Below the pieces are notes generated by a model. It made no database searches, was not told where the DNA came from, and saw nothing but the letters and a program-made list of their open reading frames with translations. This document shows positions 1-64,000 of a stretch of 64,000 nt of DNA, piece by piece. The first letter of the stretch is position 1. Each line of letters opens with the position of its first letter. The stretch is from Halothermothrix sp. (lineage in GTDB: Bacteria; Bacillota; Halanaerobiia; DY22613). The position numbers and the translations under genes were made by a program. The stretch lies in contig JAENYK010000011.1 in NCBI GenBank assembly GCA_016841825.1, positions 124,001-188,000 of the forward strand. Direction: 5' to 3'.

Positions 1-1459
1 CGTCATGAATAAGCTCTTGAATTTTATAATAAATAGGTTGACGTACTTCAAGATCCATAGTAGTTCTACCTTGTACTAACAGCTCATCAACTTCTGGGTT
101 AATGTAAGTTCCAAAGTTGTAACCATCTTCGATCTGACTGGAGTGGAACAGAGAATAGTCGTCTGGATCTGGACCCATACCGGTCCAACCAAGAACAATT
201 GCGTCAAATTTCTTGGCCATTACTCTTTCAGTGATGAAAGTAGTCCAGGTCAGAGCATCAATCTGGCAGTCTACGCCAATCTTCTTCCAGAAAGTAGCAA
301 GAAGTTCGATAGTTTTCTCACGAGCAGTGTTACCTTTATTAGTAATCAAATTAAAGCTCAAAGGTTGACCATCTTTATCTCTGATACCATCACCATTAGT
401 GTCTTTCCAACCAGCTTCGTCTAACAATCTGTTAGCTTCATTTACGTTATACTCATAAGCAGGGATATTCTCATTGTAAGCCCACTGAATACCAGGAACA
501 ACGTTGGAAGTAGCTGGCATACCTTGACCATAATAAGCAACTTTAACGATAGCAGGCTTGTAGATAGCCATAGCCAGAGCTTTTCTTACCTGAACATCTT
601 TAAAAATGTCTAAAGCTAAGTTAAAACCAACATAAGAATAACCGAAATCCCAACGGCTGTACATTTTTAAGCCTTTGCTAGCAGCAGTTTTGGAAACACG
701 CTCTACTTCAGCAGGTGGTACAGATGCAGAATCCAGGTCACCAGCTTCAGCAGCTGCTAAGAGAGAGTTCTGGTCAGCAACAATTTTGTAGATAACTTTG
801 TCCAGATGTACGCGACCACGATGATAATCTTCTCTTGCAGTAAATGTTGCATGATCATCGTGTAACCACTCAGTTAAAACAAATGGGCCAGTACCAACTG
901 GCTGCTGGTTAACTGGGTTAGTGTTGATATCAGTACCTGCATACAGATGAGCTGGCAAAATCTCCATAGTCATAGTACCAGTTAAGAAATCAGGGAATGG
1001 GTACTTAAGAGTAAACTGGATAGTATAATCGTCAATAATTTTAATACCTTCTACTGGGTCCATCAAATAACCACGAACAGTGTTAGTGTTAGGATCTTGA
1101 ATAGCTTCGAAAGTATATTTCACGTCTTCAGCAGTGAATTCATGACCATCACTGAAATTAACACCTTTCTTTAAGTAGAAAGTCCAAACCAGGTTATCTT
1201 CACTACCCTCGTACTTCTCACACAGTGGTCCAGGAATAGGTTTTACAGTAACTGGATCCAAAGTTAATACGCCTTCATATACCATTTCAGCATAAGTAGC
1301 AGCAGAATCAGTAGTACCCAGAATAGGGTTAATCAGTTCAGCATCACCAATCTCACCAAATACTAGAGTGCCTCCCTCCTGAATCTCTTCAGCTAAAACG
1401 CCAAAACTAAAGCCTAAGACCATCATAACAACAAAAAGAATAACAACATTCTTCTTCAT
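1..1459 (-). CDS. Family-5 extracellular solute-binding protein (peptide ABC transporter), 3' end outside window
   Basis: The frame opens at an ATG at 1459 behind a strong AAGGAGG site (1472-1478) and stays open to the left edge, giving 486 codons without a stop. The N-terminus is a signal peptide (KK, then a hydrophobic run ending VLAEE). The rest has the SBP_bac_5 layout: an early G-G-T-L-V-F strand, a W-T-F-Y-L-K-K-G-V-N-F-S-D-G segment, an H-L-Y-A-G motif and G-T-G-P-F before the second lobe. It binds oligopeptides or similar ligands outside the membrane and delivers them to a permease. The matching permease genes are probably to the left of the window. The ligand cannot be read from sequence; nickel or sugar binding within the same family is possible. 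Confidence 0.93.
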   Translation of the reverse strand, partial: MKKNVVILFVVMMVLGFSFGVLAEEIQEGGTLVFGEIGDAELINPILGTTDSAATYAEMVYEGVLTLDPVTVKPIPGPLCEKYEGSEDNLVWTFYLKKGVNFSDGHEFTAEDVKYTFEAIQDPNTNTVRGYLMDPVEGIKIIDDYTIQFTLKYPFPDFLTGTMTMEILPAHLYAGTDINTNPVNQQPVGTGPFVLTEWLHDDHATFTAREDYHRGRVHLDKVIYKIVADQNSLLAAAEAGDLDSASVPPAEVERVSKTAASKGLKMYSRWDFGYSYVGFNLALDIFKDVQVRKALAMAIYKPAIVKVAYYGQGMPATSNVVPGIQWAYNENIPAYEYNVNEANRLLDEAGWKDTNGDGIRDKDGQPLSFNLITNKGNTAREKTIELLATFWKKIGVDCQIDALTWTTFITERVMAKKFDAIVLGWTGMGPDPDDYSLFHSSQIEDGYNFGTYINPEVDELLVQGRTTMDLEVRQPIYYKIQELIHD

Positions 1460-1588
1460 TAAAATACTCTCCTCCTTATTGAAAGTTGTCTTAAAAGAAC
1501 ATAACCATTTGACTACTAATACCCCCTATTCACCTCCTTAAAAGGATTAAGTCGATGTAATAACTTAATTTACTATTACACCATAGAT

Positions 1589-1697
1589 TTAACGACTTCA
1601 GAAAGAGATTTATACTCCCACTGAAGTTTTGAGGGGATTTTAGTAAATCACTCCACCGATAAAGGTAGAGAACTTCCCCCTTCTGAAGTGTCGTTAA
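1589..1697. repeat. Short inverted-repeat element, MITE-like
   Basis: About 109 bp bounded by near-perfect inverted repeats: TTAACGACTTCAGAA at 1589-1603 and TTCTGAAGTGTCGTTAA at 1681-1697, differing by two inserted bases. On the minus strand the interior also folds into a small CTCTACC/GGTGGAG hairpin, and it carries ACTTCAGTGGGAG-type sequence that recalls IS200/IS605 ends. It lies between the regulator gene and the first binding-protein gene, so it would also be in a 5' leader if the two were co-transcribed. I infer a non-autonomous element or element relic; a structured leader is the alternative. Confidence 0.5.
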
Positions 1698-1714
1698 AAA
1701 ATAAATTGAACTAA

Positions 1715-2446
1715 CTACCCTTCATCCAACTGTAAAGTTGGATTAAAAATACCCGGGATAGTTAATTTAATAGAATCGCTGGGGAAAAAGAATACCTCTT
1801 CGCCAAATACTTTGTTTTTGACATTTATCAAAGTACTAATCTTAATCACAGATACATCAGATGCAAAATCAAGATTCGATGTGTATCCAATTAACAGGTT
1901 CCCTAAACTCCCAATCTCAATCTCTGGACTAGTTAACCTGGTATCTTCTTGCTTTAAACCCAATAAAGAAAATATAGAAAGACCATATTTCATGTCTGCA
2001 TTCTCCAGTTCAGTAGCTGTAACAATAGCCAATACTGCCACTGGTATATTATAATAGAAAACCTGTTGCATATATTGGTTGAGTTGAACTTTGTCCTTAT
2101 TCCAAACATAATCTCCAGAAGATTCAAGTAACTGCCTTTGCGGTTTACCATATGTAAAAGCTGGCGCATTACTTTCGGTATCCAAACAAAGCCCAATTAC
2201 AGAATCTTTGATCGAAAATAAAATTTTTAACTCTGAATACTTCTCCATCTTACGGGCATATTCCTCCCTGAGATTCATTAAAGATAGATTTGCTTCAGAA
2301 AGAATTGTCCTCACATAACGTTGAGTTGTCTGCGCAATCTCCGCAATCTCTTCTATTTTCAAGAATGGATCTTCTTTAGCCAATCTAATAATATATTCCT
2401 TTTTCGTCTCATACGCAAAATGCTCCATATTATTATGATTTCTCAT
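1715..2446 (-). CDS. HTH transcriptional regulator with a UTRA-like ligand domain (tentative)
   Basis: This 243-residue protein starts with a helix-turn-helix region around residues 28-52 (L-K-I-E-E-I-A-E-I-A-Q-T-T-Q-R-Y-V-R-T-I-L). About 160 residues of mixed alpha/beta follow; their length and position match the UTRA/chorismate-lyase-like sensor domain of GntR/HutC regulators. I see no membrane segment. It stands directly upstream of the binding-protein gene in the same orientation, so local control of peptide uptake is plausible but is inference. The ribosome site is a GAGGGG about 7 bases before the ATG. A second ATG at codon 7 could be the true start. The 275 bases upstream (2447-2721) are AT-rich and show no gene. 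Confidence 0.6.
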   Translation of the reverse strand: MRNHNNMEHFAYETKKEYIIRLAKEDPFLKIEEIAEIAQTTQRYVRTILSEANLSLMNLREEYARKMEKYSELKILFSIKDSVIGLCLDTESNAPAFTYGKPQRQLLESSGDYVWNKDKVQLNQYMQQVFYYNIPVAVLAIVTATELENADMKYGLSIFSLLGLKQEDTRLTSPEIEIGSLGNLLIGYTSNLDFASDVSVIKISTLINVKNKVFGEEVFFFPSDSIKLTIPGIFNPTLQLDEG

Positions 2447-2721
2447 CTAGACCCCTCATTCCCCATAGAAGACTAACATATGTCAGTTTAGTAACTGAAA
2501 AAAAAGACCCATCTCTTAGAATAGGTCAATATTCGACAAATTTTAAAATAATTAGTCAGTTTCAATCATTCTAAAATAATTGCCATTATGGAGTTACCTA
2601 CTCGACTTAACTTCTATGAAATTAGTCATCCTCAACTTCCTACTACTCTCCATAATCTTATGATTATTAACTAAATTATATTACATCACTTTTTTAATGT
2701 CAAGTTCATAAAGAAAATATT

Positions 2722-2952
2722 TTAAGCTAGTTTTTTCTTTAATTGCATAAATATTATTAGAATTACCACAATTACTAAAAAATATTTTTTTACATTTTGA
2801 AAATATGGTAATTGTATTTCTTTTATAGCAGGTCCAAAAAAATATAACAAAATACCCATAGTTAGAACTGTTAACAATAAAAGTAAAATATAGATCGGCA
2901 GCGTTTTACTGCCCTCTCCCTGCTTTAATACTCTCTTTAAGTTAAAATTCAT
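2722..2952 (-). CDS. Small two-helix membrane protein
   Basis: This 76-residue protein has a basic N-terminus (K-R-V-L-K-Q), a first hydrophobic helix at about residues 19-39, a short polar loop and a second helix at about 56-71, ending K-K-K-L-A. It starts at an ATG with GGGGTGA in front and begins 7 bases after the stop of the large exported protein gene upstream, so the two are almost certainly co-transcribed. I recognise no family. A role as a partner of the membrane-anchored propeller protein is only suggested by the operon. Confidence 0.65.
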   Translation of the reverse strand: MNFNLKRVLKQGEGSKTLPIYILLLLLTVLTMGILLYFFGPAIKEIQLPYFQNVKKYFLVIVVILIIFMQLKKKLA

Positions 2953-2959
2953 CTGTATA

Positions 2960-4609
2960 TCACCCCATTAATAGATGTCCAGCCGGTATTTGCATGATAA
3001 ATAGAAACGCATATAACCATAATACTTCCAAAAGAATTAAAGTCATTCCATCATCAAAATACAATTTTACGGCATTAGCTAAAACAAAAATAATTGCTAA
3101 AGATAGTCCAATAGACAGTAACTCATAAAATGAACTAAAAGCCTCGGGAACAGCTGCAAAATTCGTACCCATTAACAGCAAAATAATTCCTACCATCAGT
3201 AAAAATTTCAAACTCCAGTGAATATTCTTAATCCAACGATCTAACAATACTATTGCCAGAAATGCCAGAATTAATGGAACAAAATTCATAATAATTCCAA
3301 GTCCACTAAAGAAGATCAAACTTGTCAGACGATAAACAAAACTACTAAAGAAATGTTTGATATCAATACCAATCCGATTCAAATATACAATCTGCGCCGG
3401 ATGAATTGTGTTCATATAACCCATATTGTACTTTCCTTCGCTGCCAAAAGCCATAAAAAATAAATGTTTGTCGCCCTGATTCAGGACCAAATTAGGCAGC
3501 CAGAGACCTTCAGAGGTTACAGCAAGACGCATCTGTTTCTGTACTATTTTATTACCATCCACAATCGCATATAGGTTGTTTAATGCCCCATACATATCAT
3601 CTGTCCAGACGATATGAGCACGATCTTTTTCATCTAAAGTAAGGTTAACCACGCTGACACTTTGATATCCTCCATTATGGTCGGATACTTGAAAATCATT
3701 TACTATAAAGTTATTGGAACTATCGATAAGATAATAGTAAACATTATAATCTACAATCCCAAATCCTCCCTTAGAACTGTGGATAACTGCAAGGTGCACC
3801 CTATTTTTAGAATCAATAGCAATCTGAGGTTGAATTTGTGAACTGTATTCAATAGCCTTACCTAAAGATTGCAACTCTGAAACTGGCTCTCCTTCACCAG
3901 TAAACATTTGATATTTTAAGTCCCACTGGGCTCCATTAAATTCATTCCAGATTATATGCAAATTATCCTGCCTATCAACAGCTACATTCGGCGAAATACT
4001 CACTTCTGATGATGAAGTTAAACGAACGGGTGGCACTAACTGCATTAAATCTGAAGTATATTGAGCTCCATAAATTTCATAATTTGATGAACTTAAATCT
4101 GCCCAGATCAAATTCAACTCTCCCAGACTATTAAACACTCCATTTAAGCCCTGAATTGGACGTTCAAAATTCAATAATTCCTTCTTCTCTGTCAATCCAA
4201 AAGTCACGGGATCAAAAGTTTGACTCTGAATCTGATAACTCCCGTTATTAATGATCTCTAGCAGAATTAATATTGTGTTATCCGGAGTCCATAATACTTT
4301 AAAATTTTTAATCTTCCAATCCCCGGCTTCAGTCAATTGAATATCTGGTTTAATAATTACACCCTGACTATCCATTTTCAGATGAAAGATTTGACTATTA
4401 TTATTAACAGATTTTAACCAGAACACATGCAAGTTTCCTGTTGAATCTTTTAATACAGTAGGTGCAGCAGATAATTGGGAAGCCTCACTCAACGGTTGAA
4501 TCTCAGACCACCCAGGAGCCCATCCTTCAGGCACAGCTGCAAATATTGTTCCACTTACAATGACTAACATAAGTACATTAAAGATCAATGCCGTTTTGAA
4601 TTTGACCAT
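2960..4609 (-). CDS. Exported beta-propeller-like protein with C-terminal membrane domain
   Basis: 549 residues. A signal peptide (residues 1-24, ending T-I-F-A-A) is followed by about 390 residues of repeated blades resembling BNR/sialidase or TolB-type propellers: recurrent D-x-x-x-N-L-H-I-x-W, D-S-K-N-R-V-H-L-A and D-E-K-D-R-A-H-I-V-W motifs. The last 130 residues contain four hydrophobic helices. The protein should sit in the membrane with the propeller outside. No catalytic Asp-box set typical of a true sialidase is evident. It has the same architecture as the product of 18116-20065, including a short I-H-W motif between membrane helices. The start is an ATG behind AAGGAGG. Function unknown; surface binding or sensing is a guess. 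Confidence 0.7.
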   Translation of the reverse strand: MVKFKTALIFNVLMLVIVSGTIFAAVPEGWAPGWSEIQPLSEASQLSAAPTVLKDSTGNLHVFWLKSVNNNSQIFHLKMDSQGVIIKPDIQLTEAGDWKIKNFKVLWTPDNTILILLEIINNGSYQIQSQTFDPVTFGLTEKKELLNFERPIQGLNGVFNSLGELNLIWADLSSSNYEIYGAQYTSDLMQLVPPVRLTSSSEVSISPNVAVDRQDNLHIIWNEFNGAQWDLKYQMFTGEGEPVSELQSLGKAIEYSSQIQPQIAIDSKNRVHLAVIHSSKGGFGIVDYNVYYYLIDSSNNFIVNDFQVSDHNGGYQSVSVVNLTLDEKDRAHIVWTDDMYGALNNLYAIVDGNKIVQKQMRLAVTSEGLWLPNLVLNQGDKHLFFMAFGSEGKYNMGYMNTIHPAQIVYLNRIGIDIKHFFSSFVYRLTSLIFFSGLGIIMNFVPLILAFLAIVLLDRWIKNIHWSLKFLLMVGIILLLMGTNFAAVPEAFSSFYELLSIGLSLAIIFVLANAVKLYFDDGMTLILLEVLWLYAFLFIMQIPAGHLLMG

Positions 4610-4774
4610 CTAAAAAATCCTCCTTTTCAAGTACAGGTTACTTTTGCCTCCCCCGCAAAAATATAAATAGTATTACTATTTCATAAATTATATCACTCTC
4701 ATAATATTAAGTCAATTTACATTCTACACAGAAGAAGCTAATAATCTATCCACCTATACTGTTCTCTAACTATA

Positions 4775-4804
4775 AAAGCCAGTGATCAGAAAATCACTGG
4801 CTTT
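4775..4804 (-). terminator. Rho-independent terminator of the first peptide-transport operon
   Basis: A perfect 12-bp stem (4775-4786 with 4793-4804) and a 6-base loop lie just after the stop of the last ATPase gene at 4817. On the minus strand the stem is followed by a short T-rich run (TTTTATAG). Confidence 0.8.
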
Positions 4805-4816
4805 ACAGCAAAAAAT

Positions 4817-5791
4817 CTATCTTTCTAATAAATGACAAGCTGCAAAGTGCTCGCTACCATAATCTTTAAATACAGGGTCTTCCACTCTACAGATATCCAT
4901 GGCATATTTACATCTGGTATGGAAGTGGCAGCCACTTGGTGGATTAACTGGACTTGGTACATCACCTTCCAGAATAATCCGATCCCGTTTCACATTCGGG
5001 TCAGGAATCGGAATCGCACTCAAGAGAGCCTGAGTATAAGGATGTTGTGGATTATTGTATAATTCATGCTTGTCTGCCAACTCCACTATCTTACCCAGAT
5101 ACATAACTGCTACCCGGTCACTGATATGTTTAACAACACTCAGGTCATGGGCAATAAACAGATAGGTCAAACCAAATTCATTCTGCAAATCCTGCATTAG
5201 GTTAATTACCTGCGCCTGAATAGATACATCCAATGCAGATACAGGCTCATCACAGATGATCAAACTTGGGTCTACAGCCAGAGCACGGGCAACCCCAATA
5301 CGTTGACGCTGACCACCTGAGAATTCGTGTGGATATCTTCTCATATGCTGAGCTGTCAAACCAACTGTCTCTAAGAGATTAGCAACTTTCCCTTCTTTAT
5401 CTTTACCTGAAGCCAGACCATGGATCTCCATCGCTTCACCAATAATGTTCCCAACGGTCATCCGCGGGTTCAATGAAGCATATGGGTCCTGAAAAATAAT
5501 CTGCATCTCACGACGAAGAGCACGCATCTCTTCTTTGTCCAGAGCCATAACATCCTTATCTTTAAACCAGACTTCACCAGCTGTAGCGTCTAACAGTCTT
5601 AAAACTACACGACCAGTAGTGGACTTTCCACAGCCTGACTCACCTACTAGACCCAAAGTTTCGCCCTCACGAATGAAAAAGTCTACTCCATCAACAGCCT
5701 TTACTGCACCAACCTGTCTGCCAAAGATCCCACCTTTAATTGGAAAATGCTTCACCAGATTTTTTACATTTAATAAAACTTCTGCTGCCAT
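4817..5791 (-). CDS. oppF: Oligopeptide/dipeptide ABC transporter ATPase, OppF/DppF type
   Basis: 324 residues, normal length for OppF. It has Walker [10 protein letters not shown], the signature F-S-G-G-Q-R-Q-R, Walker B L-I-I-C-D-E-P and the H-loop in F-I-A-H-D-L-S. The C-terminus holds the oligo_HPY zinc or iron-sulfur region ([14 protein letters not shown]). With OppD it forms the cytoplasmic ATPase heterodimer that powers peptide import. It is the last gene of the operon, 13 bases after oppD, and starts at an ATG behind GGGAGGTG. It is a close paralog of the protein at 11190-12158. Opp and Dpp specificity cannot be separated here. Confidence 0.95.
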
Positions 5792-5804
5792 TTGCTACAC
5801 CTCC

Positions 5805-6824
5805 CTACGCACCCTGTTGGGTTTTCTGTTCTTTATCATACTCAATTACAGCATTAGGATACCAACAACGAACAGAATGACCTTCTCGCAAATCTTCAAT
5901 CTCTGGTTCACTTTCCCTACATTTATCAGTTGCAAAACGACAGCGAGGATGGAACTTACAGCCTTCCGGTAGATACAATGGATTAGGTACAACACCCTCA
6001 ATTACCAATAATCGTTCTACTTCGCTATCTAATTTAGGGATAGACTTCAAGAGACCCCAGGTGTATGGATGCTGTGGATTACCAAATACGGTCTTCGCAT
6101 CGGAATATTCTACGACTTTACCTGCATACATAACTGCTACTCGATCACATACCTCTGCAACAACCCCCAGATCATGGGTAATCAGCATGATAGCTGTTTC
6201 AAACTCATCTTTTAATCCTTTCATTAATTCCAGAATCTGAGCCTGAATGGTAACATCTAGGGCTGTAGTAGGCTCATCGGCAATCAAAAGTTTAGGATTA
6301 CAGGATAAAGCCATAGCAATCATAACACGTTGTCTCATACCACCAGACATTTGATGTGGAAAATCATGTACCCGTTTCTCAGGAGAAGGAATACCTACTT
6401 TTTTCAGCATCTCTATTGCGTGCTCTAGAGCTTCTTTTTTACTCAGACCCTGATGCAAAATAATCGCTTCAGAAATCTGATCCCCTACTGTATACACAGG
6501 GTTCAGAGAAGTCATGGGTTCCTGAAAAATCATTGAGATATCATTACCTCTAATTTTGCGCATCGCAGCCTCGGATTTGATCACTAAATCTTCACCTTCA
6601 AACCAAATGTGCCCATTTTCGATCTTACCTGGAGGATTGGGAATTAGTCTCATTATAGATAATGAAGTAACACTCTTACCACACCCCGACTCCCCTACAA
6701 CACCTAAAGTTTCGCCTTTATAAATTTCAAAAGAAACACCATCAACAGCTTTAACAACACCGTCTTCCGTATAAAAGTAAGTCTTCAAATTATCTAATTG
6801 TAGAAGCAATTCTTTCTCTTTCAA
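5805..6824 (-). CDS. oppD: Oligopeptide/dipeptide ABC transporter ATPase, OppD/DppD type
   Basis: 339 residues with Walker [11 protein letters not shown], signature M-S-G-G-M-R-Q-R-V, Walker B L-L-I-A-D-E-P and a C-terminal cysteine-rich region ([14 protein letters not shown]). It pairs with the OppF-type subunit to energise the permease. The start codon is TTG at 6824, fixed by an AAAGGAGG at 6833-6840; no better ATG lies nearby. It lies between the permease gene oppC and oppF in a tightly spaced operon. Confidence 0.95.
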
Positions 6825-6865
6825 GCTATTTTCCTCCTTTACTCCATTTTTGATAGCCCAAAATA

Positions 6866-7774
6866 CTAATCTTTTAATCGTGGATCTAAAGCATCTCTGA
6901 GACCATCACCTAATAGATTAAAGCCTAAAACAGTTAAACTGATCGCAATACCCGGGAAGATTGCCCACCACCATTGTCCAGAAGAGAGCCATCTCTGACC
7001 TTCAGAGATCATATTACCCCAACTCGGAGTAGGTGGTTGTGTACCAAATCCCAGAAAAGTTAAAGATGCTTCCAGCATGATAATTCCACCCATACCAAGA
7101 GTAGCATTAACTATAATTGGAGACAAAGCATTTGGCAATAGGTGTTTGAACATTATCGCAAAATCATTAGCGCCCAGGGCTCTGGCAGCCTCGACAAACT
7201 CCTTCTCCCGCAGAGAAAGAAACTGCCCCCGAATCAATCGGGCATAACGCATCCAGTTAACACATCCGATAGCGATAAAGGTTAGCCACATACTCGGAGG
7301 TAGGTAAGCTACTATAGCTATAATAAAGAGCAGAAACGGGAATGAATAGATTACATTCACTAGCCAGGAGATAATCGAATCAACCCATCCGCCAAAATAT
7401 CCGGCACACGCTCCCAAAAATACTCCAATAATCATAGAAATAATTGTAGAAGCTAAAGCAATTGCCAACGATATCCGTGTACCGTAAATCACCCTAGTTA
7501 AAATATCCCGTCCAAATAGATCAGTTCCAAAAGGATGTTCCCAACTGGGAGAGGCCAACTTAGCCTTCGCCCCTTCTTTCCAGATTAACTGTTCAGTAGG
7601 GTCATACACTGTTATTACATCTGCAAAAATAGCCAGGAATATAATTATAATAACCAAAAAACCTCCAAAAAGGGCTAATTTATTTCGTTTCAACCTTACC
7701 CAACTATCCCGATAAAGACTTGTTCCCTTCGGAGTTTCCTTAATAACTGTAGTTTTAGGTTCAGCTACATTCAC
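6866..7774 (-). CDS. oppC: Peptide ABC transporter permease, OppC/DppC type
   Basis: 302 residues. There is an N-terminal cytoplasmic tail, then a first membrane helix (about 33-54), a large external loop with the H-P-F-G-T-D-x-x-G-R-D motif, and five further helices. The EAA loop [10 protein letters not shown] contacts the ATPases. The C-terminus [11 protein letters not shown] is diagnostic of this family. It starts with GTG at 7774, set by AAAGGAGGG. It forms the import channel together with OppB. Confidence 0.95.
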
Positions 7775-7813
7775 ACTCTATCCCTCCTTTTCGATGTTGA
7801 TTTAAAGATTTCA

Positions 7814-8740
7814 TCAATCATACCGTATTCTTGGATCAAAAAATCCATAGGAGATATCTACGAGAATATTTGCCAAAATAAAGATAAGAGCCATGAATAA
7901 GACTACTCCTCTAATAACGGGGAAATCCCGTCTTGTTACAGCATTTATTGATAACCGCCCCACACCTGGCCATCCAAAAATTCTCTCTGTAATGATAACA
8001 CCACCCATAACCTCTGCTGTCTGCAGACCTATAATGGTAACAACTGGAATCATGGCATTTTTTAATGCATGTTTGAATACCACAATAAGATCGGGTAATC
8101 CTTTGGCACGTGCTGTAGTTATATAATCCTGCCTAATTACCTCCAGCATAGCAGAACGGGTCAGACGTGCAATTAATGCCAATAATCTGGCTCCTAATGT
8201 AACAGCAGGTAAGATAACATAAACAAGTTCACCATTACCGGTTCCTGTTCCAGGAATCCATCTTAACCATACTATAAACACCAAAATGCAGATAATACCA
8301 ACAAAGAATGCTGGTGCGGAAATTCCCAACAGAGAAATGACCATTACAATATAATCATAAGAAGAATATTGTTTTGTTGCCGAGATAATCCCAAAAAGAA
8401 CCCCAAAGATCACCGCGAACAACATCGCTAAAAAAGCTAAACCAAAAGTATAAGGAAGTCTTTCCATAATAGCCTGGACAACAGTCATATTGTTCGTATA
8501 AGATCTACCCAGGTTAAATGTAAAAACTGATTTATAAAAATTAAGCAACTGAATGTGTAATGGGTCATTTAGTCCCATCTCATTTCTAATTCTTTCGATA
8601 GTCTGAGGATCACCTCTCTGACCTTGCATAATTAAAGCAGGGTCTCCAGGTACTATAGTAGTTAAAATAAATACAACCAGGATTACTCCTATAACTACTG
8701 GTATAGCCCCTAAAAGCCTACGAAGAATATAAGTAACCAA
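7814..8740 (-). CDS. oppB: Peptide ABC transporter permease, OppB/DppB type
   Basis: 308 residues. It begins with the typical Y-I-L-R-R-L-L first helix and has the P-G-D-P segment after it, the EAA loop T-A-R-A-K-G-L-P-D and a C-terminal F-F-D-P-R-I-R-Y. Six membrane helices are evident. The start is a TTG at 8740 behind GGGAGGTGG. It follows the binding-protein gene by 236 bases that contain a long hairpin, so permease expression is probably lower than that of the binding protein. Confidence 0.95.
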   Translation of the reverse strand: MVTYILRRLLGAIPVVIGVILVVFILTTIVPGDPALIMQGQRGDPQTIERIRNEMGLNDPLHIQLLNFYKSVFTFNLGRSYTNNMTVVQAIMERLPYTFGLAFLAMLFAVIFGVLFGIISATKQYSSYDYIVMVISLLGISAPAFFVGIICILVFIVWLRWIPGTGTGNGELVYVILPAVTLGARLLALIARLTRSAMLEVIRQDYITTARAKGLPDLIVVFKHALKNAMIPVVTIIGLQTAEVMGGVIITERIFGWPGVGRLSINAVTRRDFPVIRGVVLFMALIFILANILVDISYGFFDPRIRYD

Positions 8741-8799
8741 GATTATCCACCTCCCATTTAATCCTATAGCAACATACTATATCTACTGTTTTGAAATGA

Positions 8800-8842
8800 A
8801 ACATATCTTGACTCCCAGCAAAACTGGAAGTCAAGATATGTT
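8800..8842 (-). promoter_or_regulatory. Intercistronic hairpin between binding-protein and permease genes
   Basis: A 17-bp stem with one mismatch (8800-8816 with 8826-8842) and a 9-base loop. It lacks a T tract on the minus strand, so it looks more like a processing or mRNA-stabilising element, or a leaky attenuator, than a full terminator. A weaker 10-bp stem (8936-8945 with 8952-8961) lies closer to the upstream gene's stop. The second peptide operon has a comparable hairpin at the same place. Confidence 0.7.
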
Positions 8843-8976
8843 GAACTTTACAAAATTCTTTTGAAAATCAATGTAACAACTATGTTATCACACATCATGT
8901 TTGGCGATTTCAGAAAAATATTCTAATTCTCTATATAGTCACTTGTAAAAACAAGGGACTAACCTCTGAAAGGCCA

Positions 8977-10605
8977 TCAAATATCTAACCAGACTTTGGT
9001 GAACTTGTTAGAGTATTGACCAAATGATGGAAGCACATAATTTTGTACATAAGGTTGGATCAGCGAATCAGTAGTGTGGTGATAGATGAATACCATTGGA
9101 GCTTCATCTACGATGATCGCTTCAGCCTCTTGATATAGCTCTTTACGTATATTTGGATCACTCTCACGACGTGCCCTTGCTGTCAACATATCAAAAATTG
9201 GATTGTGGTAACGGGTATAGTTACCTTTCGCACCTTTGTTCTCTGAGTGCAGCAGAACATACAGGAAGTTATCAGGGTCGTTATAGTCACAAACCCAGGC
9301 CATCCTAAAGAATGGAACTTCACCATTAGCAGTTGTATCCAAATGAGTACCCCACTCAAGGTTCTCTAAATTAACTTTAATGCCAATTTGGGCATATTGA
9401 GCCTGCAAAGCTTCAGCAATTCTCGCATTGAAAGTACTGGTGTTATACTGAAGAGTTATTTCCAGACCATTAGGATAACCTGCTTCTTTTAGTAGTTCTC
9501 TGGCTTTAGCAGGGTCATAATTATAACCTTTTAAATCAGGATTATAACCAAACATACCCGGAGGCAAGATACCACTTGCAGGAGTTTGACGATTATTCAG
9601 AACTAGCTCATTTAAGAGTTCACGGTTAATGGCATAGTTCATAGCCTGACGTAAAGGTTTGTTATCCTTGAATGGAGGCAACTCCATATTCATACCGAAA
9701 TAAAATGTACCCAACTGTGGTCTTTCAAAGAAGCTATCAGCATATGTCTCTTTAGCTTCCAGGTAATATGGATCATCAACGTAGGTTTGATACAGGTTTT
9801 CAACCTTAAACTCTTCCCACATAACAGAATAATCCTCAATAATTCTGAATTCCAGTGCATCCATATAAGGTAAAGGATTACCATTATCGTCTTTACCCCA
9901 ATAGTTTTCATTCTTACTCAGATAAATTTTGTCATCTTGATTCCAGTATTCAAATGTAAATGGGCCAGTTCCTACTGGATGGAAGTTCCAATTCTCATCC
10001 CATTTTTCAACATCTTCTCTTGGAAGAACTACGAAAGTGTTGTAGGCAAGTACGCTTACAAATGGAGCAAATTTTTGACTTAATTCAAATTTTAGAGTGT
10101 AGTCATCCAATGCTGAAACTCCAGCCAGGGAATCAACTTTACCGTCCATGTATTCTTGATAACCCTTAATAAATTCGACAAAATAAGCACGTGGAGAATT
10201 GGTTGCTGGATCACAGATATAGTTAAATGTCCAAACCCAGTCATGAGCAGTAACTTCGCGACCACCATTAGCAGTAGGAACTCCACCTTCAGTAGCAGCA
10301 TGGAATTTTACACCTTTGCGCAGATGGAAGACAACTTCCGTTGCATCACCATTGACCTCCCAGCTTTCGGCTAACAATGGTACCAGATCACCCTCTGTAT
10401 CATTCTCAACTAAGGTTTCAAAAATTTGATAGTCGATCTCTGCAGAAGTGGTATCTGTAGCCATTGCAGGATCAAGATATGGAGGATTCTGCTGGAGAGC
10501 ATCTTTCCAAACACCACCATATTTCGGGGTTTCAGCAAAACATACTACAGTTAGACTCAATACCATAATACATACAACAAAAAATGTAAACTTTCTCAAA
10601 TTCAA
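8977..10605 (-). CDS. Peptide ABC transporter solute-binding protein (family 5)
   Basis: 542 residues. The signal peptide is of the signal-peptidase I type (residues 1-25, ending V-V-C-F-A); no lipobox is evident. It is a full-length SBP_bac_5 protein: G-G-V-W-K at the start of the mature part, V-F-H-L-R-K-G-V-K-F-H then T-A-H-D-W-V, and P-V-G-T-G-P-F-T-F. It starts with TTG at 10605, supported by GAGGAGG. It is the first gene of an operon with oppB, C, D, F and supplies peptide substrate to that transporter. Without a lipobox or a visible anchor, how it stays at the surface is unclear. Confidence 0.94.
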   Translation of the reverse strand: MNLRKFTFFVVCIMVLSLTVVCFAETPKYGGVWKDALQQNPPYLDPAMATDTTSAEIDYQIFETLVENDTEGDLVPLLAESWEVNGDATEVVFHLRKGVKFHAATEGGVPTANGGREVTAHDWVWTFNYICDPATNSPRAYFVEFIKGYQEYMDGKVDSLAGVSALDDYTLKFELSQKFAPFVSVLAYNTFVVLPREDVEKWDENWNFHPVGTGPFTFEYWNQDDKIYLSKNENYWGKDDNGNPLPYMDALEFRIIEDYSVMWEEFKVENLYQTYVDDPYYLEAKETYADSFFERPQLGTFYFGMNMELPPFKDNKPLRQAMNYAINRELLNELVLNNRQTPASGILPPGMFGYNPDLKGYNYDPAKARELLKEAGYPNGLEITLQYNTSTFNARIAEALQAQYAQIGIKVNLENLEWGTHLDTTANGEVPFFRMAWVCDYNDPDNFLYVLLHSENKGAKGNYTRYHNPIFDMLTARARRESDPNIRKELYQEAEAIIVDEAPMVFIYHHTTDSLIQPYVQNYVLPSFGQYSNKFTKVWLDI

Positions 10606-11161
10606 CTACCTCCTCATACATTTTTTTCTGCCTCAAAACCACCTACTAAAAAATCCTTCTTCCTGCTTAGTTCTTCACCCCCTCATTTTAGTAGACGCCT
10701 TATAAGAACTAAACTTCGTCTATTTTTACTAAACATAAAATGTTTATAATAGACGAAAACATGGTATTCTGAGGGAAAACAATAAATATTCTGAAAAATC
10801 TGCAAACTAAAAAAATCAAAGTGCTATTCTCTATTTATTTATAAATTATCATTAATTATCTTAATAATTAAAAATATGATATGAACCACAAGATAATAAT
10901 AATACATTCCCGAAATTCAACTTACTACACAGAATTCAAAAAATCATTACATGTCCTATTATAATAATATTAGAGAAAACTATAATTATTCCATCAAGCG
11001 GATTTATTTTCCCTTTTTTGATTACTTACTAATTCAACAGATATCACAGATTTTCCTGCAAATTTTGCAATTTTATTAATCGAAAAAACTTTTGTGATCC
11101 TAAATATCCAAAAACAAAGGGAATAAAAGCCCGTAAAATAAATTATAACTGAGACCGAAAT
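10606..11161. other. AT-rich gene-free stretch with candidate operator
   Basis: There is no credible gene here. A 10-bp inverted repeat TTCGTCTATT/AATAGACGAA (10715-10724 with 10748-10757) lies about 110 bases upstream of the binding-protein start and could be an operator or part of the promoter region. The rest is AT-rich sequence downstream of the neighbouring operon's terminator side. A 76-codon open frame at 10994-11224 overlaps the terminator and the 3' end of the ATPase gene and was not accepted. Confidence 0.5.
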
Positions 11162-11188
11162 AAAGGTCCAACTCTTGGTTGGACCTTT
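11162..11188 (-). terminator. Terminator of the second peptide-transport operon
   Basis: A perfect 11-bp stem (11162-11172 with 11178-11188) and a 5-base loop, immediately after the stop of the ATPase gene at 11190. The T run on the minus strand is short (TTTATTT). Confidence 0.75.
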
Positions 11189-11189
11189 A

Positions 11190-12158
11190 TTAGACCAGGT
11201 GACAGGCAACAATATGATCTTCACCTATAGTTTTAACTACAGGCTCTTCTTTTTTACAAATATCTCTGGCATAGGGACATCTGGTATGAAAACGACAACC
11301 ACTCGGAGGATTAATCGGACTGGGTACATCACCCTGCAGAATAATTCGTTCTCTTTTCACTGTAGGATCTGCGATTGGAATCGCAGATAATAATGCCTGA
11401 GTATAGGGATGTCGAGGATTATTATACAGTTCATTCTTCTCTGCCATCTCCACAATATTACCCAGATACATAACTGCGACTCTATTACTAATGTGTTTCA
11501 CAACACTCAAATCATGGGCAATGAATAAAAAAGTTAAACCTAAGTCTTGCTGCAGATCCTGTAGCAGATTGATAACCTGTGCCTGAATTGATACGTCTAA
11601 TGCAGATACAGGTTCATCTGCAATGATTATCTTTGGATCAACTGCTAAAACCCGGGCAATACCTATTCGTTGGCGTTGACCACCACTAAATTCATGCGGA
11701 TAACGCCTGGCATGAGCTCCAGTTAATCCTACCTGTTCTAGCAATTGATGAACTCGAGTTTCCTTGTCATTTTTATTTTTAAGCAAATTGTGGATCTCAA
11801 GCGCTTCAGTAATTATACTACCAACCGTCATTCTGGGATTCAAAGAGGCATAGGGATCCTGAAAGATAATCTGCATATCTTTCCGCATTTTACGCATCTG
11901 ATTCTTGTCAAGAGCCAGAATATCTTTGCCACCAAACTTCACGCTTCCACTAGTTGGATCAATCAGTCGAAGAATCAACCGACCTGTTGTAGATTTACCA
12001 CAACCAGATTCACCTACAAGACCCAAAGTCTCACCTTCCCTTACATCAAAAGATATTCCGTCAACTGCTTTAACCGCCCCTATCTGTCTACCAAAAAGGC
12101 CTCCTTTAATGGGAAAATATTTTTTTAGATCTTTTACTTCAAGTAATTTTTTCATCAT
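11190..12158 (-). CDS. oppF: Oligopeptide/dipeptide ABC transporter ATPase, OppF/DppF type (second operon)
   Basis: 322 residues with Walker [10 protein letters not shown], signature F-S-G-G-Q-R-Q-R, Walker B I-I-I-A-D-E-P and the C-terminal cysteine cluster [14 protein letters not shown]. It is highly similar to the protein at 4817-5791 along its whole length, so the two operons probably arose by duplication or from closely related sources. It is the last gene of the operon, 12 bases after its OppD partner, and starts at an ATG behind GAGGAGGTGG. Confidence 0.95.
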
Positions 12159-12170
12159 CTTCCACCTCCT

Positions 12171-13148
12171 CTACTGCAATTGGTCATGAAACCAACAACG
12201 TACAGAATGTCCTTTTTCTACTTCAACCAATTCTGGTTCTTTTTCAAAACATTTTTCCCGGGCATATGGGCAGCGATTATTGAATTTACACCCCTGAGGT
12301 AGATTCAATGGGCTCGGTACAACTCCTTGAATCGGCTCCAATCGTTTATGGTTTCCCGTTAATTTAGGAATAGATTTTAAAAGACCGATGGTATAAGGAT
12401 GGCCTGGTTTTTGAAACAATGTCATTACATCCGTATATTCTACTATCTTGCCTGCATACATTACCGCAACCCGATCTGCTACTTCGGCAATCACACCTAG
12501 ATCATGAGTAATTAGCATAATAGCTGTATTAAATTCATCACGTAATTGCTTCATCAACTCTAAAATCTGTGCCTGTATAGTCACATCTAAGGCAGTTGTT
12601 GGTTCATCAGCAACCAACATCTTTGGATTGCATGAGAGTGCCATGGCAATCATCACCCGTTGTCTCATACCTCCAGATAATTGGTGCGGATATTCATGAA
12701 CTCGTTTTTCGGAAGCAGGAATACCCACTTTGTCCAGCATCTCAACAGCTCTACTAAAAGCCTCTCTTTTTGTAAGGTTTTGATGCAGCATCACTGATTC
12801 TGCGATCTGATCACCAATAGTGTACACTGGATTTAAAGAAGTCATAGGTTCCTGAAAAATCATACTAATTTCATTTCCCCTAATCTTCCGCATGTCAGCT
12901 TCAGATTTCATCAATAAATCTTCACCTTTAAAAAGAATCTGTCCACCAACAATTTTACCTGGAGGGTTTGGAACGAGACGCATGATAGAGATTGAAGTTA
13001 CACTCTTGCCGCAGCCAGATTCACCAACAATTCCCAGTGTTTCTCCCTCAGCTATCTCAAAGCTAACACCATCTACTGCTTTTACTACTCCCTCTTCAAC
13101 AAAAAAATACGTTTTTAAGTCTTTGATTTCAATTACTGGCCTCTTCAC
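12171..13148 (-). CDS. oppD: Oligopeptide/dipeptide ABC transporter ATPase, OppD/DppD type (second operon)
   Basis: 325 residues with Walker [11 protein letters not shown], signature L-S-G-G-M-R-Q-R-V, Walker B M-L-V-A-D-E-P and the C-terminal [14 protein letters not shown]. The start codon is GTG at 13148 behind AAAGGAGG. It pairs with the OppF-type product of the next gene. It closely resembles the protein at 5805-6824. Confidence 0.95.
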
Positions 13149-13164
13149 CCCTACTTCCTCCTTT

Positions 13165-14016
13165 CTACTGCTTCATCCGTGGGTCTAATGCATCTCGTAA
13201 ACCATCTCCCAGAAGATTTAATCCCAGGATAGTAATCATAATCGCTAAACCAGGATAAATTGTCAACCAGGTCTTAGTAGTAACATAAGTCCGTCCCATA
13301 GACAACATCAATCCCCAACTCGGCATTGGTGGTTGTGCACCTAAACCCAGAAAGCTCAGACCTGCTTCAGATAGAATCGCTCCAGCAACGCCCAAAGTTG
13401 CAGTTACAATAATTGGAGCCATACAGTTAGGCAAAATGTGTTTTACGATAATTTTAAAATCATTTCCACCTAAAGCCCGGATCGCTTCAATATATTCTTG
13501 TTCTTTCAATTGTAATACCTGTCCACGTACAATCCGTGCCAGACCAGGCCAGCTTACTGCTCCCAGTGCAATAAAGATATTATTTAATCCGGGACCCAGG
13601 GTAGCCATGATGGCAATAGCAAAGAGCAGAGAGGGGAAAGCAAAGAATACATTGATCAAATAAGAAATAAACTCATCAACCTTTCCTCCGTAATATCCAG
13701 CAAGGGCACCCATAAAGATACCAATTACCATCGAAATACTCTGAGTAATGATACCTACCTGTAAAGAAATCCGCGCACCATATAATAGTCGGCTAAACTG
13801 ATCCCGCCCTAATTGATCTGTTCCTAATAGATGTCCTTCCTGACCTGGGGCTCTCATGGATTGAGATAAGTCAACAGTATATGGATCATATGGCACAATC
13901 GCTGGAGCAAATATTGCAATCAAAAGTAAACCAATTGTAATTGTTAACCCCACCATGGCCATTTTGTTCTTCTTAAGACGTTTCCAAATCACATTGCTTT
14001 TACTTTTTTGAACCAT
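13165..14016 (-). CDS. oppC: Peptide ABC transporter permease, OppC/DppC type (second operon)
   Basis: 283 residues with a basic N-terminus, six membrane helices, the L-L-G-T-D-Q-L-G-R-D motif in the first external loop, an EAA loop (E-A-I-R-A-L-G-G-N-D) and the C-terminal signature [11 protein letters not shown]. It starts at an ATG behind GGAGGAGAAG and lies 17 bases after oppB. It forms the transmembrane pore with the OppB-type subunit. Confidence 0.95.
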   Translation of the reverse strand: MVQKSKSNVIWKRLKKNKMAMVGLTITIGLLLIAIFAPAIVPYDPYTVDLSQSMRAPGQEGHLLGTDQLGRDQFSRLLYGARISLQVGIITQSISMVIGIFMGALAGYYGGKVDEFISYLINVFFAFPSLLFAIAIMATLGPGLNNIFIALGAVSWPGLARIVRGQVLQLKEQEYIEAIRALGGNDFKIIVKHILPNCMAPIIVTATLGVAGAILSEAGLSFLGLGAQPPMPSWGLMLSMGRTYVTTKTWLTIYPGLAIMITILGLNLLGDGLRDALDPRMKQ

Positions 14017-14033
14017 TCTCTTCTCCTCCTCTC

Positions 14034-14972
14034 TTACTCATAGCGAATACGTGGATCAAACCATCCGTATGATAAGTCTACTACTAGATTGATTACAATG
14101 AAAATAATAGCCATAAACAGAACTGTACCCTGAATCATGGGAAAATCACGAGATTGAACTGCATCTACAGCCATCCGACCTACTCCAGGCCAGGAGAACG
14201 TAGTTTCAGTCAACACTGTACCTCCCAACAGATAACCTAACTGGGTACCGATAACTGTGATTACCGGAATCAAAGCATTCCGTAAAGCGTGTTTAAAGAT
14301 GACAGTTTTTTCGCTCAAACCTTTGGATCGTGCTGTACGGATATAATCCATCCTGATCACTTCCATCATACTGGAACGGGTCATTCGGGCAATTCGCGCT
14401 GCCTGAGCTGTCCCCAAAGCAATAGCCGGCAAAATCAAGTATCTGATATCCCCACCGCCAAAACCACCTACAGGCAGTATATTTAGATTAACGGCAAAGA
14501 CAACAATTAATAAAAGTCCGAGATAAAAGACCGGTATCGAGATGCCCAACAAGGCCAGACTCATAAAGATACCATCAACAACTGAGTAAGGTTTTACTGC
14601 TGAAACAATCCCGGCGGTAATACCAACCACAATTGCCACAGCCATCGCACTTAATCCCAATCTTAGAGTAGCAGGAAATCTTTCGGCAATTGATTCGATA
14701 ACAGGCCGCCTGGTTTTATAAGACCGACCTAAGTCACCTTTAAATATTTTCAACACAAAATCAAAATATTGAACTGATAGAGGTCTATTTAACCCCATCT
14801 CATCACGAATACTGTCAATAGTCGCCTCATCGGCATGTTGACCCATAATCATCCGTACAGGATCACCCGGTACAAATACAAAAGTCAGAAGAAAGGTAAT
14901 CGTTGCGACACCTATTAAAATCGGTACTGCCATGATAGAACGTCTAATGATATAAGTTAGCATTTTCCCCAA
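14034..14972 (-). CDS. oppB: Peptide ABC transporter permease, OppB/DppB type (second operon)
   Basis: 312 residues. It has the family start Y-I-I-R-R-S, a P-G-D-P-V motif after helix 1, the EAA loop T-A-R-S-K-G-L-S-E and the C-terminal W-F-D-P-R-I-R-Y-E. The start is uncertain: a TTG at 14972 or an in-frame ATG at 14963. An AAAGG-TAGGT stretch could serve either. It follows the binding-protein gene by 191 bases containing a strong hairpin. Confidence 0.94.
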   Translation of the reverse strand: MGKMLTYIIRRSIMAVPILIGVATITFLLTFVFVPGDPVRMIMGQHADEATIDSIRDEMGLNRPLSVQYFDFVLKIFKGDLGRSYKTRRPVIESIAERFPATLRLGLSAMAVAIVVGITAGIVSAVKPYSVVDGIFMSLALLGISIPVFYLGLLLIVVFAVNLNILPVGGFGGGDIRYLILPAIALGTAQAARIARMTRSSMMEVIRMDYIRTARSKGLSEKTVIFKHALRNALIPVITVIGTQLGYLLGGTVLTETTFSWPGVGRMAVDAVQSRDFPMIQGTVLFMAIIFIVINLVVDLSYGWFDPRIRYE

Positions 14973-15101
14973 ACCTACCTTTCTGTTATATAAAAGATAA
15001 TTTTACGTTATTTAGAAGTTTTCGGCAAAAAATTTTCCTCTACACCTGATACACCACCCGGTGCACTTGACAATTAATTTACTAGTGCCAGATTAGATAT
15101 A

Positions 15102-15137
15102 ACTGCACAGATAAACAGTATCGCCTATCTGTGCAGT
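15102..15137 (-). promoter_or_regulatory. Intercistronic hairpin between binding-protein and permease genes (second operon)
   Basis: A perfect 12-bp stem (15102-15113 with 15126-15137) and a 12-base loop, 26 bases after the binding-protein stop. It has no strong T tract. Its position matches the hairpin at 8800-8842 in the other operon, but the sequence is different. Confidence 0.72.
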
Positions 15138-15163
15138 CTATACTCTACGACCTATCCAGAAAA

Positions 15164-16810
15164 TTAATCTTTTTCACTTAACCATACATTGGTATATGAC
15201 ATTACTCCAGATGCATTAACCCGATAGCCTTTGACATATGGTTTTCGTAATATCAAATTATTATAGTAATATAGTGGAACCCATGGGGCTTCATCCAGGG
15301 CAATCTGTTCTGCTTTTTGATATTTTTCCATCCTTTCTGGTCCATTTGGCAAAGTTCTTGCTTCATTGGTTAATCTATCAAATTCAGCATTACTAAAGAA
15401 AGATGCATTGCCTCCGGGACCAAAATTGGCGGAGTTCAACAATACATATAAAAAACTATCTGGATCAGGGTCACCAATCCAACCCATTCGATACATCTGA
15501 GTATCACCGTTGTCTACCTTGGTAATATAGACACCCCAATCCATGTTAACCAGTTTCACATTTATTCCGATTTTCTTTAAGTCAGCCTGTACTGCCTCTG
15601 CAATCATCTGATGTCCCTTATCAGTATTATAAGCCAGTTCAATCTCATTTGGATAACCATCAGAATATCCCGCATCAGACATCAAAGCCTTTGCTTTATC
15701 CAGGTCATACTCTAAACCTGTGATCTCTTCTTGATTATAATCAGGAATACCTGGGGGCAAAATCCCTTTGGCAGCAGTAACTGTTCCATGTTTTAGAACA
15801 TCGGCAATCATCTGTTTATTTATCGCATGATTGATAGCCTGTCTGACCTTTTTATCGGTAAAGGGTTCTTTTTGAGTGTTCATACCAACATAATATAAGC
15901 CTAACCTTCCCTTCCGGATTAACTCATCTTTAAACTCATCAGTATTTAATACCCTCTCCAATTGGCCTTCAGGAATAGCTGCCAGATCATGGATGTTCCC
16001 CTGCTCGTATTCGGAAAAAGCCGCTGAATCATCCGGAATAATTCTAAAATTAACCTTATCCAAATATGGACGACCGGCAAAGTAATCTTCATTAACATCT
16101 AGAGTTACATGGTCATCATGCATCCACTCCACAAACTGGAATGCACCAGTACCTACTGGGTGGGTGGTAAAGTCTTCACCATATCTTTCAACCTCTTCTT
16201 TAGGTACTACATATGCATTATTCATAGTCAGCATAATCATAAAAGGAGTAAACGCTTCACTTAACGTGATCTGAAAGGTAGTAGTATCTACAGCTTTAAA
16301 TCCTTCTACTGTATCTGCTTTCCCATCCCGAAACTCTTTCACACCTTTTACCTGATCAAAAATCCAGGCTCGTGGTGAAGCGGTTTCAGGATCCACAATT
16401 CTGGTAAAAGAATACACAAAATCATCTGCTGTCATCTCTCGACCGTTGTGGAATTTAATATTATCATGCAAATTAAATGTCCAGACTAATCCATCCTCGC
16501 TTACCTTCCAATCTTTCGCGAGATTACCCACAATCTCCATTTCCTCGTTATACTGCACCAGACCATCAAAAATGTGCTCAGCAACCTGACCGGAAGTAGT
16601 ATCAGTGATGTAAGCCGGATCTAAAGTTGGTGGGTCTGATGCCAGACGGCCTTTAAAGGTTCCACCAAATTTATCCTTTTCACTTACTTCCGCGGGAGGT
16701 TCTGCTCCCTCTTGTTCCTGATCTTCAGATTTCTGCTGACGACCAGCACAGCCAGCAAGGACAAGACCAAAGATCAAAACTAAGACAATTAGTGACTTCC
16801 ATTTTTTCAT
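15164..16810 (-). CDS. Peptide ABC transporter solute-binding lipoprotein (family 5)
   Basis: 548 residues. A lipoprotein signal with lipobox L-A-G-C puts the lipidated cysteine at residue 21, followed by an acidic, low-complexity linker (Q-K-S-E-D-Q-E-Q-E-G-A-E) before the mature fold. The SBP_bac_5 features are clear: G-G-T-F-K-G, V-W-T-F-N-L-H-D-N-I-K-F-H-N-G and P-V-G-T-G-A-F-Q-F. It starts at an ATG behind GAGGGAG. It is the first gene of the second peptide operon and has its own consensus promoter about 215 bases upstream. Confidence 0.95.
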   Translation of the reverse strand: MKKWKSLIVLVLIFGLVLAGCAGRQQKSEDQEQEGAEPPAEVSEKDKFGGTFKGRLASDPPTLDPAYITDTTSGQVAEHIFDGLVQYNEEMEIVGNLAKDWKVSEDGLVWTFNLHDNIKFHNGREMTADDFVYSFTRIVDPETASPRAWIFDQVKGVKEFRDGKADTVEGFKAVDTTTFQITLSEAFTPFMIMLTMNNAYVVPKEEVERYGEDFTTHPVGTGAFQFVEWMHDDHVTLDVNEDYFAGRPYLDKVNFRIIPDDSAAFSEYEQGNIHDLAAIPEGQLERVLNTDEFKDELIRKGRLGLYYVGMNTQKEPFTDKKVRQAINHAINKQMIADVLKHGTVTAAKGILPPGIPDYNQEEITGLEYDLDKAKALMSDAGYSDGYPNEIELAYNTDKGHQMIAEAVQADLKKIGINVKLVNMDWGVYITKVDNGDTQMYRMGWIGDPDPDSFLYVLLNSANFGPGGNASFFSNAEFDRLTNEARTLPNGPERMEKYQKAEQIALDEAPWVPLYYYNNLILRKPYVKGYRVNASGVMSYTNVWLSEKD

Positions 16811-17031
16811 TAACGGATCTCCCTCCTCTGATCTTTAGACTGTAACGATAATAACCGATACATTCCTCCAACCTTTTCCGGGATCGCCCGCACAACTAAA
16901 ACAGGCAAGACATAATTTTCTCACCTATTACCAGACAGTAAAAATTACTTCCATGGGAATTATTTGCTGGTACTGGAAATCAATACTGGTATTCTATTTA
17001 CATTATTCCCATATACAGTAATCCATCTATC

Positions 17032-17060
17032 ATTATAGTGTGACTACAGGGTGATGTCAA
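17032..17060 (-). promoter_or_regulatory. Consensus sigma-A promoter for the second peptide operon
   Basis: On the minus strand TTGACA (17055-17060) and TATAAT (17032-17037) are separated by exactly 17 bases. Transcription would begin near 17025 and reach the lipoprotein ATG at 16810, leaving a leader of about 215 bases. The leader contains self-complementary CCAGTA/TACTGG-type segments but no riboswitch class I recognise. Confidence 0.8.
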
Positions 17061-17080
17061 AGGAAACTTTTAGAAAAGAA

Positions 17081-17128
17081 AAGGTTGGAGACAACTCTTT
17101 GCTCATTTAGCAAAGTTGTTCCAACCTT
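17081..17128 (-). terminator. Terminator of the lytic transglycosylase gene
   Basis: A long stem of about 20 bp with small bulges (arms at 17081-17103 and 17109-17128), followed on the minus strand by TTTTCTTTTC. It begins at the last bases before the stop of the gene at 17130. Confidence 0.8.
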
Positions 17129-17129
17129 A

Positions 17130-17696
17130 TTATTCCCCTTCATACAGTTGTAAATACCGTTGATACAGACTTAATACGCTACTGACAAATTTTTGGGTCT
17201 CGGGAAAAGGAATTTGATTGATTTTATGTACTTCCCCTGACCATTGATTCTCTGTAATCCATTTGTTGACATTCCCTCGACCGCCATTGTATGCTGCCAA
17301 AATAGCTATCAAATTGCCTTCAAATTCATGTGAGAGATCGGCCAAATACCAGTTTGCAAAGTAGATATTCGTCTCAGAGTCATAAAGATCATCTACCTGG
17401 AAATCTTCTATTTTGAGATTTTGGGCTATCCAGCTGGCGGTGTCTGGCATTATCTGCATCAGTCCAATCGCTCCTTTTGGTGAAAGAGCCCTGGTATCAA
17501 ATTTACTCTCCCGATACATTATCGCTGTGACCAGATATGGATCAAGGTCAAAAAAGTCAGCGTATTTGAAGACTAGATTTTTATATTTTAAAGGATATAA
17601 CATCTTCCAGATATTATCCAAATTAAGATAGATAGTGATGGCCCCCAGTACCAGAATAGTTAAAATTACGATAAGGATAATCTGCATTTTCGCCAT
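17130..17696 (-). CDS. Membrane-anchored soluble-type lytic transglycosylase
   Basis: 188 residues. One N-terminal membrane helix (about 5-24) anchors an SLT domain. The catalytic glutamate lies in Y-R-E-S-K-F-D, followed by the family motif S-P-K-G-A-I-G-L-M-Q-I-M-P, and A-Y-N-G-G near the end. It cleaves the glycan strands of peptidoglycan outside the membrane. It starts at an ATG behind AGGAGGAGC. The gene appears to be transcribed alone, with its own terminator. The short length fits the small, single-domain members of the family. Confidence 0.92.
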   Translation of the reverse strand: MAKMQIILIVILTILVLGAITIYLNLDNIWKMLYPLKYKNLVFKYADFFDLDPYLVTAIMYRESKFDTRALSPKGAIGLMQIMPDTASWIAQNLKIEDFQVDDLYDSETNIYFANWYLADLSHEFEGNLIAILAAYNGGRGNVNKWITENQWSGEVHKINQIPFPETQKFVSSVLSLYQRYLQLYEGE

Positions 17697-17945
17697 ACTT
17701 GCTCCTCCTTCAACGACAATATATTTCTAGTATATTATTCCAGATCATTTTTCATTCCTCATATTGCAGAATCATTTTTTGAAGAAAAATACCATTAGGT
17801 TTACCCATGTACTATACCTGACCACACAGGAAATAGTTTCTTAAACCCTATGAAGCATCTTCCCCAATATGGAAGAAAATTATTTCCTGATTAATTTAGA
17901 TAAATCCGTAATCTAATCTCGCTTAATCATCATGGTTCTCTTACC

Positions 17946-17983
17946 AAAAAACACTCCTCACTATTGGCTAAGGAGTGTTTTTT
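17946..17983. terminator. Strong bidirectional terminator
   Basis: A perfect 13-bp stem (17946-17958 with 17971-17983) includes six A/T pairs at its base, so it ends in T6 on either strand. It lies about 130 bases past the stop of the 649-residue protein gene. The interval 17697-18044 has no convincing gene; a 63-codon plus-strand frame here runs through both this terminator and the tnpB relic. Confidence 0.8.
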
Positions 17984-18044
17984 CCTCAGTATATGAATTG
18001 GTATATGATTGCACAACTATATCTAAATTCTATGACTCCAACTT

Positions 18045-18122
18045 CTATAAATGGGAGCTGCTCTGTTCTACTTCAGCCGGGGTTGAATCCCCATCTGAAG
18101 CCCCAAGATTCAGCTTTAGCTG
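18045..18122 (-). pseudogene. Relic of the 3' end of an IS200/IS605-type tnpB
   Basis: The minus strand, in a frame different from the neighbouring gene, encodes G-D-S-T-P-A-E-V-E-Q-S-S-S-H-L and then a TAG at 18045-18047. This tail is characteristic of TnpB proteins, whose 3' ends overlap the guide-RNA scaffold. It is followed by an imperfect hairpin (CTCCCATTT/AAGTTGGAG) of the kind found at IS605 right ends. Only about 24 codons remain, and they abut and overlap the stop of the exported-protein gene at 18116. I infer an old insertion followed by deletion. Confidence 0.7.
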
Positions 18123-20065
18123 AACAAGTTCACTTGCCCATGTAAATAATTAATCAAAGTAATCACAAAACTATTCATAAAAATCCAACTTAATAGATAG
18201 AGAAAGTTCCGCCCATAGCCAACTTCTTTCCAGTTTAAAAATGAAAAACCAGCTACATAACATAAGAAAATATAGGTCAAAGTTCGATGAATGAGATCTA
18301 TTGAGATAGATGGAAATATTCGCAAATAATCAAAATTCAAAAATTCAAATAAGAGCAATAGCAAAAAACCACAATACCAATGAATCTGTTTATCTGGTAA
18401 CCGCCCTGTACTAAATAACCAGACAATCACCATCAAACCTGCAGCTATCGGGAAAATATTAAAAAAGAGCATCGAAATTATCTGATCCACCTGGCTTACC
18501 ATAAAGTCGACAATGGATTTGAATACCCTGGTAATCAGTCCAATATTCGCTGGTGATTCTAAACCAAACTCCTCTTGAGTTGATTTTAAATATAACTGAT
18601 ATTGGTCATCTTTGAATACCCGCCATATCACATAACGTTCTCCTCTGGCAAACAATAATTTAGAATCAAACTTATCAATTGGATCCCGGGTTATCCGATA
18701 CACAGGCGTCTGAGCTTGAAAATCTGAATCTAACTTAAGAAAGAATAATTCGTAGTTAACCCCTGCTTTTCTCACAGCTCTTGTTGACCAGACAAGGTTG
18801 ATATTGTTGTATTCATCAACTACACCACTTACATCTAGAGAAAGACCAGATCCCAACTTGACTTTATCTTTTAACAAATCCCCATTCTCATCACATAACA
18901 GGTAAGCTGCATTAGAAGTCCAACTCCTGGTACCAAAGAACTCTGTAAATAGCAGCATGTATGTATCCTGGTTTTTCAAAACCTGAAGCCCAATCTTAGA
19001 TCTTTCGGCAGAGGATTTAAAAAAGTTGGTCTTATGAAGAATGATCTTACCATCCGGTGCAACTTTAGTTAAATTATACTGAGCATTACGGGAGATTATC
19101 TTAGTCCAGAAAATCAAGTAATTGCCTTCATCATCAATTTCAAATCCATAGTGGTCATTATTGGTTAAGTTTTCATCAGCTATTAAATCAAATTCAAACT
19201 CCTTTTTTAACCCTGTAGGCGTAAGGGTAAACATAATAAATCCACTCTGAGTTCCATCAGAAGTCACTCTATCCCGCAAAACTAGCAGATTATCATCTTC
19301 CATATCTGCCATTTTTGTCACAACCTTACTCATGGAGAGTCCAGTCTCTTTAATTATCTCTGAATGAAAAGTTATCAGTTCACCATCACGATAATCATAA
19401 CTATGATAGATCAGATAACCCTGTTGATCTTGAAAACTGTTCCAAAAGATATGTACCTGATTATTTATATACCGTAAAACAGGATATGTGCTATAAAGTT
19501 CTGGATTGCTAATCTGTTGTTTATATACTAATACTTTCCCATCCCGGTCTACTATTGTCAAAAAAATCCCCAGAGCGATCCCTTTACCGTCCCGTCCAGA
19601 GCTGACAAACCAGATTCGCCCTTCACTATCAATCAGATAATTATAATCAGGAACTGAAAAAGAATCAGACACCTTAATCTCCGGAGACCAGATATTTAAT
19701 AGATACCGGTTATTTTCTAAATTAGTCTCTTCTACGCCTTCAGGAGTATCAATCATCACATATTCTAACCTCTTAGGAGTATTCAGATTAACTCTCTTAC
19801 TGGTCGCTTTGAGGTCATAACTCAAAACTTCTTTACTTCCATCCTGATATATCAATTCTAACGACGTATTTTTGTCCAGTGATTTAGAAGACTTTAACAT
19901 AATCTGATATTGATAAATTCCATCTTTCAATGAACTCTTCACTTTATTAATCCTGAGATCAAAACCAATCTTTTGAAAAGATTGGTAGACAATCATCCCA
20001 TTGGCAATCAGTAATAATAAAATAAAAACCAGGGCAATCTTATACTTTAAAATAAATCGCTTCAT
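18116..20065 (-). CDS. Exported beta-propeller-like protein with C-terminal membrane domain
   Basis: 649 residues. An N-terminal hydrophobic helix (about 10-26) acts as signal anchor; about 470 residues of repeated beta-rich blades follow (D-S-E-G-R-I-W-F-V, V-L-R-Y-I-N-N-Q-V-H-I-F-W, D-E-Y-N-N-I-N-L-V-W), then about five membrane helices from residue 510 on. It shares domain order and a conserved Q-I-H-W/N-I-H-W element between helices with the product of 2960-4609, so the two are paralogs. The start is an ATG behind AAGGGGG. The original C-terminus may have been changed by the IS605-type relic that overlaps its stop. Function unknown. Confidence 0.7.
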   Translation of the reverse strand: MKRFILKYKIALVFILLLLIANGMIVYQSFQKIGFDLRINKVKSSLKDGIYQYQIMLKSSKSLDKNTSLELIYQDGSKEVLSYDLKATSKRVNLNTPKRLEYVMIDTPEGVEETNLENNRYLLNIWSPEIKVSDSFSVPDYNYLIDSEGRIWFVSSGRDGKGIALGIFLTIVDRDGKVLVYKQQISNPELYSTYPVLRYINNQVHIFWNSFQDQQGYLIYHSYDYRDGELITFHSEIIKETGLSMSKVVTKMADMEDDNLLVLRDRVTSDGTQSGFIMFTLTPTGLKKEFEFDLIADENLTNNDHYGFEIDDEGNYLIFWTKIISRNAQYNLTKVAPDGKIILHKTNFFKSSAERSKIGLQVLKNQDTYMLLFTEFFGTRSWTSNAAYLLCDENGDLLKDKVKLGSGLSLDVSGVVDEYNNINLVWSTRAVRKAGVNYELFFLKLDSDFQAQTPVYRITRDPIDKFDSKLLFARGERYVIWRVFKDDQYQLYLKSTQEEFGLESPANIGLITRVFKSIVDFMVSQVDQIISMLFFNIFPIAAGLMVIVWLFSTGRLPDKQIHWYCGFLLLLLFEFLNFDYLRIFPSISIDLIHRTLTYIFLCYVAGFSFLNWKEVGYGRNFLYLLSWIFMNSFVITLINYLHGQVNLFS

Positions 20066-20240
20066 AATATCCCCCTTTTAGGTTAATCACGATCTTATAT
20101 GAATATAAATCATCCCTTACTACTAGCAGTTTGCTATAATATGTTTTCTTCATATACGTGATTTATCCTGCACAACATATTATATTCACTTACCTTAATT
20201 TGAAGTTTGAGTAAACCAATCTTCTAAAACTCTTTCTTTT

Positions 20241-20327
20241 TCAGGGCGGTGGGGTATCCCGCTTTAGTAGTTCCTGTACCTTATCAAAGGATTTCCAATC
20301 AATAATCGGCTCATGAGTATTCGTCAT
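20241..20327 (-). pseudogene. Fragment of a large serine recombinase
   Basis: Minus-strand translation gives M-T-N-T-H-E-P-I-I-D-W-K-S-F-D-K-V-Q-E-L-L-K-R-D, which matches the recombinase domain of large serine integrases/resolvases (usually H-E-P-I-I-x-x-x-x-F-x-x-V-Q). The frame stops after 28 codons. A second frame downstream continues with P-E-K-E-R-V-L-E-D-W-F-T-Q-T-S-N and a stop. The rest of 20066-20403 shows no gene. The scrap borders the block of apparently imported genes that follows. Confidence 0.6.
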
Positions 20328-20403
20328 GCAGGCAATTTATGTCCCAGTAAATATGTTTATTCTACTGCTGCAACAACGGTTTTGCATTTAGCAAATATTT
20401 TAA

Positions 20404-21249
20404 TTAGTTCACTTGTGCAGTAACTATGTTCATGATGGATTTTACTTCCCCAAATCTATTACCGTTAACCATTGTTAAGTAACGATTATTCATTGCTTCA
20501 GAATCTACTTTTTCAATCACAGAATATCCCCAGCTGTGCAAGTATTTATCGCACTCTTGAGCATTAAGGCCAAATGTAATGTTCTCATCTTTTAGACCGG
20601 TATCTATAAGTGTAGTGGCGTTGTCTCTATGCTGATAATCAAAGCTAAGAATACTTTTAGTTAAGGAATGCTGTCTCAATAAACTTAACATAGAATCCAC
20701 CGATTCCGGGGTCAAATAGAAAGTTACTCCTTCCCATATGTATAAGGTTTGCAACGAGCTTTGATATCCTGCATCGTAGAGCCCCTGGAACCATTCATCT
20801 TGTTCAAAATCTGCGGTTACATATAGGACATTCGGATGGATTTCTAATGCATTATCTTGAAGAATTTGGCGTTTCAACTTCTGCGTAGCCGATGTATCTA
20901 CTTCATAAATTTTAGAATTTTTAATCTGATTGGCATATCGGTATGACCTGCTATCGTAACCGGCTCCTAATAAAACGATCTGAGGAATTTGCTGATATAA
21001 ATACTGTAAAAATAATTCATCAAAGTATTTTGTACGCGCAATCACATATTCATATAAACCCTCGGGAATTGCTTTTTTAATGACGGGTCTGTAGTCAGTT
21101 GTTTTCAAAGGGATTCTTTTATCCTCTGGTAAAAACAGTTCCGCTAAATAATCGTTCCCATGAATTAGGGAATCGTCTTCGTAACACGCCAGCGCACGAA
21201 GGGAAGCAATCAGCATTGCTGTTTGCGAGACATTTTTCTTGTTATCCAT
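20404..21249 (-). CDS. Class I SAM-dependent methyltransferase, leucine carboxyl methyltransferase/PPM-like family
   Basis: 281 residues from the ATG at 21249. A GTG nine bases further upstream is too close to the AAAGGAG site to be used. The SAM-binding loop is I-V-L-L-G-A-G-Y-D-S-R-S-Y-R, followed by an acidic strand end Y-E-V-D, and L-Y-I-W-E-G-V-T-F-Y-L-T occurs in the core. These are hallmarks of the LCM family (TIGR00027-like), whose bacterial members methylate small molecules or unknown targets, including in polyketide-type pathways. It lies downstream of a TetR/ABC exporter set in the same direction, with about 430 bases of decayed sequence between. Confidence 0.85.
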   Translation of the reverse strand: MDNKKNVSQTAMLIASLRALACYEDDSLIHGNDYLAELFLPEDKRIPLKTTDYRPVIKKAIPEGLYEYVIARTKYFDELFLQYLYQQIPQIVLLGAGYDSRSYRYANQIKNSKIYEVDTSATQKLKRQILQDNALEIHPNVLYVTADFEQDEWFQGLYDAGYQSSLQTLYIWEGVTFYLTPESVDSMLSLLRQHSLTKSILSFDYQHRDNATTLIDTGLKDENITFGLNAQECDKYLHSWGYSVIEKVDSEAMNNRYLTMVNGNRFGEVKSIMNIVTAQVN

Positions 21250-21650
21250 TGTAAACACTCTCCTTTATTATCTGCTCAATCCGACTTTTAACTAAACTCT
21301 GCCCGACTGGCATCCACCAATCTTTTTCAATATCTGCATATACAACTGCATGGCTCAGATGGAAGATATCTTTCTTTTCATCCTGCTCACCACTATCGTT
21401 TGCCATCATTCCGCAAAAAAATTTAAGTTTTTGACCATATATCCCATCACAGATTGTACATCGACAAAGCCGTATTTTGCTGGTAAACTCGGAACAAGAT
21501 AATACTTATGCAAAAAGCAAAGGTTACGATTTGAGCTCATAGCCTCTGCTGAAAGGATTGCACTTTCTAGAAAACTTATCACGGCATTGGCCTATTTAGG
21601 CTTTGACATCAGTTTCTAATAAATCAGAAAAAACGGGACTAGGTATCCAT
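21243..21650 (-). other. Degenerate coding sequence upstream of the methyltransferase
   Basis: No intact gene is visible between 21250 and 21678. Two minus-strand frames look like decayed protein: one reads L-P-A-K-Y-G-F-V-D-V-Q-S-V-M-G-Y-M-V-K-N-L-N-F-F-A-E, and another, from an ATG near 21410, reads M-A-N-D-S-G-E-Q-D-E-K-K-D-I-F-H and ends V-K-S-R-I-E-Q-I-I-K-E just at the methyltransferase start. They may be parts of one gene split by a frameshift. I do not recognise the family. Confidence 0.35.
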
Positions 21651-21678
21651 TTTTTCACTATCGTTTTGCGGATATCAC

Positions 21679-22311
21679 TTACTTTACCGCCGTTCCATCC
21701 CGCAATACAGTTATCAGTTCATCTATCTTGTCCAAAACTTCATAGTCCTGCATATCGGGCATAATGACTCTATCAATCCGTTCAAGTAAGATTCCAAAGA
21801 CCTCAGCCATCATTTGCACAGAAATATCACTTCGGATTTGTCCTTTTAGCTGTGCATTCTCGACCATACGGAGCAAAACATTTTCGGTGACACCGCCAAA
21901 AACGCCAACTACGGTTTCCCGAAAGCTCATTTCCTCAGTCAGAAATCGACGATAGAGAGCGTTGTATCTCGGCTCTCTCCGTGCAAAAAGGATTCCCAAC
22001 ATAGCTTTCTGCTTTATGGATGCAAAAAAATCATCTTCTGTATTCGTGTCATCGTATTGTGCAAACAGCTCCAGTTTTTCCACACTAAGCCGTTGGAACA
22101 AAGACAGATATAAATCCAGTTTGTCATAAAAACGGTAGTAAAAGCTTCCCTTGTTCATTCCCGCCGCCTTAATAATATTATTTAAAGAAGCTTCACCAAA
22201 GGAGTGTGTGGAAAAAACGTCCAACGCGGCTTCGCAAAGTTCCGTATTGCCGTTAAGAGGATTTTCAGCACCCTCCTGCTGCCATTTCATCTTCCCATTC
22301 TTGTCCGACAT
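21679..22311 (-). CDS. TetR-family repressor of the adjacent ABC exporter (inferred)
   Basis: 210 residues. The N-terminal helix-turn-helix spans roughly residues 25-70, with the typical A-S-L-N-N-I-I-K-A-A-G-M-N-K-G-S-F-Y-Y-R-F segment. The C-terminal helical ligand domain is unassigned. The gene starts at an ATG behind GGAGG and is the last of a four-gene minus-strand set whose promoter carries two TetR-type palindromes. Autoregulated repression of the exporter, relieved by a ligand that is exported, is the simplest reading; the ligand is unknown. Confidence 0.9.
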   Translation of the reverse strand: MSDKNGKMKWQQEGAENPLNGNTELCEAALDVFSTHSFGEASLNNIIKAAGMNKGSFYYRFYDKLDLYLSLFQRLSVEKLELFAQYDDTNTEDDFFASIKQKAMLGILFARREPRYNALYRRFLTEEMSFRETVVGVFGGVTENVLLRMVENAQLKGQIRSDISVQMMAEVFGILLERIDRVIMPDMQDYEVLDKIDELITVLRDGTAVK

Positions 22312-22454
22312 TGATCTTCATCCTCCATCTTTTTTTCGTGCCACTCTTTTTTCTCTTTCTGTTTTTTCATCCACGCACCACCAACCTTAACCTTTAAGAT
22401 AAAACCTGCAAAAGCAAAAGCAACAATAATTATAACTCACCAATACCATGCCAT
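22287..22454 (-). pseudogene. Small membrane protein ORF interrupted by TGA
   Basis: A good start site (GGAGGTAATTTT then ATG at 22454) opens M-A-W-Y-W, then hits TGA. The same frame continues as a hydrophobic helix V-I-I-I-V-A-F-A-F-A-G-F-I-L and a charged tail rich in K, E, H and Q. Read through, it would be a single-helix protein of about 50 residues with the common layout of small membrane proteins tied to ABC operons. The TGA could be a mutated TGG. It overlaps the tetR start. Confidence 0.5.
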
Positions 22455-22458
22455 AAAA

Positions 22459-23448
22459 TTACCTCCAAGCTTTCATTTTTACTTTTTTCGTAAAAACAAT
22501 CATCACAGGAATGAACCATGCAAATCCCGTCACAAGAATCATAAGGAACTGAAACGTCGGCTCTCTGCTAGAAATTACCGTATCAATCGCTGCATATTGC
22601 CAGTACATGGGGAATGCATAGTATAGAAAAAGCCACTTTTCCGAGATAAAAACAGAGGATATCCCGACAACCAAAAATAAAGGCATCACAATTTTTAGGA
22701 CACCAACCGCGGCAATTTGATTGCCCGCAAAACCAATAATCAAAAAGATGATCATACCGCTGACAAAAACACTGCACAGAGCCAGCAAAAGGAATTGCGG
22801 CAGCGCGTCCACTCGACCCATAATCAACGCACAGGCAGACACCCCAATAATACCAAACAGCAGGGACAGGATTATTTTTGAGACAGCATAACTGCCAAGC
22901 GTCATAGGGCTGACCGAAACCGCATGGATAACACCGCTTTCCCGTTCATTTACACCGCTAAGTCCCAATGAAGAACCGCCGATAAACAGAGCAAGCAGAA
23001 AGATGCAGGCCATTGAAATAGTATAAGCTAAAGAATTTTGACCTTCAACCGTTTCAGTCGTATATTGGATAGACTCAGTACCCAGAGCAGCACTTACAAG
23101 ATTTTGCCTCGATTCGGCAAAACCCTGTGCCTCATTTCCTTCTACGAGCAGACTCACAGTGCCGTCCTGCATGGTAACTCCAGCAATGCTGTCCGCTCCG
23201 CTTACTCTTTCTTTTAAACTCTCCAGATTATCGACAAATTCAATATCAGCTACGGATTCCAGTTTAGCAACCAAATCCTGCGGCAGACTTTTATCCACTG
23301 CCAGAGCGATGTCAGATTCCTGCACACTGCTAAATATAAAAATAAAGATCAGAGCAAGCACCGCCGGAGAAATGGTCAAATAAATTGTGATGCCGTCTCG
23401 GAAAATAAGTTTAAATTCCCGCACAATCGTCATAATAATACTTTTCAT
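22459..23448 (-). CDS. ABC-2 type exporter permease
   Basis: 329 residues in the ABC-2 permease layout: an N-terminal helix (about 20-42), a large extracellular domain (about 45-150), then five helices clustered at the C-terminus, with the G-V-N-E-R-E-S-G motif at the start of the helical block (compare the N-E-R-E-x-G/E-K-E-x-G loop of this family). It pairs with the related permease encoded next to it. Codon use and base composition are visibly more GC-rich than the flanking housekeeping genes. Confidence 0.88.
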   Translation of the reverse strand: MKSIIMTIVREFKLIFRDGITIYLTISPAVLALIFIFIFSSVQESDIALAVDKSLPQDLVAKLESVADIEFVDNLESLKERVSGADSIAGVTMQDGTVSLLVEGNEAQGFAESRQNLVSAALGTESIQYTTETVEGQNSLAYTISMACIFLLALFIGGSSLGLSGVNERESGVIHAVSVSPMTLGSYAVSKIILSLLFGIIGVSACALIMGRVDALPQFLLLALCSVFVSGMIIFLIIGFAGNQIAAVGVLKIVMPLFLVVGISSVFISEKWLFLYYAFPMYWQYAAIDTVISSREPTFQFLMILVTGFAWFIPVMIVFTKKVKMKAWR

Positions 23449-23454
23449 TTCTTA

Positions 23455-24423
23455 TCACCTTCCTTCCGCCAAAAGGTATCTCCCGACTACAAAGCGGCTG
23501 ACCAAATATGCACCAATACACCAACCAGCCACAGTGAAAACGACAGGTATTAGGCTTCGCCCCATTCCAAAAAGAATGTTTTCATAAGCAAAGATCATAG
23601 AATAGGAGGGTATCACTCTGAGCCATAACGGAGAAAACGACGGTTCCGAATAAGCGACAACCGGAAGCATGTTGATGGATAGCAGGAGGGCCATGGAAAA
23701 GAACCAGCTGCTCATATCTTTGAAAAAAGTTGTAAACGCAAGCCCTATGAGAGAAAATATCGCTGCGCCAAAAAAACTGAGCAAGGCAAAACTAAGAACA
23801 GGAAAATTAAACCCAATACAGAAAAGGGCCATTAAAAAAGAATACAGAACAGCAATGATTGAAAAAAGCCCCGTTTTTGAAATGAGATACTTGTCAACGC
23901 CTATAGGAGCTATGCGCATTGCCCGAATCGTCCCTTCTTCCTTTTCCGAGAGCAGCAAGACCCCACCAAGAATAAACCCGATAATGAGTGCCTCAAAGCA
24001 AATAAAAACAGGCGTCATACGCTTGTTAAAGGGAATTGTTTTATTGCTTTCGTTCAATCTTTCTATATTTATATCAATATTGGAAGAACGATAAAGCATA
24101 GTTATAATTGCATGGACAGTTTTTTCGGACAGTCCCGGATTCAGAACCGTAATACTGCCGTCATCATTTCCCAACAGACCGATTGTTCCATTCTCTTTGA
24201 CTTTCTGTCGTAGTTCCTCTTCGCTGCTTACAGAGATAGCTTGGTCGGCATAGTGGTCTGTTTGATATATCAAGATGTGGTAATCCTCTTCTGAAATATT
24301 TTTGGGAAGCGCCAAATTAATGAGAACGATAATGAGCACCAAGGTTGCGGTAATCACCCAAAAAAGAGCATTTGTCATAAGACGTTTAAAATCCTGAATA
24401 CCCAGCGCGAGAATGCCGCTCAT
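23455..24423 (-). CDS. ABC-2 type exporter permease
   Basis: 322 residues. It has an N-terminal helix (about 15-36), an external domain and a C-terminal helical block opening with L-S-E-K-E-E-G-T-I-R-A-M, the E-K-E-x-G-T signature of ABC-2 permeases. The start codon overlaps the ATPase stop (ATGA at 24420-24423), showing translational coupling. Together with the permease at 22459-23448 and the ATPase at 24420-25268 it should form an exporter for a drug, peptide or lipid; the substrate is not determinable. Confidence 0.9.
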   Translation of the reverse strand: MSGILALGIQDFKRLMTNALFWVITATLVLIIVLINLALPKNISEEDYHILIYQTDHYADQAISVSSEEELRQKVKENGTIGLLGNDDGSITVLNPGLSEKTVHAIITMLYRSSNIDINIERLNESNKTIPFNKRMTPVFICFEALIIGFILGGVLLLSEKEEGTIRAMRIAPIGVDKYLISKTGLFSIIAVLYSFLMALFCIGFNFPVLSFALLSFFGAAIFSLIGLAFTTFFKDMSSWFFSMALLLSINMLPVVAYSEPSFSPLWLRVIPSYSMIFAYENILFGMGRSLIPVVFTVAGWCIGAYLVSRFVVGRYLLAEGR

Positions 24424-25268
24424 GATTTCAACTCCTTCCCGGTAACACGCAGAAATATTTCTTCCAGTGTGGCTTCTTGGGAGTGAATTTTGATTGGATT
24501 TACGTCTACGAGGAATTCAGCAAGTGCCTTACGGTCACTCATGTCAAAAGACTTGGAGCACTCATTTCCCGCCTCGTCATATGTCACGGTTACAAGCCGC
24601 TTTCCATATTCAAGTTTCAGTACTTCTGGTGAATCCATTGCGGCAATCTTACCACCATACAAAAAGGCCACGGTATCGCAAAGTGAATCGGCAAGCTCCA
24701 TGTTGTGCGTTGTCAAAAACACAGCCGCTCCACCGTCCCGTTGTTCTCTGATCAGTTCCCGGACACTTGCCGCTGTGGATGGATCAAGCCCACTTGTGGG
24801 TTCGTCAAGGAACAAATATTTTGGCTTGTTAATCAGCGCCCTTGCAAGTGTAAGCCGTTGCCGCATTCCTTTGGAATACTCTGAAGCTTTTTTATGTGCT
24901 GATTCTCTCAGGCCTACTCTGTCCAACAATTTCATTGGGTCGTGCGTGGGAACAGAAAAAAGTGCGGCAAAATATTTGAGGTTTTCATATCCCGTCAGTT
25001 TCGCATAAACGTTAGGTTGTTCAAACGATACGCCAATTTGATTAAAAAACTTGGTCTTCAAAGCTTTGACGGATTGACCATTATAGAGGATCTCACCCCG
25101 CTGCAATGGAATAAGCCCTGTCATAATGTTCTGTACAGTGGATTTCCCCGCACCGGAGGGTCCGAGAAAACCGAAAATTTTTCCACCCTCAATGGAAAAG
25201 GAAATATCGGATACAGCATAATATCCCTTTCCTTCATAGTCGTGGTATACGCTATTAACAGTAATCAT
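24420..25268 (-). CDS. ABC exporter ATPase
   Basis: 282 residues with Walker A G-P-S-G-A-G-K-S-T, Q-loop near S-F-E-Q-P, signature Y-S-K-G-M-R-Q-R (a variant of LSGGQ usual in ABC-2 exporters), Walker B Y-L-F-L-D-E-P and H-loop T-T-H-N-M-E. It is the first gene of the operon, 30 or so bases after the predicted transcription start, behind a perfect AGGAGG. It energises the two ABC-2 permeases downstream. Confidence 0.93.
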   Translation of the reverse strand: MITVNSVYHDYEGKGYYAVSDISFSIEGGKIFGFLGPSGAGKSTVQNIMTGLIPLQRGEILYNGQSVKALKTKFFNQIGVSFEQPNVYAKLTGYENLKYFAALFSVPTHDPMKLLDRVGLRESAHKKASEYSKGMRQRLTLARALINKPKYLFLDEPTSGLDPSTAASVRELIREQRDGGAAVFLTTHNMELADSLCDTVAFLYGGKIAAMDSPEVLKLEYGKRLVTVTYDEAGNECSKSFDMSDRKALAEFLVDVNPIKIHSQEATLEEIFLRVTGKELKS

Positions 25269-25283
25269 TATAAAACCTCCTTC

Positions 25284-25333
25284 TTGACCAACTGGTCTAA
25301 TGATAGTATAGCACGATTAGACCGACTGGTCAA
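25284..25333 (-). promoter_or_regulatory. Promoter flanked by two TetR-type operators
   Basis: On the minus strand TTGACC (25328-25333), a 17-base spacer and TATACT (25305-25310) form a strong promoter. Two palindromes of the form TTGACCNNNTGGTCTAA overlap it: 25317-25333 covers the -35 region and 25284-25300 covers the start point. Each half contains GACC...GGTC. This is exactly where a repressor would block transcription of the ATPase-permease-permease-tetR set. Confidence 0.88.
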
Positions 25334-25602
25334 GAAAAAGTTAGAACCTTTGATATTCGTACTATAAGAGCCTTTTTGTTCAGATTTTCACACTTATGTA
25401 TAACTTCTTACAGTACCTAAAAAGTATGCATACACCCATGTGATTACTAAAGAAAAACGGCAAGCAGGGCAAGTATATTAACACTTACACATTTTCAAAA
25501 ATTTCCCTGTGGTCAACTCTTAAAAATTGCTTGTTGGAACAAATCGCCCGGCAGTTCTGTCATTCTAACTTTCTTTCTAAACAAAGGGAACTGTCTCAAA
25601 AT

Positions 25603-25666
25603 GATATGCTCCCCTCATAATAAACAGTTAAAATAATCTAACTGTTTATTATGAGGGGAGCATATC
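25603..25666. repeat. Perfect 28-bp inverted repeat, possible terminator or transposon-end relic
   Basis: Arms 25603-25630 and 25639-25666 are perfectly complementary around an 8-base loop. No clear T run follows on either strand. The outer flank GGAACTGTCTCAAAATGA resembles the G-T-C-T-C-A-A-A-A-T-G core of the hairpin at 57938-57992 and also transposon ends of the GAGACAG type. It separates the exporter block from the mgsA-coaE group; the interval 25369-25688 contains no gene. Confidence 0.6.
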
Positions 25667-25688
25667 ACAACCAGAGGTTTCACATTTT

Positions 25689-26078
25689 TTACTCTCCTTG
25701 ATTCTCAAAATACTCTTTTACTGCTTTTATCACAATCTCGCCTGTAGCTTCATTGGTAGCTAATGGAATATTATGAACATCACATAATCTTAGAAGTGCA
25801 GAGACATCAGGTTCGTGAGGTTGAGCAGTTAATGGGTCACGTAAAAAGATAACACCATCCAGCTGCTCAGTGGCTATCAGAGCACCAATCTGCTGATCAC
25901 CACCAATCGGACCAGACTGCATCCTGGTAACAGCTAATCCAACTCTTTCCATCAATAATCGTCCAGTCGTTCCAGTGGCATAAATCTGACATTTTGCCAG
26001 AACGTCTTCATGCCGTGCAGCAAACTCCATCATCTGTTCTTTTTTCTTATCATGAGCAATTAAGGCTAATCTGCGCAT
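25689..26078 (-). CDS. mgsA: Methylglyoxal synthase
   Basis: 129 residues from the ATG at 26078, chosen because GGAGGG lies 7 bases before it; an ATG five codons upstream lacks a site. It shows the family's I-A-H-D-K-K-K start, the phosphate-binding A-T-G-T-T-G-R, the [11 protein letters not shown] signature with a catalytic aspartate, and [14 protein letters not shown]. It converts dihydroxyacetone phosphate to methylglyoxal and phosphate in the cytoplasm, bypassing lower glycolysis when phosphate is short. Its start overlaps the 3' end of coaE by 13 bases. Confidence 0.96.
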
Positions 26079-26665
26079 AGTAAATCCCTCCATAATTTGT
26101 CTAATTGTTTCTGTAATTGATTAATATCACCGGTGTTTAGAATAATTTTATCAGCATACTGTCGTTTCTCCTCAAGAGACATCTGAGAATTGAGTCTTAA
26201 AACCGCCTCTTTTTCCTGTAAATCATCCCTCAACTTCAGCCTTTTAAGCTGAAGCTCTCTGTCGACGTAAACTAACCAGACCTGATCAAACTGATCCATC
26301 ATCCCCACCTCAACCAACAGAGGAACTTCGACGAACACTGCTCTCGCTCCAGAGTTCTCTAAATAGTCAATTTGGGCTTCCATCTCCCGCAAGATCAGCG
26401 GGTGAGTAATCTTCTCTAATTTTTTGCGTTTGTCAGTGTTTTCAAAGATAATTCTACCCAGAGCTTTCCGATCAATCTCTCCATTTGAGAAAAGTATAAC
26501 CTGTCCAAAGGTAGCTAAAATCTCCCGATATCCGGGAGTACCTTTCGCCATAATCTCACGGCTAATTACATCCAGATCAATAACCGGTAAACCCATGTCT
26601 TTTAACAGTCTGGCGACTGTACTCTTCCCAGTGGCTATTCCACCGGTTAATCCAATCCGGTACAT
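26066..26665 (-). CDS. coaE: Dephospho-CoA kinase
   Basis: 199 residues, normal for CoaE. The P-loop is G-G-I-A-T-G-K-S-T; the D-L-D-V-I-S-R substrate segment and H-P-L-I motif follow. It phosphorylates dephospho-CoA, the last step of coenzyme A synthesis. The order polA, mutM, ytaF, coaE is conserved in many Firmicutes and recurs here with extra genes inserted. It starts at an ATG behind GGGGGTGAG. Confidence 0.96.
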
Positions 26666-26679
26666 TAGCTCACCCCCAC

Positions 26680-27354
26680 TTAGATTAATTTAATCACCCC
26701 TAATAAAATTAAGATAAATCCTGATAGATAAGCAACTTTACTGTTTAAAATAGATGTCAAACGGGTACTCATAAAATTTCCCATATAAAGAAAGAGAAAT
26801 TTAGTCAAACCAACAATTATAGGAATAACCAAAGGATTAAAACCCGACAAGGCCGCACCAAAACCTGCACCCAGGGCATCCAGAGCAAGAGCTATCCCTA
26901 AAAACATCGCCTCATAATTGCTAATTGATCCTGATGAATCAAAATCTGCCTGAGTTGGTTCTCTGAAGATATGAATAATTATTCCCAGAGGTTTAATGTT
27001 CCAGGAAAGTAACTCTTTTGGCTGAGACTCAAGCTCCTGGTCTGTATAAATTATGGAATACCCCTCTTTTATATCTTTTTCAATAGCAAATGATTTATAA
27101 GTCTCATAAAAAACCATAGTTCCCACACCAATTAAAATTATAGCACCAATTATCTCCGCCGTTTCAGGCGAGATAAATCCGGTTATTCCGGTTCCTATTG
27201 CCATGGCTACCATAATAAATAATGCCGAGGTTCCACTAATGATGCAAAGTGGGAGAAATGAAACCTTTATTTTTCGTAACCCATAAGTAACTCCAACAAA
27301 AAAGCCATCTAAACTTATTGCGATAGCTAGAAAACATATGTAAAATAGGTCCAT
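26680..27354 (-). CDS. ytaF: Sporulation-type membrane protein YtaF (MntP-like fold)
   Basis: 224 residues with six membrane helices in two related halves. The N-terminal half has A-I-S-L-D-G-F-F-V-G and the C-terminal half A-L-A-L-D-A-L-G-A-G-F-G-A-A-L, the duplicated acidic motif of the MntP/YtaF superfamily. A central polar loop contains D-F-D-S-S-G-S-I-S. In Bacillus ytaF is sporulation-associated, and it commonly sits between mutM and coaE as here. The transported ion is unproved. It starts at an ATG behind AAAGGAGG. Confidence 0.9.
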   Translation of the reverse strand: MDLFYICFLAIAISLDGFFVGVTYGLRKIKVSFLPLCIISGTSALFIMVAMAIGTGITGFISPETAEIIGAIILIGVGTMVFYETYKSFAIEKDIKEGYSIIYTDQELESQPKELLSWNIKPLGIIIHIFREPTQADFDSSGSISNYEAMFLGIALALDALGAGFGAALSGFNPLVIPIIVGLTKFLFLYMGNFMSTRLTSILNSKVAYLSGFILILLGVIKLI

Positions 27355-27437
27355 AACTTTTCCTCCTTTACTTTGATACTAGTTATCTTATTCAGTAGGG
27401 AAAAGTCCTGTGCCTGTCTTACCCTGGACTGTCATTC

Positions 27438-29330
27438 TCAGGAAACTAAAGTCTCCCAGTCAGTGTACAGCTCCTCTAGCCTTTTAACCAGCTGCTGATA
27501 CTCCTCATTTTTCTGAGAGATCACCTCTTCGGGCCTCTGATAAAGAGTTGGATCAGCCAATTCTGCGGTGAGAGTCTCTTTTCTCTTCTCCAATTGTTCT
27601 ATCTCTAACTCAACTTCCTCTAATCGACGTCTGATACTCTGTTCTTCATTTCGTTCTTTCTGGCGTTTGATAAAATTCTCTTTAACCTCAGAAACACTGC
27701 TCACCTGAATAATTTTCTCCTGTTGATCCTTTTTCGCTTTATACTCTGAGTAACTGCCAATATACTCTGTAAAAGCCCCATCTTCCAGTTCCCAAATTTT
27801 GTTGACGATCCTTTCAACAAAGAAACGGTCATGTGAAACCATTATAATAGTTCCGGGAAACTCTTTCAATGATTCTTCTAATACCTCTGTGGCAGTCACA
27901 TCAAGATGATTGGTTGGTTCGTCTAAAACCAGAAGATTACCTTTGCCCAATGATAGCTCAGCCAAAACCAGACGACTCCGTTCACCACCACTTAACTTAT
28001 AGATTTCCTTAAAGACATCATCTTCGACGAACAAAAATCTGGCCAATAAATCTCTGGCTTCCTGTTCTGTTAACCGATATTTATCTCTAATATATCCAAT
28101 CAAATTTTTATCTGAAGCCAACTCTTCATGTTCCTGAGAATAATATGAAATACTAATCCCTGCCCCCAGAACTATCTCACCAGAATCTGGTTTTATCTGA
28201 TCCAGAATAATTTTCAGAAAAGTGGTTTTTCCCGCTCCATTAGGTCCGACTATGGCTATCTTATCACCTCGATAGAGGTTTAAATCCACATCTTCAAAAA
28301 GAGTTAATTCTGGATAGCTTTTACTTAGCTGATTTACTTTGAGAACATCATTACCCCCTCGACGTTCAATAGAAAAGTATATTTTAGGTAAGTCAATCTC
28401 CATTGGTGGACGTTTAATTCGTTCCATCCTGGCCAGATGTTTTCGTCTCCCCTGTGCCTGTCGAGTATTTTGACCCGCAATATTTCTCCGGATGAACTCT
28501 TCCATCTGATTAATCTTTCCCTGCTGTTTTTCATATTCTCGTTTCCATTCCAATAAACGACGTTTACGATCCTCCAGATAGAAAGAATAATTCCCGTGAT
28601 AATGCTCCAACTCTCCATCTCTTAATTCCATAATTCTGGTAACAATCTGATTTAGAAAATACCGATCGTGGGAGATAACAATCATCGAACCGGGATAATC
28701 TTTCAAATAACCTTCCAACCACTCCCGGGCGTGTAAATCCAGGTGATTGGTCGGCTCATCTAATAACAACAAATCGGGAGTTATTAGTAATAATCTGGCG
28801 AGACCTGCCCTGGTTTTCTGACCACCACTCAACTGATTGATTTTTAACTGATAGTCTTTTGCCTCAAAGCCCAAACCCTTTAAAACCCCTTTAATTCGAC
28901 TCTCTACAGAATAACCGTCCAGTTCATCATATTTATGCGAAAGATTTGAGTATTCCCCGGTAACTTTTGAATATAATTTGGAATCATCCTGAATATCTTT
29001 TTGGCCCATCATAAATTCCAGTTCCCTCAAACGATCATTGATAGCAAAAACATCATTAAACACCTCTAACATGGCAGAATAAAGAGTTATATCAGACTCC
29101 CATTCAAAATCTTGAGGTAAATACCCAATCGATGCTTTTCCGCTTTTAATTAATTCACCTTCATCCAATTCTTCCTGACCCATAAGGATTTTAAAGATAG
29201 TGCTCTTTCCGGCACCATTGGGCCCAATTAAACCAATCCGTTCTCCAGGTTGAATTTGAAAAGTCACACCCACCAGAACCTCCTGATCGATAAATGACTT
29301 ATATGCTTCCCTAAATTGTAATAAGGCCAT
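27438..29330 (-). CDS. ABC-F family ATPase (ribosome-associated)
   Basis: 630 residues with two ABC domains on one chain and no membrane segment. First domain: G-P-N-G-A-G-K-S-T, L-S-G-G-Q-K-T-R, L-L-L-L-D-E-P-T-N-H-L-D. An arginine- and lysine-rich linker follows (R-R-N-I-A-G-Q-N-T-R-Q-A-Q-G-R-R-K). Second domain: G-P-N-G-A-G-K-T-T, L-S-G-G-E-R-S-R, L-V-L-D-E-P-T-N-H-L-D. A coiled-coil tail occupies the last 70 residues. It is of the YdiF/Uup-like type that acts on the ribosomal E site. Housekeeping translation function or antibiotic protection cannot be separated by sequence alone. Confidence 0.93.
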   Translation of the reverse strand: MALLQFREAYKSFIDQEVLVGVTFQIQPGERIGLIGPNGAGKSTIFKILMGQEELDEGELIKSGKASIGYLPQDFEWESDITLYSAMLEVFNDVFAINDRLRELEFMMGQKDIQDDSKLYSKVTGEYSNLSHKYDELDGYSVESRIKGVLKGLGFEAKDYQLKINQLSGGQKTRAGLARLLLITPDLLLLDEPTNHLDLHAREWLEGYLKDYPGSMIVISHDRYFLNQIVTRIMELRDGELEHYHGNYSFYLEDRKRRLLEWKREYEKQQGKINQMEEFIRRNIAGQNTRQAQGRRKHLARMERIKRPPMEIDLPKIYFSIERRGGNDVLKVNQLSKSYPELTLFEDVDLNLYRGDKIAIVGPNGAGKTTFLKIILDQIKPDSGEIVLGAGISISYYSQEHEELASDKNLIGYIRDKYRLTEQEARDLLARFLFVEDDVFKEIYKLSGGERSRLVLAELSLGKGNLLVLDEPTNHLDVTATEVLEESLKEFPGTIIMVSHDRFFVERIVNKIWELEDGAFTEYIGSYSEYKAKKDQQEKIIQVSSVSEVKENFIKRQKERNEEQSIRRRLEEVELEIEQLEKRKETLTAELADPTLYQRPEEVISQKNEEYQQLVKRLEELYTDWETLVS

Positions 29331-29355
29331 CTATCCTTTCCCCCTTTACAAACCC

Positions 29356-30180
29356 CTATCCTTTCGATTGACAGTTTGGACAATAATGACTGCTCCGTCC
29401 TCCTACCTGAATTCTTAAAATAGGTGTACCACAATTTTTACAGGGTTCCCCTTCCAGACCATAAACATTAAGATAGTTTTGATTATTCCCTGATTCTCCA
29501 AAGCTATCGACATAATCCCGTCTGGTAGTCCCCCGGTTTTCAATACCCTGAAGCAAAACCTGCTGAATAGCTTTAAAAAGTAGCTTCTTATCTTCCAGAT
29601 TTAAAGTATCTGCTGTTCTCTCAGGATGAATCTTGCTCAAAAAGAGCGCCTCGTCTGCATAAATATTACCAATACCAGCAATAAACTCCTGTTTTAAAAT
29701 CAATGGTTTAATCCTGGTTTTTTTCTTCTCCATTGCCTGCAAAAACTCCTCTTCACTCATCTCTAAAGGTTCTGGTCCCAGATTGGCAAATCCCCCAGCC
29801 TTTTGAGGAGCAGTTTTCGGAATCAAATACATCCGTCCAAATTTACGAATTTCAACAAACCTAAGTTGATAACCGTTATCCAGAGATATTACTACATGGG
29901 TATGCTTGTCTATCTCAGCAGCATTCTCTATATAAATCAATTTACCAGACATTCTTAAGTGGGTTACCAATAACTCATTACCGACCAGATAAATGACAAT
30001 ATATTTTCCCCGCCGCCCAACAGTTTCAATCTGGCGACCAGGTAGCTCCGCAGCAAAGGTTTCTTTATCAGGATAACCAATAATCGGGTCATAAGTCACT
30101 TTTACATCTACAATCTCTCTCCCAGTAAGCAACGGGCGGAGAGATCTAACAATCGTTTCCACTTCCGGTAGTTCAGGCAT
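29356..30180 (-). CDS. mutM: Formamidopyrimidine-DNA glycosylase
   Basis: 274 residues. Mature P-E-L-P-E-V-E-T supplies the catalytic proline and glutamate; the lysine in H-L-R-M-S-G-K and the C-terminal zinc finger C-K-N-C-G...C-P-N-C with its arginine (G-G-R-S-S-H) complete the active site. It removes 8-oxoguanine and ring-opened purines and nicks the DNA. The start is an ATG behind AGGGGG. It shares the minus strand with polA upstream, in keeping with the common polA-mutM linkage. Confidence 0.97.
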   Translation of the reverse strand: MPELPEVETIVRSLRPLLTGREIVDVKVTYDPIIGYPDKETFAAELPGRQIETVGRRGKYIVIYLVGNELLVTHLRMSGKLIYIENAAEIDKHTHVVISLDNGYQLRFVEIRKFGRMYLIPKTAPQKAGGFANLGPEPLEMSEEEFLQAMEKKKTRIKPLILKQEFIAGIGNIYADEALFLSKIHPERTADTLNLEDKKLLFKAIQQVLLQGIENRGTTRRDYVDSFGESGNNQNYLNVYGLEGEPCKNCGTPILRIQVGGRSSHYCPNCQSKG

Positions 30181-30433
30181 TATAATTCCCCCTTTTTACT
30201 CATATTAATAGTTTAACATAATCGGGGAAAATTTAAAATACACAATTAGGTTAACCTTTGATTTAATCCTATCTGAAATAACTGTAAAAAGTAGTCGTAG
30301 TTAAGACGACAGAACTCACTTTTTCACACATAAAGTGAAACCGCGGAACGAATGACAAGCGGAGAAGAATTTAAAGTTTTTTTCCCGACTTTTTTGCACT
30401 ATCTTTTCGCAAACTGCATAATGTTCAGATAAT

Positions 30434-30470
30434 AAAAAAGATGCTGCTCCGACAGAACAACACCTTTTTC
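30434..30470 (-). terminator. Rho-independent terminator of the zinc-ribbon gene
   Basis: On the minus strand a 12-bp stem with several G-U pairs is followed by CTTTTTTATT, about 25 bases after the stop of the gene at 30496. The remaining 30181-30433 has no visible gene. Confidence 0.75.
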
Positions 30471-30495
30471 GAAATATTACTCCCAGTTCCTCTAT

Positions 30496-30753
30496 CTATC
30501 TTTCATCATCAGGCAAAAATTCAGCAATCTCCTGTGACCAGCGCATTGATTCATCTTCATATGAGTCAAAATAATCTGCTCTGGCGACAGAAGTTGTACC
30601 ACAGTTTGAGCATTTGACATCATAGTTCTCAAGACCAACATCTAAAATTTGATGTAAAGTATCTTCATTACAGATAGGACAATAATATAAACCTAAATTT
30701 GAACCATCTTCAGTACTATAAGCCGGTACATAGTCAGTATCCCGTAAGTCCAT
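30496..30753 (-). CDS. Small zinc-ribbon protein
   Basis: 85 residues with two CxxC pairs, Y-C-P-I-C-N and K-C-S-N-C-G, spaced like a zinc ribbon of the kind found in RNA- or DNA-binding proteins, and an acidic C-terminal tail. It starts at an ATG behind GGGAGAG and has its own terminator. I do not recognise a named family; a role in nucleic-acid metabolism is only suggested by the fold and by neighbours such as mutM. Confidence 0.7.
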   Translation of the reverse strand: MDLRDTDYVPAYSTEDGSNLGLYYCPICNEDTLHQILDVGLENYDVKCSNCGTTSVARADYFDSYEDESMRWSQEIAEFLPDDER

Positions 30754-30796
30754 TCTAATCTCTCCCTTGACAAGCGTTGGAACGCCAGAATATTAT

Positions 30797-30835
30797 GCCC
30801 CAACATACAGTGCATGGCTCACTGTATGTTGGGGC
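30797..30835 (-). terminator. Perfect 16-bp hairpin after pmbA/tldE
   Basis: Arms 30797-30812 and 30820-30835 pair perfectly around a 7-base loop, 55 bases beyond the stop at 30890. No T run follows, so termination is probable from stem strength only. Confidence 0.6.
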
Positions 30836-30889
30836 TCTAAAATTAGGATGGACTTTAAAGTTAAAATCTAAACTGGTAAATACAAGAGT

Positions 30890-32230
30890 TTATTTACCAC
30901 TAACAACTAACTCGCGAACTACAAAAGATGGTGTCCCCATAAAACCAGTTCCTACATTAAACTCTAAATCATTGCCTATCTGAATAATATCTTGTAAAAG
31001 ATCGCTAAAATTACCTGCAACAGTTACCTCTTTTACAGGCTGAGCCAGTTTTCCATGCTTAATCCAGACTCCAGATGCACCAACCGAAAAATCTCCAGAG
31101 ATGGCGTTCGTTCCACTATGAACACCAGACAATCCCATAACCAGAAAACCTTCCTCTATACCTGCAATCATCTCATCTAAAGAATGCTCACCTTCCTCCA
31201 AATAGAAGTTAGTTGGTGCAACCTCCACATAATCTTTTAAACTTCTACGATGAGCATTACCTGTTGAGCAAAGATTGTCAACTCTAGCAGAATTGGTATC
31301 ATAAAGATAAGATTTTAAAACCCCTTGCTCTACCACAATAGTTCTTTGAGAAGGTACTCCTTCATCATCAAAAGGTGCAGCTCTAAGTCCATCTTCCCGC
31401 AAACCATCATCAATCAGAGTAACTAACGGATTAGCTATCTGGGTATTTAATTTGCCTTTAAACATAGATTTATTCTTCTGAACATTCTCTCCCAAAAACC
31501 CAGGTACAAAAGCAGAAAAGATATCTGAACCTGTATGGGAGTTGAAAAGTACCAGTACATTTTGTGATTCAATCGGCTTACCTCCCAGCAATTGTAAAGC
31601 TTCTTCTGCACCTTTCCGGGCGATATGTACCGGATCCAGATCAGTAATATGTCGCCCATACCCAATACCCAACCCGGTTTGATTTACCCCATCTTTACTG
31701 GCAATCACATGTATGCTTGCAGATACTATACCGTTTTTATAGGATTGATCTAAACCTTTCGAGTTAACCAATCGAACCTCAGCTTCTTCGTCAGCATAGG
31801 CAACAGCAGGAACGTTGGTAATTAAAGAATCATATTCATAGGCAGTCTTTTCAATCAACAAAGCCAGTTTGATCTTTTCCTGAATGTCTGTATTGACTAT
31901 ATCTGGATTGTAAATATGTACTTCTGGATAACTGTCTGCAGGATTCGGTAATTGCTGGTCTCCACTTTTGTCAATTAATCTTGCACTTTCAATAGCTTCC
32001 ATAATGAGCTGTTTTAGACCCTGATCACTTAAATTGGTCGAATACGAAAATCCCATTTTCCCGGCTGTAAATACCCGAGCTGCTATACCCTGTCCAACAG
32101 AAGAGAGGAGAGATTCAACTTCGCTTTTGTAAATTTTGATCTGAGTTTTCTTAATCTGCTCATGATAGATCTCAACTTCATCAGCACCTTTGGATAAACC
32201 CAGTTCAACTAATTTCTTCAAATTCAGCAT
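30890..32230 (-). CDS. pmbA: TldE/PmbA-type subunit of the TldD/TldE metalloprotease
   Basis: 446 residues from the ATG at 32230, preferred over an upstream GTG because AGGGGG lies 9 bases before it. Typical features are an early G-A-D-E-V-E-I-Y-H-E segment, P-F-D-D-E-G-V-P-S-Q-R-T in the middle and N-A-H-R-R-S after it. TldE lacks the zinc-binding HExxxH and works with TldD to degrade unfolded or modified peptides (microcin processing, CcdA turnover in E. coli). It directly follows tldD. Confidence 0.95.
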   Translation of the reverse strand: MLNLKKLVELGLSKGADEVEIYHEQIKKTQIKIYKSEVESLLSSVGQGIAARVFTAGKMGFSYSTNLSDQGLKQLIMEAIESARLIDKSGDQQLPNPADSYPEVHIYNPDIVNTDIQEKIKLALLIEKTAYEYDSLITNVPAVAYADEEAEVRLVNSKGLDQSYKNGIVSASIHVIASKDGVNQTGLGIGYGRHITDLDPVHIARKGAEEALQLLGGKPIESQNVLVLFNSHTGSDIFSAFVPGFLGENVQKNKSMFKGKLNTQIANPLVTLIDDGLREDGLRAAPFDDEGVPSQRTIVVEQGVLKSYLYDTNSARVDNLCSTGNAHRRSLKDYVEVAPTNFYLEEGEHSLDEMIAGIEEGFLVMGLSGVHSGTNAISGDFSVGASGVWIKHGKLAQPVKEVTVAGNFSDLLQDIIQIGNDLEFNVGTGFMGTPSFVVRELVVSGK

Positions 32231-32231
32231 C

Positions 32232-33635
32232 TTATTTATCCCCCTTTCCTTCGGTTCCACCTACTGTAATCTGACTAATCAACAGACTAGGTTGACCAAC
32301 GGCAGCATGAATACTTTGTCCACCTTTACCACACATACCTGGTTCAAAATCAAGATTATCGGCAATCATCTCGATACGATGAAGAATCTCTGGACCATTT
32401 CCGATCAGCGTAGCATTACGTATTGGTTCAGTAATCTGACCATTTTCAATCAGATAACCCTCCCTTACTGCAAATACAAAATCACCTGTTGCCGGGTTGA
32501 CCTGACCTCCACCCATAGATTTGGCAAAAAGACCATATTGGACATTTGTAAAGAGTTCTGCAAATTTGCTCTTACCATTATCGATAAATGTGTTAGTCAT
32601 CCGGGGTAAAGGTAGATGTCGATAGGTCATTCGACGTCCATTGCTGGTAGGTTTTGGACGACCATCTCTCTCTGCAGTAATCCGATCCCACATATATTCT
32701 TTCAAAATTCCTTTTTCAATTAATACAGTCTTCTGGGCAGGCGTACCTTCATCATCTATGCTAAAAGATCCCCATTGATTTTGTATCGTTGGATCATCAA
32801 TAGCAGTTACAATAGATGATGCCACCTGCTGACCTACTTTTCCGGCAAAGACAGAAGAACCTTTAATAATCGCATCTGATTCCAGACCATGACCACAGGC
32901 TTCGTGAAATAATACTCCACCAAAACCGTTATGCATAATTACAGTCATTTTACCAGATGGTGCTGGTCTGGCGCTTAACATAGTTACTGCCTGTTTACCA
33001 GAAATCTCTCCCAACATTTCAGGAGAATATAGATCGAAATATTCCATTCCCATACTATGACCTCTGGAAGCCATACCGGTTTGAATCAGATCCCCTCTTT
33101 GGGCAACTGTTTGTACTACAAACCGAATAGCAGACTGTTCATCCTCAACCCACAGTCCGTCACTGTTTGCGATCATTATCTTCCTGGAATGGTCAAGAAA
33201 TACTATCTTCACCTGTTTGATCTCATCAGATACCCGGGCAGCCCGATCTGCACGCTTTATGAGTTTAACTTTAGCTTCTTTATCATAGTTAACTGCATCA
33301 ATTTTTACTGGGTGCATCTGAGAAATGGGCTTCCTGGTCAGATTTATTACATTTAGATCTCTCGCTGAACTATTGGCTGCTATACCAGCACTTCTGGCAG
33401 CTTCCAGCAAAACTTCAGGACTCAAATCATCTGTATAGGCATATGAGACCTTATCTTTATAAATTACGCGAATACCAACACCAAGATCAAAACCAGTTGA
33501 AGCTTTCTCGATAACCCCACCCTCAGCAGTAAGGTTGTTAGCTTTTTTATCTTCAAAAAAAATCTCTGCAAAATCCGCTCCATATTGGAGAGCCTGTTTT
33601 AAGATCTTCTCCATTAACTCTTTGTTTAACATCAT
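32232..33635 (-). CDS. tldD: TldD metalloprotease subunit
   Basis: 467 residues from the ATG at 33635, which follows AGGGGG by five bases. The zinc-binding motif H-E-A-C-G-H is present in L-F-H-E-A-C-G-H-G-L-E-S-D, with S-I-D-D-E-G-T-P-A-Q-K-T and C-G-K-G-G-Q downstream. It forms a heterodimeric protease with the TldE product of the next gene, whose start is one base beyond the tldD stop. The pair lies downstream of polA on the same strand. Confidence 0.96.
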   Translation of the reverse strand: MMLNKELMEKILKQALQYGADFAEIFFEDKKANNLTAEGGVIEKASTGFDLGVGIRVIYKDKVSYAYTDDLSPEVLLEAARSAGIAANSSARDLNVINLTRKPISQMHPVKIDAVNYDKEAKVKLIKRADRAARVSDEIKQVKIVFLDHSRKIMIANSDGLWVEDEQSAIRFVVQTVAQRGDLIQTGMASRGHSMGMEYFDLYSPEMLGEISGKQAVTMLSARPAPSGKMTVIMHNGFGGVLFHEACGHGLESDAIIKGSSVFAGKVGQQVASSIVTAIDDPTIQNQWGSFSIDDEGTPAQKTVLIEKGILKEYMWDRITAERDGRPKPTSNGRRMTYRHLPLPRMTNTFIDNGKSKFAELFTNVQYGLFAKSMGGGQVNPATGDFVFAVREGYLIENGQITEPIRNATLIGNGPEILHRIEMIADNLDFEPGMCGKGGQSIHAAVGQPSLLISQITVGGTEGKGDK

Positions 33636-33676
33636 CGCTTCCCCCTTATTCATTTTATTAATATTGGAAATAACAA

Positions 33677-36304
33677 TTATGAAGAAATAGATGACTGTTC
33701 CAACCAGTTAGGTCCTATTTCCACATCTACCACAAGAGGTACAACCAGTTTATACGCACCTTCCATCTCAGTTTTCACCAGTTGTGCTATCTGTTCTAAC
33801 TCATCTTTATACACTTCCAGAACCAATTCATCATGTACCTGTAACAAAAGTCGCGAACGGTATTGACCTTCTTTTATAGCCTGGTGAACCTTGAGCATAG
33901 CTATCTTCATAATATCTGCTGCAGTTCCCTGTATTGGAGTATTAATAGCCATTCGTTCTGCAAAACTCCGTTGATGAAAGTTACGACTATTGATCTCCGG
34001 GAGATAACGTTTTCTGTTTTCCAGGGTTGTTACACAATTTTGAGCCTTTGCCAATTGAATAGTAGTATCAATGTATTCTTTTACACCCCGATATCTGGTA
34101 AAATATTTGTCAATATAGTCTTCTGCTTCTTTTACACCTATACCCAGATCCCTGGATAATCCAAATGGACTTAGTCCATAAGCTATACCAAAATTAATAG
34201 CCTTAGCCCGACGTCGATGCTCTTTAGTGACCTGTTCTGTTGACAAATCAAACACCTCAGCGGCGGTCAGGGTATGAATATCTACATCCTCCTGAAATGC
34301 TTTAATCATTCCTGGATCATTGGAGATATGAGCCAAAATTCTTAATTCTACCTGTGAATAGTCTGCGGTTAAAAGAATTGTATCTTCTTCACTGGCAACA
34401 AAAGCCGCTCTGATCTTACGTCCCTCTTCTGTTCTGATCGGAATATTTTGCAGATTCGGCTCAGTGCTACTCAATCTACCGGTAGCAGTAACTGTTTGAT
34501 TGAAATAAGTATGGATTCTCCCGGTATCGGGATGAACCAATGGAGGCAGAGCATCGATATAGGTAGATTTTAATTTAGCCAGTTCCCGGTATTCATGAAT
34601 AAGTAAGATGATACCAGTGGTATCCCGTTTTGCCAGTTCGTCTAAAACCTCTGCACTGGTGGAATATCCGGTCTTGGTCTTTTTTATTACTGGCAAACCA
34701 AGTTTATCAAAAAGGATTTCGCCTAACTGCTTGGGTGAGTTAATATTAAATTCTGTATCGGCTATATCATAAATCTCTTGAGAAATATTCTGCAGTCGCT
34801 CGCCTAATTTGACTGAGAGGTCTTTTAAATATTCTTCATCAACGTCAATTCCATTGAACTCCATCTCTGCCAAAACTTCTTCTAAAGGAATCTCCACTTG
34901 ACTAAATAAATGAATCAAATTCGATTCCGCTAATCTGGCAACCAATTTTTGTTCCAGTTGATCCAATAGATTCAGATTTAAAACTGCTGAAGCTATCCCT
35001 TCTTCCTGCTCAGGTAGAGTAATCAGTAGATGTTCACTGACAATCTCATTCCAGGATGGATTCTTCTCGGAAGGACGTAACAGATATACTGCTATATCGG
35101 GATCAAATCTAATAGCCTTAACCTCGATTCCCAATCTGCGTAATGCTACCATCTTAGTCTTAGCCTGATAGATGGATTTGGGAATCAGAGGGTCTGATAA
35201 CAGCTCAGCCAGAGAGTCAGGAATTTGCTGATTGAACGATTCCAGTGGAATATAATAAATCTCTGAATCTTCGCCCATGATTACAATCCCCTGAACAGAA
35301 GAGCGCATTGGATCATCACCTGAAAGTAGAACATCAAAGTTAATCTTCTTTTTCAATGATCCTAAAACTTCAGTCAACTGTTTTTCCGTTGAGATGGTCT
35401 GATAGTTGACATCCGAAAGACTAACCTCTTCTTTTGCGGCAAACTGATCAACCAGACTGCGAAACTCTAATTGTTTAAAGATTTCTACAACTTTTAGCTG
35501 GTCAATATCCCCCATCTCGCATCTGTCAAATTCTATATTAATTGGTACATCAAGTTTGATGGTAGCCAGATGTTTGCTCAGAACAGCGTCCTCTCTATGT
35601 TCTGCTAAAGTCTCTTTTCGCTTTTTTCCGTTTATTTTATCGATATTCTCCAGAACTGTCTCCAGATTACCAAACTCTTTTATCAAAGAGATAGCTGTCT
35701 TCTCCCCAATGCCCGGAACTCCGGGAATATTGTCAGATTTATCACCCATAAGTCCTTTGACATCAATTAGCTGTATCGGTTCTACCCCATACTTTTGGCG
35801 GACATTATCCAGAGTATAGTCTTCAATATCGGTAATTCCTTTTTTGTTATACATTACTCTAATATTATCAGATACCAGTTGTAAAGCATCCCGGTCACCT
35901 GTTACAATCGTCACCTGATGACCTTCTTTTTCAGCGGCTTTTGCCAGAGTTCCCAGAACATCGTCCGCTTCAAATCCTTCAATTGAATAGATTGGAATAT
36001 CAAAAGCCTGTAAAATCTCTTTTACCAGATCAAACTGAGGTATAAGTTCATCCGGAGTTTTGGATCTGGTTCCTTTGTAAGCTGCGAACTCCTTATGTCG
36101 AAAGGTAGGTGCTTTTAAGTCAAATGCTACTGCCAAAAAATCCGGTTTCTCATCATTGATGAGTTTTAAAAGCATTCTAGTAAAACCAAAAGCTGCATTT
36201 GTAGGTAAGCCTTCAGCTGTATTCATTGGGGGCAGGGCATAAAATGCCCGATGTGTCAAACTATTACCATCTAATAAGTAAAGACATTTACGAATTTGAT
36301 CCAT
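33677..36304 (-). CDS. polA: DNA polymerase I
   Basis: 875 residues. The 5'-3' exonuclease domain fills about residues 1-290 (V-T-G-D-R-D-A-L-Q-L and D-K-S-D-N-I-P-G-V-P-G-I-G). The middle 3'-5' exonuclease domain lacks the D-x-E active-site motif (it reads F-D-V-L-L-S-G-D), as in other Firmicute enzymes, so proofreading is probably lost. Polymerase motifs are D-Y-S-Q-V-E-L-R-I-L-A-H (A), R-R-A-K-A-I-N-F-G-I-A-Y-G (B) and V-H-D-E-L-V-L-E-V (C). It fills gaps and removes primers. It starts at an ATG behind AAGGAGG. Confidence 0.97.
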   Translation of the reverse strand: MDQIRKCLYLLDGNSLTHRAFYALPPMNTAEGLPTNAAFGFTRMLLKLINDEKPDFLAVAFDLKAPTFRHKEFAAYKGTRSKTPDELIPQFDLVKEILQAFDIPIYSIEGFEADDVLGTLAKAAEKEGHQVTIVTGDRDALQLVSDNIRVMYNKKGITDIEDYTLDNVRQKYGVEPIQLIDVKGLMGDKSDNIPGVPGIGEKTAISLIKEFGNLETVLENIDKINGKKRKETLAEHREDAVLSKHLATIKLDVPINIEFDRCEMGDIDQLKVVEIFKQLEFRSLVDQFAAKEEVSLSDVNYQTISTEKQLTEVLGSLKKKINFDVLLSGDDPMRSSVQGIVIMGEDSEIYYIPLESFNQQIPDSLAELLSDPLIPKSIYQAKTKMVALRRLGIEVKAIRFDPDIAVYLLRPSEKNPSWNEIVSEHLLITLPEQEEGIASAVLNLNLLDQLEQKLVARLAESNLIHLFSQVEIPLEEVLAEMEFNGIDVDEEYLKDLSVKLGERLQNISQEIYDIADTEFNINSPKQLGEILFDKLGLPVIKKTKTGYSTSAEVLDELAKRDTTGIILLIHEYRELAKLKSTYIDALPPLVHPDTGRIHTYFNQTVTATGRLSSTEPNLQNIPIRTEEGRKIRAAFVASEEDTILLTADYSQVELRILAHISNDPGMIKAFQEDVDIHTLTAAEVFDLSTEQVTKEHRRRAKAINFGIAYGLSPFGLSRDLGIGVKEAEDYIDKYFTRYRGVKEYIDTTIQLAKAQNCVTTLENRKRYLPEINSRNFHQRSFAERMAINTPIQGTAADIMKIAMLKVHQAIKEGQYRSRLLLQVHDELVLEVYKDELEQIAQLVKTEMEGAYKLVVPLVVDVEIGPNWLEQSSISS

Positions 36305-36546
36305 AGTTAGATCCTCCTTCTATAAGCATGTATCACACTGTAATACCCCAGATAACTGAGGTTATTATAACCATAATTTATATAATTCATGAAATAGTCT
36401 TCAAACCCTTCTTTTTATTTCGGAATGCGAATATTTTCTGGTATATTTGTTAATTTTCCTGTATAAATACTATTATGTTCAGAGTATATCTGTAAATTAA
36501 GAAGATTACAGCAATATTTTATGAAAAATGATCATTTCTAAAGATA

Positions 36547-36593
36547 AAATCGCCTGATACTGATAAAAATTAAATTATCGTATCAGGCGGTTT
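36547..36593 (-). terminator. Terminator after the ArsC-like fragment
   Basis: A stem of about 14 bp with one mismatch (36547-36560 with 36580-36593) and a long A/T loop, followed on the minus strand by TTTTATCTT. It is six bases from the stop at 36599. The remaining 36305-36546 shows no gene. Confidence 0.75.
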
Positions 36594-36598
36594 CTATC

Positions 36599-36781
36599 TC
36601 ATATTTTAACTTTTTCCTCCCATTCAGCTTCTTTAAAGCCCACCAAAACTTCTTTTCCATTAGTCAATATTGGACGTTTAACCAACATACCATCAGAGGC
36701 GAGAATATCCAAAAGTTCTACATTTAGGATACATACAAACTGCCAGTCCATTACATGACCGCTCCTTTCAATCTTAATCAT
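36599..36781 (-). pseudogene. C-terminal fragment of an ArsC/Spx-family protein
   Basis: The last 30 residues (L-L-V-K-R-P-I-style motif, here G-M-L-V-K-R-P-I-L, then V-L-V-G-F-K-E-A-E-W-E) are the C-terminus of arsenate-reductase-like thioredoxin-fold proteins of the ArsC/YffB/Spx group, normally about 115 residues. The N-terminal CxxC or CxxS active site is absent. A possible ribosome site (AAGGAG) precedes an ATG at 36751, so a 50-residue peptide could still be made, but the fold would be incomplete. Loss of the front half by deletion is the simplest view. Confidence 0.65.
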
Positions 36782-36808
36782 AGCCTGATCTTCAAGATTA
36801 TTATCTCC

Positions 36809-37303
36809 CTAGCTGGGTTCTTTTATTTGGGGAAATAAGTTAGTTCTTTTCAAAAGATGAGCCAGAATCAATGCCAATACCCCACCAGCTAGAGCCGTGA
36901 ATAGTTGAGGAAGTTGCATCATCTGAGCTGCTTTTGGAGGTACTTCAACAATAAATCTGACCGCTCCAGCCAGAATCAGAAACTTGGCAACAGATGCTGC
37001 AGCTACTGCTAAATATCTGTTTATCTTTTTGAGTAATCCAAATATGATTGCCAGACTCAAATTACCAATAATTATGTAAGGAATCAGAGGAGCAAATCCC
37101 ATAATACCTAAACTTAATGCGATTATCGGAGTTATCAAACCAATAGTGCAGCCACTACCGATCCCCACCAAAAATACGGATAGATATAGAAATAAATTGA
37201 CACCTGTTCCTGTAATAAGTTGTGGAAACCTGATTAACTGAATTACCATAGTCAGTGCAATCAATAATGCTGTCCGGGTTAAAAATCGAATTTGTGCATC
37301 CAC
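36809..37303 (-). CDS. ECF transporter S-component (substrate-binding membrane protein)
   Basis: 164 residues from a GTG at 37303, selected because AAGGAGG lies 9 bases upstream; longer upstream frames lack a site. It has five to six hydrophobic helices, an N-terminal T-R-T-A-L-L-I-A-L-T-M-V-I-Q segment and a G-I-G-S-G-C-T-I-G-L-I-T-P turn as in vitamin-uptake S-components. No ECF A/A'/T genes are nearby, so it would share a common energising module encoded elsewhere. The vitamin or metal it captures cannot be told. Confidence 0.75.
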   Translation of the reverse strand: MDAQIRFLTRTALLIALTMVIQLIRFPQLITGTGVNLFLYLSVFLVGIGSGCTIGLITPIIALSLGIMGFAPLIPYIIIGNLSLAIIFGLLKKINRYLAVAAASVAKFLILAGAVRFIVEVPPKAAQMMQLPQLFTALAGGVLALILAHLLKRTNLFPQIKEPS

Positions 37304-37431
37304 TCTTAAACATCCTCCTTTTTCTCTTAAGTTTGACATTATTTTCAGTATATTTGTGCTCATAGTATAATAATTCGGCATACTGAGGTATTTTCCTGTC
37401 TTAACTAAGAGAATTCATTCACTGGCTAGCT

Positions 37432-38190
37432 CTATTCTTTTTTCAAAACCTGCAGATTACTTTGATGAATCCAGTCAAACTTTTCGGGATAATCACTATG
37501 TTTAGGGAGATATTTCCGGGCGGACATAAGACTTCTAAGATAATCCAGGTTCTTACGCAGTAAGTGTTCAGTAGTCTGGGCTGCACTGTGGGCAGGTAGA
37601 TAAATATCTGGGGAGAGCTTCAGGTAGCCCTCCAGAGTCTCCCGATACTGTGCCAGATTATCAATAGATATATAGGGTATCGGATCTTCAAGATTATCTC
37701 CGACAAATAATAGATGATCAATCATATCATAACATGATGCTGAATCAATTGTATGGCCTGGAGAGTAAAAGAATTTAATACCTTCACCCGGAAAAACAAT
37801 CTCTGTATCAAAGGTGAGATCTGGCAAAACCAACTCGACTTCTCCTCGACAATACAGACTATACTGTAATAAATCTCGCTCCCCTTCTGCCTGAATTCTC
37901 TGGCGGCAGAGATGATGAGCTATAATTAGACTATTGGGAAAATAACAATTTCCCCAGATATGATCCCAATCAGCATGAGAATTAAAAATTATAAGGGGTT
38001 TAATCTGTGTAAGGTTTTTAAGATGGTCAATCACCTGAGCCATGGAATCTGGACCCAGACATGTGTCACAGATAAAAATATACTTATTGCCAACGATAGC
38101 ATATACATTAGTCGAACATTGGAAATTCGTCTTCTGTAAGTCATCAAATGTAAAGATAAATCCCCGATTACTAATTCTCGTAACATTCAT
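37432..38190 (-). CDS. Metallo-beta-lactamase-fold hydrolase
   Basis: 252 residues from the ATG at 38190 (GGGAGG 7 bases before). The metal-binding motif N-S-H-A-D-W-D-H-I-W-G-N (HxHxDH variant with S-H-A-D-W-D-H), a later S-P-G-H-T and L-F-V-G-D, and a C-terminal P-A-H-S are all present. This general hydrolase fold includes glyoxalase II-like and lactonase-like enzymes; the true substrate is unknown. It lies 23 bases after hydE, probably in the same transcript. Confidence 0.88.
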   Translation of the reverse strand: MNVTRISNRGFIFTFDDLQKTNFQCSTNVYAIVGNKYIFICDTCLGPDSMAQVIDHLKNLTQIKPLIIFNSHADWDHIWGNCYFPNSLIIAHHLCRQRIQAEGERDLLQYSLYCRGEVELVLPDLTFDTEIVFPGEGIKFFYSPGHTIDSASCYDMIDHLLFVGDNLEDPIPYISIDNLAQYRETLEGYLKLSPDIYLPAHSAAQTTEHLLRKNLDYLRSLMSARKYLPKHSDYPEKFDWIHQSNLQVLKKE

Positions 38191-38213
38191 TATCTTCCCT
38201 CCCAATGTATAAA

Positions 38214-39233
38214 TCAGATGAGCACATCACCTGAATCTGTCCCGACAATTCGCCCCAGAGATAATATTACTTCTCTCACTTCATCCAGACTGGTTTGAGC
38301 TTTATTAGGATATATCTCATATAATTTTCGATATTCTAGCGGGGTAAAGTTAGGCATAATCACATTAGCACCAACCTCCAGAGCCCGTCTTCGCCCATCC
38401 TGAAGCAAAGTCTCCAAAGCTGTCGTTGCCGGTAAATGCACCTGACGTAAGACAATTCTGGCTACAGCCAACATGAGCAGCGAAAGTTCTCCACTGCCAC
38501 TGGGATAACCTCTGTATGGAGTGTCCCCATGGGGGATGAAAGGGCCAAACCCAGCCATGCCAATCTTGTTCGTCCTGATAAAGAGTAGATCATCGGCCAG
38601 ATCGGTTAAACTCTGGCCTGGCAAGGCAATCATTCCACCTGAACCAACCTGATATCCTAACTGACTTAATTGATCCAGAATTCCCAACCTGTGTTCATAA
38701 CTGGAATCTGGTTTGATTTCGGCAAAAATATCAGGATTAACAGTCTCGTGTTTTAAGAGATATCTATCTGCCCCAACCTCTTTCCAGGCTTTAAGTTCCG
38801 TAAATTCCCGTTCTCCCAGACTCAAAGTGATAGCCAGATTAGTCTTCTGCTTAATCTCCTGAATAATTCTAGTCATCATCTCTAAAGTATACCAATAATC
38901 TTCACCTGACTGCAAAACGATAGTCTTCAACCCCATAAGTTCAATCTGTTCAGCAACAGCAACTATCTCCTCTGACGTCATTCGATAGCGATTCAATCTA
39001 TGATTGTCGGCTCTTAAGCCACAGTAATTGCAATTTCGTGTACAATAATTGGAGAATTCAACCAGACCTCTGAGATGCACTTCCGGGCCGAGGTAATATA
39101 AAGTTAAAGCCTCTGCTGTTTCATAAATTTGCGATCTCTCTTCAGGATCAGCAGTCTCCAATAAAGTGATAATCTCTTCTCTCTCCAGATCCATACCTGC
39201 TCGGGCTCTGGCGAGTACTTTTGCTAAAGTCAT
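38214..39233 (-). CDS. hydE: [FeFe]-hydrogenase H-cluster radical SAM maturase HydE
   Basis: 339 residues from the ATG at 39233 (AGGAG 9 bases upstream; a TTG three codons earlier is too close to it). The radical SAM cluster motif C-T-R-N-C-N-Y-C-G-L-R, the E-F-S-N-Y lead-in, Q-S-G-E-D and H-E-T-V-N-P match HydE. It is one of the three enzymes (HydE, F, G) that build the 2Fe subcluster of [FeFe]-hydrogenase; it implies hydrogen metabolism and an anaerobic life. HydF and HydG are not in the window. The related PylB is an alternative, but the HydE motif set fits better. Confidence 0.88.
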   Translation of the reverse strand: MTLAKVLARARAGMDLEREEIITLLETADPEERSQIYETAEALTLYYLGPEVHLRGLVEFSNYCTRNCNYCGLRADNHRLNRYRMTSEEIVAVAEQIELMGLKTIVLQSGEDYWYTLEMMTRIIQEIKQKTNLAITLSLGEREFTELKAWKEVGADRYLLKHETVNPDIFAEIKPDSSYEHRLGILDQLSQLGYQVGSGGMIALPGQSLTDLADDLLFIRTNKIGMAGFGPFIPHGDTPYRGYPSGSGELSLLMLAVARIVLRQVHLPATTALETLLQDGRRRALEVGANVIMPNFTPLEYRKLYEIYPNKAQTSLDEVREVILSLGRIVGTDSGDVLI

Positions 39234-39508
39234 CAAAATCAACTCCTGTTCTATTGGATGGGCAAGCGAACCGATCTAATGATTCTGAAAATATCCCTCA
39301 CCCAACTGTTTTATTTCCACACACCCTGGATAATTCCTGCCAGATCTACAGCAGATCAAATATTCTTTAAGAACATTTGTTCTATTTATTATATCAGAAA
39401 ATCTCGGTTAATGATAGTCTTTATAGTGATGAATTCTCAAATATCTTTAATATTTTTTGGACTGGGAAAAATAATATAGATAAATTAAGTGGATTTTTTA
39501 TAAAAAAA

Positions 39509-39538
39509 TTACCAAACTTAAGGTAAATCATGTATAAT
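39509..39538 (+). promoter_or_regulatory. Probable promoter of the DEAD-box helicase gene
   Basis: TATAAT at 39533-39538 is preceded by TG and, 18 bases upstream, by a weak TTACCA. Transcription from here would give a leader of about 160 bases before the ATG at 39707. A long leader is usual for cold-inducible helicase genes, but no cold-shock box was identified. The interval 39243-39706 otherwise shows no gene. Confidence 0.6.
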
Positions 39539-39706
39539 AGAGATGTTGATCTTTTACGCACAAGCTTTAAAAATTTTAAAAAATCAGATAGAATATAAAA
39601 TGTAAGCTTAAGATTCTCATCACATTTTAAACTATCAGGTGATGTCAATTAACTATAACATTTTTGACACACCCCAATAAAAATAATAGAAAAAGAGGTA
39701 ATTAGT

Positions 39707-41290
39707 ATGAAAACAGCAAAGTTTCAAGAGTTAAACCTATCGACAGAAATCCTGAAAGCAGTGGAAGAGTTAGGATTTGAAGAGGCTACCCCTATTCAGA
39801 CCCAGGCCATACCCCACATGTTAGAAGGCGAAGATGTTGTTGGACAGGCTCAGACAGGTACGGGTAAAACCGCCGCTTTCGGCATCCCGATTTTAGAGAT
39901 GGTTAACCCAGATGATAAACAGGTACAGGTATTGGTTCTCTGTCCAACCCGTGAATTAGCGATTCAGGTAGCTGAAGAGTTAAGTCGTCTGGGTAAGTAT
40001 AAGCGCAAGATCCATGTTTTACCCATCTATGGTGGTCAATCTATCGAGCGTCAGATCAGAGGTTTGAAGAAAGGCGTACAGGTCGTAATCGGTACCCCTG
40101 GTCGGATTATGGACCATATGAATCGACGAACATTAAAGCTGGGTGGTACACGAATGATAGTTTTGGATGAGGCTGATGAGATGTTAGATATGGGATTTAG
40201 GGAAGATATCGAATTTATTTTAGAAGCTATTCCTGCTAAAAGGCAGACTGTTTTTTTCTCAGCCACCATTCCCCGTGAAATTATGGATTTGACTAAAAAA
40301 TATCAAAAAAAACCTCAACTAGTGAAAGTTGTTCATAAAGAATTGACCGTTTCTGGAACCGAACAGATTTATTTTGAAATTAAGGAACGGGCAAAATTAG
40401 AAGTCTTAAGTCGTCTACTTGACATGTATAATCCAAAACTATCCCTGATCTTCTGTAATACCAAAAGAAAAGTCGATGAGTTGGTGACCCAATTACAAAC
40501 AAGAGGCTATTTTGCCGATGCTCTGCATGGAGATATGAAACAAACCCAGAGAGATAGAGTGATGAATAAGTTTCGATCGGGAACGATTGACATTCTAGTC
40601 GCCACTGACGTTGCTGCCAGAGGGATTGATGTTGATGATGTAGAAGCTGTATTTAATTATGATGTTCCACAAAACCCAGAATACTATGTACACCGGATTG
40701 GTCGGACTGGTAGAGCTGGCAGAACAGGTCATGCTTTTACCTTTATTGTCGGTAAAGATATCTACAAACTAAAAGACATTCAGAAATATGCCAAAGCAAA
40801 GATAACTTTACACCAGGTTCCATCCCTGAGTGATGTAGAAGAGAGCAGAACAGTTCTTCTTTTAGATAAGATCAAAAAGGTTCTGGACGACAATCATTTG
40901 GGCAAATACCGGAAATATGTGGAAAAACTTCTGGCTGACGATTATGTAGCCATTGACATTGCGGCAGCTCTCTTAAAAATGGTTATGGCAAATGACCGCA
41001 ATGAAGAAACCCTTGATGATTCGGTCTTCCAGAATACCGGGGCAGAACCGGGAATGGTTAGACTCTTTATCAATGTAGGGAAAAACCAGAATATTCGACC
41101 CCGGGATATTGTAGGTAGTATTGCCGGCGAAACAGGTATTTCTGGTAAGCTGATTGGTTCGATCGACATTTATGATCGTTTCACTTTTGTAGACGTTCCT
41201 CATGAATATGCCCATGATGTCCTAACTATCATGAAAAATAACCAAATCAAGGGGAATAATATTAATATTGAACCTGCAAAAAAACGATAA
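39707..41290 (+). CDS. deaD: DEAD-box ATP-dependent RNA helicase with DbpA RNA-binding domain
   Basis: 527 residues. Helicase motifs in order: Q motif T-P-I-Q-T-Q-A-I-P, A-Q-T-G-T-G-K-T, P-T-R-E-L-A, T-P-G-R, D-E-A-D, S-A-T, D-V-A-A-R-G-I-D and H-R-I-G-R-T-G-R-A-G. The last 75 residues (V-R-L-F-I-N-V-G-K then F-T-F-V-D-V-P) are a DbpA-type RRM, so it belongs to the DeaD/CsdA/YxiN group that remodels ribosomal or messenger RNA, often in the cold. The ribosome site is AGAGGTAATT. It is a single gene with its own promoter and terminator. Confidence 0.96.
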   Translation: MKTAKFQELNLSTEILKAVEELGFEEATPIQTQAIPHMLEGEDVVGQAQTGTGKTAAFGIPILEMVNPDDKQVQVLVLCPTRELAIQVAEELSRLGKYKRKIHVLPIYGGQSIERQIRGLKKGVQVVIGTPGRIMDHMNRRTLKLGGTRMIVLDEADEMLDMGFREDIEFILEAIPAKRQTVFFSATIPREIMDLTKKYQKKPQLVKVVHKELTVSGTEQIYFEIKERAKLEVLSRLLDMYNPKLSLIFCNTKRKVDELVTQLQTRGYFADALHGDMKQTQRDRVMNKFRSGTIDILVATDVAARGIDVDDVEAVFNYDVPQNPEYYVHRIGRTGRAGRTGHAFTFIVGKDIYKLKDIQKYAKAKITLHQVPSLSDVEESRTVLLLDKIKKVLDDNHLGKYRKYVEKLLADDYVAIDIAAALLKMVMANDRNEETLDDSVFQNTGAEPGMVRLFINVGKNQNIRPRDIVGSIAGETGISGKLIGSIDIYDRFTFVDVPHEYAHDVLTIMKNNQIKGNNINIEPAKKR

Positions 41291-41308
41291 AACTATAGCA
41301 TATAAGCA

Positions 41309-41343
41309 AAAAGCTGACTATCTCTTGAAAGATGTCAGCTTTT
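41309..41343 (+). terminator. Terminator of the DEAD-box helicase gene
   Basis: A perfect 10-bp stem AAAAGCTGAC/GTCAGCTTTT (41309-41318 with 41334-41343) ends in T4 on the plus strand, 18 bases after the stop. Confidence 0.8.
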
Positions 41344-41379
41344 ATCATAATAAACAACCAGGGGTAGGTTGTAGCTCAA

Positions 41380-41511
41380 CTATCCGGTTTTGACCAACAG
41401 CAGTGCCTTTCGTACTTTGTCTCGACATTCAGGGCATAGATCTTCAATAAATCCTTTGCTCTGCCTCAATCTAATTAACATAATTTGCTCACAGGGTAAA
41501 CATAATAACAT
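41380..41511 (-). CDS. Very small four-cysteine zinc-binding-type protein
   Basis: 43 residues, overlooked by most gene callers. The minus strand reads M-L-L-C-L-P-C-E-Q-I-M-L-I-R and then L-C-P-E-C-R-D-K-V-R-K-A-L, so it carries two CxxC pairs 22 residues apart, the layout of a zinc knuckle. The start ATG at 41511 has a strong GGGGGAGGA nine bases upstream. A plus-strand frame on the same bases has no ribosome site and is rejected. The function is unknown; tiny zinc proteins of this kind often bind RNA or regulate transcription. Confidence 0.6.
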   Translation of the reverse strand: MLLCLPCEQIMLIRLRQSKGFIEDLCPECRDKVRKALLLVKTG

Positions 41512-41646
41512 TATCTATTTCCTCCCCCATATTATTCTCACCTTCAGTATACCCAGAATAAATTATTTCAAACCTCTTCAGCACTGATGTATAGATTTAC
41601 TTTCTATGGGTTATACTATTATTGATCAAATCTGGAGGTGACTATC

Positions 41647-41844
41647 ATGGCAAAGATCGGTTGTACGGTACAAAATTGTAAATACTGGCAAAATGATCTA
41701 TGTACAGCAGATGAGATTCAGGTGAATTTAAACCAAAAAGTTGGAGTTGGTACCGACATGGAGATCGGAACAATTGGCGGAGCCAATAATTCAGCCAACT
41801 CGTCACCAGAAACTCAATGTACTACATTTATACCTAGAGGGTAA
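41647..41844 (+). CDS. DUF1540-domain protein
   Basis: 65 residues from the ATG at 41647, 8 bases after GGAGG; an ATG three codons earlier overlaps that site. It has the DUF1540 core C-T-V-Q-N-C-K-Y-W-Q-N-D-L-C-T-A and ends C-T-T-F-I-P. The conserved cysteines suggest metal binding. Proteins of this family are widespread in spore-forming Firmicutes, but their role is not established. Confidence 0.88.
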   Translation: MAKIGCTVQNCKYWQNDLCTADEIQVNLNQKVGVGTDMEIGTIGGANNSANSSPETQCTTFIPRG

Positions 41845-41995
41845 TCATCAGATGGATGAAGAGGTAAATCTGCACACTGTGCATGATGCCTCTTCTTTTT
41901 TTGCAATTGCACCATGCACAAGGAAAGGTAGCATAACATATATTATTATTAACCAGCCGCCGCTTTCGAGCGGCAAAAACTCCCTTAAGTAGAAG

Positions 41996-42058
41996 CAAAA
42001 AGTGCTCTGTAAGAGCACAGAACAGATAGCCCCATGCAAACTCTCCTCAGGGGCTATT
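41996..42058 (-). terminator. Double terminator after the GDT1-type gene
   Basis: Two hairpins follow the stop at 42070 on the minus strand: ATAGCCCC/GGGGCTAT (42025-42058 region) and GTGCTCT/AGAGCAC (42002-42008 with 42012-42018), the second ending in TTTTT. On the other side a UUCG-loop hairpin (41959-41974) lies between this and the DUF1540 gene. Confidence 0.8.
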
Positions 42059-42069
42059 TGTTTTTGGAG

Positions 42070-42342
42070 TTATAGCTTCCCAAACAGAAGTAAAGCACCA
42101 ATTGTGATAAAAGCAATTCCGGCAGCAATGTGAATATAGTTGGTAGGAATCACTTTATTAATAATCGAACCAACAATAACTCCAATAATAGTTGAACATA
42201 CTAATGCCACAGCAGCACCAAAAAAAACTGCCAATGGTGATTTGTTTTGGGCAACCAATAGCATTGTCGCCAGCTGAGTTTTGTCTCCCAATTCTGCTAA
42301 AAAAACCAATCCAAAAGTTGTTAATAACGTTTTCCAGAACAA
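42070..42342 (-). CDS. GDT1/UPF0016-type cation transporter, half-size
   Basis: 90 residues with three membrane helices and the hallmark E-L-G-D-K-T-Q near the start of the first. Members of this family export manganese or calcium; half-length proteins assemble as homo- or heterodimers. The start codon is TTG at 42342, immediately after the TAA of the upstream gene, so translation is coupled. I see no yybP-ykoY manganese riboswitch upstream of the operon. Confidence 0.85.
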   Translation of the reverse strand: MFWKTLLTTFGLVFLAELGDKTQLATMLLVAQNKSPLAVFFGAAVALVCSTIIGVIVGSIINKVIPTNYIHIAAGIAFITIGALLLFGKL

Positions 42343-42627
42343 TTACTTCACCCCACTTTTTATTATCCTGGCGCGTTCATCCTTGAAAAAATGAATAACT
42401 GAACTAACGCACCAGGCTAATAATATTCCCGTAGGTAAACTTAGAGAAAAGATGATACTACTCGAAACCGTAGTAAAAAACCGTTCTACAACAAGCCCAA
42501 AATATCCTGCACATAAGACCGGCAATCCCAAAGTGATTTTTAAAAGAAAAGGCAATGGTAAGTCTATAAAGTAAGGTATCCAGGCCAAAATACCCCAGGT
42601 TAACCCGACAGTCCAGACTTTTTCCAT
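42343..42627 (-). CDS. Small membrane protein co-transcribed with the GDT1-type gene
   Basis: 94 residues with three hydrophobic helices (about 5-23, 27-47 and 53-77) and a basic C-terminal tail D-E-R-A-R-I-I-K. It starts at an ATG behind GGAGGTGAAAG. Its stop touches the start of the cation transporter gene. It is too different from E-x-G-D motifs to be the second GDT1 half. Function unknown; a partner subunit is possible. Confidence 0.65.
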   Translation of the reverse strand: MEKVWTVGLTWGILAWIPYFIDLPLPFLLKITLGLPVLCAGYFGLVVERFFTTVSSSIIFSLSLPTGILLAWCVSSVIHFFKDERARIIKSGVK

Positions 42628-42734
42628 CCTTTCACCTCCAATTTCAACCCCTTTTCTTATGTCTATTTCCCCGAATTGATAAATATTCGTTCATTCCCTG
42701 CAAAAACAAAAGCCTTTTACCCCATTTGGACAAA

Positions 42735-42752
42735 AAGCTTCACGATGAATGC
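42735..42752 (-). terminator. Short terminator after the GNAT gene
   Basis: On the minus strand AAGC-TTCA/TGAA-GCTT with one bulged A is followed by TTTTTG, about 12 bases beyond the stop at 42764. Confidence 0.6.
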
Positions 42753-42763
42753 TTACTTCGGCC

Positions 42764-43219
42764 TTACATCACTTTAGTCACAAAATATCCCATAATCTCC
42801 TGTCCCCCGGGATAAGTGGTTGCAGGACACATTCCAAATCCTAAAGCTTTCCACATTGGAATCGCTTCCACTTTATCCTGAGAACTCCAGGCTCTTACCT
42901 GATATGCTCCATGCTGTCTGGCCCAATAAATAATCTTCTGGATCATTTGAGTCGCTATCCCTTTTCGCTTATAATCAGAAAATACTTCAATCATATCAAT
43001 ATAGATCTCCCTACACCCAGTAAGGGGCTGTGGTAATTCTCGCCAGTATACAGAAATTAAACCCGCAGGTTCCCCATTCAGTTTCGCTAATGTGTTTAGA
43101 CCATCATCTAACCTTAAGAAGTGTAGAACACGTTCACCCCAACAAGACTTCTTACTCCATTCTTGACCCGAAATTGATACCATTTGTGGATCGATTTCAA
43201 CAAATTCTATACTTTCCAT
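42764..43219 (-). CDS. GNAT-family N-acetyltransferase
   Basis: 151 residues. The acetyl-CoA pocket motif is F-S-D-Y-K-R-K-G-I-A-T-Q-M (R/KxxGxA type), preceded by the beta strand I-Y-I-D-M-I-E-V and followed by the W-A-R-Q-H-G-A helix end. It transfers an acetyl group to an amine; the target is unknown. It starts at an ATG behind AGGGAGGTAAAG and appears to be a single gene. Confidence 0.87.
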   Translation of the reverse strand: MESIEFVEIDPQMVSISGQEWSKKSCWGERVLHFLRLDDGLNTLAKLNGEPAGLISVYWRELPQPLTGCREIYIDMIEVFSDYKRKGIATQMIQKIIYWARQHGAYQVRAWSSQDKVEAIPMWKALGFGMCPATTYPGGQEIMGYFVTKVM

Positions 43220-43433
43220 CTTTACCTCCCTGAATCTGGTTGATTATTATCTTTTATTCCCCATAATTCTTAACATTCCTTGTTTTTCTTAAACTGCTTA
43301 CTTCCCCCAGGATAGTGAATACTTTAATCTCAACTCGTTAATCAGGACAGTTAATTCCTGCAGAATTTGTTATAAACATATCAACTATAGCCTTTGGGAA
43401 TGATTTGCCACTAAAATCACACTTCAATTCTAT

Positions 43434-44834
43434 TCACAGCCTTACATATCCAGAATAAAATTCGGTACCAGCGTGTAAAATATCCTCAACTTCTTTAGAA
43501 GAAGAGCCTTCTGCATAAAAACAAAGATTAGAACCAGCAGCAGGACGTACCAACAGCCAGGAACCGCCTTTTAGGCAAAATTTGACACCATCCATCTCTC
43601 TGATCTCCTCTACTGGTTTACCGGCGAGTTGGATGGGAAAGTTGGTAAGGTTGGTGAAGTTTGGTTGATTTGATAATGGAATATCAAGGTGTTTCCATAC
43701 ATAAACTCCCAACTCCCGCTTCATCTGGTCGACAAGAGTACTCAGCGGTATCTGGGTCATGGCCAATAGTTCTAGCAAGAAAAGTCCTGCTAAAATGCCA
43801 TCTTTTTCGGGAATATGCCTTTGAAAACCAAAACCGCCACTCTCTTCCCCACCAATTAAAATCTTCTCACGCAAAAAAAGGTCTGTAATATATGTGAAGC
43901 CTGCAGGAGTCTCATAGAGTTGAAGATTATATTTTTCAGCCAATCTATCTATCATTCGGGTAGTCGAAAAAGTTTTGACAACTCCTCCACCCATTTTTTT
44001 GTATTCTACCAGATGTCTGATTAGTAGAGAAAAGATATAGTGGGAATCAACATATTTTCCCTGATCATCGACTACTCCCAGTTGATCACCTTCTCCATCC
44101 AGCGCCAGTGCCAGATCTGCATTAAATCCAGGTAATAGGTTGATCGCAGATCGTAAATTTTCTCCAATCGGTTCAGGGTTAGTTCCACCAAAGGAGGGGT
44201 TAACCGTATTTCGCATCTCAATTATATGAGTCTTACTTCCCGATAGTAGGTCTTTGATATAACCCTTCCCTGCACCATACATTACATCAACAATTACCTT
44301 TAACCCCGATCTTCTAATCAAATCTATGTCCACCAATTTTCTAAGCCGCTGTATATAAAATTCATCAGGATTAATCAAAGTAATTAGATCCGTATCTTCT
44401 TCTGCGATGTTAACATCACGACCTATGTAACTTTCAACTTCTGAGGCCATATCGGATAAGGCTGGCCCACCATGACTGCCTTTAAGCTTAACACCATTAT
44501 ATATATGCGATTTATGTCCTGCAGTAATCATTACTCCCGCTCTGGTTTTTAGTTGAGTTACTGCATATGACAAAACAGGAGTTATCACAGGTTTACTACA
44601 CAAATAAGTTTTGATCCCATTCCCCGCTAATACCAGAGCCGCGCTTCTGGCATATTCATCTGACATAAACCTTGTATCGTAGCCAATAATCACACTAATG
44701 TCTTTATCCTGAATCCATCCATTCCTGATCTCTAATAAGTATGAAGCCACTGCCTGGATAACCATAGTAAGATTTTGAAAGGTAAAATCATGACTGATGA
44801 TTCCAATCCATCCATCAGTACCAAATTTAATCAT
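43434..44834 (-). CDS. Phosphohexomutase (phosphoglucomutase/phosphomannomutase family) with altered active-site loop
   Basis: 466 residues from the ATG at 44834 (GAGGGG 10 bases upstream). Family features are F-G-T-D-G-W at the start, a magnesium loop D-G-E-G-D-Q and the sugar-binding G-G-E-E-S-G-G-F-G. The catalytic phosphoserine motif, normally T-A-S-H-N-P, here reads T-A-G-H-K-S, with Y-N-G intact after it. The phosphoserine is therefore missing. The other loops are preserved, so the protein may be a catalytically changed or regulatory member; sequencing error is unlikely as three codons differ. It normally interconverts hexose 1- and 6-phosphates. Confidence 0.88.
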   Translation of the reverse strand: MIKFGTDGWIGIISHDFTFQNLTMVIQAVASYLLEIRNGWIQDKDISVIIGYDTRFMSDEYARSAALVLAGNGIKTYLCSKPVITPVLSYAVTQLKTRAGVMITAGHKSHIYNGVKLKGSHGGPALSDMASEVESYIGRDVNIAEEDTDLITLINPDEFYIQRLRKLVDIDLIRRSGLKVIVDVMYGAGKGYIKDLLSGSKTHIIEMRNTVNPSFGGTNPEPIGENLRSAINLLPGFNADLALALDGEGDQLGVVDDQGKYVDSHYIFSLLIRHLVEYKKMGGGVVKTFSTTRMIDRLAEKYNLQLYETPAGFTYITDLFLREKILIGGEESGGFGFQRHIPEKDGILAGLFLLELLAMTQIPLSTLVDQMKRELGVYVWKHLDIPLSNQPNFTNLTNFPIQLAGKPVEEIREMDGVKFCLKGGSWLLVRPAAGSNLCFYAEGSSSKEVEDILHAGTEFYSGYVRL

Positions 44835-44931
44835 TATAAATAACCCCCTCAACAAATTAACTCTTTTTTAATATATGCATTAAGTTAATCTTTTGCGAAT
44901 ATCTTAATAGAACAGTCCGAAATAATGCACT

Positions 44932-44960
44932 TTGATTAAAGGTTAGCTATATAATATAAT
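44932..44960 (+). promoter_or_regulatory. Promoter of the PHP phosphoesterase gene
   Basis: TTGATT (44932-44937) and TATAAT (44955-44960) are 17 bases apart. The leader of about 130 bases contains an imperfect hairpin GATGAAAC/GTTTCGTCATC (about 45039-45070) just before the ribosome site AAGGAGA. Confidence 0.7.
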
Positions 44961-45099
44961 AATCAACTACGATAATCTTTCTGATCTCAAAAACACAGAA
45001 TAAGAATTGGTTAGTCTGATAGAAAATATTATTCACAGATGAAACGTACCGTCAGGCGGTTTCGTCATCGAAAATCACTGGTTAAGGAGATATTACGCC

Positions 45100-45942
45100 A
45101 TGCAAAAAAAACAGATTGATTTACATATTCATTCCATATATTCAGACGGGTTATTGACACCTGCTCAGATTGTCAACCAGGCTAAAGAAAATGATGTTCA
45201 GGTGATTGCTTTAACCGATCACAACACCATTGATGGTATAGCCGAGTTCTTAGCTGAAGCCAAACAACAGAAAATATCTGTTGTCTATGGAATAGAGTTC
45301 ACTTGTCAGATGAATGGCCGGGGTCTACATATTCTGGGCTATAATTTTGATCTCAAAAATCAATATATTCTAGAGGTTATTGCCAATTATAAAAAATTAC
45401 AAGACCTCCACAATTCACAGCGACTGATGAACTTTGAAGAACGGTATGATAAAACAGTTGATCAGAACCTCATCTCCAAGAATGGTACTCTGACTCCTAT
45501 TCGTCTGGCTTACCATCTAAAAGAGATTGGTCAGATCAGTGCCGAGGATTTCCCGACTAAGATCAGAGGAATTTACGAGCTTTTCGAAAACCCCAACAAA
45601 TCAATTAAAAAGGAATATCTACCCCATCTACCTCTGGCAGTTGATGCAGTGCAGATAATTCGTGAAGCCGATGGGTTTCCCGTTCTGGCACATCCTCAAA
45701 GCATGGATGTAACTTTCCCTGAACTTCTCCGACTCTACGCCCGGGGTCTTAAAGGAATTGAAGTATTTTATCCCGGACAGAATCCCCAATTGTACCTACA
45801 ATGGGCCAAAAAATTAAATCTGGCAATTACCGCCGGAACCGATTATCATGGAGTATTAGATCGAAATGAACAGATAATAGGTTATACTCTACCAGAAATA
45901 GATGAAGATATCTATATTTATACTGGAGATATTGGTTTATGA
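45100..45942 (+). CDS. PHP-domain phosphoesterase (TrpH/RNase AM-like)
   Basis: 280 residues with the four PHP motifs: D-L-H-I-H-S-x-Y-S-D-G, L-T-D-H-N-T-I-D-G, G-I-E-F-T-C and A-H-P-Q-S, and the terminal G-T-D-Y-H-G. The size and the insert after motif III match the YciV/TrpH group, whose members remove 3'-phosphate from 3',5'-nucleoside bisphosphates or degrade short RNAs. It starts at an ATG behind TAAGGAGA. Exact activity is inferred. Confidence 0.9.
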   Translation: MQKKQIDLHIHSIYSDGLLTPAQIVNQAKENDVQVIALTDHNTIDGIAEFLAEAKQQKISVVYGIEFTCQMNGRGLHILGYNFDLKNQYILEVIANYKKLQDLHNSQRLMNFEERYDKTVDQNLISKNGTLTPIRLAYHLKEIGQISAEDFPTKIRGIYELFENPNKSIKKEYLPHLPLAVDAVQIIREADGFPVLAHPQSMDVTFPELLRLYARGLKGIEVFYPGQNPQLYLQWAKKLNLAITAGTDYHGVLDRNEQIIGYTLPEIDEDIYIYTGDIGL

Positions 45943-45944
45943 AA

Positions 45945-46320
45945 AGTACCCATTCTGCCATTATAATTCTGTTCATCATAACATTTTGATAACTACCGGG
46001 CATAAACCGTTATTGATCGATTTTGACTATCTGTTACAGGATTTGCATCTCCGATCTAACCAGTATAATCATTCACAATGGTAAAACTTTGGTCCGAAAT
46101 CAAAAACATTGTCGATATCTTTTGGAGACATATCAGGAGATTAATCCAGTTTCCACTGCTGAGGTGAAAGTAATCCTGACGTTTATCACATACCTCATAA
46201 TATCTGGCTGTTGATTTATTCCCGATATTTTATAAACAGAATTTACTTTTTGGGTATACATAAAGGAATGGGGAAAAAGACACGCAATGAAGAGCAAAGG
46301 ATGAGATTGTTTAAAAGTAT
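45945..46320 (+). pseudogene. Decayed CotS-like kinase-fold gene
   Basis: The plus strand encodes, in shifting frames, H-H-N-I-L-I-T-T-G-H-K-P-L-L-I-D-F-D-Y-L-L-Q-D, then R-Y-L-L-E-T-Y-Q-E-I-N-P-V-S, then Y-F-I-N-R-I-Y-F-L-G. This is the catalytic half of CotS/YutH-type spore-coat kinases (H-x-D-x-x-x-x-N...D-F-D then A-Y-x-x-x-x-P-L-S). The H-G-D motif is already degraded and the N-lobe is gone. It shows an ancestor with spore-coat genes. Confidence 0.6.
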
Positions 46321-46352
46321 TCATCTTATTTGAGGGGAAATAGATTTGACTG

Positions 46353-46388
46353 AAGGAACTGTCCCTAATAGGAGACCAGTTCCTTTTT
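46353..46388 (+). terminator. Terminator after the CotS-like remnant
   Basis: AAGGAACTG at 46353-46361 pairs with CAGTTCCTT at 46377-46385, and the right arm runs into TTTTT on the plus strand. Confidence 0.65.
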
Positions 46389-46417
46389 CAATAGTGGATT
46401 AATGCTTTATGTTGAGC

Positions 46418-46565
46418 AAAAATAAAAGTGACCGAGAACAGTTTTCTAAAATCTGTGAGGAGGTTAGATTGAGTCTAAACTGTCGGTCACTTTTTAAGGA
46501 TAATAATGTTGTTTTGAAAAAGTGTATCTCATAAATATTATACATTCTTGTAGCATATATGTCAA
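46418..46565 (-). ncRNA. Putative small RNA B with consensus promoter and terminator
   Basis: On the minus strand TTGACA (46560-46565) and TATAAT (46537-46542) are 17 bases apart. The predicted RNA runs from about 46530 to about 46418 (about 113 nt). Its 3' part is one large hairpin: AAAAGTGACCGA pairs perfectly with TCGGTCACTTTT, continued by CAGTTT/AAACTG, and the stem ends in TTTTATTTTTG. The loop exposes CTAACCTCCTCAC, whose CCTCCT is complementary to Shine-Dalgarno sites. No convincing protein is encoded. It resembles its neighbour at 46633-46748 in plan and sequence. Confidence 0.65.
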
Positions 46566-46632
46566 TAGTTTGAATTATATATATCATATAAATATTATAA
46601 TTAATGAGATTAAATAAAAATAATGGGACAAA

Positions 46633-46748
46633 CAAAAAGCGACTGTTGCTCTCCTTCGGGAAAGGTGGGTATCGAGTTTCAGTCACTTTTTGGGAGATAA
46701 AAGATGTGTTTATATAAACATTATACTCGTTAGTTGTGTATTTGTCAA
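46633..46748 (-). ncRNA. Putative small RNA A with consensus promoter and terminator
   Basis: TTGACA (46743-46748) and TATAAT (46720-46725) on the minus strand have a 17-base spacer. The predicted transcript is about 80 nt, from about 46713 to the T5 tract ending near 46634. It folds on a 12-bp stem AAAAAGTGACTG/CAGTCGCTTTTT with one G-U pair. The loop holds CCCACCTTTCCC, a C-rich stretch able to pair with ribosome binding sites, followed by a small CCTT/AAGG hairpin. The transcript begins about 105 bases past the stop of the Nudix remnant. Confidence 0.65.
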
Positions 46749-46818
46749 TACAATTTTAATATTTTTTTCCTAAATTTATGGTTGATGTTTTAGACCACCT
46801 TTTAGTTAACTTCTGGAA

Positions 46819-47313
46819 TTAAAAAATATGATGTTTCTTCAGATATTCAGCTGCCATGTAATAAGCAGCAACGGAAAATATCTGGGTAATTTGCCCTGAA
46901 TGTATTTTTTCTGCAACCTGATCCAGAGGTATCAACTTAACTTCAATCTCTTCCGTATCATCAAGATTCTGTTCACTAACTTTATAGGCATCTAATACTA
47001 GAAATGTTTGCACCTGATTTGTCGCAATTGCTGGATTTGAATGAAGATTTGCAAGTAATATTGGTCTTTGAAGGGATGTGAATCCTGTTTCTTCAGCGAG
47101 TTCACGAAGTATAGCTGTGCTTACTCCATTTTCCATTACTCCTGCTTCTAGAAAAGCACAAATTAGCTTTAACACTCTTTGATCTGTTACTTTCTTAGCG
47201 ATTCGAGCCATCAACATATTGTGATTGACTCTGTCGAAGAATTTCGATAGATCCATGTCTACTACCCAGACTCTTCCTTCCTGAATATAGTGTTTCGCTT
47301 CTCTTACCGCCAT
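46819..47313 (-). pseudogene. Chimera of a group II intron reverse transcriptase piece and a Nudix hydrolase C-terminus
   Basis: Residues 1-63 are intron reverse transcriptase (D-M-D-L-S-K-F-F-D-R-V-N-H-N, then C-A-F-L-E-A-G-V-M-E-N-G). From residue 64 on it is a Nudix hydrolase: A-I-L-R-E-L-A-E-E-T-G-F is the second part of the Nudix box, and the C-terminal half follows to the stop. The first part of the box (G-x5-E) is replaced at the junction near 47124. The Nudix gene has lost its front half, so normal activity is unlikely. A-G-V-M-E-N-G is common to both families and may mark a microhomology joint. Confidence 0.75.
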
Positions 47314-48236
47314 CTTTTGATTATGCCCTTTTCTAAATCCATGACTGTGAACCGAAAAGTCCTTCTCAAATATTATCGCTAATTTTGTAGAATTATTTGC
47401 TGGTAAAACGGTCTAGCACTGTCGGAATACCTAACATCCTCTTTCCGCCTCCGTCCTTAGGTATTTCTGTCCGTCTGACAGGTTGAGGTTGATAGGTTCC
47501 CTTTAGAACTTCTTTACCTATTTCTCTCCAGTTCTCTCTTAAGAAAGCCCGCAGTTCTGGGACTCGCATTCCATCAATCCTTGGAGCTGTTTTCTTTTTC
47601 TTCTTCTCCATATATTCCAGTGCGTTTAATGTGTTTTCACCCGCTAATATCTGCTCCATCAGTCTCATATTCTTTCTCCCGTGTAACTTATTCTACCAAT
47701 CGCTATTACCTGTTCAGCCCACTTTACTATCCCTTTCGGTTCCACCATTCTGATAGTATAGCTCTTTCATGATTTCGGCTTTCTTTACAGATTCATGAGA
47801 TTAATATCTTCGGTCACTCGTTTGACGTTCCATCCTTCTCAGGCATTGTACACTATACTTCACCTGATACTATGACTTCTGCTAAACTCTGCCTTTCCAC
47901 CCTGAATCTCACGGTTCAACGTGTTAACTTAGTCAACCCTGACAGAACCTCCCCGGGTAAGAGTGATCACTTTCCTCCTAACCTATCCTATTTACTTGTA
48001 TGCTCTCGGACAACATTGAGCTTTGGTTTGTTTAGCAACCTCACCCGAATATACAAGCCTCCTACAGGTGCCTCTTTATAGAGTAGAGAGATGTGTTCCT
48101 AAGGTCAGGAATTTGCTTACAGCTTCCTTCAGATTCCACTTCACGATGGACACCCTTGCTGTTCAGCTAACGGTTGGCGTTGCCAGCCCCCCGTTCCGGA
48201 CTTTCACCGTAGAGCTATCATTCATGCCAGACACAC
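47124..48236 (-). mobile_element. Truncated group II intron (class IIC-like)
   Basis: The intron begins with GTGTG at 48236 on the minus strand. About 570 bases of ribozyme sequence follow (GAAAGTCCGGAAC, AACCGTTAGC and GGTTAGGAGG-type segments), then the reverse transcriptase frame. The element ends abruptly inside the reverse transcriptase at about 47124, so the maturase end and domains V and VI are missing and splicing is impossible. It sits directly after a hairpin plus TTTTT (48240-48274), which is the preferred target of class C introns. Confidence 0.8.
47393..47668 (-). pseudogene. N-terminal part of the group II intron reverse transcriptase
   Basis: 91 residues beginning at an ATG behind GGGAGAAAG. 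It has R-I-D-G-M-R-V-P-E-L, G-T-Y-Q-P-Q-P-V-R-R-T-E-I-P-K and R-M-L-G-I-P-T-V-L-D-R, the RT0-RT2 motifs of intron-encoded proteins. A stop follows, and the next 80 bases encode F-E-K-D-F-S-V-H-S-H-G-F-R-K-G in another frame before the piece at 47313, so at least two frameshifts have broken it. Confidence 0.8.
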
Positions 48237-48239
48237 AAA

Positions 48240-48274
48240 AAGGTGATGGATAGATAATATCTCTCCATCACCTT
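48240..48274 (-). terminator. Terminator of the RHS toxin-immunity pair and target of the group II intron
   Basis: An 11-bp perfect stem (48240-48250 with 48264-48274), then TTTT directly joined to the intron's first bases, 46 bases after the stop of the immunity gene at 48321. Confidence 0.85.
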
Positions 48275-48320
48275 GCTACTTATCCTAAATTCAAGCTTAA
48301 TAACCTCAAAATAGTCATAA

Positions 48321-48545
48321 TTATTCTTCTACTAGAAATTTTTTATATATTTCTACATCAAAATATGTTTCTACAAAGGACTTAATAGTTTTATCTGAAT
48401 AGTCGCCACCTTTAGAGTACACAATATTCAAAATATCTTCTACTATATTATCCACATTGGATATAAATTTTAATAAATTTCTTTTATTTAACTCATCAAT
48501 AATTATCATTTTACATGTTGCAAAATCTTCCTTTGTTGCATACAT
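48321..48545 (-). CDS. Candidate immunity protein for RHS toxin module A
   Basis: 74 residues from an ATG at 48545 behind AAAGGTG. The protein is small, charged and mainly helical (E-D-F-A-T-C-K-M, N-V-D-N-I-V-E-D-I-L-N-I-V-Y). It follows the toxin gene by 15 bases, the standard place for an immunity gene, and ends before a shared terminator. I recognise no immunity family. Confidence 0.6.
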   Translation of the reverse strand: MYATKEDFATCKMIIIDELNKRNLLKFISNVDNIVEDILNIVYSKGGDYSDKTIKSFVETYFDVEIYKKFLVEE

Positions 48546-48560
48546 CAAATTATCACACCT

Positions 48561-49625
48561 TTACTTATTTAAATTTATTAAATCATTAAGAATTATTTGT
48601 TTATTGGTAATTGCTTGGGTAGCTCCACCAGGTCCATACTTAGGAAAATCTTTAGTTATTGGTTCTAACCACTTTGCATTTCCCCATTGACCATTAGGTA
48701 CTCTAATGTCATCAATAATTTGTAAAGTATCGAAAGATCCCCTTACAGAAGCATCGTGAGGAACCTGTAGTCTGCCTGGTTGAGGTATACCAAACTTATC
48801 AAATGTAATATATGTACCATTAGGATTTTCAGGAACTTTCATAGAATTAGTTAAATCATCTAAGTAACTAGCTTCATTTGACATATATCTATATCCTGTT
48901 GATGGTATAACATCTCCATTTGGCTTAACATAAAAATCAATTTGTCTCGTCCCCTCAACTATCTCATCTACATTGCCAATGAATTTAATACTACCCTTTG
49001 AGAATACCGTTATGTTATCTAATAATTTGACAGTTTTCGCTCCTACATATCCCAATAACGCATTTGTCAGTATCTCTCCAGTTAAATCTCCTGTTTTCTC
49101 TGCCAGCCACAGTGGATTCTCCTCAATATTATTTTCTATATTTTCGAAGAACATTCCATACCCTTCTAATGCATCACCTGGATGAGTAATTCCGTAATAT
49201 GCAGAGGAGGTTGCAACATCGATAAAATTCATTGTCACATCATAATATTTATTAACCGTTTCTTCGGGTTTTGCTATAAAATTGTAAGCCTCTTTTCCCA
49301 TAAATATCACATTGTCATAAATTCTCCTAAATGTATGACTGATGATTGTAGTTTTCATCTCTATGTCCAGATTAAAGCTCGCTTCAGGATCTGGTGACAT
49401 AGCATACATCATAGCCATGCTCCAATCATACTCGCTATACCCATCTGGATCCACATACTTCAATGGATTCTGCAACACATACGAGTAGAGATTCAGCGTC
49501 TGCGATCGGGTGATATCTCCCTGATACTCATCCTCACGGGTAAATCTCCCGATCTCCGGGTCATAATACCGTGCATTGTAGTAATACAACCCAATATCCG
49601 CTTCCTCCCGCTGGCCAGTATATCC
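48561..49625 (-). pseudogene. RHS toxin module A, truncated 5' end
   Basis: The RHS core (Y-Y-Y-N-A-R-Y-Y-D-P-E-I-G-R-F, L-Q-N-P-L-K-Y-V-D-P-D-G) is followed by a linker domain, a junction V-D-E-I-V-E-G-T-R-Q and a toxin tip of about 135 residues with F-D-K-F-G, L-Q-I-I-D-D-I and P-G-G-A-T-Q-A-I-T. The tip is typical of secreted polymorphic toxins but I cannot name it. The RHS frame ends abruptly at about 49625, where similarity to module D stops. The first usable ATG (49589) lies inside the core, so it is a silent or orphan tip cassette rather than a full toxin. Confidence 0.8.
48952..49625 (-). repeat. Direct repeat, copy 1 of a 674-bp RHS core segment
   Basis: Almost identical to 62996-63669. 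It spans from just before the toxin tip junction to G-Y-T-G in the RHS core. The two copies have the same length, although they carry two opposite single-base indels near 48975 and 49005 that cancel. The second copy belongs to module D. Confidence 0.85.
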
Positions 49626-49846
49626 GATTAGTACATGGAGGATAGCACAATTTTATGTAGAAAAGATAAATTTATTTAAGTCCAGGAATTTTGAGATAAA
49701 TGGATGATTTTGAGGAAAATTCGCCGTTTGGGGTGGATTAATTTCAGTTTTAACAGTAAACTGAGCACAGAAAATGTTGTGTTTCCTTCATTATTCGAAG
49801 GCTTGCCCACTTTTTTTAAAACCTTTTTCCGGACAATCTGTATTTT

Positions 49847-49921
49847 ATATGTATCCAAAAAATATAAAGACTATAATGTACTCCGCTACGCTCAGGCCTT
49901 TACATTTTTTTGGATACATAT
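49847..49921. repeat. Imperfect inverted repeat of about 23 bp arms
   Basis: ATATGTATCCAAAAAATATA-type sequence at 49847-49869 pairs with its complement at 49898-49921. It may be a bidirectional terminator. The stretch 49626-49978 shows no gene; short open frames on both strands are AT-rich and lack ribosome sites. Confidence 0.5.
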
Positions 49922-49978
49922 TGTTCTTAATTACATCGGAAAAACATTTTATTAAGCTACAATCTTTTGATAATATTC

Positions 49979-50086
49979 TTACTCATATTCATTTGGCGAT
50001 TTATACCCTAATGTAGAGTGTAATCTTCTACTATTATAGAAAGTTCTCAATATGGTCCACATTGCTAGCTTAGCTTCCTGTCTAGC
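49979..50086 (-). pseudogene. C-terminal fragment of an IS3-family OrfB transposase
   Basis: The minus strand reads A-R-Q-E-A-K-L-A-M-W-T-I-L-R-T-F-Y-N, then R-R-L-H-S-T-L-G-Y-K-S-P-N-E-Y-E and a stop at 49979-49981. This is the conserved tail of IS3/IS150 OrfB. About 35 codons remain; the catalytic DDE core is absent. Confidence 0.8.
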
Positions 50087-50125
50087 TCAAATTTTCTTCA
50101 ATAGATCAAATCTTTTTTTAGAATG

Positions 50126-50167
50126 AGCGAATTTCATATTTCCCAGTTGAGAAATATGAAATTCGCT
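50126..50167 (-). terminator. Perfect 17-bp hairpin after the Imm32-like gene
   Basis: Arms 50126-50142 and 50151-50167 with an 8-base loop, about 55 bases past the stop at 50221. Only a weak T run follows on the minus strand. Confidence 0.55.
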
Positions 50168-50220
50168 TATTTAAAAGGTGATGAATTCTTGTCCAGAATA
50201 TACATGAATGTAATAATAAG

Positions 50221-50556
50221 CTATCTTTTAAAATATTCATCTATTTGATGATTATCACTACAACCTATGATCAATTTGCTGCTATTTGGAGTCAAAAATA
50301 TTCCCATTCGCTGACACATATTATCTTCTTCTGCAGGCTCTAAATGAAAATGCTTTCCTTCTCTATACTTATGAGCTAAACGGATTAATTCTGTTCCTAA
50401 CCCTAAAAGTGCATTCTTATTTAAGAATAATTGTACTTTAACTTCATTACTAACGTCATTTCCAAGATTATCGGTAACTTGAACAACACAAACATTGTCC
50501 GCTTTTATTTCAAATTCATCATTTTCATCACTATCTATATCAATTATATATTTCAT
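50221..50556 (-). CDS. Candidate immunity protein, Imm32-like
   Basis: 111 residues. The N-terminal beta-rich half is followed by L-F-L-N-K-N-A-L-L-G-L-G-T-E-L-I-R-L-A-H and a G-K-H-F-H-L-E pair, which recall Imm32-type immunity proteins. It starts at an ATG behind AGGAGGGACC. No toxin stands directly upstream: it is separated by transposase debris, so it appears to be an orphan immunity gene left from a former toxin module. The family assignment is tentative. Confidence 0.5.
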   Translation of the reverse strand: MKYIIDIDSDENDEFEIKADNVCVVQVTDNLGNDVSNEVKVQLFLNKNALLGLGTELIRLAHKYREGKHFHLEPAEEDNMCQRMGIFLTPNSSKLIIGCSDNHQIDEYFKR

Positions 50557-50654
50557 TTAACTGGTCCCTCCTTTTCTAACGTATTGTTTAACCCTAAACC
50601 ATTAATGCTACTAACTTTTTGTATTAAATACATGCTCCCCCCTTAAGGTTTCAC

Positions 50655-51307
50655 ACTGGACTATTTTAAGCTATGCTGAAGCTGCTGCAATGATTGTTGA
50701 ACCCTTCATCGATAACTACCTTTACCAACTATCTAACTCCTTTTACAGTGGTGAGACCTACATCAAAGTCAATGGTAAGTGGCAGTATATCTTCTTTTTC
50801 CTTCATGCTGTTAAAAAGATCATCCTCACCCATAGGATACACCTAACAGGGATACTTTATCTGCTGTAAAGGCGATAGAAGATGTTTTATCAAAGCTTAA
50901 AACTATCCCTGATGATCTACCTTTGTTGTTGATAGCAATCCTATCTATATCCTAACACAACATTTTTTTACTCAACATGACATCCATTTTGACGTTAATC
51001 AGGTGATTGGGTAACTAATGAAGTCCAGTATCAACAGAGTATAAACCTCTTAAACAGATCATCGAACGTCTTAATAGAACTTACAAACGCAGCTATAGAA
51101 CAACCAATGGATTTAAAAGCCCAGATAGTTCTATTGCCCTTCACCACTTTGTCACAGCGTATTTCAACTTTCCTAGACCACATTCATCTCTAGAGAACTG
51201 AGTGCCAGTCGCAATACCAGATTAAATGACTTACCTAATATGCCTGCTAAATCCAAGCTACTTATACTTGCAGAAGATCATCTGTTTCAACTCCAGGAGG
51301 GTAGTTA
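50655..51307 (+). pseudogene. Remnant of a DDE-type transposase
   Basis: Plus-strand frames, broken by at least three shifts, give F-Y-S-G-D-E-T-Y-I-K-V-N-G-K-W, L-S-A-V-K-A-I-E-D-V-L-S-K-L-K, R-L-N-R-T-Y-K-R-S-Y-R-T-T-N-G-F and T-A-Y-F-N-F-x-R-P-H-S-S-L-E-N. This is a DDE integrase core (D-E-T-Y-I-K-V...R-P-H). The N-terminus is missing. The 155 bases after it, up to 51462, include a small ACACCA/TGGTGT hairpin that may be the element's end. Confidence 0.75.
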
Positions 51308-51462
51308 AACTTTTTATCCGTTCCCTTCACCCCTGGTAATTCTTGCAACACCATTTGGGTGGTGTTTGTCAAGGACGATAACGATGGTCACCCTAAAAAA
51401 ATCGGTGTGGAGCATTCAAAATTCCGTCTTTTATAGATCTCTAGACGACACTACCGTTAAGT

Positions 51463-52437
51463 TTACCACAACTGCTTAATTACATCTTCAATGCTGATAC
51501 TATTCACATTAATATCCATCACCGGTAATTGATCTAAAACCCGATGAATCTCTGTTTTTAAATCTTGTGTTGAGACATTCACCCGAATCTTCAAAGTCAC
51601 TCGATTAGTCCAAATTACATCTAATCCCTCTAGTGCATCCTTATTCACAGAATGATGAAGTTTAATAGTAATCAGTCTCTCATTCTCAAAAACTGAACGC
51701 AACTGATTGATCGAACCATCGTAAACCTTATTACCTTTGTTGATGACTGTAACATTCTCGCAAAGATTTTCAATATCTAGCAAATCATGAGTGGTTAAAA
51801 TAAATGTAATATTCTTCTCCTGATTCACTTCCCTGATAAATTTCCGTATAGCCTCTTTAGAAAGAATATCTAACCCAATTGTTGGCTCATCTAGATAGAC
51901 TAATTCAGGTTCATGTAAAACTGCACTGACAAATTCACATTTCATCCGCTCACCTAGCGAAAGTTGACGCACAGGTTTAGTAATCACCTCATGTATCCCT
52001 AAAAGATCAACAAAGTATTCCAGATTATGTTGAAACTTCTGTTCAGGTATTTTAAAAAGTTTCCGATTCAAAGCAAAAGTATCGACTGCCGGCAAATCCC
52101 ACCATAATTGGGTTTTTTGTCCAAATAGTACTCCAATATGGCGCACATAATCCTCACGCGCGAGCCATGGAATAAAACCAGCAACCTGTACTTCACCTGC
52201 GGTTGGATGGAGAATACCAGAGATTATCTTAATCAAAGTTGATTTTCCAGCACCATTAGGACCAATTAGACCACGGACTTCACCACGGTTAATCGTTAAA
52301 TTAATCTCTTTTAATGCTTCCACATATTTGTATTCCCGATGAAACAAATCTTTGAGTGCTGCACCAAGACCAGTCTTATTCCGTTTATGTGTTCTATAGA
52401 TTTTTTGTAAACCTTGAATAGTAATAATTGGTTCCAT
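51463..52437 (-). CDS. ABC exporter ATPase (ABC-2 type)
   Basis: 324 residues from the ATG at 52437 behind AGGGGG. It has Walker A G-P-N-G-A-G-K-S-T, signature L-S-L-G-E-R-M-K, Walker B L-V-Y-L-D-E-P and H-loop T-T-H-D-L. The C-terminal extension of about 75 residues is common in ATPases paired with DUF990-type permeases. It is the third gene of a permease-permease-ATPase operon, 4 bases after the second permease. The substrate is unknown; it is sometimes linked to lipid or antibiotic export. Confidence 0.9.
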   Translation of the reverse strand: MEPIITIQGLQKIYRTHKRNKTGLGAALKDLFHREYKYVEALKEINLTINRGEVRGLIGPNGAGKSTLIKIISGILHPTAGEVQVAGFIPWLAREDYVRHIGVLFGQKTQLWWDLPAVDTFALNRKLFKIPEQKFQHNLEYFVDLLGIHEVITKPVRQLSLGERMKCEFVSAVLHEPELVYLDEPTIGLDILSKEAIRKFIREVNQEKNITFILTTHDLLDIENLCENVTVINKGNKVYDGSINQLRSVFENERLITIKLHHSVNKDALEGLDVIWTNRVTLKIRVNVSTQDLKTEIHRVLDQLPVMDINVNSISIEDVIKQLW

Positions 52438-52441
52438 AATT

Positions 52442-53236
52442 TTAACCCCCTGCACTTGTATATTTTTTCAAGACCTGTTTCCATAACTGTAAACTTAAAA
52501 AGAACAAGACAAGTGTGCTTAAACACCCATAAAGCAGGCTAAGATCAATCCGACCTAATAAAACTTGAGTTGGGAAATATATAAATATTGCTAAAGGAAC
52601 ACCCATGACAAAAAGAGTTTGTAAAACTTTTGGATAGATCTGTAGCGGATACTCTGAAAATCGTAGGTAGGCATTAATAATCCCCTGAATTCCTCCATCA
52701 GCAATCGTAATCATGATTAAACTACAATGAAAAATATCAAAGACCATATTTAGCAATATTCCAAAGAAAACACAGACTAACAAAAGTATGATTTTCCCAA
52801 TAGTAATTTCTAAACCTAATGTAACAATCGACCATATCGTAATAATTCCCCCAGCAATAATCGTTCCAAGATTATCTAAGGTAAAAGATGTCGCAAATAG
52901 TATTCCCATAGGCGAATATGGTTTTAACAATAGACGATCTAAATCGCCTTTTCGCACAAAATTAATAAATTGATTCTTAACATTTCCAAATAATAGACCT
53001 CGAAAACCAAGAACTAACAGTAAAACCCCTTGAAAAAGAATAATCTGATTCAAAGTCCATTCTGGAAAACCCTTCGTCTGAGTAAATATAAGATATTGTA
53101 ATATTGGACCAATCGACGAAAACATCGTACTTATCAAAATACCCACAAAAAAATCAAACCGATATTGAGTAATTCGTGAAATGGTTAACTTACTATTCAA
53201 AACAAATAATTGTGATAGATCGATAAACTTTCTCAT
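52442..53236 (-). CDS. ABC-2 family permease (DUF990/ABC2_membrane_6-like)
   Basis: 264 residues and six membrane helices, with a cytoplasmic R-K-G-D-L-D-R-L-L-L-K-P loop that is diagnostic for this permease group. It begins at an ATG behind AGGAGG and nearly touches the previous permease gene. It should heterodimerise with the product of 53239-54042. Confidence 0.85.
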   Translation of the reverse strand: MRKFIDLSQLFVLNSKLTISRITQYRFDFFVGILISTMFSSIGPILQYLIFTQTKGFPEWTLNQIILFQGVLLLVLGFRGLLFGNVKNQFINFVRKGDLDRLLLKPYSPMGILFATSFTLDNLGTIIAGGIITIWSIVTLGLEITIGKIILLLVCVFFGILLNMVFDIFHCSLIMITIADGGIQGIINAYLRFSEYPLQIYPKVLQTLFVMGVPLAIFIYFPTQVLLGRIDLSLLYGCLSTLVLFFLSLQLWKQVLKKYTSAGG

Positions 53237-53238
53237 GT

Positions 53239-54042
53239 TTAACCTCCTACTGCACAGTACTCTTTAATTACTTTTTTCCAAAACACATGTCCAATATATC
53301 CCAACAACAAAACCCAAAACCATTGATTTATTAAAACTTTCAGCAAATTGTTAAAACCTCGAGTTTGTTCGCGATTAAGGAAGAACTGTATTGGCCAATA
53401 GTAAATAAATTTGAACGGTAATACGTCCATAATCTGATTAAACCAATCCGGGAAAAACTCCAGTGGGATAAAAGCTCCACCTGCAAAACTGATAAAAAAG
53501 GTCTTTAATCTAATTAATGAGTTGTTACTTTTGATATAAAATGCTGACAAACCGATGAAATAACTTATCAAAAAAGAAATCATAAAACTTCCAATAATAA
53601 GTAACAAAAATCGCAAAAAAGACATTACCGTAATAAAAGTCGGAAAATAGATTACTCCAATGATCATCAGTGCCAATAGGAACTCAATGAAAAAACCGAT
53701 AATCCTTAGTGCGATAGCATTAGATATCTCAACTGTATATAGAGATAATGGTCTTAATAAATCTACGCTTAATTGTCCCGAGATAATCCTATTAGAAATC
53801 CTTCTGTCAGCAAAGTTTAATACACAGGCAGTTACAAAGTTCGCTGCAGCAAAATACCAAACCATTTGCGACAGATTATAACCCTTAATTATATCAACAT
53901 CATTATATGTGTAGATACTGTAAAATAATGATAAGTAAATTAAAATTAATGCAATTTGCATAATTAATGTCATAAAAAATGCCATTCGATGTTGAAAAAA
54001 AACTTTAATGTTCATTTTGATAATTTCTTTATAAATTTGCAT
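53239..54042 (-). CDS. ABC-2 family permease (DUF990/ABC2_membrane_6-like)
   Basis: 267 residues with six membrane helices and the related loop I-S-G-Q-L-S-V-D-L-L-R-P-L. It is the first gene of the exporter operon and starts at an ATG behind GGAAAGG. It follows a broken radical SAM gene by 29 bases, so the exporter and that enzyme may once have worked together, for instance in making and exporting a modified peptide; this is inference. Confidence 0.85.
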   Translation of the reverse strand: MQIYKEIIKMNIKVFFQHRMAFFMTLIMQIALILIYLSLFYSIYTYNDVDIIKGYNLSQMVWYFAAANFVTACVLNFADRRISNRIISGQLSVDLLRPLSLYTVEISNAIALRIIGFFIEFLLALMIIGVIYFPTFITVMSFLRFLLLIIGSFMISFLISYFIGLSAFYIKSNNSLIRLKTFFISFAGGAFIPLEFFPDWFNQIMDVLPFKFIYYWPIQFFLNREQTRGFNNLLKVLINQWFWVLLLGYIGHVFWKKVIKEYCAVGG

Positions 54043-54071
54043 ATATACCTTTCCTTTCGAAAATTTGTCTT

Positions 54072-55270
54072 TTATAAGAATGAGAGGAAGCTAGGTGCCG
54101 CATTGTCATGCAAAGACTTCCAGCGTTCATCAGCTTGATAAATCTCACTAATTGAATAGGGATTAGGAATCCCTAGTTTTTTGCAGTGTTCTTTGAACCA
54201 CCATCCTCGTTCATACATAACTTCACGTGATGGTTCAGTATTTAATTGCCAGGTCTGGACGATAAGCATATCCTTTGCTTCCTCAGGATATAAAAAACTT
54301 CTTCCCACATTCGACCATTCTTCTGAATTGACCTGTCCAGTATAATAATACCTAAATGGGTCACATTCTGCTTCATAAATATAATCCTTAAGTTCGGTTA
54401 ACAAATCTAATGTCATTTGAAAATCTTTTTCTGTCTCTCCTGGATGACCAGCTATCCAATATGTTGTAGTTTTGATGCCAGCAGATGCAAGATTTTTTAA
54501 GGATGTACGAATTTGATCAACTGTGATTTTTTTATCAATCATATCCAACACTTGCTGTGATCCACTCTCAACTCCGAGTCTTGCTCGGTAAAATCCTCCT
54601 TGACGCCAACGTTCTACTGTTATTGCATTACACACTTGTTTATCAATTTTAAGGGTTACATCCCAATAAAAATCTTTTTTCTGCTGAATTAACTCTTCTG
54701 CAAGTTGAGTAACTAAGGGATTTATTAAACAATCAGTTAAAACAAATAATCGACGCCCATATTTTTCATATAACTCTGTCAATTCATCCACAGCTTTTTG
54801 TACTTCTTTACGATGATATTCTTTCCAAAACTGCGTCTCTGCACAAAAACTACATTTAAAAATACATCCACGAGAAACCGATGCTGCGATAGTTGGATAT
54901 TCTTGTAGATTATAATCTTCATAGTTCGGTACATTTAGGGTATTTAGGTCAATTAGTTCGAAATTTATATCTTCAAGCATATAAACCTTATTTAGTGGTA
55001 GTTCACCCATTAAGTATCGGGGCAACAAGATCCACTTTCTCCAATAAAATATCGGTCAAAATAATCTACTTGTTGGGTAAAAAATTCAAAGTTAGGTGTA
55101 CCTGGATAAAGTTGCTGTGAAAATACTGGTTCGCCGATGAAAATTTCGATTGAAGGGTATCTCTCTTTAATTAATCTGGCGGTATAGCAAAATGCTGCTA
55201 AGTTACCTTTATAGCAAGAAAAACCAACAATTTTGAGGTTTTCATTTTCTACTAACTCAACCCGCTTTAT
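54072..55270 (-). pseudogene. B12-binding-type radical SAM protein, frameshifted and 5'-truncated
   Basis: The intact 3' part (about 318 codons) has the cluster motif C-I-F-K-C-S-F-C, a G-V-E-S-G-S-Q motif and G-H-P-G-E-T, typical of cobalamin-dependent radical SAM methyltransferase-like enzymes. Upstream, in another frame, lies K-I-V-G-F-S-C-Y-K-G-N and A-R-L-I-K-E-R-Y-P-S-I-E-I-F-I-G-E-P, the B12-binding N-domain. The frames separate near 55022. The extreme N-terminus is lost where IS1380-related sequence begins. It may be inactive. Confidence 0.75.
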
Positions 55271-55438
55271 TCATGAAAAACTTAATAAACCTTGTGCATA
55301 GGTGCTATATCAGTGAACATAGCTAATCTTACTTTTCACCTGTCAGGTTAAAAAAAAGTAAATTTATATAGAAAAGAACCCCGTTTTCTGATAAAATTTA
55401 AGTAACCAACAAAAATCCACAGAAAAGGAGTTCTTTCT

Positions 55439-55860
55439 ATGAATAGTATAATGCATAATACACTAAATTTCAACAGAAATATTACAGTAAATTATGATGG
55501 AGGCAATCTATCCTCAGATACAGGTTTATTGATCCCACGTAGTTTTGATGAAACTATTGGTTTTTCAAAGCTTATTGAAAAAAGTTTTACAGGAGATACT
55601 GGTTTTAAACATACCCAAGCCGATGTAATTAAACAGTTAGTTTACACTACTATCGCCGGATACCATAAAGACGATGATTTCGATGAACTTCGTGATGATC
55701 CAATTTTCAAAGAGATTCTAGGTAAATCAACCCATTAAAATCAGTAGTATCAAGGATTTTTAGTTTTTTTAGCAATCCCTAATTCATTACGTCACAGGTG
55801 ATCTTCTGACCATCAGGATAAGTTATCGTCTTTTAATATCTCTGATAAAGAAATACTCAC
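55439..55860 (+). pseudogene. IS1380-family transposase fragment
   Basis: The intact frame (55439-55738, 99 codons, start behind AAAGGAG) reads I-T-V-N-Y-D-G-G-N-L-S-S-D-T-G-L-L-I-P-R-S-F-D, D-E-L-R-D-D-P-I-F-K, the N-terminus of IS1380 transposases (usually about 440 residues). After L-G-K-S-T-H the frame breaks, and only scattered bits continue to about 55860. The 5' flank 55271-55438 probably holds the element's end. Confidence 0.8.
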
Positions 55861-55952
55861 ACTTCATTTTTCCACAACCAAAGAGAAAGCGATAGAATAA
55901 CTTCATGTTAATTCCATCCCTTTGACCCAAACTTATACCGTTCAAATATGTT

Positions 55953-56331
55953 TCACGCTGGAAAATTCTCCTTTTCTAAAATTATCACTTTCTCAAAGTC
56001 AATTTCAATAATGGGAGAGCTTAATATTCCATTATATATAGCAACCGATTTTTCCGATCGACTTTTAATTTTTATTATAGTAAAATAGCCATATACATTT
56101 TTACCTAATTGGATTTCTTTAACAATATCAGGAGTCACAAGATTCACAACTCTAGTACATCCTTCAAAACATATTTCAAGAATTCTCGTTTCATTTTTCC
56201 CTTCTTGGATATCCTAATAGTAGTCAATCAACAAACGAATTTAGTTAAAAATCTTTCTGAACGAATGTCAAAAATTATGTATCCGTAAAATCAACCTTAT
56301 CAAGAACGGTGTCGATATCACTGTATTCCAT
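55953..56331 (-). pseudogene. Broken immunity gene of RHS module B
   Basis: A proper start (AGGGAGG, then ATG at 56331) encodes M-E-Y-S-D-I-D-T-V-L-D-K-V-D-F-T-D-T and a stop. The rest of the protein continues in other frames: D-I-Q-E-G-K-N-E-T-R-I-L-E-I-C-F-E-G-C and, to the stop at 55953, V-T-P-D-I-V-K-E-I-Q-L-G-K. Total about 120 codons with two or more frameshifts. Its place directly after the HINT-toxin gene marks it as that module's immunity gene. Confidence 0.6.
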
Positions 56332-56378
56332 TAGTTAACCTCCCTTTTACTTATTGAAGTAGAAATGAGTCAAATCTC

Positions 56379-57330
56379 TTAGTTCTTGTTTGGTTGCATT
56401 GCTTGAGAATGTTCCAGTGAATCTAAATATCCCCCACCTGCATTCTGTACTCTAAAATATGGTATGCCTTCGCCAGGTGTTGAGTGAATTCTTACTTTTG
56501 TTCTAGTTGTTGGATCTATAAATATTGTAGCAGGGTCACTTTTCTTGCCACCTACTTCAATAATTTTTTCCCAACCTAAATTCTCTAATCTTGAAATCAA
56601 TTCATCAGGAGTAGAATTCTTTGCAATATCATCAAATGAGTCACCAGTCCATTTAATGGTTTGTCTCGTCCCCTCAATAACATCTCCATTTTTAAAACAT
56701 CCATTATTATTATGTACCCATACTCCACTATTACCAACAAAATAAGTATGATAATCCTTTACCTCAAAATTATAAACCGTAATTCCTTCTTCTATCTTAA
56801 GACGCTCGATGTCTTTAATCCGGATCTGGTCTTGATCATAGAAATATAATTCATCTTCTTTTAACAGTTCTCCTGCTTCAATCCAACCTTTATTAATAAC
56901 CCCGAATGGATGCTCGTTTGTAGTTTCTATTACTTCACCATTTGATAAGGTAATCTTAGTAATAAGATATGCAGTTCTTATAATAGTTCGAACAACGGAT
57001 TTATAACCTTCTTCTCCAGTACTCTCATCTTTAGAATAAACAATATCTCCGGATTTAATATTCTCAATTTCAACCAACCCTCGATCAGTAACAATTAGCG
57101 TTCCTGCAACAAAACATACACCCGATGGCGTTTCCTGCACTATTTTTCGGGAATCCAGATCCGCATCAAGTCTATCAGACTGCCTAATTCCATCTGCTGC
57201 TTCATCCAGATACTTGGCATTGTCAAAATACTTGATATTCTGCACTACACCAATCAAGGGGATCAAACCTACTCCATTTAGGATAATACCTGTTACATCA
57301 CCATTTTTTACACTGGCACCAGATCTCTGA
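56379..57330 (-). pseudogene. HINT-domain polymorphic toxin tip, module B
   Basis: A pretoxin hydrophobic segment G-V-G-L-I-P-L-I-G is followed by a HINT (intein-like) protease domain: C-F-V-A-G-T-L-I at its start, T-T-N-E-H-P-F in the middle and W-V-H-N-N at its end. HINT autocleavage releases the tip. The tip (about 105 residues, after V-I-E-G-T-R-Q) has K-V-R-I-H-S-T-P-G-E-G-I-P and Y-F-R-V-Q-N-A-G-G-G-Y-L, likely a small nuclease fold. A frameshift near 57325 separates it from its RHS part at 57308-57790, so the fusion cannot be made as a whole. Confidence 0.75.
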
Positions 57331-57790
57331 TATCAGCTGCAGCATCTATTCCGATTATATCCAGACCTATCTGTCCGGCTATACCCAGAGCATTTATGTC
57401 TTCCTGAGCAGTAAAGTCCCCCAAAATCATCATCTTTGCAGCATTTCCCAGATATTTGACTACCTCATCAGTAATCTCATTTGTAAAATCGTAAGAATAG
57501 CCAAATCCATAATTCAAGTGAGATCTGTTACTTACATCTCCCGCAAAATTAGCCATATACCCATCTGGATCCACATACTTCAACGGATTCTGCAGCACAT
57601 ACGAGTAGAGATTCAACGTCTGTCCAAATGGTGTGTAATCCTGCTCAAACACCACCTGTCCGCTCTCATCAGTCATCATCACCGTCGATCCCAGATTATC
57701 CTGATGATAGTAATATTTGTCTTCGACCTCAACTGGCCCATCTCCTGCACCAGCTGCCAGATGCATATCCTTTTCCCGATAAGCTTGACA
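57308..57790 (-). pseudogene. RHS core fragment of module B with internal deletion
   Basis: The frame reads K-Y-Y-Y-H-Q-D-N-L-G-S-T-V-M-M, then joins D-Y-T-P-F-G-Q-T directly to L-N-L-Y-S-Y-V-L-Q-N-P-L-K-Y-V-D. The roughly 63 residues that lie between these blocks in modules C and D are gone, a precise in-frame deletion between similar G-Q-T-L and S-Q-T-L codons. It also carries a single-base loss near 57779 and ends upstream at about 57790, where RHS similarity stops. Confidence 0.8.
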
Positions 57791-57937
57791 TAATAGGATA
57801 CAATATCAATAAACTGCACAACATAATACAATAGAAAAGCGAAGAGAAAAAATGAGGATCGGGAGAACCTTTTTTGTCATACCCTATATTCGATATTTTA
57901 TCCTTATAAATCTAGCTTTTTACCAGTTTTGTGCATA

Positions 57938-57992
57938 AAAGGGAGTTGTCTCAAAATGGTTTGTTAAAACCCATTTTGAGACAACTCCCTTT
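57938..57992 (-). repeat. Perfect 22-bp inverted repeat with transposon-end-like core
   Basis: Arms 57938-57959 and 57971-57992, 11-base loop. The core TTGTCTCAAAATGG resembles the flank of the repeat at 25603. On the minus strand TTTTATG follows, so it could terminate the gene at 58019. The rest of 57791-57937 is free of genes. Confidence 0.6.
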
Positions 57993-58018
57993 ACACTATA
58001 AACCTTTTATATTTGAGT

Positions 58019-58447
58019 TTAGTTTTTATATTCTTCTAACCACAATTTTGCTTCACCAGATGCTAAAAGCACATCATGATGGTTAAAACAAAGAAAATAA
58101 CTTGTCTCCAGGTCAGTGAGATAAAACTCAATACTATACATTTCTCCGAGAATACTAACAACATCTTTTCCTGAATTCAATAAATAAGCACTTTTCTCAT
58201 CAGTAGGGTTAAAAAAAATTAGAACACTTTCATTACCTACGAAATCTTCTGCCCATCTCCAAGCCTGTTTATCAGACTTAGCCTTTGCATCATTAAGCCT
58301 TTCCCATAAAGGATACTTTATATCAGTTTTTAGATATTTCTCTCTAACATCCATAAGAATCTTCTCTTTTATAGAATCTTCCATTTTCTTTACTATAATA
58401 TTTAAAGATTTTGATGCATTTAAGATTTGCATTTTTATGTTCCACAT
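58019..58447 (-). CDS. Candidate immunity protein for RHS module C
   Basis: 142 residues: a helical N-terminal third, then a beta-rich part with W-R-W-A-E-D-F-V, V-L-I-F-F-N-P, E-F-Y-L-T-D and F-N-H-H-D-V-L-L-A-S-G. The start ATG has GGGGTGG in front, 12 bases after the toxin stop. The position makes it the cognate immunity gene; the family is not securely recognised. Confidence 0.65.
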   Translation of the reverse strand: MWNIKMQILNASKSLNIIVKKMEDSIKEKILMDVREKYLKTDIKYPLWERLNDAKAKSDKQAWRWAEDFVGNESVLIFFNPTDEKSAYLLNSGKDVVSILGEMYSIEFYLTDLETSYFLCFNHHDVLLASGEAKLWLEEYKN

Positions 58448-58459
58448 TCAATTCCACCC

Positions 58460-60064
58460 CTATCTCCCATAAGGTACATTATCAATAATAATATGTCCCC
58501 TTATAGCACCTTCACTTGAACGTTTACCACCAGTTTGCCACCCAATATAAGGTGCATCAGGACCAGTTATCCAATTATCATTAACATCAACATTATAATG
58601 TGTAAAATCAATATTTACTTCCGCACCATTAGGAGCTCTCCATTCAATTGGAAATGATTTGCCATATTCGTTTTTCCCCCACTTTGTAACTTTAAAGTCA
58701 GTCTTATTAAGCCCCGTATTTTTGAAAGCCATATCTAAAGCGTCATCAAATGCTATACCAGTACCTCTTAAATCAATATCCGTATTCTTAAGGACATATT
58801 TAAGATTAGACATCCCCTCAAAAAAATCATCTCTTTTTGTTGAAAACAATTGCAAATTCATTCTTAGCATAGGTGTATTTGCAACATCCGAAACATTTTC
58901 AGTTACTTTTGTAGCAATTATTAAACTCTTGCTAATATCAGATGCTTTATTTGCAACTTTTAAAGCTACTTGCCCAGCCAAAACATCTATAAGAATTTGT
59001 CCTCCAACATCACCTAACATTTTCGATTTTTCGTAAGGATTAGCTTCAACAAAAGTGTTATAATAATTCACTACAGCATCAACAGCTATCTGTCGTTTAC
59101 GAACGAGAGTGACTATTCCATTCCAAGTATTTTTGACAGTTTTAACTGGATGAGTAACGGTGCTATATAGGTCACTTACAGTATTTATTCCAGCATTAAC
59201 TCCACCAACGATAAAACCAGCTAACACTGCGTTTTCATTAGGTTTCATTTCTTCATATTTGGGTTGACTTGTCATATAACGAATATGTTCTAAATATTCT
59301 TCTTCACTGGTTATGGCACCACTTTCATTTGAAGAAAAATTAGCCATATACCCATCTGGATCCACATACTTCAACGGATTCTGCAGCACATACGAGTAGA
59401 GATTCAACGTCTGCGATCGGGTTATATCTCCCTGATACTCATCCTCACGGGTAAATCTCCCGATCTCCAGGTCATAATACCGTGCATTGTAGTAATACAG
59501 CCCAATATCCACTTCCTCCCGCTGACCAGTATATCCAAATCCGGGCTCTACACCAGATGTTGGCTTCTTAACTGTCCCGGATTGATAAAATGTCTGTCCA
59601 AATGGTGTGTAATCCTGCTCAAACACCACCTGTCCGCTCTCATCAGTCATCATCACCGTCGATCCCAGATTATCCTGATGATAGTAATATTTGTCTTCGA
59701 CCTCTACAGGGCTTCCTCCTTCATCCGCTCCTACATGCATATCCTTTTTACCGATAAGTTTACCCAGGGCATAGACATATAGGGTCTGCTCATTAGCAGT
59801 AAGATTATCTTCATAGATCTCCTGGCCGAGATAATTGAAGATATGATATACCACTTTCCCGGCTTCCTCAACCTTAATCCGCTTACCGTTATGGTCATAC
59901 CAGTATCGGGAGATATTCTGGGTCTCCTCCTCACCATTCTTCCACACTTCCATCAGACGATTACGGGCATTGTAGTCATATTCCCAGTAACCTTTCCCAC
60001 CTGTAAAGCTATAGCTATTACCTTTAGCAATGGTATTCCTAGTCTGATCATACTTATAGGACAA
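58460..60064 (-). CDS. RHS toxin module C, orphan tip with partial RHS core (toxin type 47-like)
   Basis: 534 residues from a TTG at 60064, where RHS sequence begins abruptly. YD-repeat core (Y-D-Y-N-A-R-N-R-L-M-E-V-W), then D-Y-T-P-F-G-Q-T and Y-V-D-P-D-G-Y. A helical linker with G-G-V-N-A-G-I-N follows, then junction F-F-E-G-M-S-N and a tip of about 115 residues ending R-G-H-I-I-I-D-N-V-P-Y-G-R. This tail with P-I-E-W-R-A-P-N-G-A-E-V recalls polymorphic toxin type 47, thought to be an RNase. With no signal and a broken core it is a displaced cassette; recombination with the full-length RHS gene could activate it. Confidence 0.78.
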   Translation of the reverse strand: MSYKYDQTRNTIAKGNSYSFTGGKGYWEYDYNARNRLMEVWKNGEEETQNISRYWYDHNGKRIKVEEAGKVVYHIFNYLGQEIYEDNLTANEQTLYVYALGKLIGKKDMHVGADEGGSPVEVEDKYYYHQDNLGSTVMMTDESGQVVFEQDYTPFGQTFYQSGTVKKPTSGVEPGFGYTGQREEVDIGLYYYNARYYDLEIGRFTREDEYQGDITRSQTLNLYSYVLQNPLKYVDPDGYMANFSSNESGAITSEEEYLEHIRYMTSQPKYEEMKPNENAVLAGFIVGGVNAGINTVSDLYSTVTHPVKTVKNTWNGIVTLVRKRQIAVDAVVNYYNTFVEANPYEKSKMLGDVGGQILIDVLAGQVALKVANKASDISKSLIIATKVTENVSDVANTPMLRMNLQLFSTKRDDFFEGMSNLKYVLKNTDIDLRGTGIAFDDALDMAFKNTGLNKTDFKVTKWGKNEYGKSFPIEWRAPNGAEVNIDFTHYNVDVNDNWITGPDAPYIGWQTGGKRSSEGAIRGHIIIDNVPYGR

Positions 60065-60195
60065 ACGCTATAGAAAAAATCACCGTTGCGTCCTTAAATA
60101 AGCATTAAGAAAGACGGATATCCGAAGATAACCGTCTGTAGTGTAAAAATATTACTATTCAGAAATACCACTATTCATTATTCGTATGTATTTCT

Positions 60196-60393
60196 CTAAT
60201 TACTTGGTCTCTTATTGTGCAATTTTTTTATTATTTCATCCACTTTAGATTTTACTTCCTGCTCATCATAATATACATTCAATATTTTTAAATCTTCCTT
60301 ATAGGGTGAAAACCTTGATGTAATTGGCGGCAGTTCGCTAAATAATTTATTTTCCATATTGCTTAATGTTTCGTAATCTACCATCAGTATCAT
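60196..60393 (-). CDS. Short hypothetical protein, possible immunity remnant
   Basis: 65 charged residues (E-T-L-S-N-M-E-N-K-L-F, Y-Y-D-E-Q-E-V-K-S-K-V-D-E-I-I-K-K-L). There is no clear ribosome site, and it lies just downstream of a decayed toxin tip, so it is most likely part of that module's immunity gene. The family is unrecognised. Confidence 0.35.
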   Translation of the reverse strand: MILMVDYETLSNMENKLFSELPPITSRFSPYKEDLKILNVYYDEQEVKSKVDEIIKKLHNKRPSN

Positions 60394-60439
60394 ATATAAC
60401 TGTAAACTGATCGCAAAAAGTATTTTACCCTTTTAAAAC

Positions 60440-60715
60440 TGATTTAGCAAATAGTAAAGCTTCTCTTTTGCTGTCATAAAAACATCTTCCTCCCGAATTA
60501 CTTAGGAATAGTCGGTAAGTTCCATATTGCCTTTCTTGTATATCTAAAATGATATACAGTATTGGCTGCTTTCATAAAGTACTTCCCAGTTATATGTTCG
60601 CCCATTTTTAGTCATTGGTAGTGTAATGCATCATGGCATTTGAGTCTCTTGGATCTGGAACACCTTTTGTTGACTTAATTGCATCTTGTAGTGTCTGTGT
60701 TGTTAGTACTAATTA
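60440..60715 (-). pseudogene. Decayed polymorphic toxin tip
   Basis: The minus strand reads T-Q-T-L-Q-D-A-I-K-S-T-K-G-V-P-D-P-R-D, then N-A-M-M-H-Y-T-T, with later pieces N-W-E-V-L-Y-E and E-R-Q-Y-G-T-Y in other frames, ending D-S-K-R-E-A-L-L-F-A-K-S-V-L. Multiple stops and shifts show it is dead. The lack of RHS sequence in front makes it a scrap of a former module. Confidence 0.5.
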
Positions 60716-60783
60716 TTAAATTTATTTACCAACTCTATTAATGTTATTTGTCACTAAATACTATTTTGTACCAGGCATGTACG

Positions 60784-61092
60784 CTAAATATCAATTTTCT
60801 TCTCTATTACATACAAATTATCAAGTTTTGATTTAAGAATATTAACAGCATCATCAATCATTTTTAGATATTTTTGTCTATCTAATTCAGTGCTAAATCC
60901 AATATACTTAAATTCTGTCGAACTATTAAGGAAGAGATTATTATAAATATTTTGAATTTCTACAAAAACATCATCTACTTCCTTATCTTTAGACAATTCT
61001 TTGGGTAAATCATTGTTTATTAATTCTCCATCATCATTATATATCCAAACAGGAAAGCAAAGATAATCTAGATATATCTTTATCTTCTTCAT
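60784..61092 (-). CDS. Candidate immunity protein for broken module E
   Basis: 102 residues from the ATG at 61092 behind AGGAGG, which itself overlaps the end of the toxin frame (the toxin's P-x-T-W-P-stop is just before it). It has K-I-Y-L-D-Y-L-C-F-P-V-W-I and L-S-K-D-K-E-V-D-D-V-F. Small acidic single-domain proteins in this position are usual immunity partners. It appears intact although the toxin gene is broken. Confidence 0.6.
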   Translation of the reverse strand: MKKIKIYLDYLCFPVWIYNDDGELINNDLPKELSKDKEVDDVFVEIQNIYNNLFLNSSTEFKYIGFSTELDRQKYLKMIDDAVNILKSKLDNLYVIEKKIDI

Positions 61093-61102
61093 GAATAATC
61101 CT

Positions 61103-61610
61103 CCTATGGCCATGTTGTAGGGTTTGCACCAACAATGAATCCATTGCTACCAACAGTTATGGCAGTATGATACGTATTTCCTTCAAACGTCACTTCATAT
61201 ATTGGTCTCCCCATTCCTCAACCTTGATATCCTACAATTTTTCCATTTGTAAGTGACTCCATTACTAAATCCTTTATTTGATTTGGTTGTATACCTTTTC
61301 TTGCAAAATCATCTGCATGAGAACGGATATGTTGCATACCGGCTTTTAGATTACCTGTTTCTAGCCATACTAGTTCGCCATTTGCTGTTTTCGTTATTGA
61401 CAAAACATCATCAGGACTATATTTTATACCACTGCTTGCAAGTTCGTTAAGTAAGTTAGAATTCTTCCAAGCATTACCCATTCCCTCAACTATATCCACC
61501 ATAGATAAAACTTGCTACTGCAAAACTATCCATCCAATGTTGTAACGAAAGTGGTTTCTCAGGATTGATTGCCCCGTTTAAAACATCTAATGACCCTACA
61601 GTCACCCCCG
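61103..61610 (-). pseudogene. RHS module E toxin tip with premature stop
   Basis: A linker piece (V-G-S-L-D-V-L-N-G-A-I-N-P-E-K-P) lies in one frame. The tip then runs from I-V-E-G-M-G-N-A-W-K (61502) to G-K-I-V-G-Y-Q-G and meets TGA at 61218. The same frame continues without interruption as G-M-G-R-P-I-Y-E-V-T-F-E-G-N and ends N-G-F-I-V-G-A-N-P-T-T-W-P before its normal stop. One base change (for example CGA to TGA) would explain the break. The H-I-R-S-H-A-D-D-F motif and G-R-P-I-Y-E-V resemble RNase-fold tips; the family is not named. Confidence 0.65.
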
Positions 61611-61618
61611 CCCTCCTT

Positions 61619-61655
61619 AAAAAAACTAAGGTGGTCATCAAAAAACAACCACCTT
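61619..61655 (-). terminator. Terminator of the kptA-like gene
   Basis: On the minus strand AAGGTGGT/ACCACCTT is followed by AGTTTTTTT, about 12 bases after the stop at 61663. Confidence 0.8.
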
Positions 61656-61662
61656 AATAAAA

Positions 61663-62205
61663 TTATTGAAATTCAATATATTCACTTTTTATTGAGTCTG
61701 ATAGCCAAACCTTATCATCTCCTTTATAAAATAAAACTCCTTTTTTCCAAGCAAGTTTAGCTTTAATTTTTAGAATTATTGGTTTTTCATCTTTTCTCCT
61801 ACCGACATTGTAAGCTATTTGTCTATCTACAGATAAATGAACATACTGCCTTTCTTGCGACAACAAGCCTTTTTCCTTAATTGACTCAATAAACCTTCTA
61901 GCTGTCCCATGATATAAATACTCTGGTGGCTCAGCTACTTCTTTCTTAATTTGAGAAGGTACTGAATGACCATATAAAGCTCTAATCTTATTATCGACAA
62001 TTTCATGACGTTTTTTATCAGATGCTTCTATCATACTGATTAGGTCATCAAGTTCAATAGATGTCCATTTTTTATCTTGTCTCAATGCTTCGAGTAATTC
62101 ATCAACATTCACCCATCCATTTTCATCTAATACTAAACCGAATTTTTCTGGAGAATGTCTTAAAGCATATGAAACTTCTTTACTTAAGTTAACATACTTA
62201 CTCAT
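61663..62205 (-). CDS. kptA: KptA/Tpt1 RNA 2'-phosphotransferase
   Basis: 180 residues from the ATG at 62205 (AAAGAGG 8 bases upstream); a longer upstream frame overlaps the neighbour. It has the winged-helix N-domain (L-S-K-E-V-S-Y-A-L-R-H-S-P) and the ADP-ribosyltransferase-type C-domain with the Y-H-G-T-A motif, H-L-S-V-D and G-R-R. Tpt1/KptA transfers an RNA 2'-phosphate to NAD+. It overlaps the preceding immunity-type gene by 8 bases and lies inside the toxin array. Repair of damaged RNA, or a role as effector, are both possible. Confidence 0.9.
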   Translation of the reverse strand: MSKYVNLSKEVSYALRHSPEKFGLVLDENGWVNVDELLEALRQDKKWTSIELDDLISMIEASDKKRHEIVDNKIRALYGHSVPSQIKKEVAEPPEYLYHGTARRFIESIKEKGLLSQERQYVHLSVDRQIAYNVGRRKDEKPIILKIKAKLAWKKGVLFYKGDDKVWLSDSIKSEYIEFQ

Positions 62206-62593
62206 CTTTTGAACCTCTTTTAGTATCACCAACTTCATAATCTCCTGCAAGGAACTCATATAGCCCATAGCTATCTAAGTATATTGCATAATGCCTTAAT
62301 TTATTAATACCAGCCCATTCTGGACTAAGCTTCTCAAGATTTGATAACCATTCTGACTCGCTAATTTCACAAAGATTATCATATGTTCCCTTAATGAACT
62401 TAGTAAATTTTTCAGTTGTATGACGATGTGCAATTACATTTTTGAACTCAATTTGTCCGTTAAAAACTTTATCGTCATTATCTTCATCATAATAATCAAA
62501 TATTAACTTGATACTTGCCTTTTCAAGAATAAGTCTTACTCCTGTATAAATGCAATTAGATGGAACTGGAAAAGTCCACAATGTTTTACTCAT
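62198..62593 (-). CDS. Candidate immunity protein for RHS module D
   Basis: 131 residues with an N-terminal beta-rich half (L-I-F-D-Y-Y-D-E-D-N, F-N-G-Q-I-E-F-K-N-V) and H-Y-A-I-Y-L-D-S-Y-G-L-Y-E-F-L-A. The C-terminus is acidic. It starts at an ATG behind AAGGAGG, 14 bases after the toxin stop, the normal immunity position. The family is not recognised. Confidence 0.65.
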   Translation of the reverse strand: MSKTLWTFPVPSNCIYTGVRLILEKASIKLIFDYYDEDNDDKVFNGQIEFKNVIAHRHTTEKFTKFIKGTYDNLCEISESEWLSNLEKLSPEWAGINKLRHYAIYLDSYGLYEFLAGDYEVGDTKRGSKDE

Positions 62594-62607
62594 TAAATTC
62601 CTCCTTG

Positions 62608-64000
62608 TTACTTAGGATTACTTGGTCTTACTGTCGATATACCTTCACTCGAAAGCTTATTTCTAGTTAACTGACCTGTTAACAATTCTTCATACAAGTC
62701 TTGACCTGTTCTATTAACCGCATTCCATTGGTTTCGAGGTATTCCAGCCTGCGTAAGTGCTTGTGAAGACCTAGTGTTAAGTATTAATGTATTTCCATCT
62801 CTTACAACGTAATCAATTGGTATTTGAGAAGGAGATATTTCACCATTCTTAATTGCACCAACCAAATCATCTACACTTACTATATCCCTTCCTGCTATTT
62901 TTGAGTAGTAGGCAATACCTTCATCACTAAAACTCGATGCTTTGAAAGTTTTTTGAGCAAAGTTGGCACTATCTAGCACACCACCATTACTCATTCCCTC
63001 AACTATCTCATCTACATTATCCAATGAATTTAATACTACCCTTTGAGAATCTGTTATGTTATCTAATAATTTGACAGTTTTCGCTCCTACATATCCCAAT
63101 AACGCATTTGTCAGTATCTCTCCAGTTAAATCTCCTGTTTTCTCTGCCAGCCACAGTGGATTCTCCTCAATATTATTTTCTATATTTTCGAAGAACATTC
63201 CATACCCTTCTAATGCATCACCTGGATGAGTAATTCCGTAATATGCAGAGGAGGTTGCAACATCGATAAAATTCATTGTCACATCATAATATTTATTAAC
63301 CGTTTCTTCGGGTTTTGCTATAAAATTGTAAGCCTCTTTTCCCATAAATATCACATTGTCATAAATTCTCCTAAATGTATGACTGATGATTGTAGTTTTC
63401 ATCTCTATGTCCAGATTAAAGCTCGCTTCAGGATCTGGTGACATAGCATACATCATAGCCATGCTCCAATCATACTCGCTATACCCATCTGGATCCACAT
63501 ACTTCAATGGATTCTGCAACACATACGAGTAGAGATTCAGCGTCTGCGGTCGGGTGATATCTCCCTGATACTCATCCTCACGGGTAAATCTCCCTATCTC
63601 CGGGTCATAATACCGTGCATTGTAGTAATACAGCCCAATATCCGCTTCCTCCCGCTGACCAGTATATCCAAATCCGGGCTCTACCCCAGATGTTGGCTTC
63701 GCAACTGTTCCGGGTTGATACAATGTCTGTCCAAATGGTGTATAATCCTGCTCAAACACCACCTGCCCGCTCTCATCAGTCATCATTACTGTCGAACCCA
63801 GATTATCCTGATGATAGTAATATTTATCTTCGACCTCAACTGGCCCATCTCCTGCACCAGCTGCCAGATGCATATCCTTCTTCCCGATAAGTTTACCCAG
63901 GGCATAGACATACAGGGTCTGCTGATTGGTGGTGAGATTATCTTCATAGATCTCCTGACCGAGATAATTGAAGACATGATAGACTACCTTTCCGGCTTCC
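62608..64000 (-). CDS. RHS-repeat polymorphic toxin, module D, 5' end outside window
   Basis: The frame is open to the right edge (464 codons shown), so this is the 3' end of a larger, perhaps full-length RHS protein. In order: Y-V-Y-A-L-G-K-L, K-Y-Y-Y-H-Q-D-N-L-G-S, D-Y-T-P-F-G-Q-T, G-Y-T-G-Q-R-E-E, Y-V-D-P-D-G-Y, a linker domain, junction V-D-E-I-V-E-G-M-S-N and a tip of about 135 residues with S-D-E-G-I-A-Y-Y-S-K-I-A-G-R and L-I-L-N-T-R-S-S-Q-A-L. RHS shells encase a toxic tip and deliver it to neighbours. The tip activity is unknown. It is followed by a candidate immunity gene. Confidence 0.85.
   Translation of the reverse strand, partial: EAGKVVYHVFNYLGQEIYEDNLTTNQQTLYVYALGKLIGKKDMHLAAGAGDGPVEVEDKYYYHQDNLGSTVMMTDESGQVVFEQDYTPFGQTLYQPGTVAKPTSGVEPGFGYTGQREEADIGLYYYNARYYDPEIGRFTREDEYQGDITRPQTLNLYSYVLQNPLKYVDPDGYSEYDWSMAMMYAMSPDPEASFNLDIEMKTTIISHTFRRIYDNVIFMGKEAYNFIAKPEETVNKYYDVTMNFIDVATSSAYYGITHPGDALEGYGMFFENIENNIEENPLWLAEKTGDLTGEILTNALLGYVGAKTVKLLDNITDSQRVVLNSLDNVDEIVEGMSNGGVLDSANFAQKTFKASSFSDEGIAYYSKIAGRDIVSVDDLVGAIKNGEISPSQIPIDYVVRDGNTLILNTRSSQALTQAGIPRNQWNAVNRTGQDLYEELLTGQLTRNKLSSEGISTVRPSNPK
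62996..63669 (-). repeat. Direct repeat, copy 2 of the 674-bp RHS core segment
   Basis: Nearly identical to 48952-49625. At the right edge the match ends at the breakpoint of module A, while the RHS core here continues. Such long identity, 14 kb apart in direct orientation, is a substrate for recombination that would delete the region between or exchange toxin tips. Confidence 0.85.

Follow-up and report, generated by a model that had tools for sequence, protein, structure and literature searches.

What are the two promoter-and-hairpin units that follow one another on the minus strand of the window (the whole stretch of 64,000 nucleotides that was analysed), and do they stand alone in the genome? 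The units, referred to here as A and B, occupy positions 46748-46416 (-), and in each of them a promoter and a leader are followed by a GUGAC-based stem that closes a large C-rich loop, and then by a U-tract. The initial annotation had read them as a duplicated pair of small RNAs and possibly as a new regulatory family. From sequence comparison, it is well supported that A and B are members of a multicopy family with at least eight, and probably ten, units in this genome.

Promoters and hairpins of units A and B

The promoters of unit A (46720..46748, -) and unit B (46537..46565, -) both have the form TTGACA-17-TATAAT and match the consensus at 12/12 positions. There are 85 such perfect sites in the 5.08-Mb genome, compared with 4 for a reversed control pattern. 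Predicted RNA A (46627..46713, -), with a start placed about 7 nt past the -10 hexamer, would be about 80-87 nt long, and predicted RNA B (46416..46530, -), with a start that is also an estimate, about 113 nt. Both would end in a hairpin and a U-tract. The matches of the eight-unit covariance model described below extend over 46627-46751 (-) for A and 46416-46568 (-) for B, both of which are training members of that model.

The leader of unit A contains the C-run TATCTCCC (46692..46699, -; predicted unpaired 0.86), which belongs to an ATC(Y)CC run found in most units. The hairpin that follows was located by folding. It has a 5' arm, CAAAAAGUGACUG (46680..46692, -), which shows compensatory changes among the paralogues, a loop with the motif ACCCACCUUUCCC (46658..46670, -; predicted unpaired 0.61), which is conserved in A-type paralogues, and a 3' arm (46633..46645, -) that continues into the U-tract as a putative terminator. 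Hairpin B, likewise obtained by folding, is built from the 5' arm AAAAGUGACCGACAGUUU (46477..46494, -), the anti-Shine-Dalgarno loop motif UAACCUCCUCA (46456..46466, -) and a 3' arm with its U-tract, again a putative terminator (46418..46443, -). The folding energies are -20.5 kcal/mol for A (z about -4) and -23 to -25 kcal/mol for B (z about -5), and in both cases 0/200 shuffles fold equally well. The two stems have the sequence AAAAAGUGAC(U/C)G in common, loop A contains CCCACCUUUCCC, and loop B contains AACCUCCUCA. The promoters, stems and U-tracts of the initial annotation, and the sequence shared by the stems, are thus borne out.

The same is true of the claim that no protein is encoded. 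Neither predicted transcript, A or B, contains a start codon accompanied by a Shine-Dalgarno sequence, and a 95-aa open reading frame (ORF) that spans the region has no Pfam match. A small encoded peptide was considered as well, as several loops of the family can be read as Y-P-x-F, and was rejected: the frame, taken with respect to the stem, is not the same from loop to loop, and neither A nor B has a Shine-Dalgarno start. In Rfam 15, no family reaches its gathering score at the units, and the matches that come nearest to the threshold at A and B are unrelated.

A dispersed family in the same genome

The shared stem by itself says little. A AAAAGUGACUG stem also occurs in the terminator that separates the convergent genes for MATE and TetR proteins at C22:258004, which was judged to be an ordinary bidirectional terminator and not a family unit. 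A search of 84,980 genomes for the exact promoter-plus-stem pattern returned two chance terminators, in Oceanobacillus and in a member of Bacteroidales; the eight-unit model gave 17.8 bits at the former and no match on the contig of the latter. Because the stem is found in plain and chance terminators, it is weak evidence on its own, and the units were therefore modelled whole, from promoter through terminator.

Three covariance models were used: R1, with A and B as its sole members; R2, from six hairpins; and R3, from eight units. The calibration of E-values was short, and the R3 E-values of the eight clear units are set by construction, since all of them are in the training set. When R1 was run against the genome itself, it recovered C24:61259-61384 (E 3.7e-6) and C22:401755-401888 (E 5.9e-5), together with a weaker match beside an XRE gene. 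The locus C22:401k proved to be a second tandem pair, in which an A-type unit (C22:401k1, loop AUCCCCACUUUUCCC) is followed by a B-type unit (C22:401k2, loop ACACCUCCUCA), which repeats the order of the window pair. With R2, the held-out unit C33:17k, which adjoins an XRE gene and has an A-type loop (CUUUCCCUAUCUUUCCC), ranks right after the six training units (E 0.47). With R3, two held-out units were obtained, both divergent from XRE genes: C22:3730 (E 0.0045), which has a degenerate hairpin, and C43:57579 (E 0.011).

The eight clear units are A, B, C24:61k, C22:401k1, C22:401k2, C22:327k, C33:17k and C14:242k, and the two weaker ones are C43:58k and C22:3.7k. Of these, C24:61k and C22:401k1 have the strongest independent support, which comes from R1. 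The support for C22:327k (R1 E 1.5), C22:401k2 (R1 17 bits), C33:17k (R2 E 0.47) and C14:242k (R1 25 bits, R2 19.4 bits) is weaker, and these four rest in addition on their loops and promoters and, except for C22:327k, on an XRE neighbour.

The pairing of the stem was tested on MAFFT alignments that were not fitted to structure, with slid alignments as the control. In the six-unit and eight-unit alignments, 95% and 90% of stem cells pair, respectively, compared with at most 54% in the slid controls. Changes on both sides of the stem were found at three pairs (six units) and four pairs (eight units); at C22:327k, for example, GUGACC/GGUCAC is replaced by GUAACC/GGUUAC. A lack of compensatory changes among relatives, which the initial annotation had named as grounds for refutation, was checked for on the paralogues, and the outcome did not refute the family.

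The loops are conserved too. Across the family, the loop motif is UAUCCCCACUUUUCCC or AACCUCCUCA, and the C-rich segments of the units are mostly predicted to be unpaired. In A-type loops, conservation goes beyond base composition: the mean best 12-mer identity is 9.1, compared with 8.3 ± 0.16 for shuffles, of which 0/100 reach the observed value. A leave-one-out matrix of the A-type loop gave a Fisher p of 5e-8 for instances that were picked by eye. The B-type motif has 11/12 bases in common with the loop region of C22:401k2, which is equalled by 18/2000 shuffles.

Outside the hexamers, promoter A is identical to that of C24:61k at 23/28 positions, and the promoters of C22:401k1, C22:3.7k and C33:17k show identities of 21-23/28. 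Promoter B reaches 19/28 with C33:17k and 18/28 with C22:401k1, and A and B agree at only 15/28. The mutual identity of 82 other perfect promoters, taken as the control, is at most 18/28. This pattern places A and B in two promoter subgroups and argues against a fresh local duplication. The impression that the pair is duplicated can thus be kept in part: the A-then-B order does recur at C22:401k, but the units belong to a dispersed family. Taken as a family of RNAs, it is new, as had been suggested, and larger than claimed; its dispersal and its tie to an expanded family of regulators had not been foreseen.

Genomic settings and the distribution of the family

Six of the ten units (C22:401k1, C22:401k2, C33:17k, C14:242k, C43:58k and C22:3.7k) are divergent from XRE genes. 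The linked XRE proteins are paralogous, dual-HTH proteins with a length of about 175 aa, apart from a truncated one at C22:3.7k; they have DNA-binding HTH_3 domains and no recognised RNA-binding domain. At three of the XRE-linked loci, the RNA unit is flanked by a small HTH gene on the side away from the XRE gene; these proteins have 74-89 aa, and their genes are transcribed towards the RNA units (L155:794-1063, L217:5613-5870, L219:7360-7584). At four of the loci, the XRE gene is followed directly, on the opposite strand, by a TPR-like gene or its remnant (L217:6718-8598, L062:4663-5631, L155:2228-2617, L218:9070-9441). Three of the TPR-like proteins, two at C14 and one at C22:3.7k, have a length of about 300 aa, and shorter remnants recur in this position too. 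A further hairpin, with a UAUCCCC leader and the loop CUCACCUUUCCCC, is located downstream of another XRE gene (L176:2031-2101, +; R2 17.4 bits), and no promoter was seen for it. No report of an XRE-linked small RNA family of this kind was found in the literature.

The unit/XRE module at C22:401k is flanked by an orphan Cas6b gene (L215:4029-4703, -) and by two copies of a CRISPR repeat, GTTTCAATCCTTATTTTAATGGATTATCAATAATGAC (L216:1309 and 1383, +). No other cas genes and no longer array were recognised in the flanks examined there. A CRISPR-related RNA, an idea prompted by these features, was rejected, as the repeat is absent from the examined flanks of the other units.

A and B have no XRE gene beside them. 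They are located downstream of, and on the same strand as, a reverse-transcriptase/NUDIX chimera (46819-47313, -), a single ORF in which an N-terminal reverse-transcriptase part (RVT_1, under the Pfam cut-off) is joined to a C-terminal NUDIX part. Upstream of it, at 47832-48150 (-), there are RNA domains of a group II intron, and the whole has the appearance of such an intron that was truncated and became fused to a NUDIX gene. The plus strand opposite the units carries a PHP gene and then an apparently decayed CotS-type kinase gene (45950-46330, +), for which an intact counterpart exists at the corresponding place in G001 (L030:5401-6423). The PHP/CotS cluster is present in G001, and no unit adjoins it there. 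An additional plus-strand hairpin with a T-run (46340-46398, +; GGAACTG...CAGTTCC) is probably a terminator that faces units A and B. Near-repeated C-terminal ORFs of the Rhs/YD-repeat type are located at 48561-49589, 57308-57766, 58460-60064 and 62608-63873 (-) in the window.

G001 is the only other genome of the bacterial family, and it has many such XRE paralogues. Its top held-out R3 match, C1:2822852 (E 0.07), is divergent from an XRE gene. The site C1:2374k, recognised by eye and again divergent from an XRE gene, combines a perfect promoter with a CUAUCCCC leader and a strong GAGUGGUCAG hairpin that is followed by a U-tract; R3 did not report it at E <= 2. Two other R3 matches, G001:2613k and G001:1724k, were unconvincing on inspection. 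The evidence for the family in a second genus is moderate, with one fair candidate and one by-eye candidate. In the rest of the class, the R3 search gave only noise (E >= 0.18), and blastn of the 303-bp stretch against 61 relatives returned just AT-rich or promoter-like noise. Searches of plasmids, phages and viral contigs, both with the DNA and with the XRE protein, gave nothing convincing, and 12 loose pattern matches in viral contigs were discarded for lack of an R3 match. The RNA family appears to be previously undescribed and specific to this bacterial lineage.

Possible functions and known small RNA systems

The reading that we somewhat favour, with due reserve, is that the units encode trans-acting small RNAs which mask purine-rich ribosome-binding sites, in an XRE-linked family of which A and B are dispersed copies. 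Each unit, having by sequence its own promoter and intrinsic terminator, would give a short independent RNA that starts at a sigma-A-type promoter and ends at the terminator hairpin. The C-rich segments, which would be accessible in the large loop of the terminator and in most cases in the 5' leader as well, would pair in trans with purine-rich ribosome-binding sites of mRNAs and block translation. In the commonest layout, with the RNA gene divergent from a dual-HTH XRE gene, the XRE protein is the probable regulator of the promoter region that the two genes share; A and B would represent copies without an adjoining XRE gene. Transcription, control by XRE and pairing with mRNA are what we infer here from sequence features, and pairing with ribosome-binding sites is suggested by the C-rich loops, by analogy with RsaE, LhrC and the csRNAs.

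The pairing energies of the loops were compared with those of shuffled loops against 305 start regions from this genome. Loop B pairs at -16.7 compared with -14.8 ± 1.1 for shuffled loops, and the B-type loop of C22:401k2 at -16.9 compared with -12.9 ± 0.9. This advantage is due to the CCUCCU anti-Shine-Dalgarno core and is therefore generic. For A-type loops, pairing with the start regions is no stronger than for shuffled ones. The adjoining XRE mRNA was rejected as a target, as its start region is not preferred. Pairing of the C-rich loops with ribosome-binding sites, proposed for both units, is thus supported in silico only for the B type, so that the case for the mechanism is stronger for B than for A. 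A more speculative extension, which we regard as possible and hold only tentatively, is that an XRE gene with a divergent C-rich-loop RNA forms a repeated regulatory module that expanded many times in the bacterial family, that the conserved A-type loop has a partner (RNA or protein) other than an anti-Shine-Dalgarno target, and that the dispersed copies cross-talk.

The main rival to trans-acting RNAs is that the units are cis-acting leaders or attenuators, in which a pseudoknot forms between the loop and the Shine-Dalgarno sequence of the gene just downstream, and that A and B are leaders that have lost their gene. C22:327k does look like an mRNA leader: it has no U-tract, it runs into a 94-aa ORF for which its hairpin is directly 5', and the Shine-Dalgarno region of that ORF, GAAAGGU, is complementary to ACCUUUC in the loop. 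At G001:2823k, a leader hairpin likewise precedes an ORF homologous to that of C22:327k. Some members may therefore be mRNA leaders, but A, B, C24:61k, the C22:401k pair, C33:17k and C14:242k end in U-tracts, and A and B have no same-strand ORF of their own directly downstream and run towards the remnant of an opposite-strand pseudogene. For the family as a whole, we consider cis-acting leaders unlikely. The homologues of 90-94 aa themselves (MxYYxLLxxGT...; L220:4962-5246, -, and L221:7549-7821, -) are preceded by leader hairpins with C-rich loops, and the homologue in G000 has no Pfam match.

It is rather improbable that the loop binds a protein, either the linked XRE protein or another factor, and that the RNA serves as a decoy instead of pairing with mRNA. 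Such a role would suit the linkage to XRE genes and the A-type loop, which is conserved beyond composition yet has no pairing preference for start regions; against it stand the HTH_3 domains of the XRE proteins, which bind DNA and are accompanied by no recognised RNA-binding domain, and the B-type loop, which is a plain anti-Shine-Dalgarno sequence. We give still less credence to the view that ordinary strong promoters happen to lie beside ordinary terminators, with non-functional transcripts as by-products. The AAAAGUGACUG stems in plain terminators (C22:258004 and the Oceanobacillus and Bacteroidales matches) would be expected if the stem were merely a common one, but the promoter spacer, leader, stem and loop are conserved together in the paralogues, terminators do not usually have loops as large as the 34-50 nt seen here, and the A-then-B order recurs at C22:401k. 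That the units are ends of mobile elements or small non-autonomous copies is very improbable: the copies are dispersed in one genome, and A and B have a truncated group II intron and Rhs repeats nearby, but the copies have diverged with compensatory changes instead of being near-identical, nearly all retain a promoter, the XRE neighbour is fixed at several loci, and neither the DNA nor the XRE protein matches a plasmid, phage or virus.

Trans-acting RNAs with exposed C-rich segments, the reading favoured above, are known from other bacteria. RsaE and RoxS of Staphylococcus and Bacillus bind ribosome-binding sites with unpaired C-rich motifs (PMC6435200). The initial annotation had likened A and B to these regulators, and the logic of the C-rich motif is indeed similar, with pairing here predicted in silico; the family described here differs in having no Rfam match, in being multicopy, and in its structure and sequence. 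The Streptococcus csRNAs of the CiaR regulon are multicopy RNAs with unpaired anti-Shine-Dalgarno segments and a terminator stem, and some consist of the terminator stem-loop only (PMC3091779). The present family resembles them in its related copies and terminator stem, and its B-type loops, though not those of the A type, pair like anti-Shine-Dalgarno segments in silico; it shows no anti-AUG, its loop motif is located inside the terminator hairpin, and the CiaR repeat TTTAAG-N5-TTTAAG is absent near 46418-46748, with up to 2 mismatches allowed. LhrC1-5 of Listeria monocytogenes are predicted to block a Shine-Dalgarno sequence of a bound target (PMC4132741). As in LhrC, there are several homologous copies here, and their unpaired regions carry CU-rich motifs. 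The differences are that LhrC has two main hairpins and is under the control of the LisRK two-component system, whereas the units here have one main hairpin, no Rfam match, and a link to XRE genes. Membership in RsaE, LhrC or the csRNAs is thus not supported. A multicopy RNA family tied to expanded paralogous regulators would offer a natural system for studying the co-evolution of RNAs and regulators, and would bear on the question, raised for LhrC and the csRNAs, of why bacteria retain many near-copies of one small RNA.
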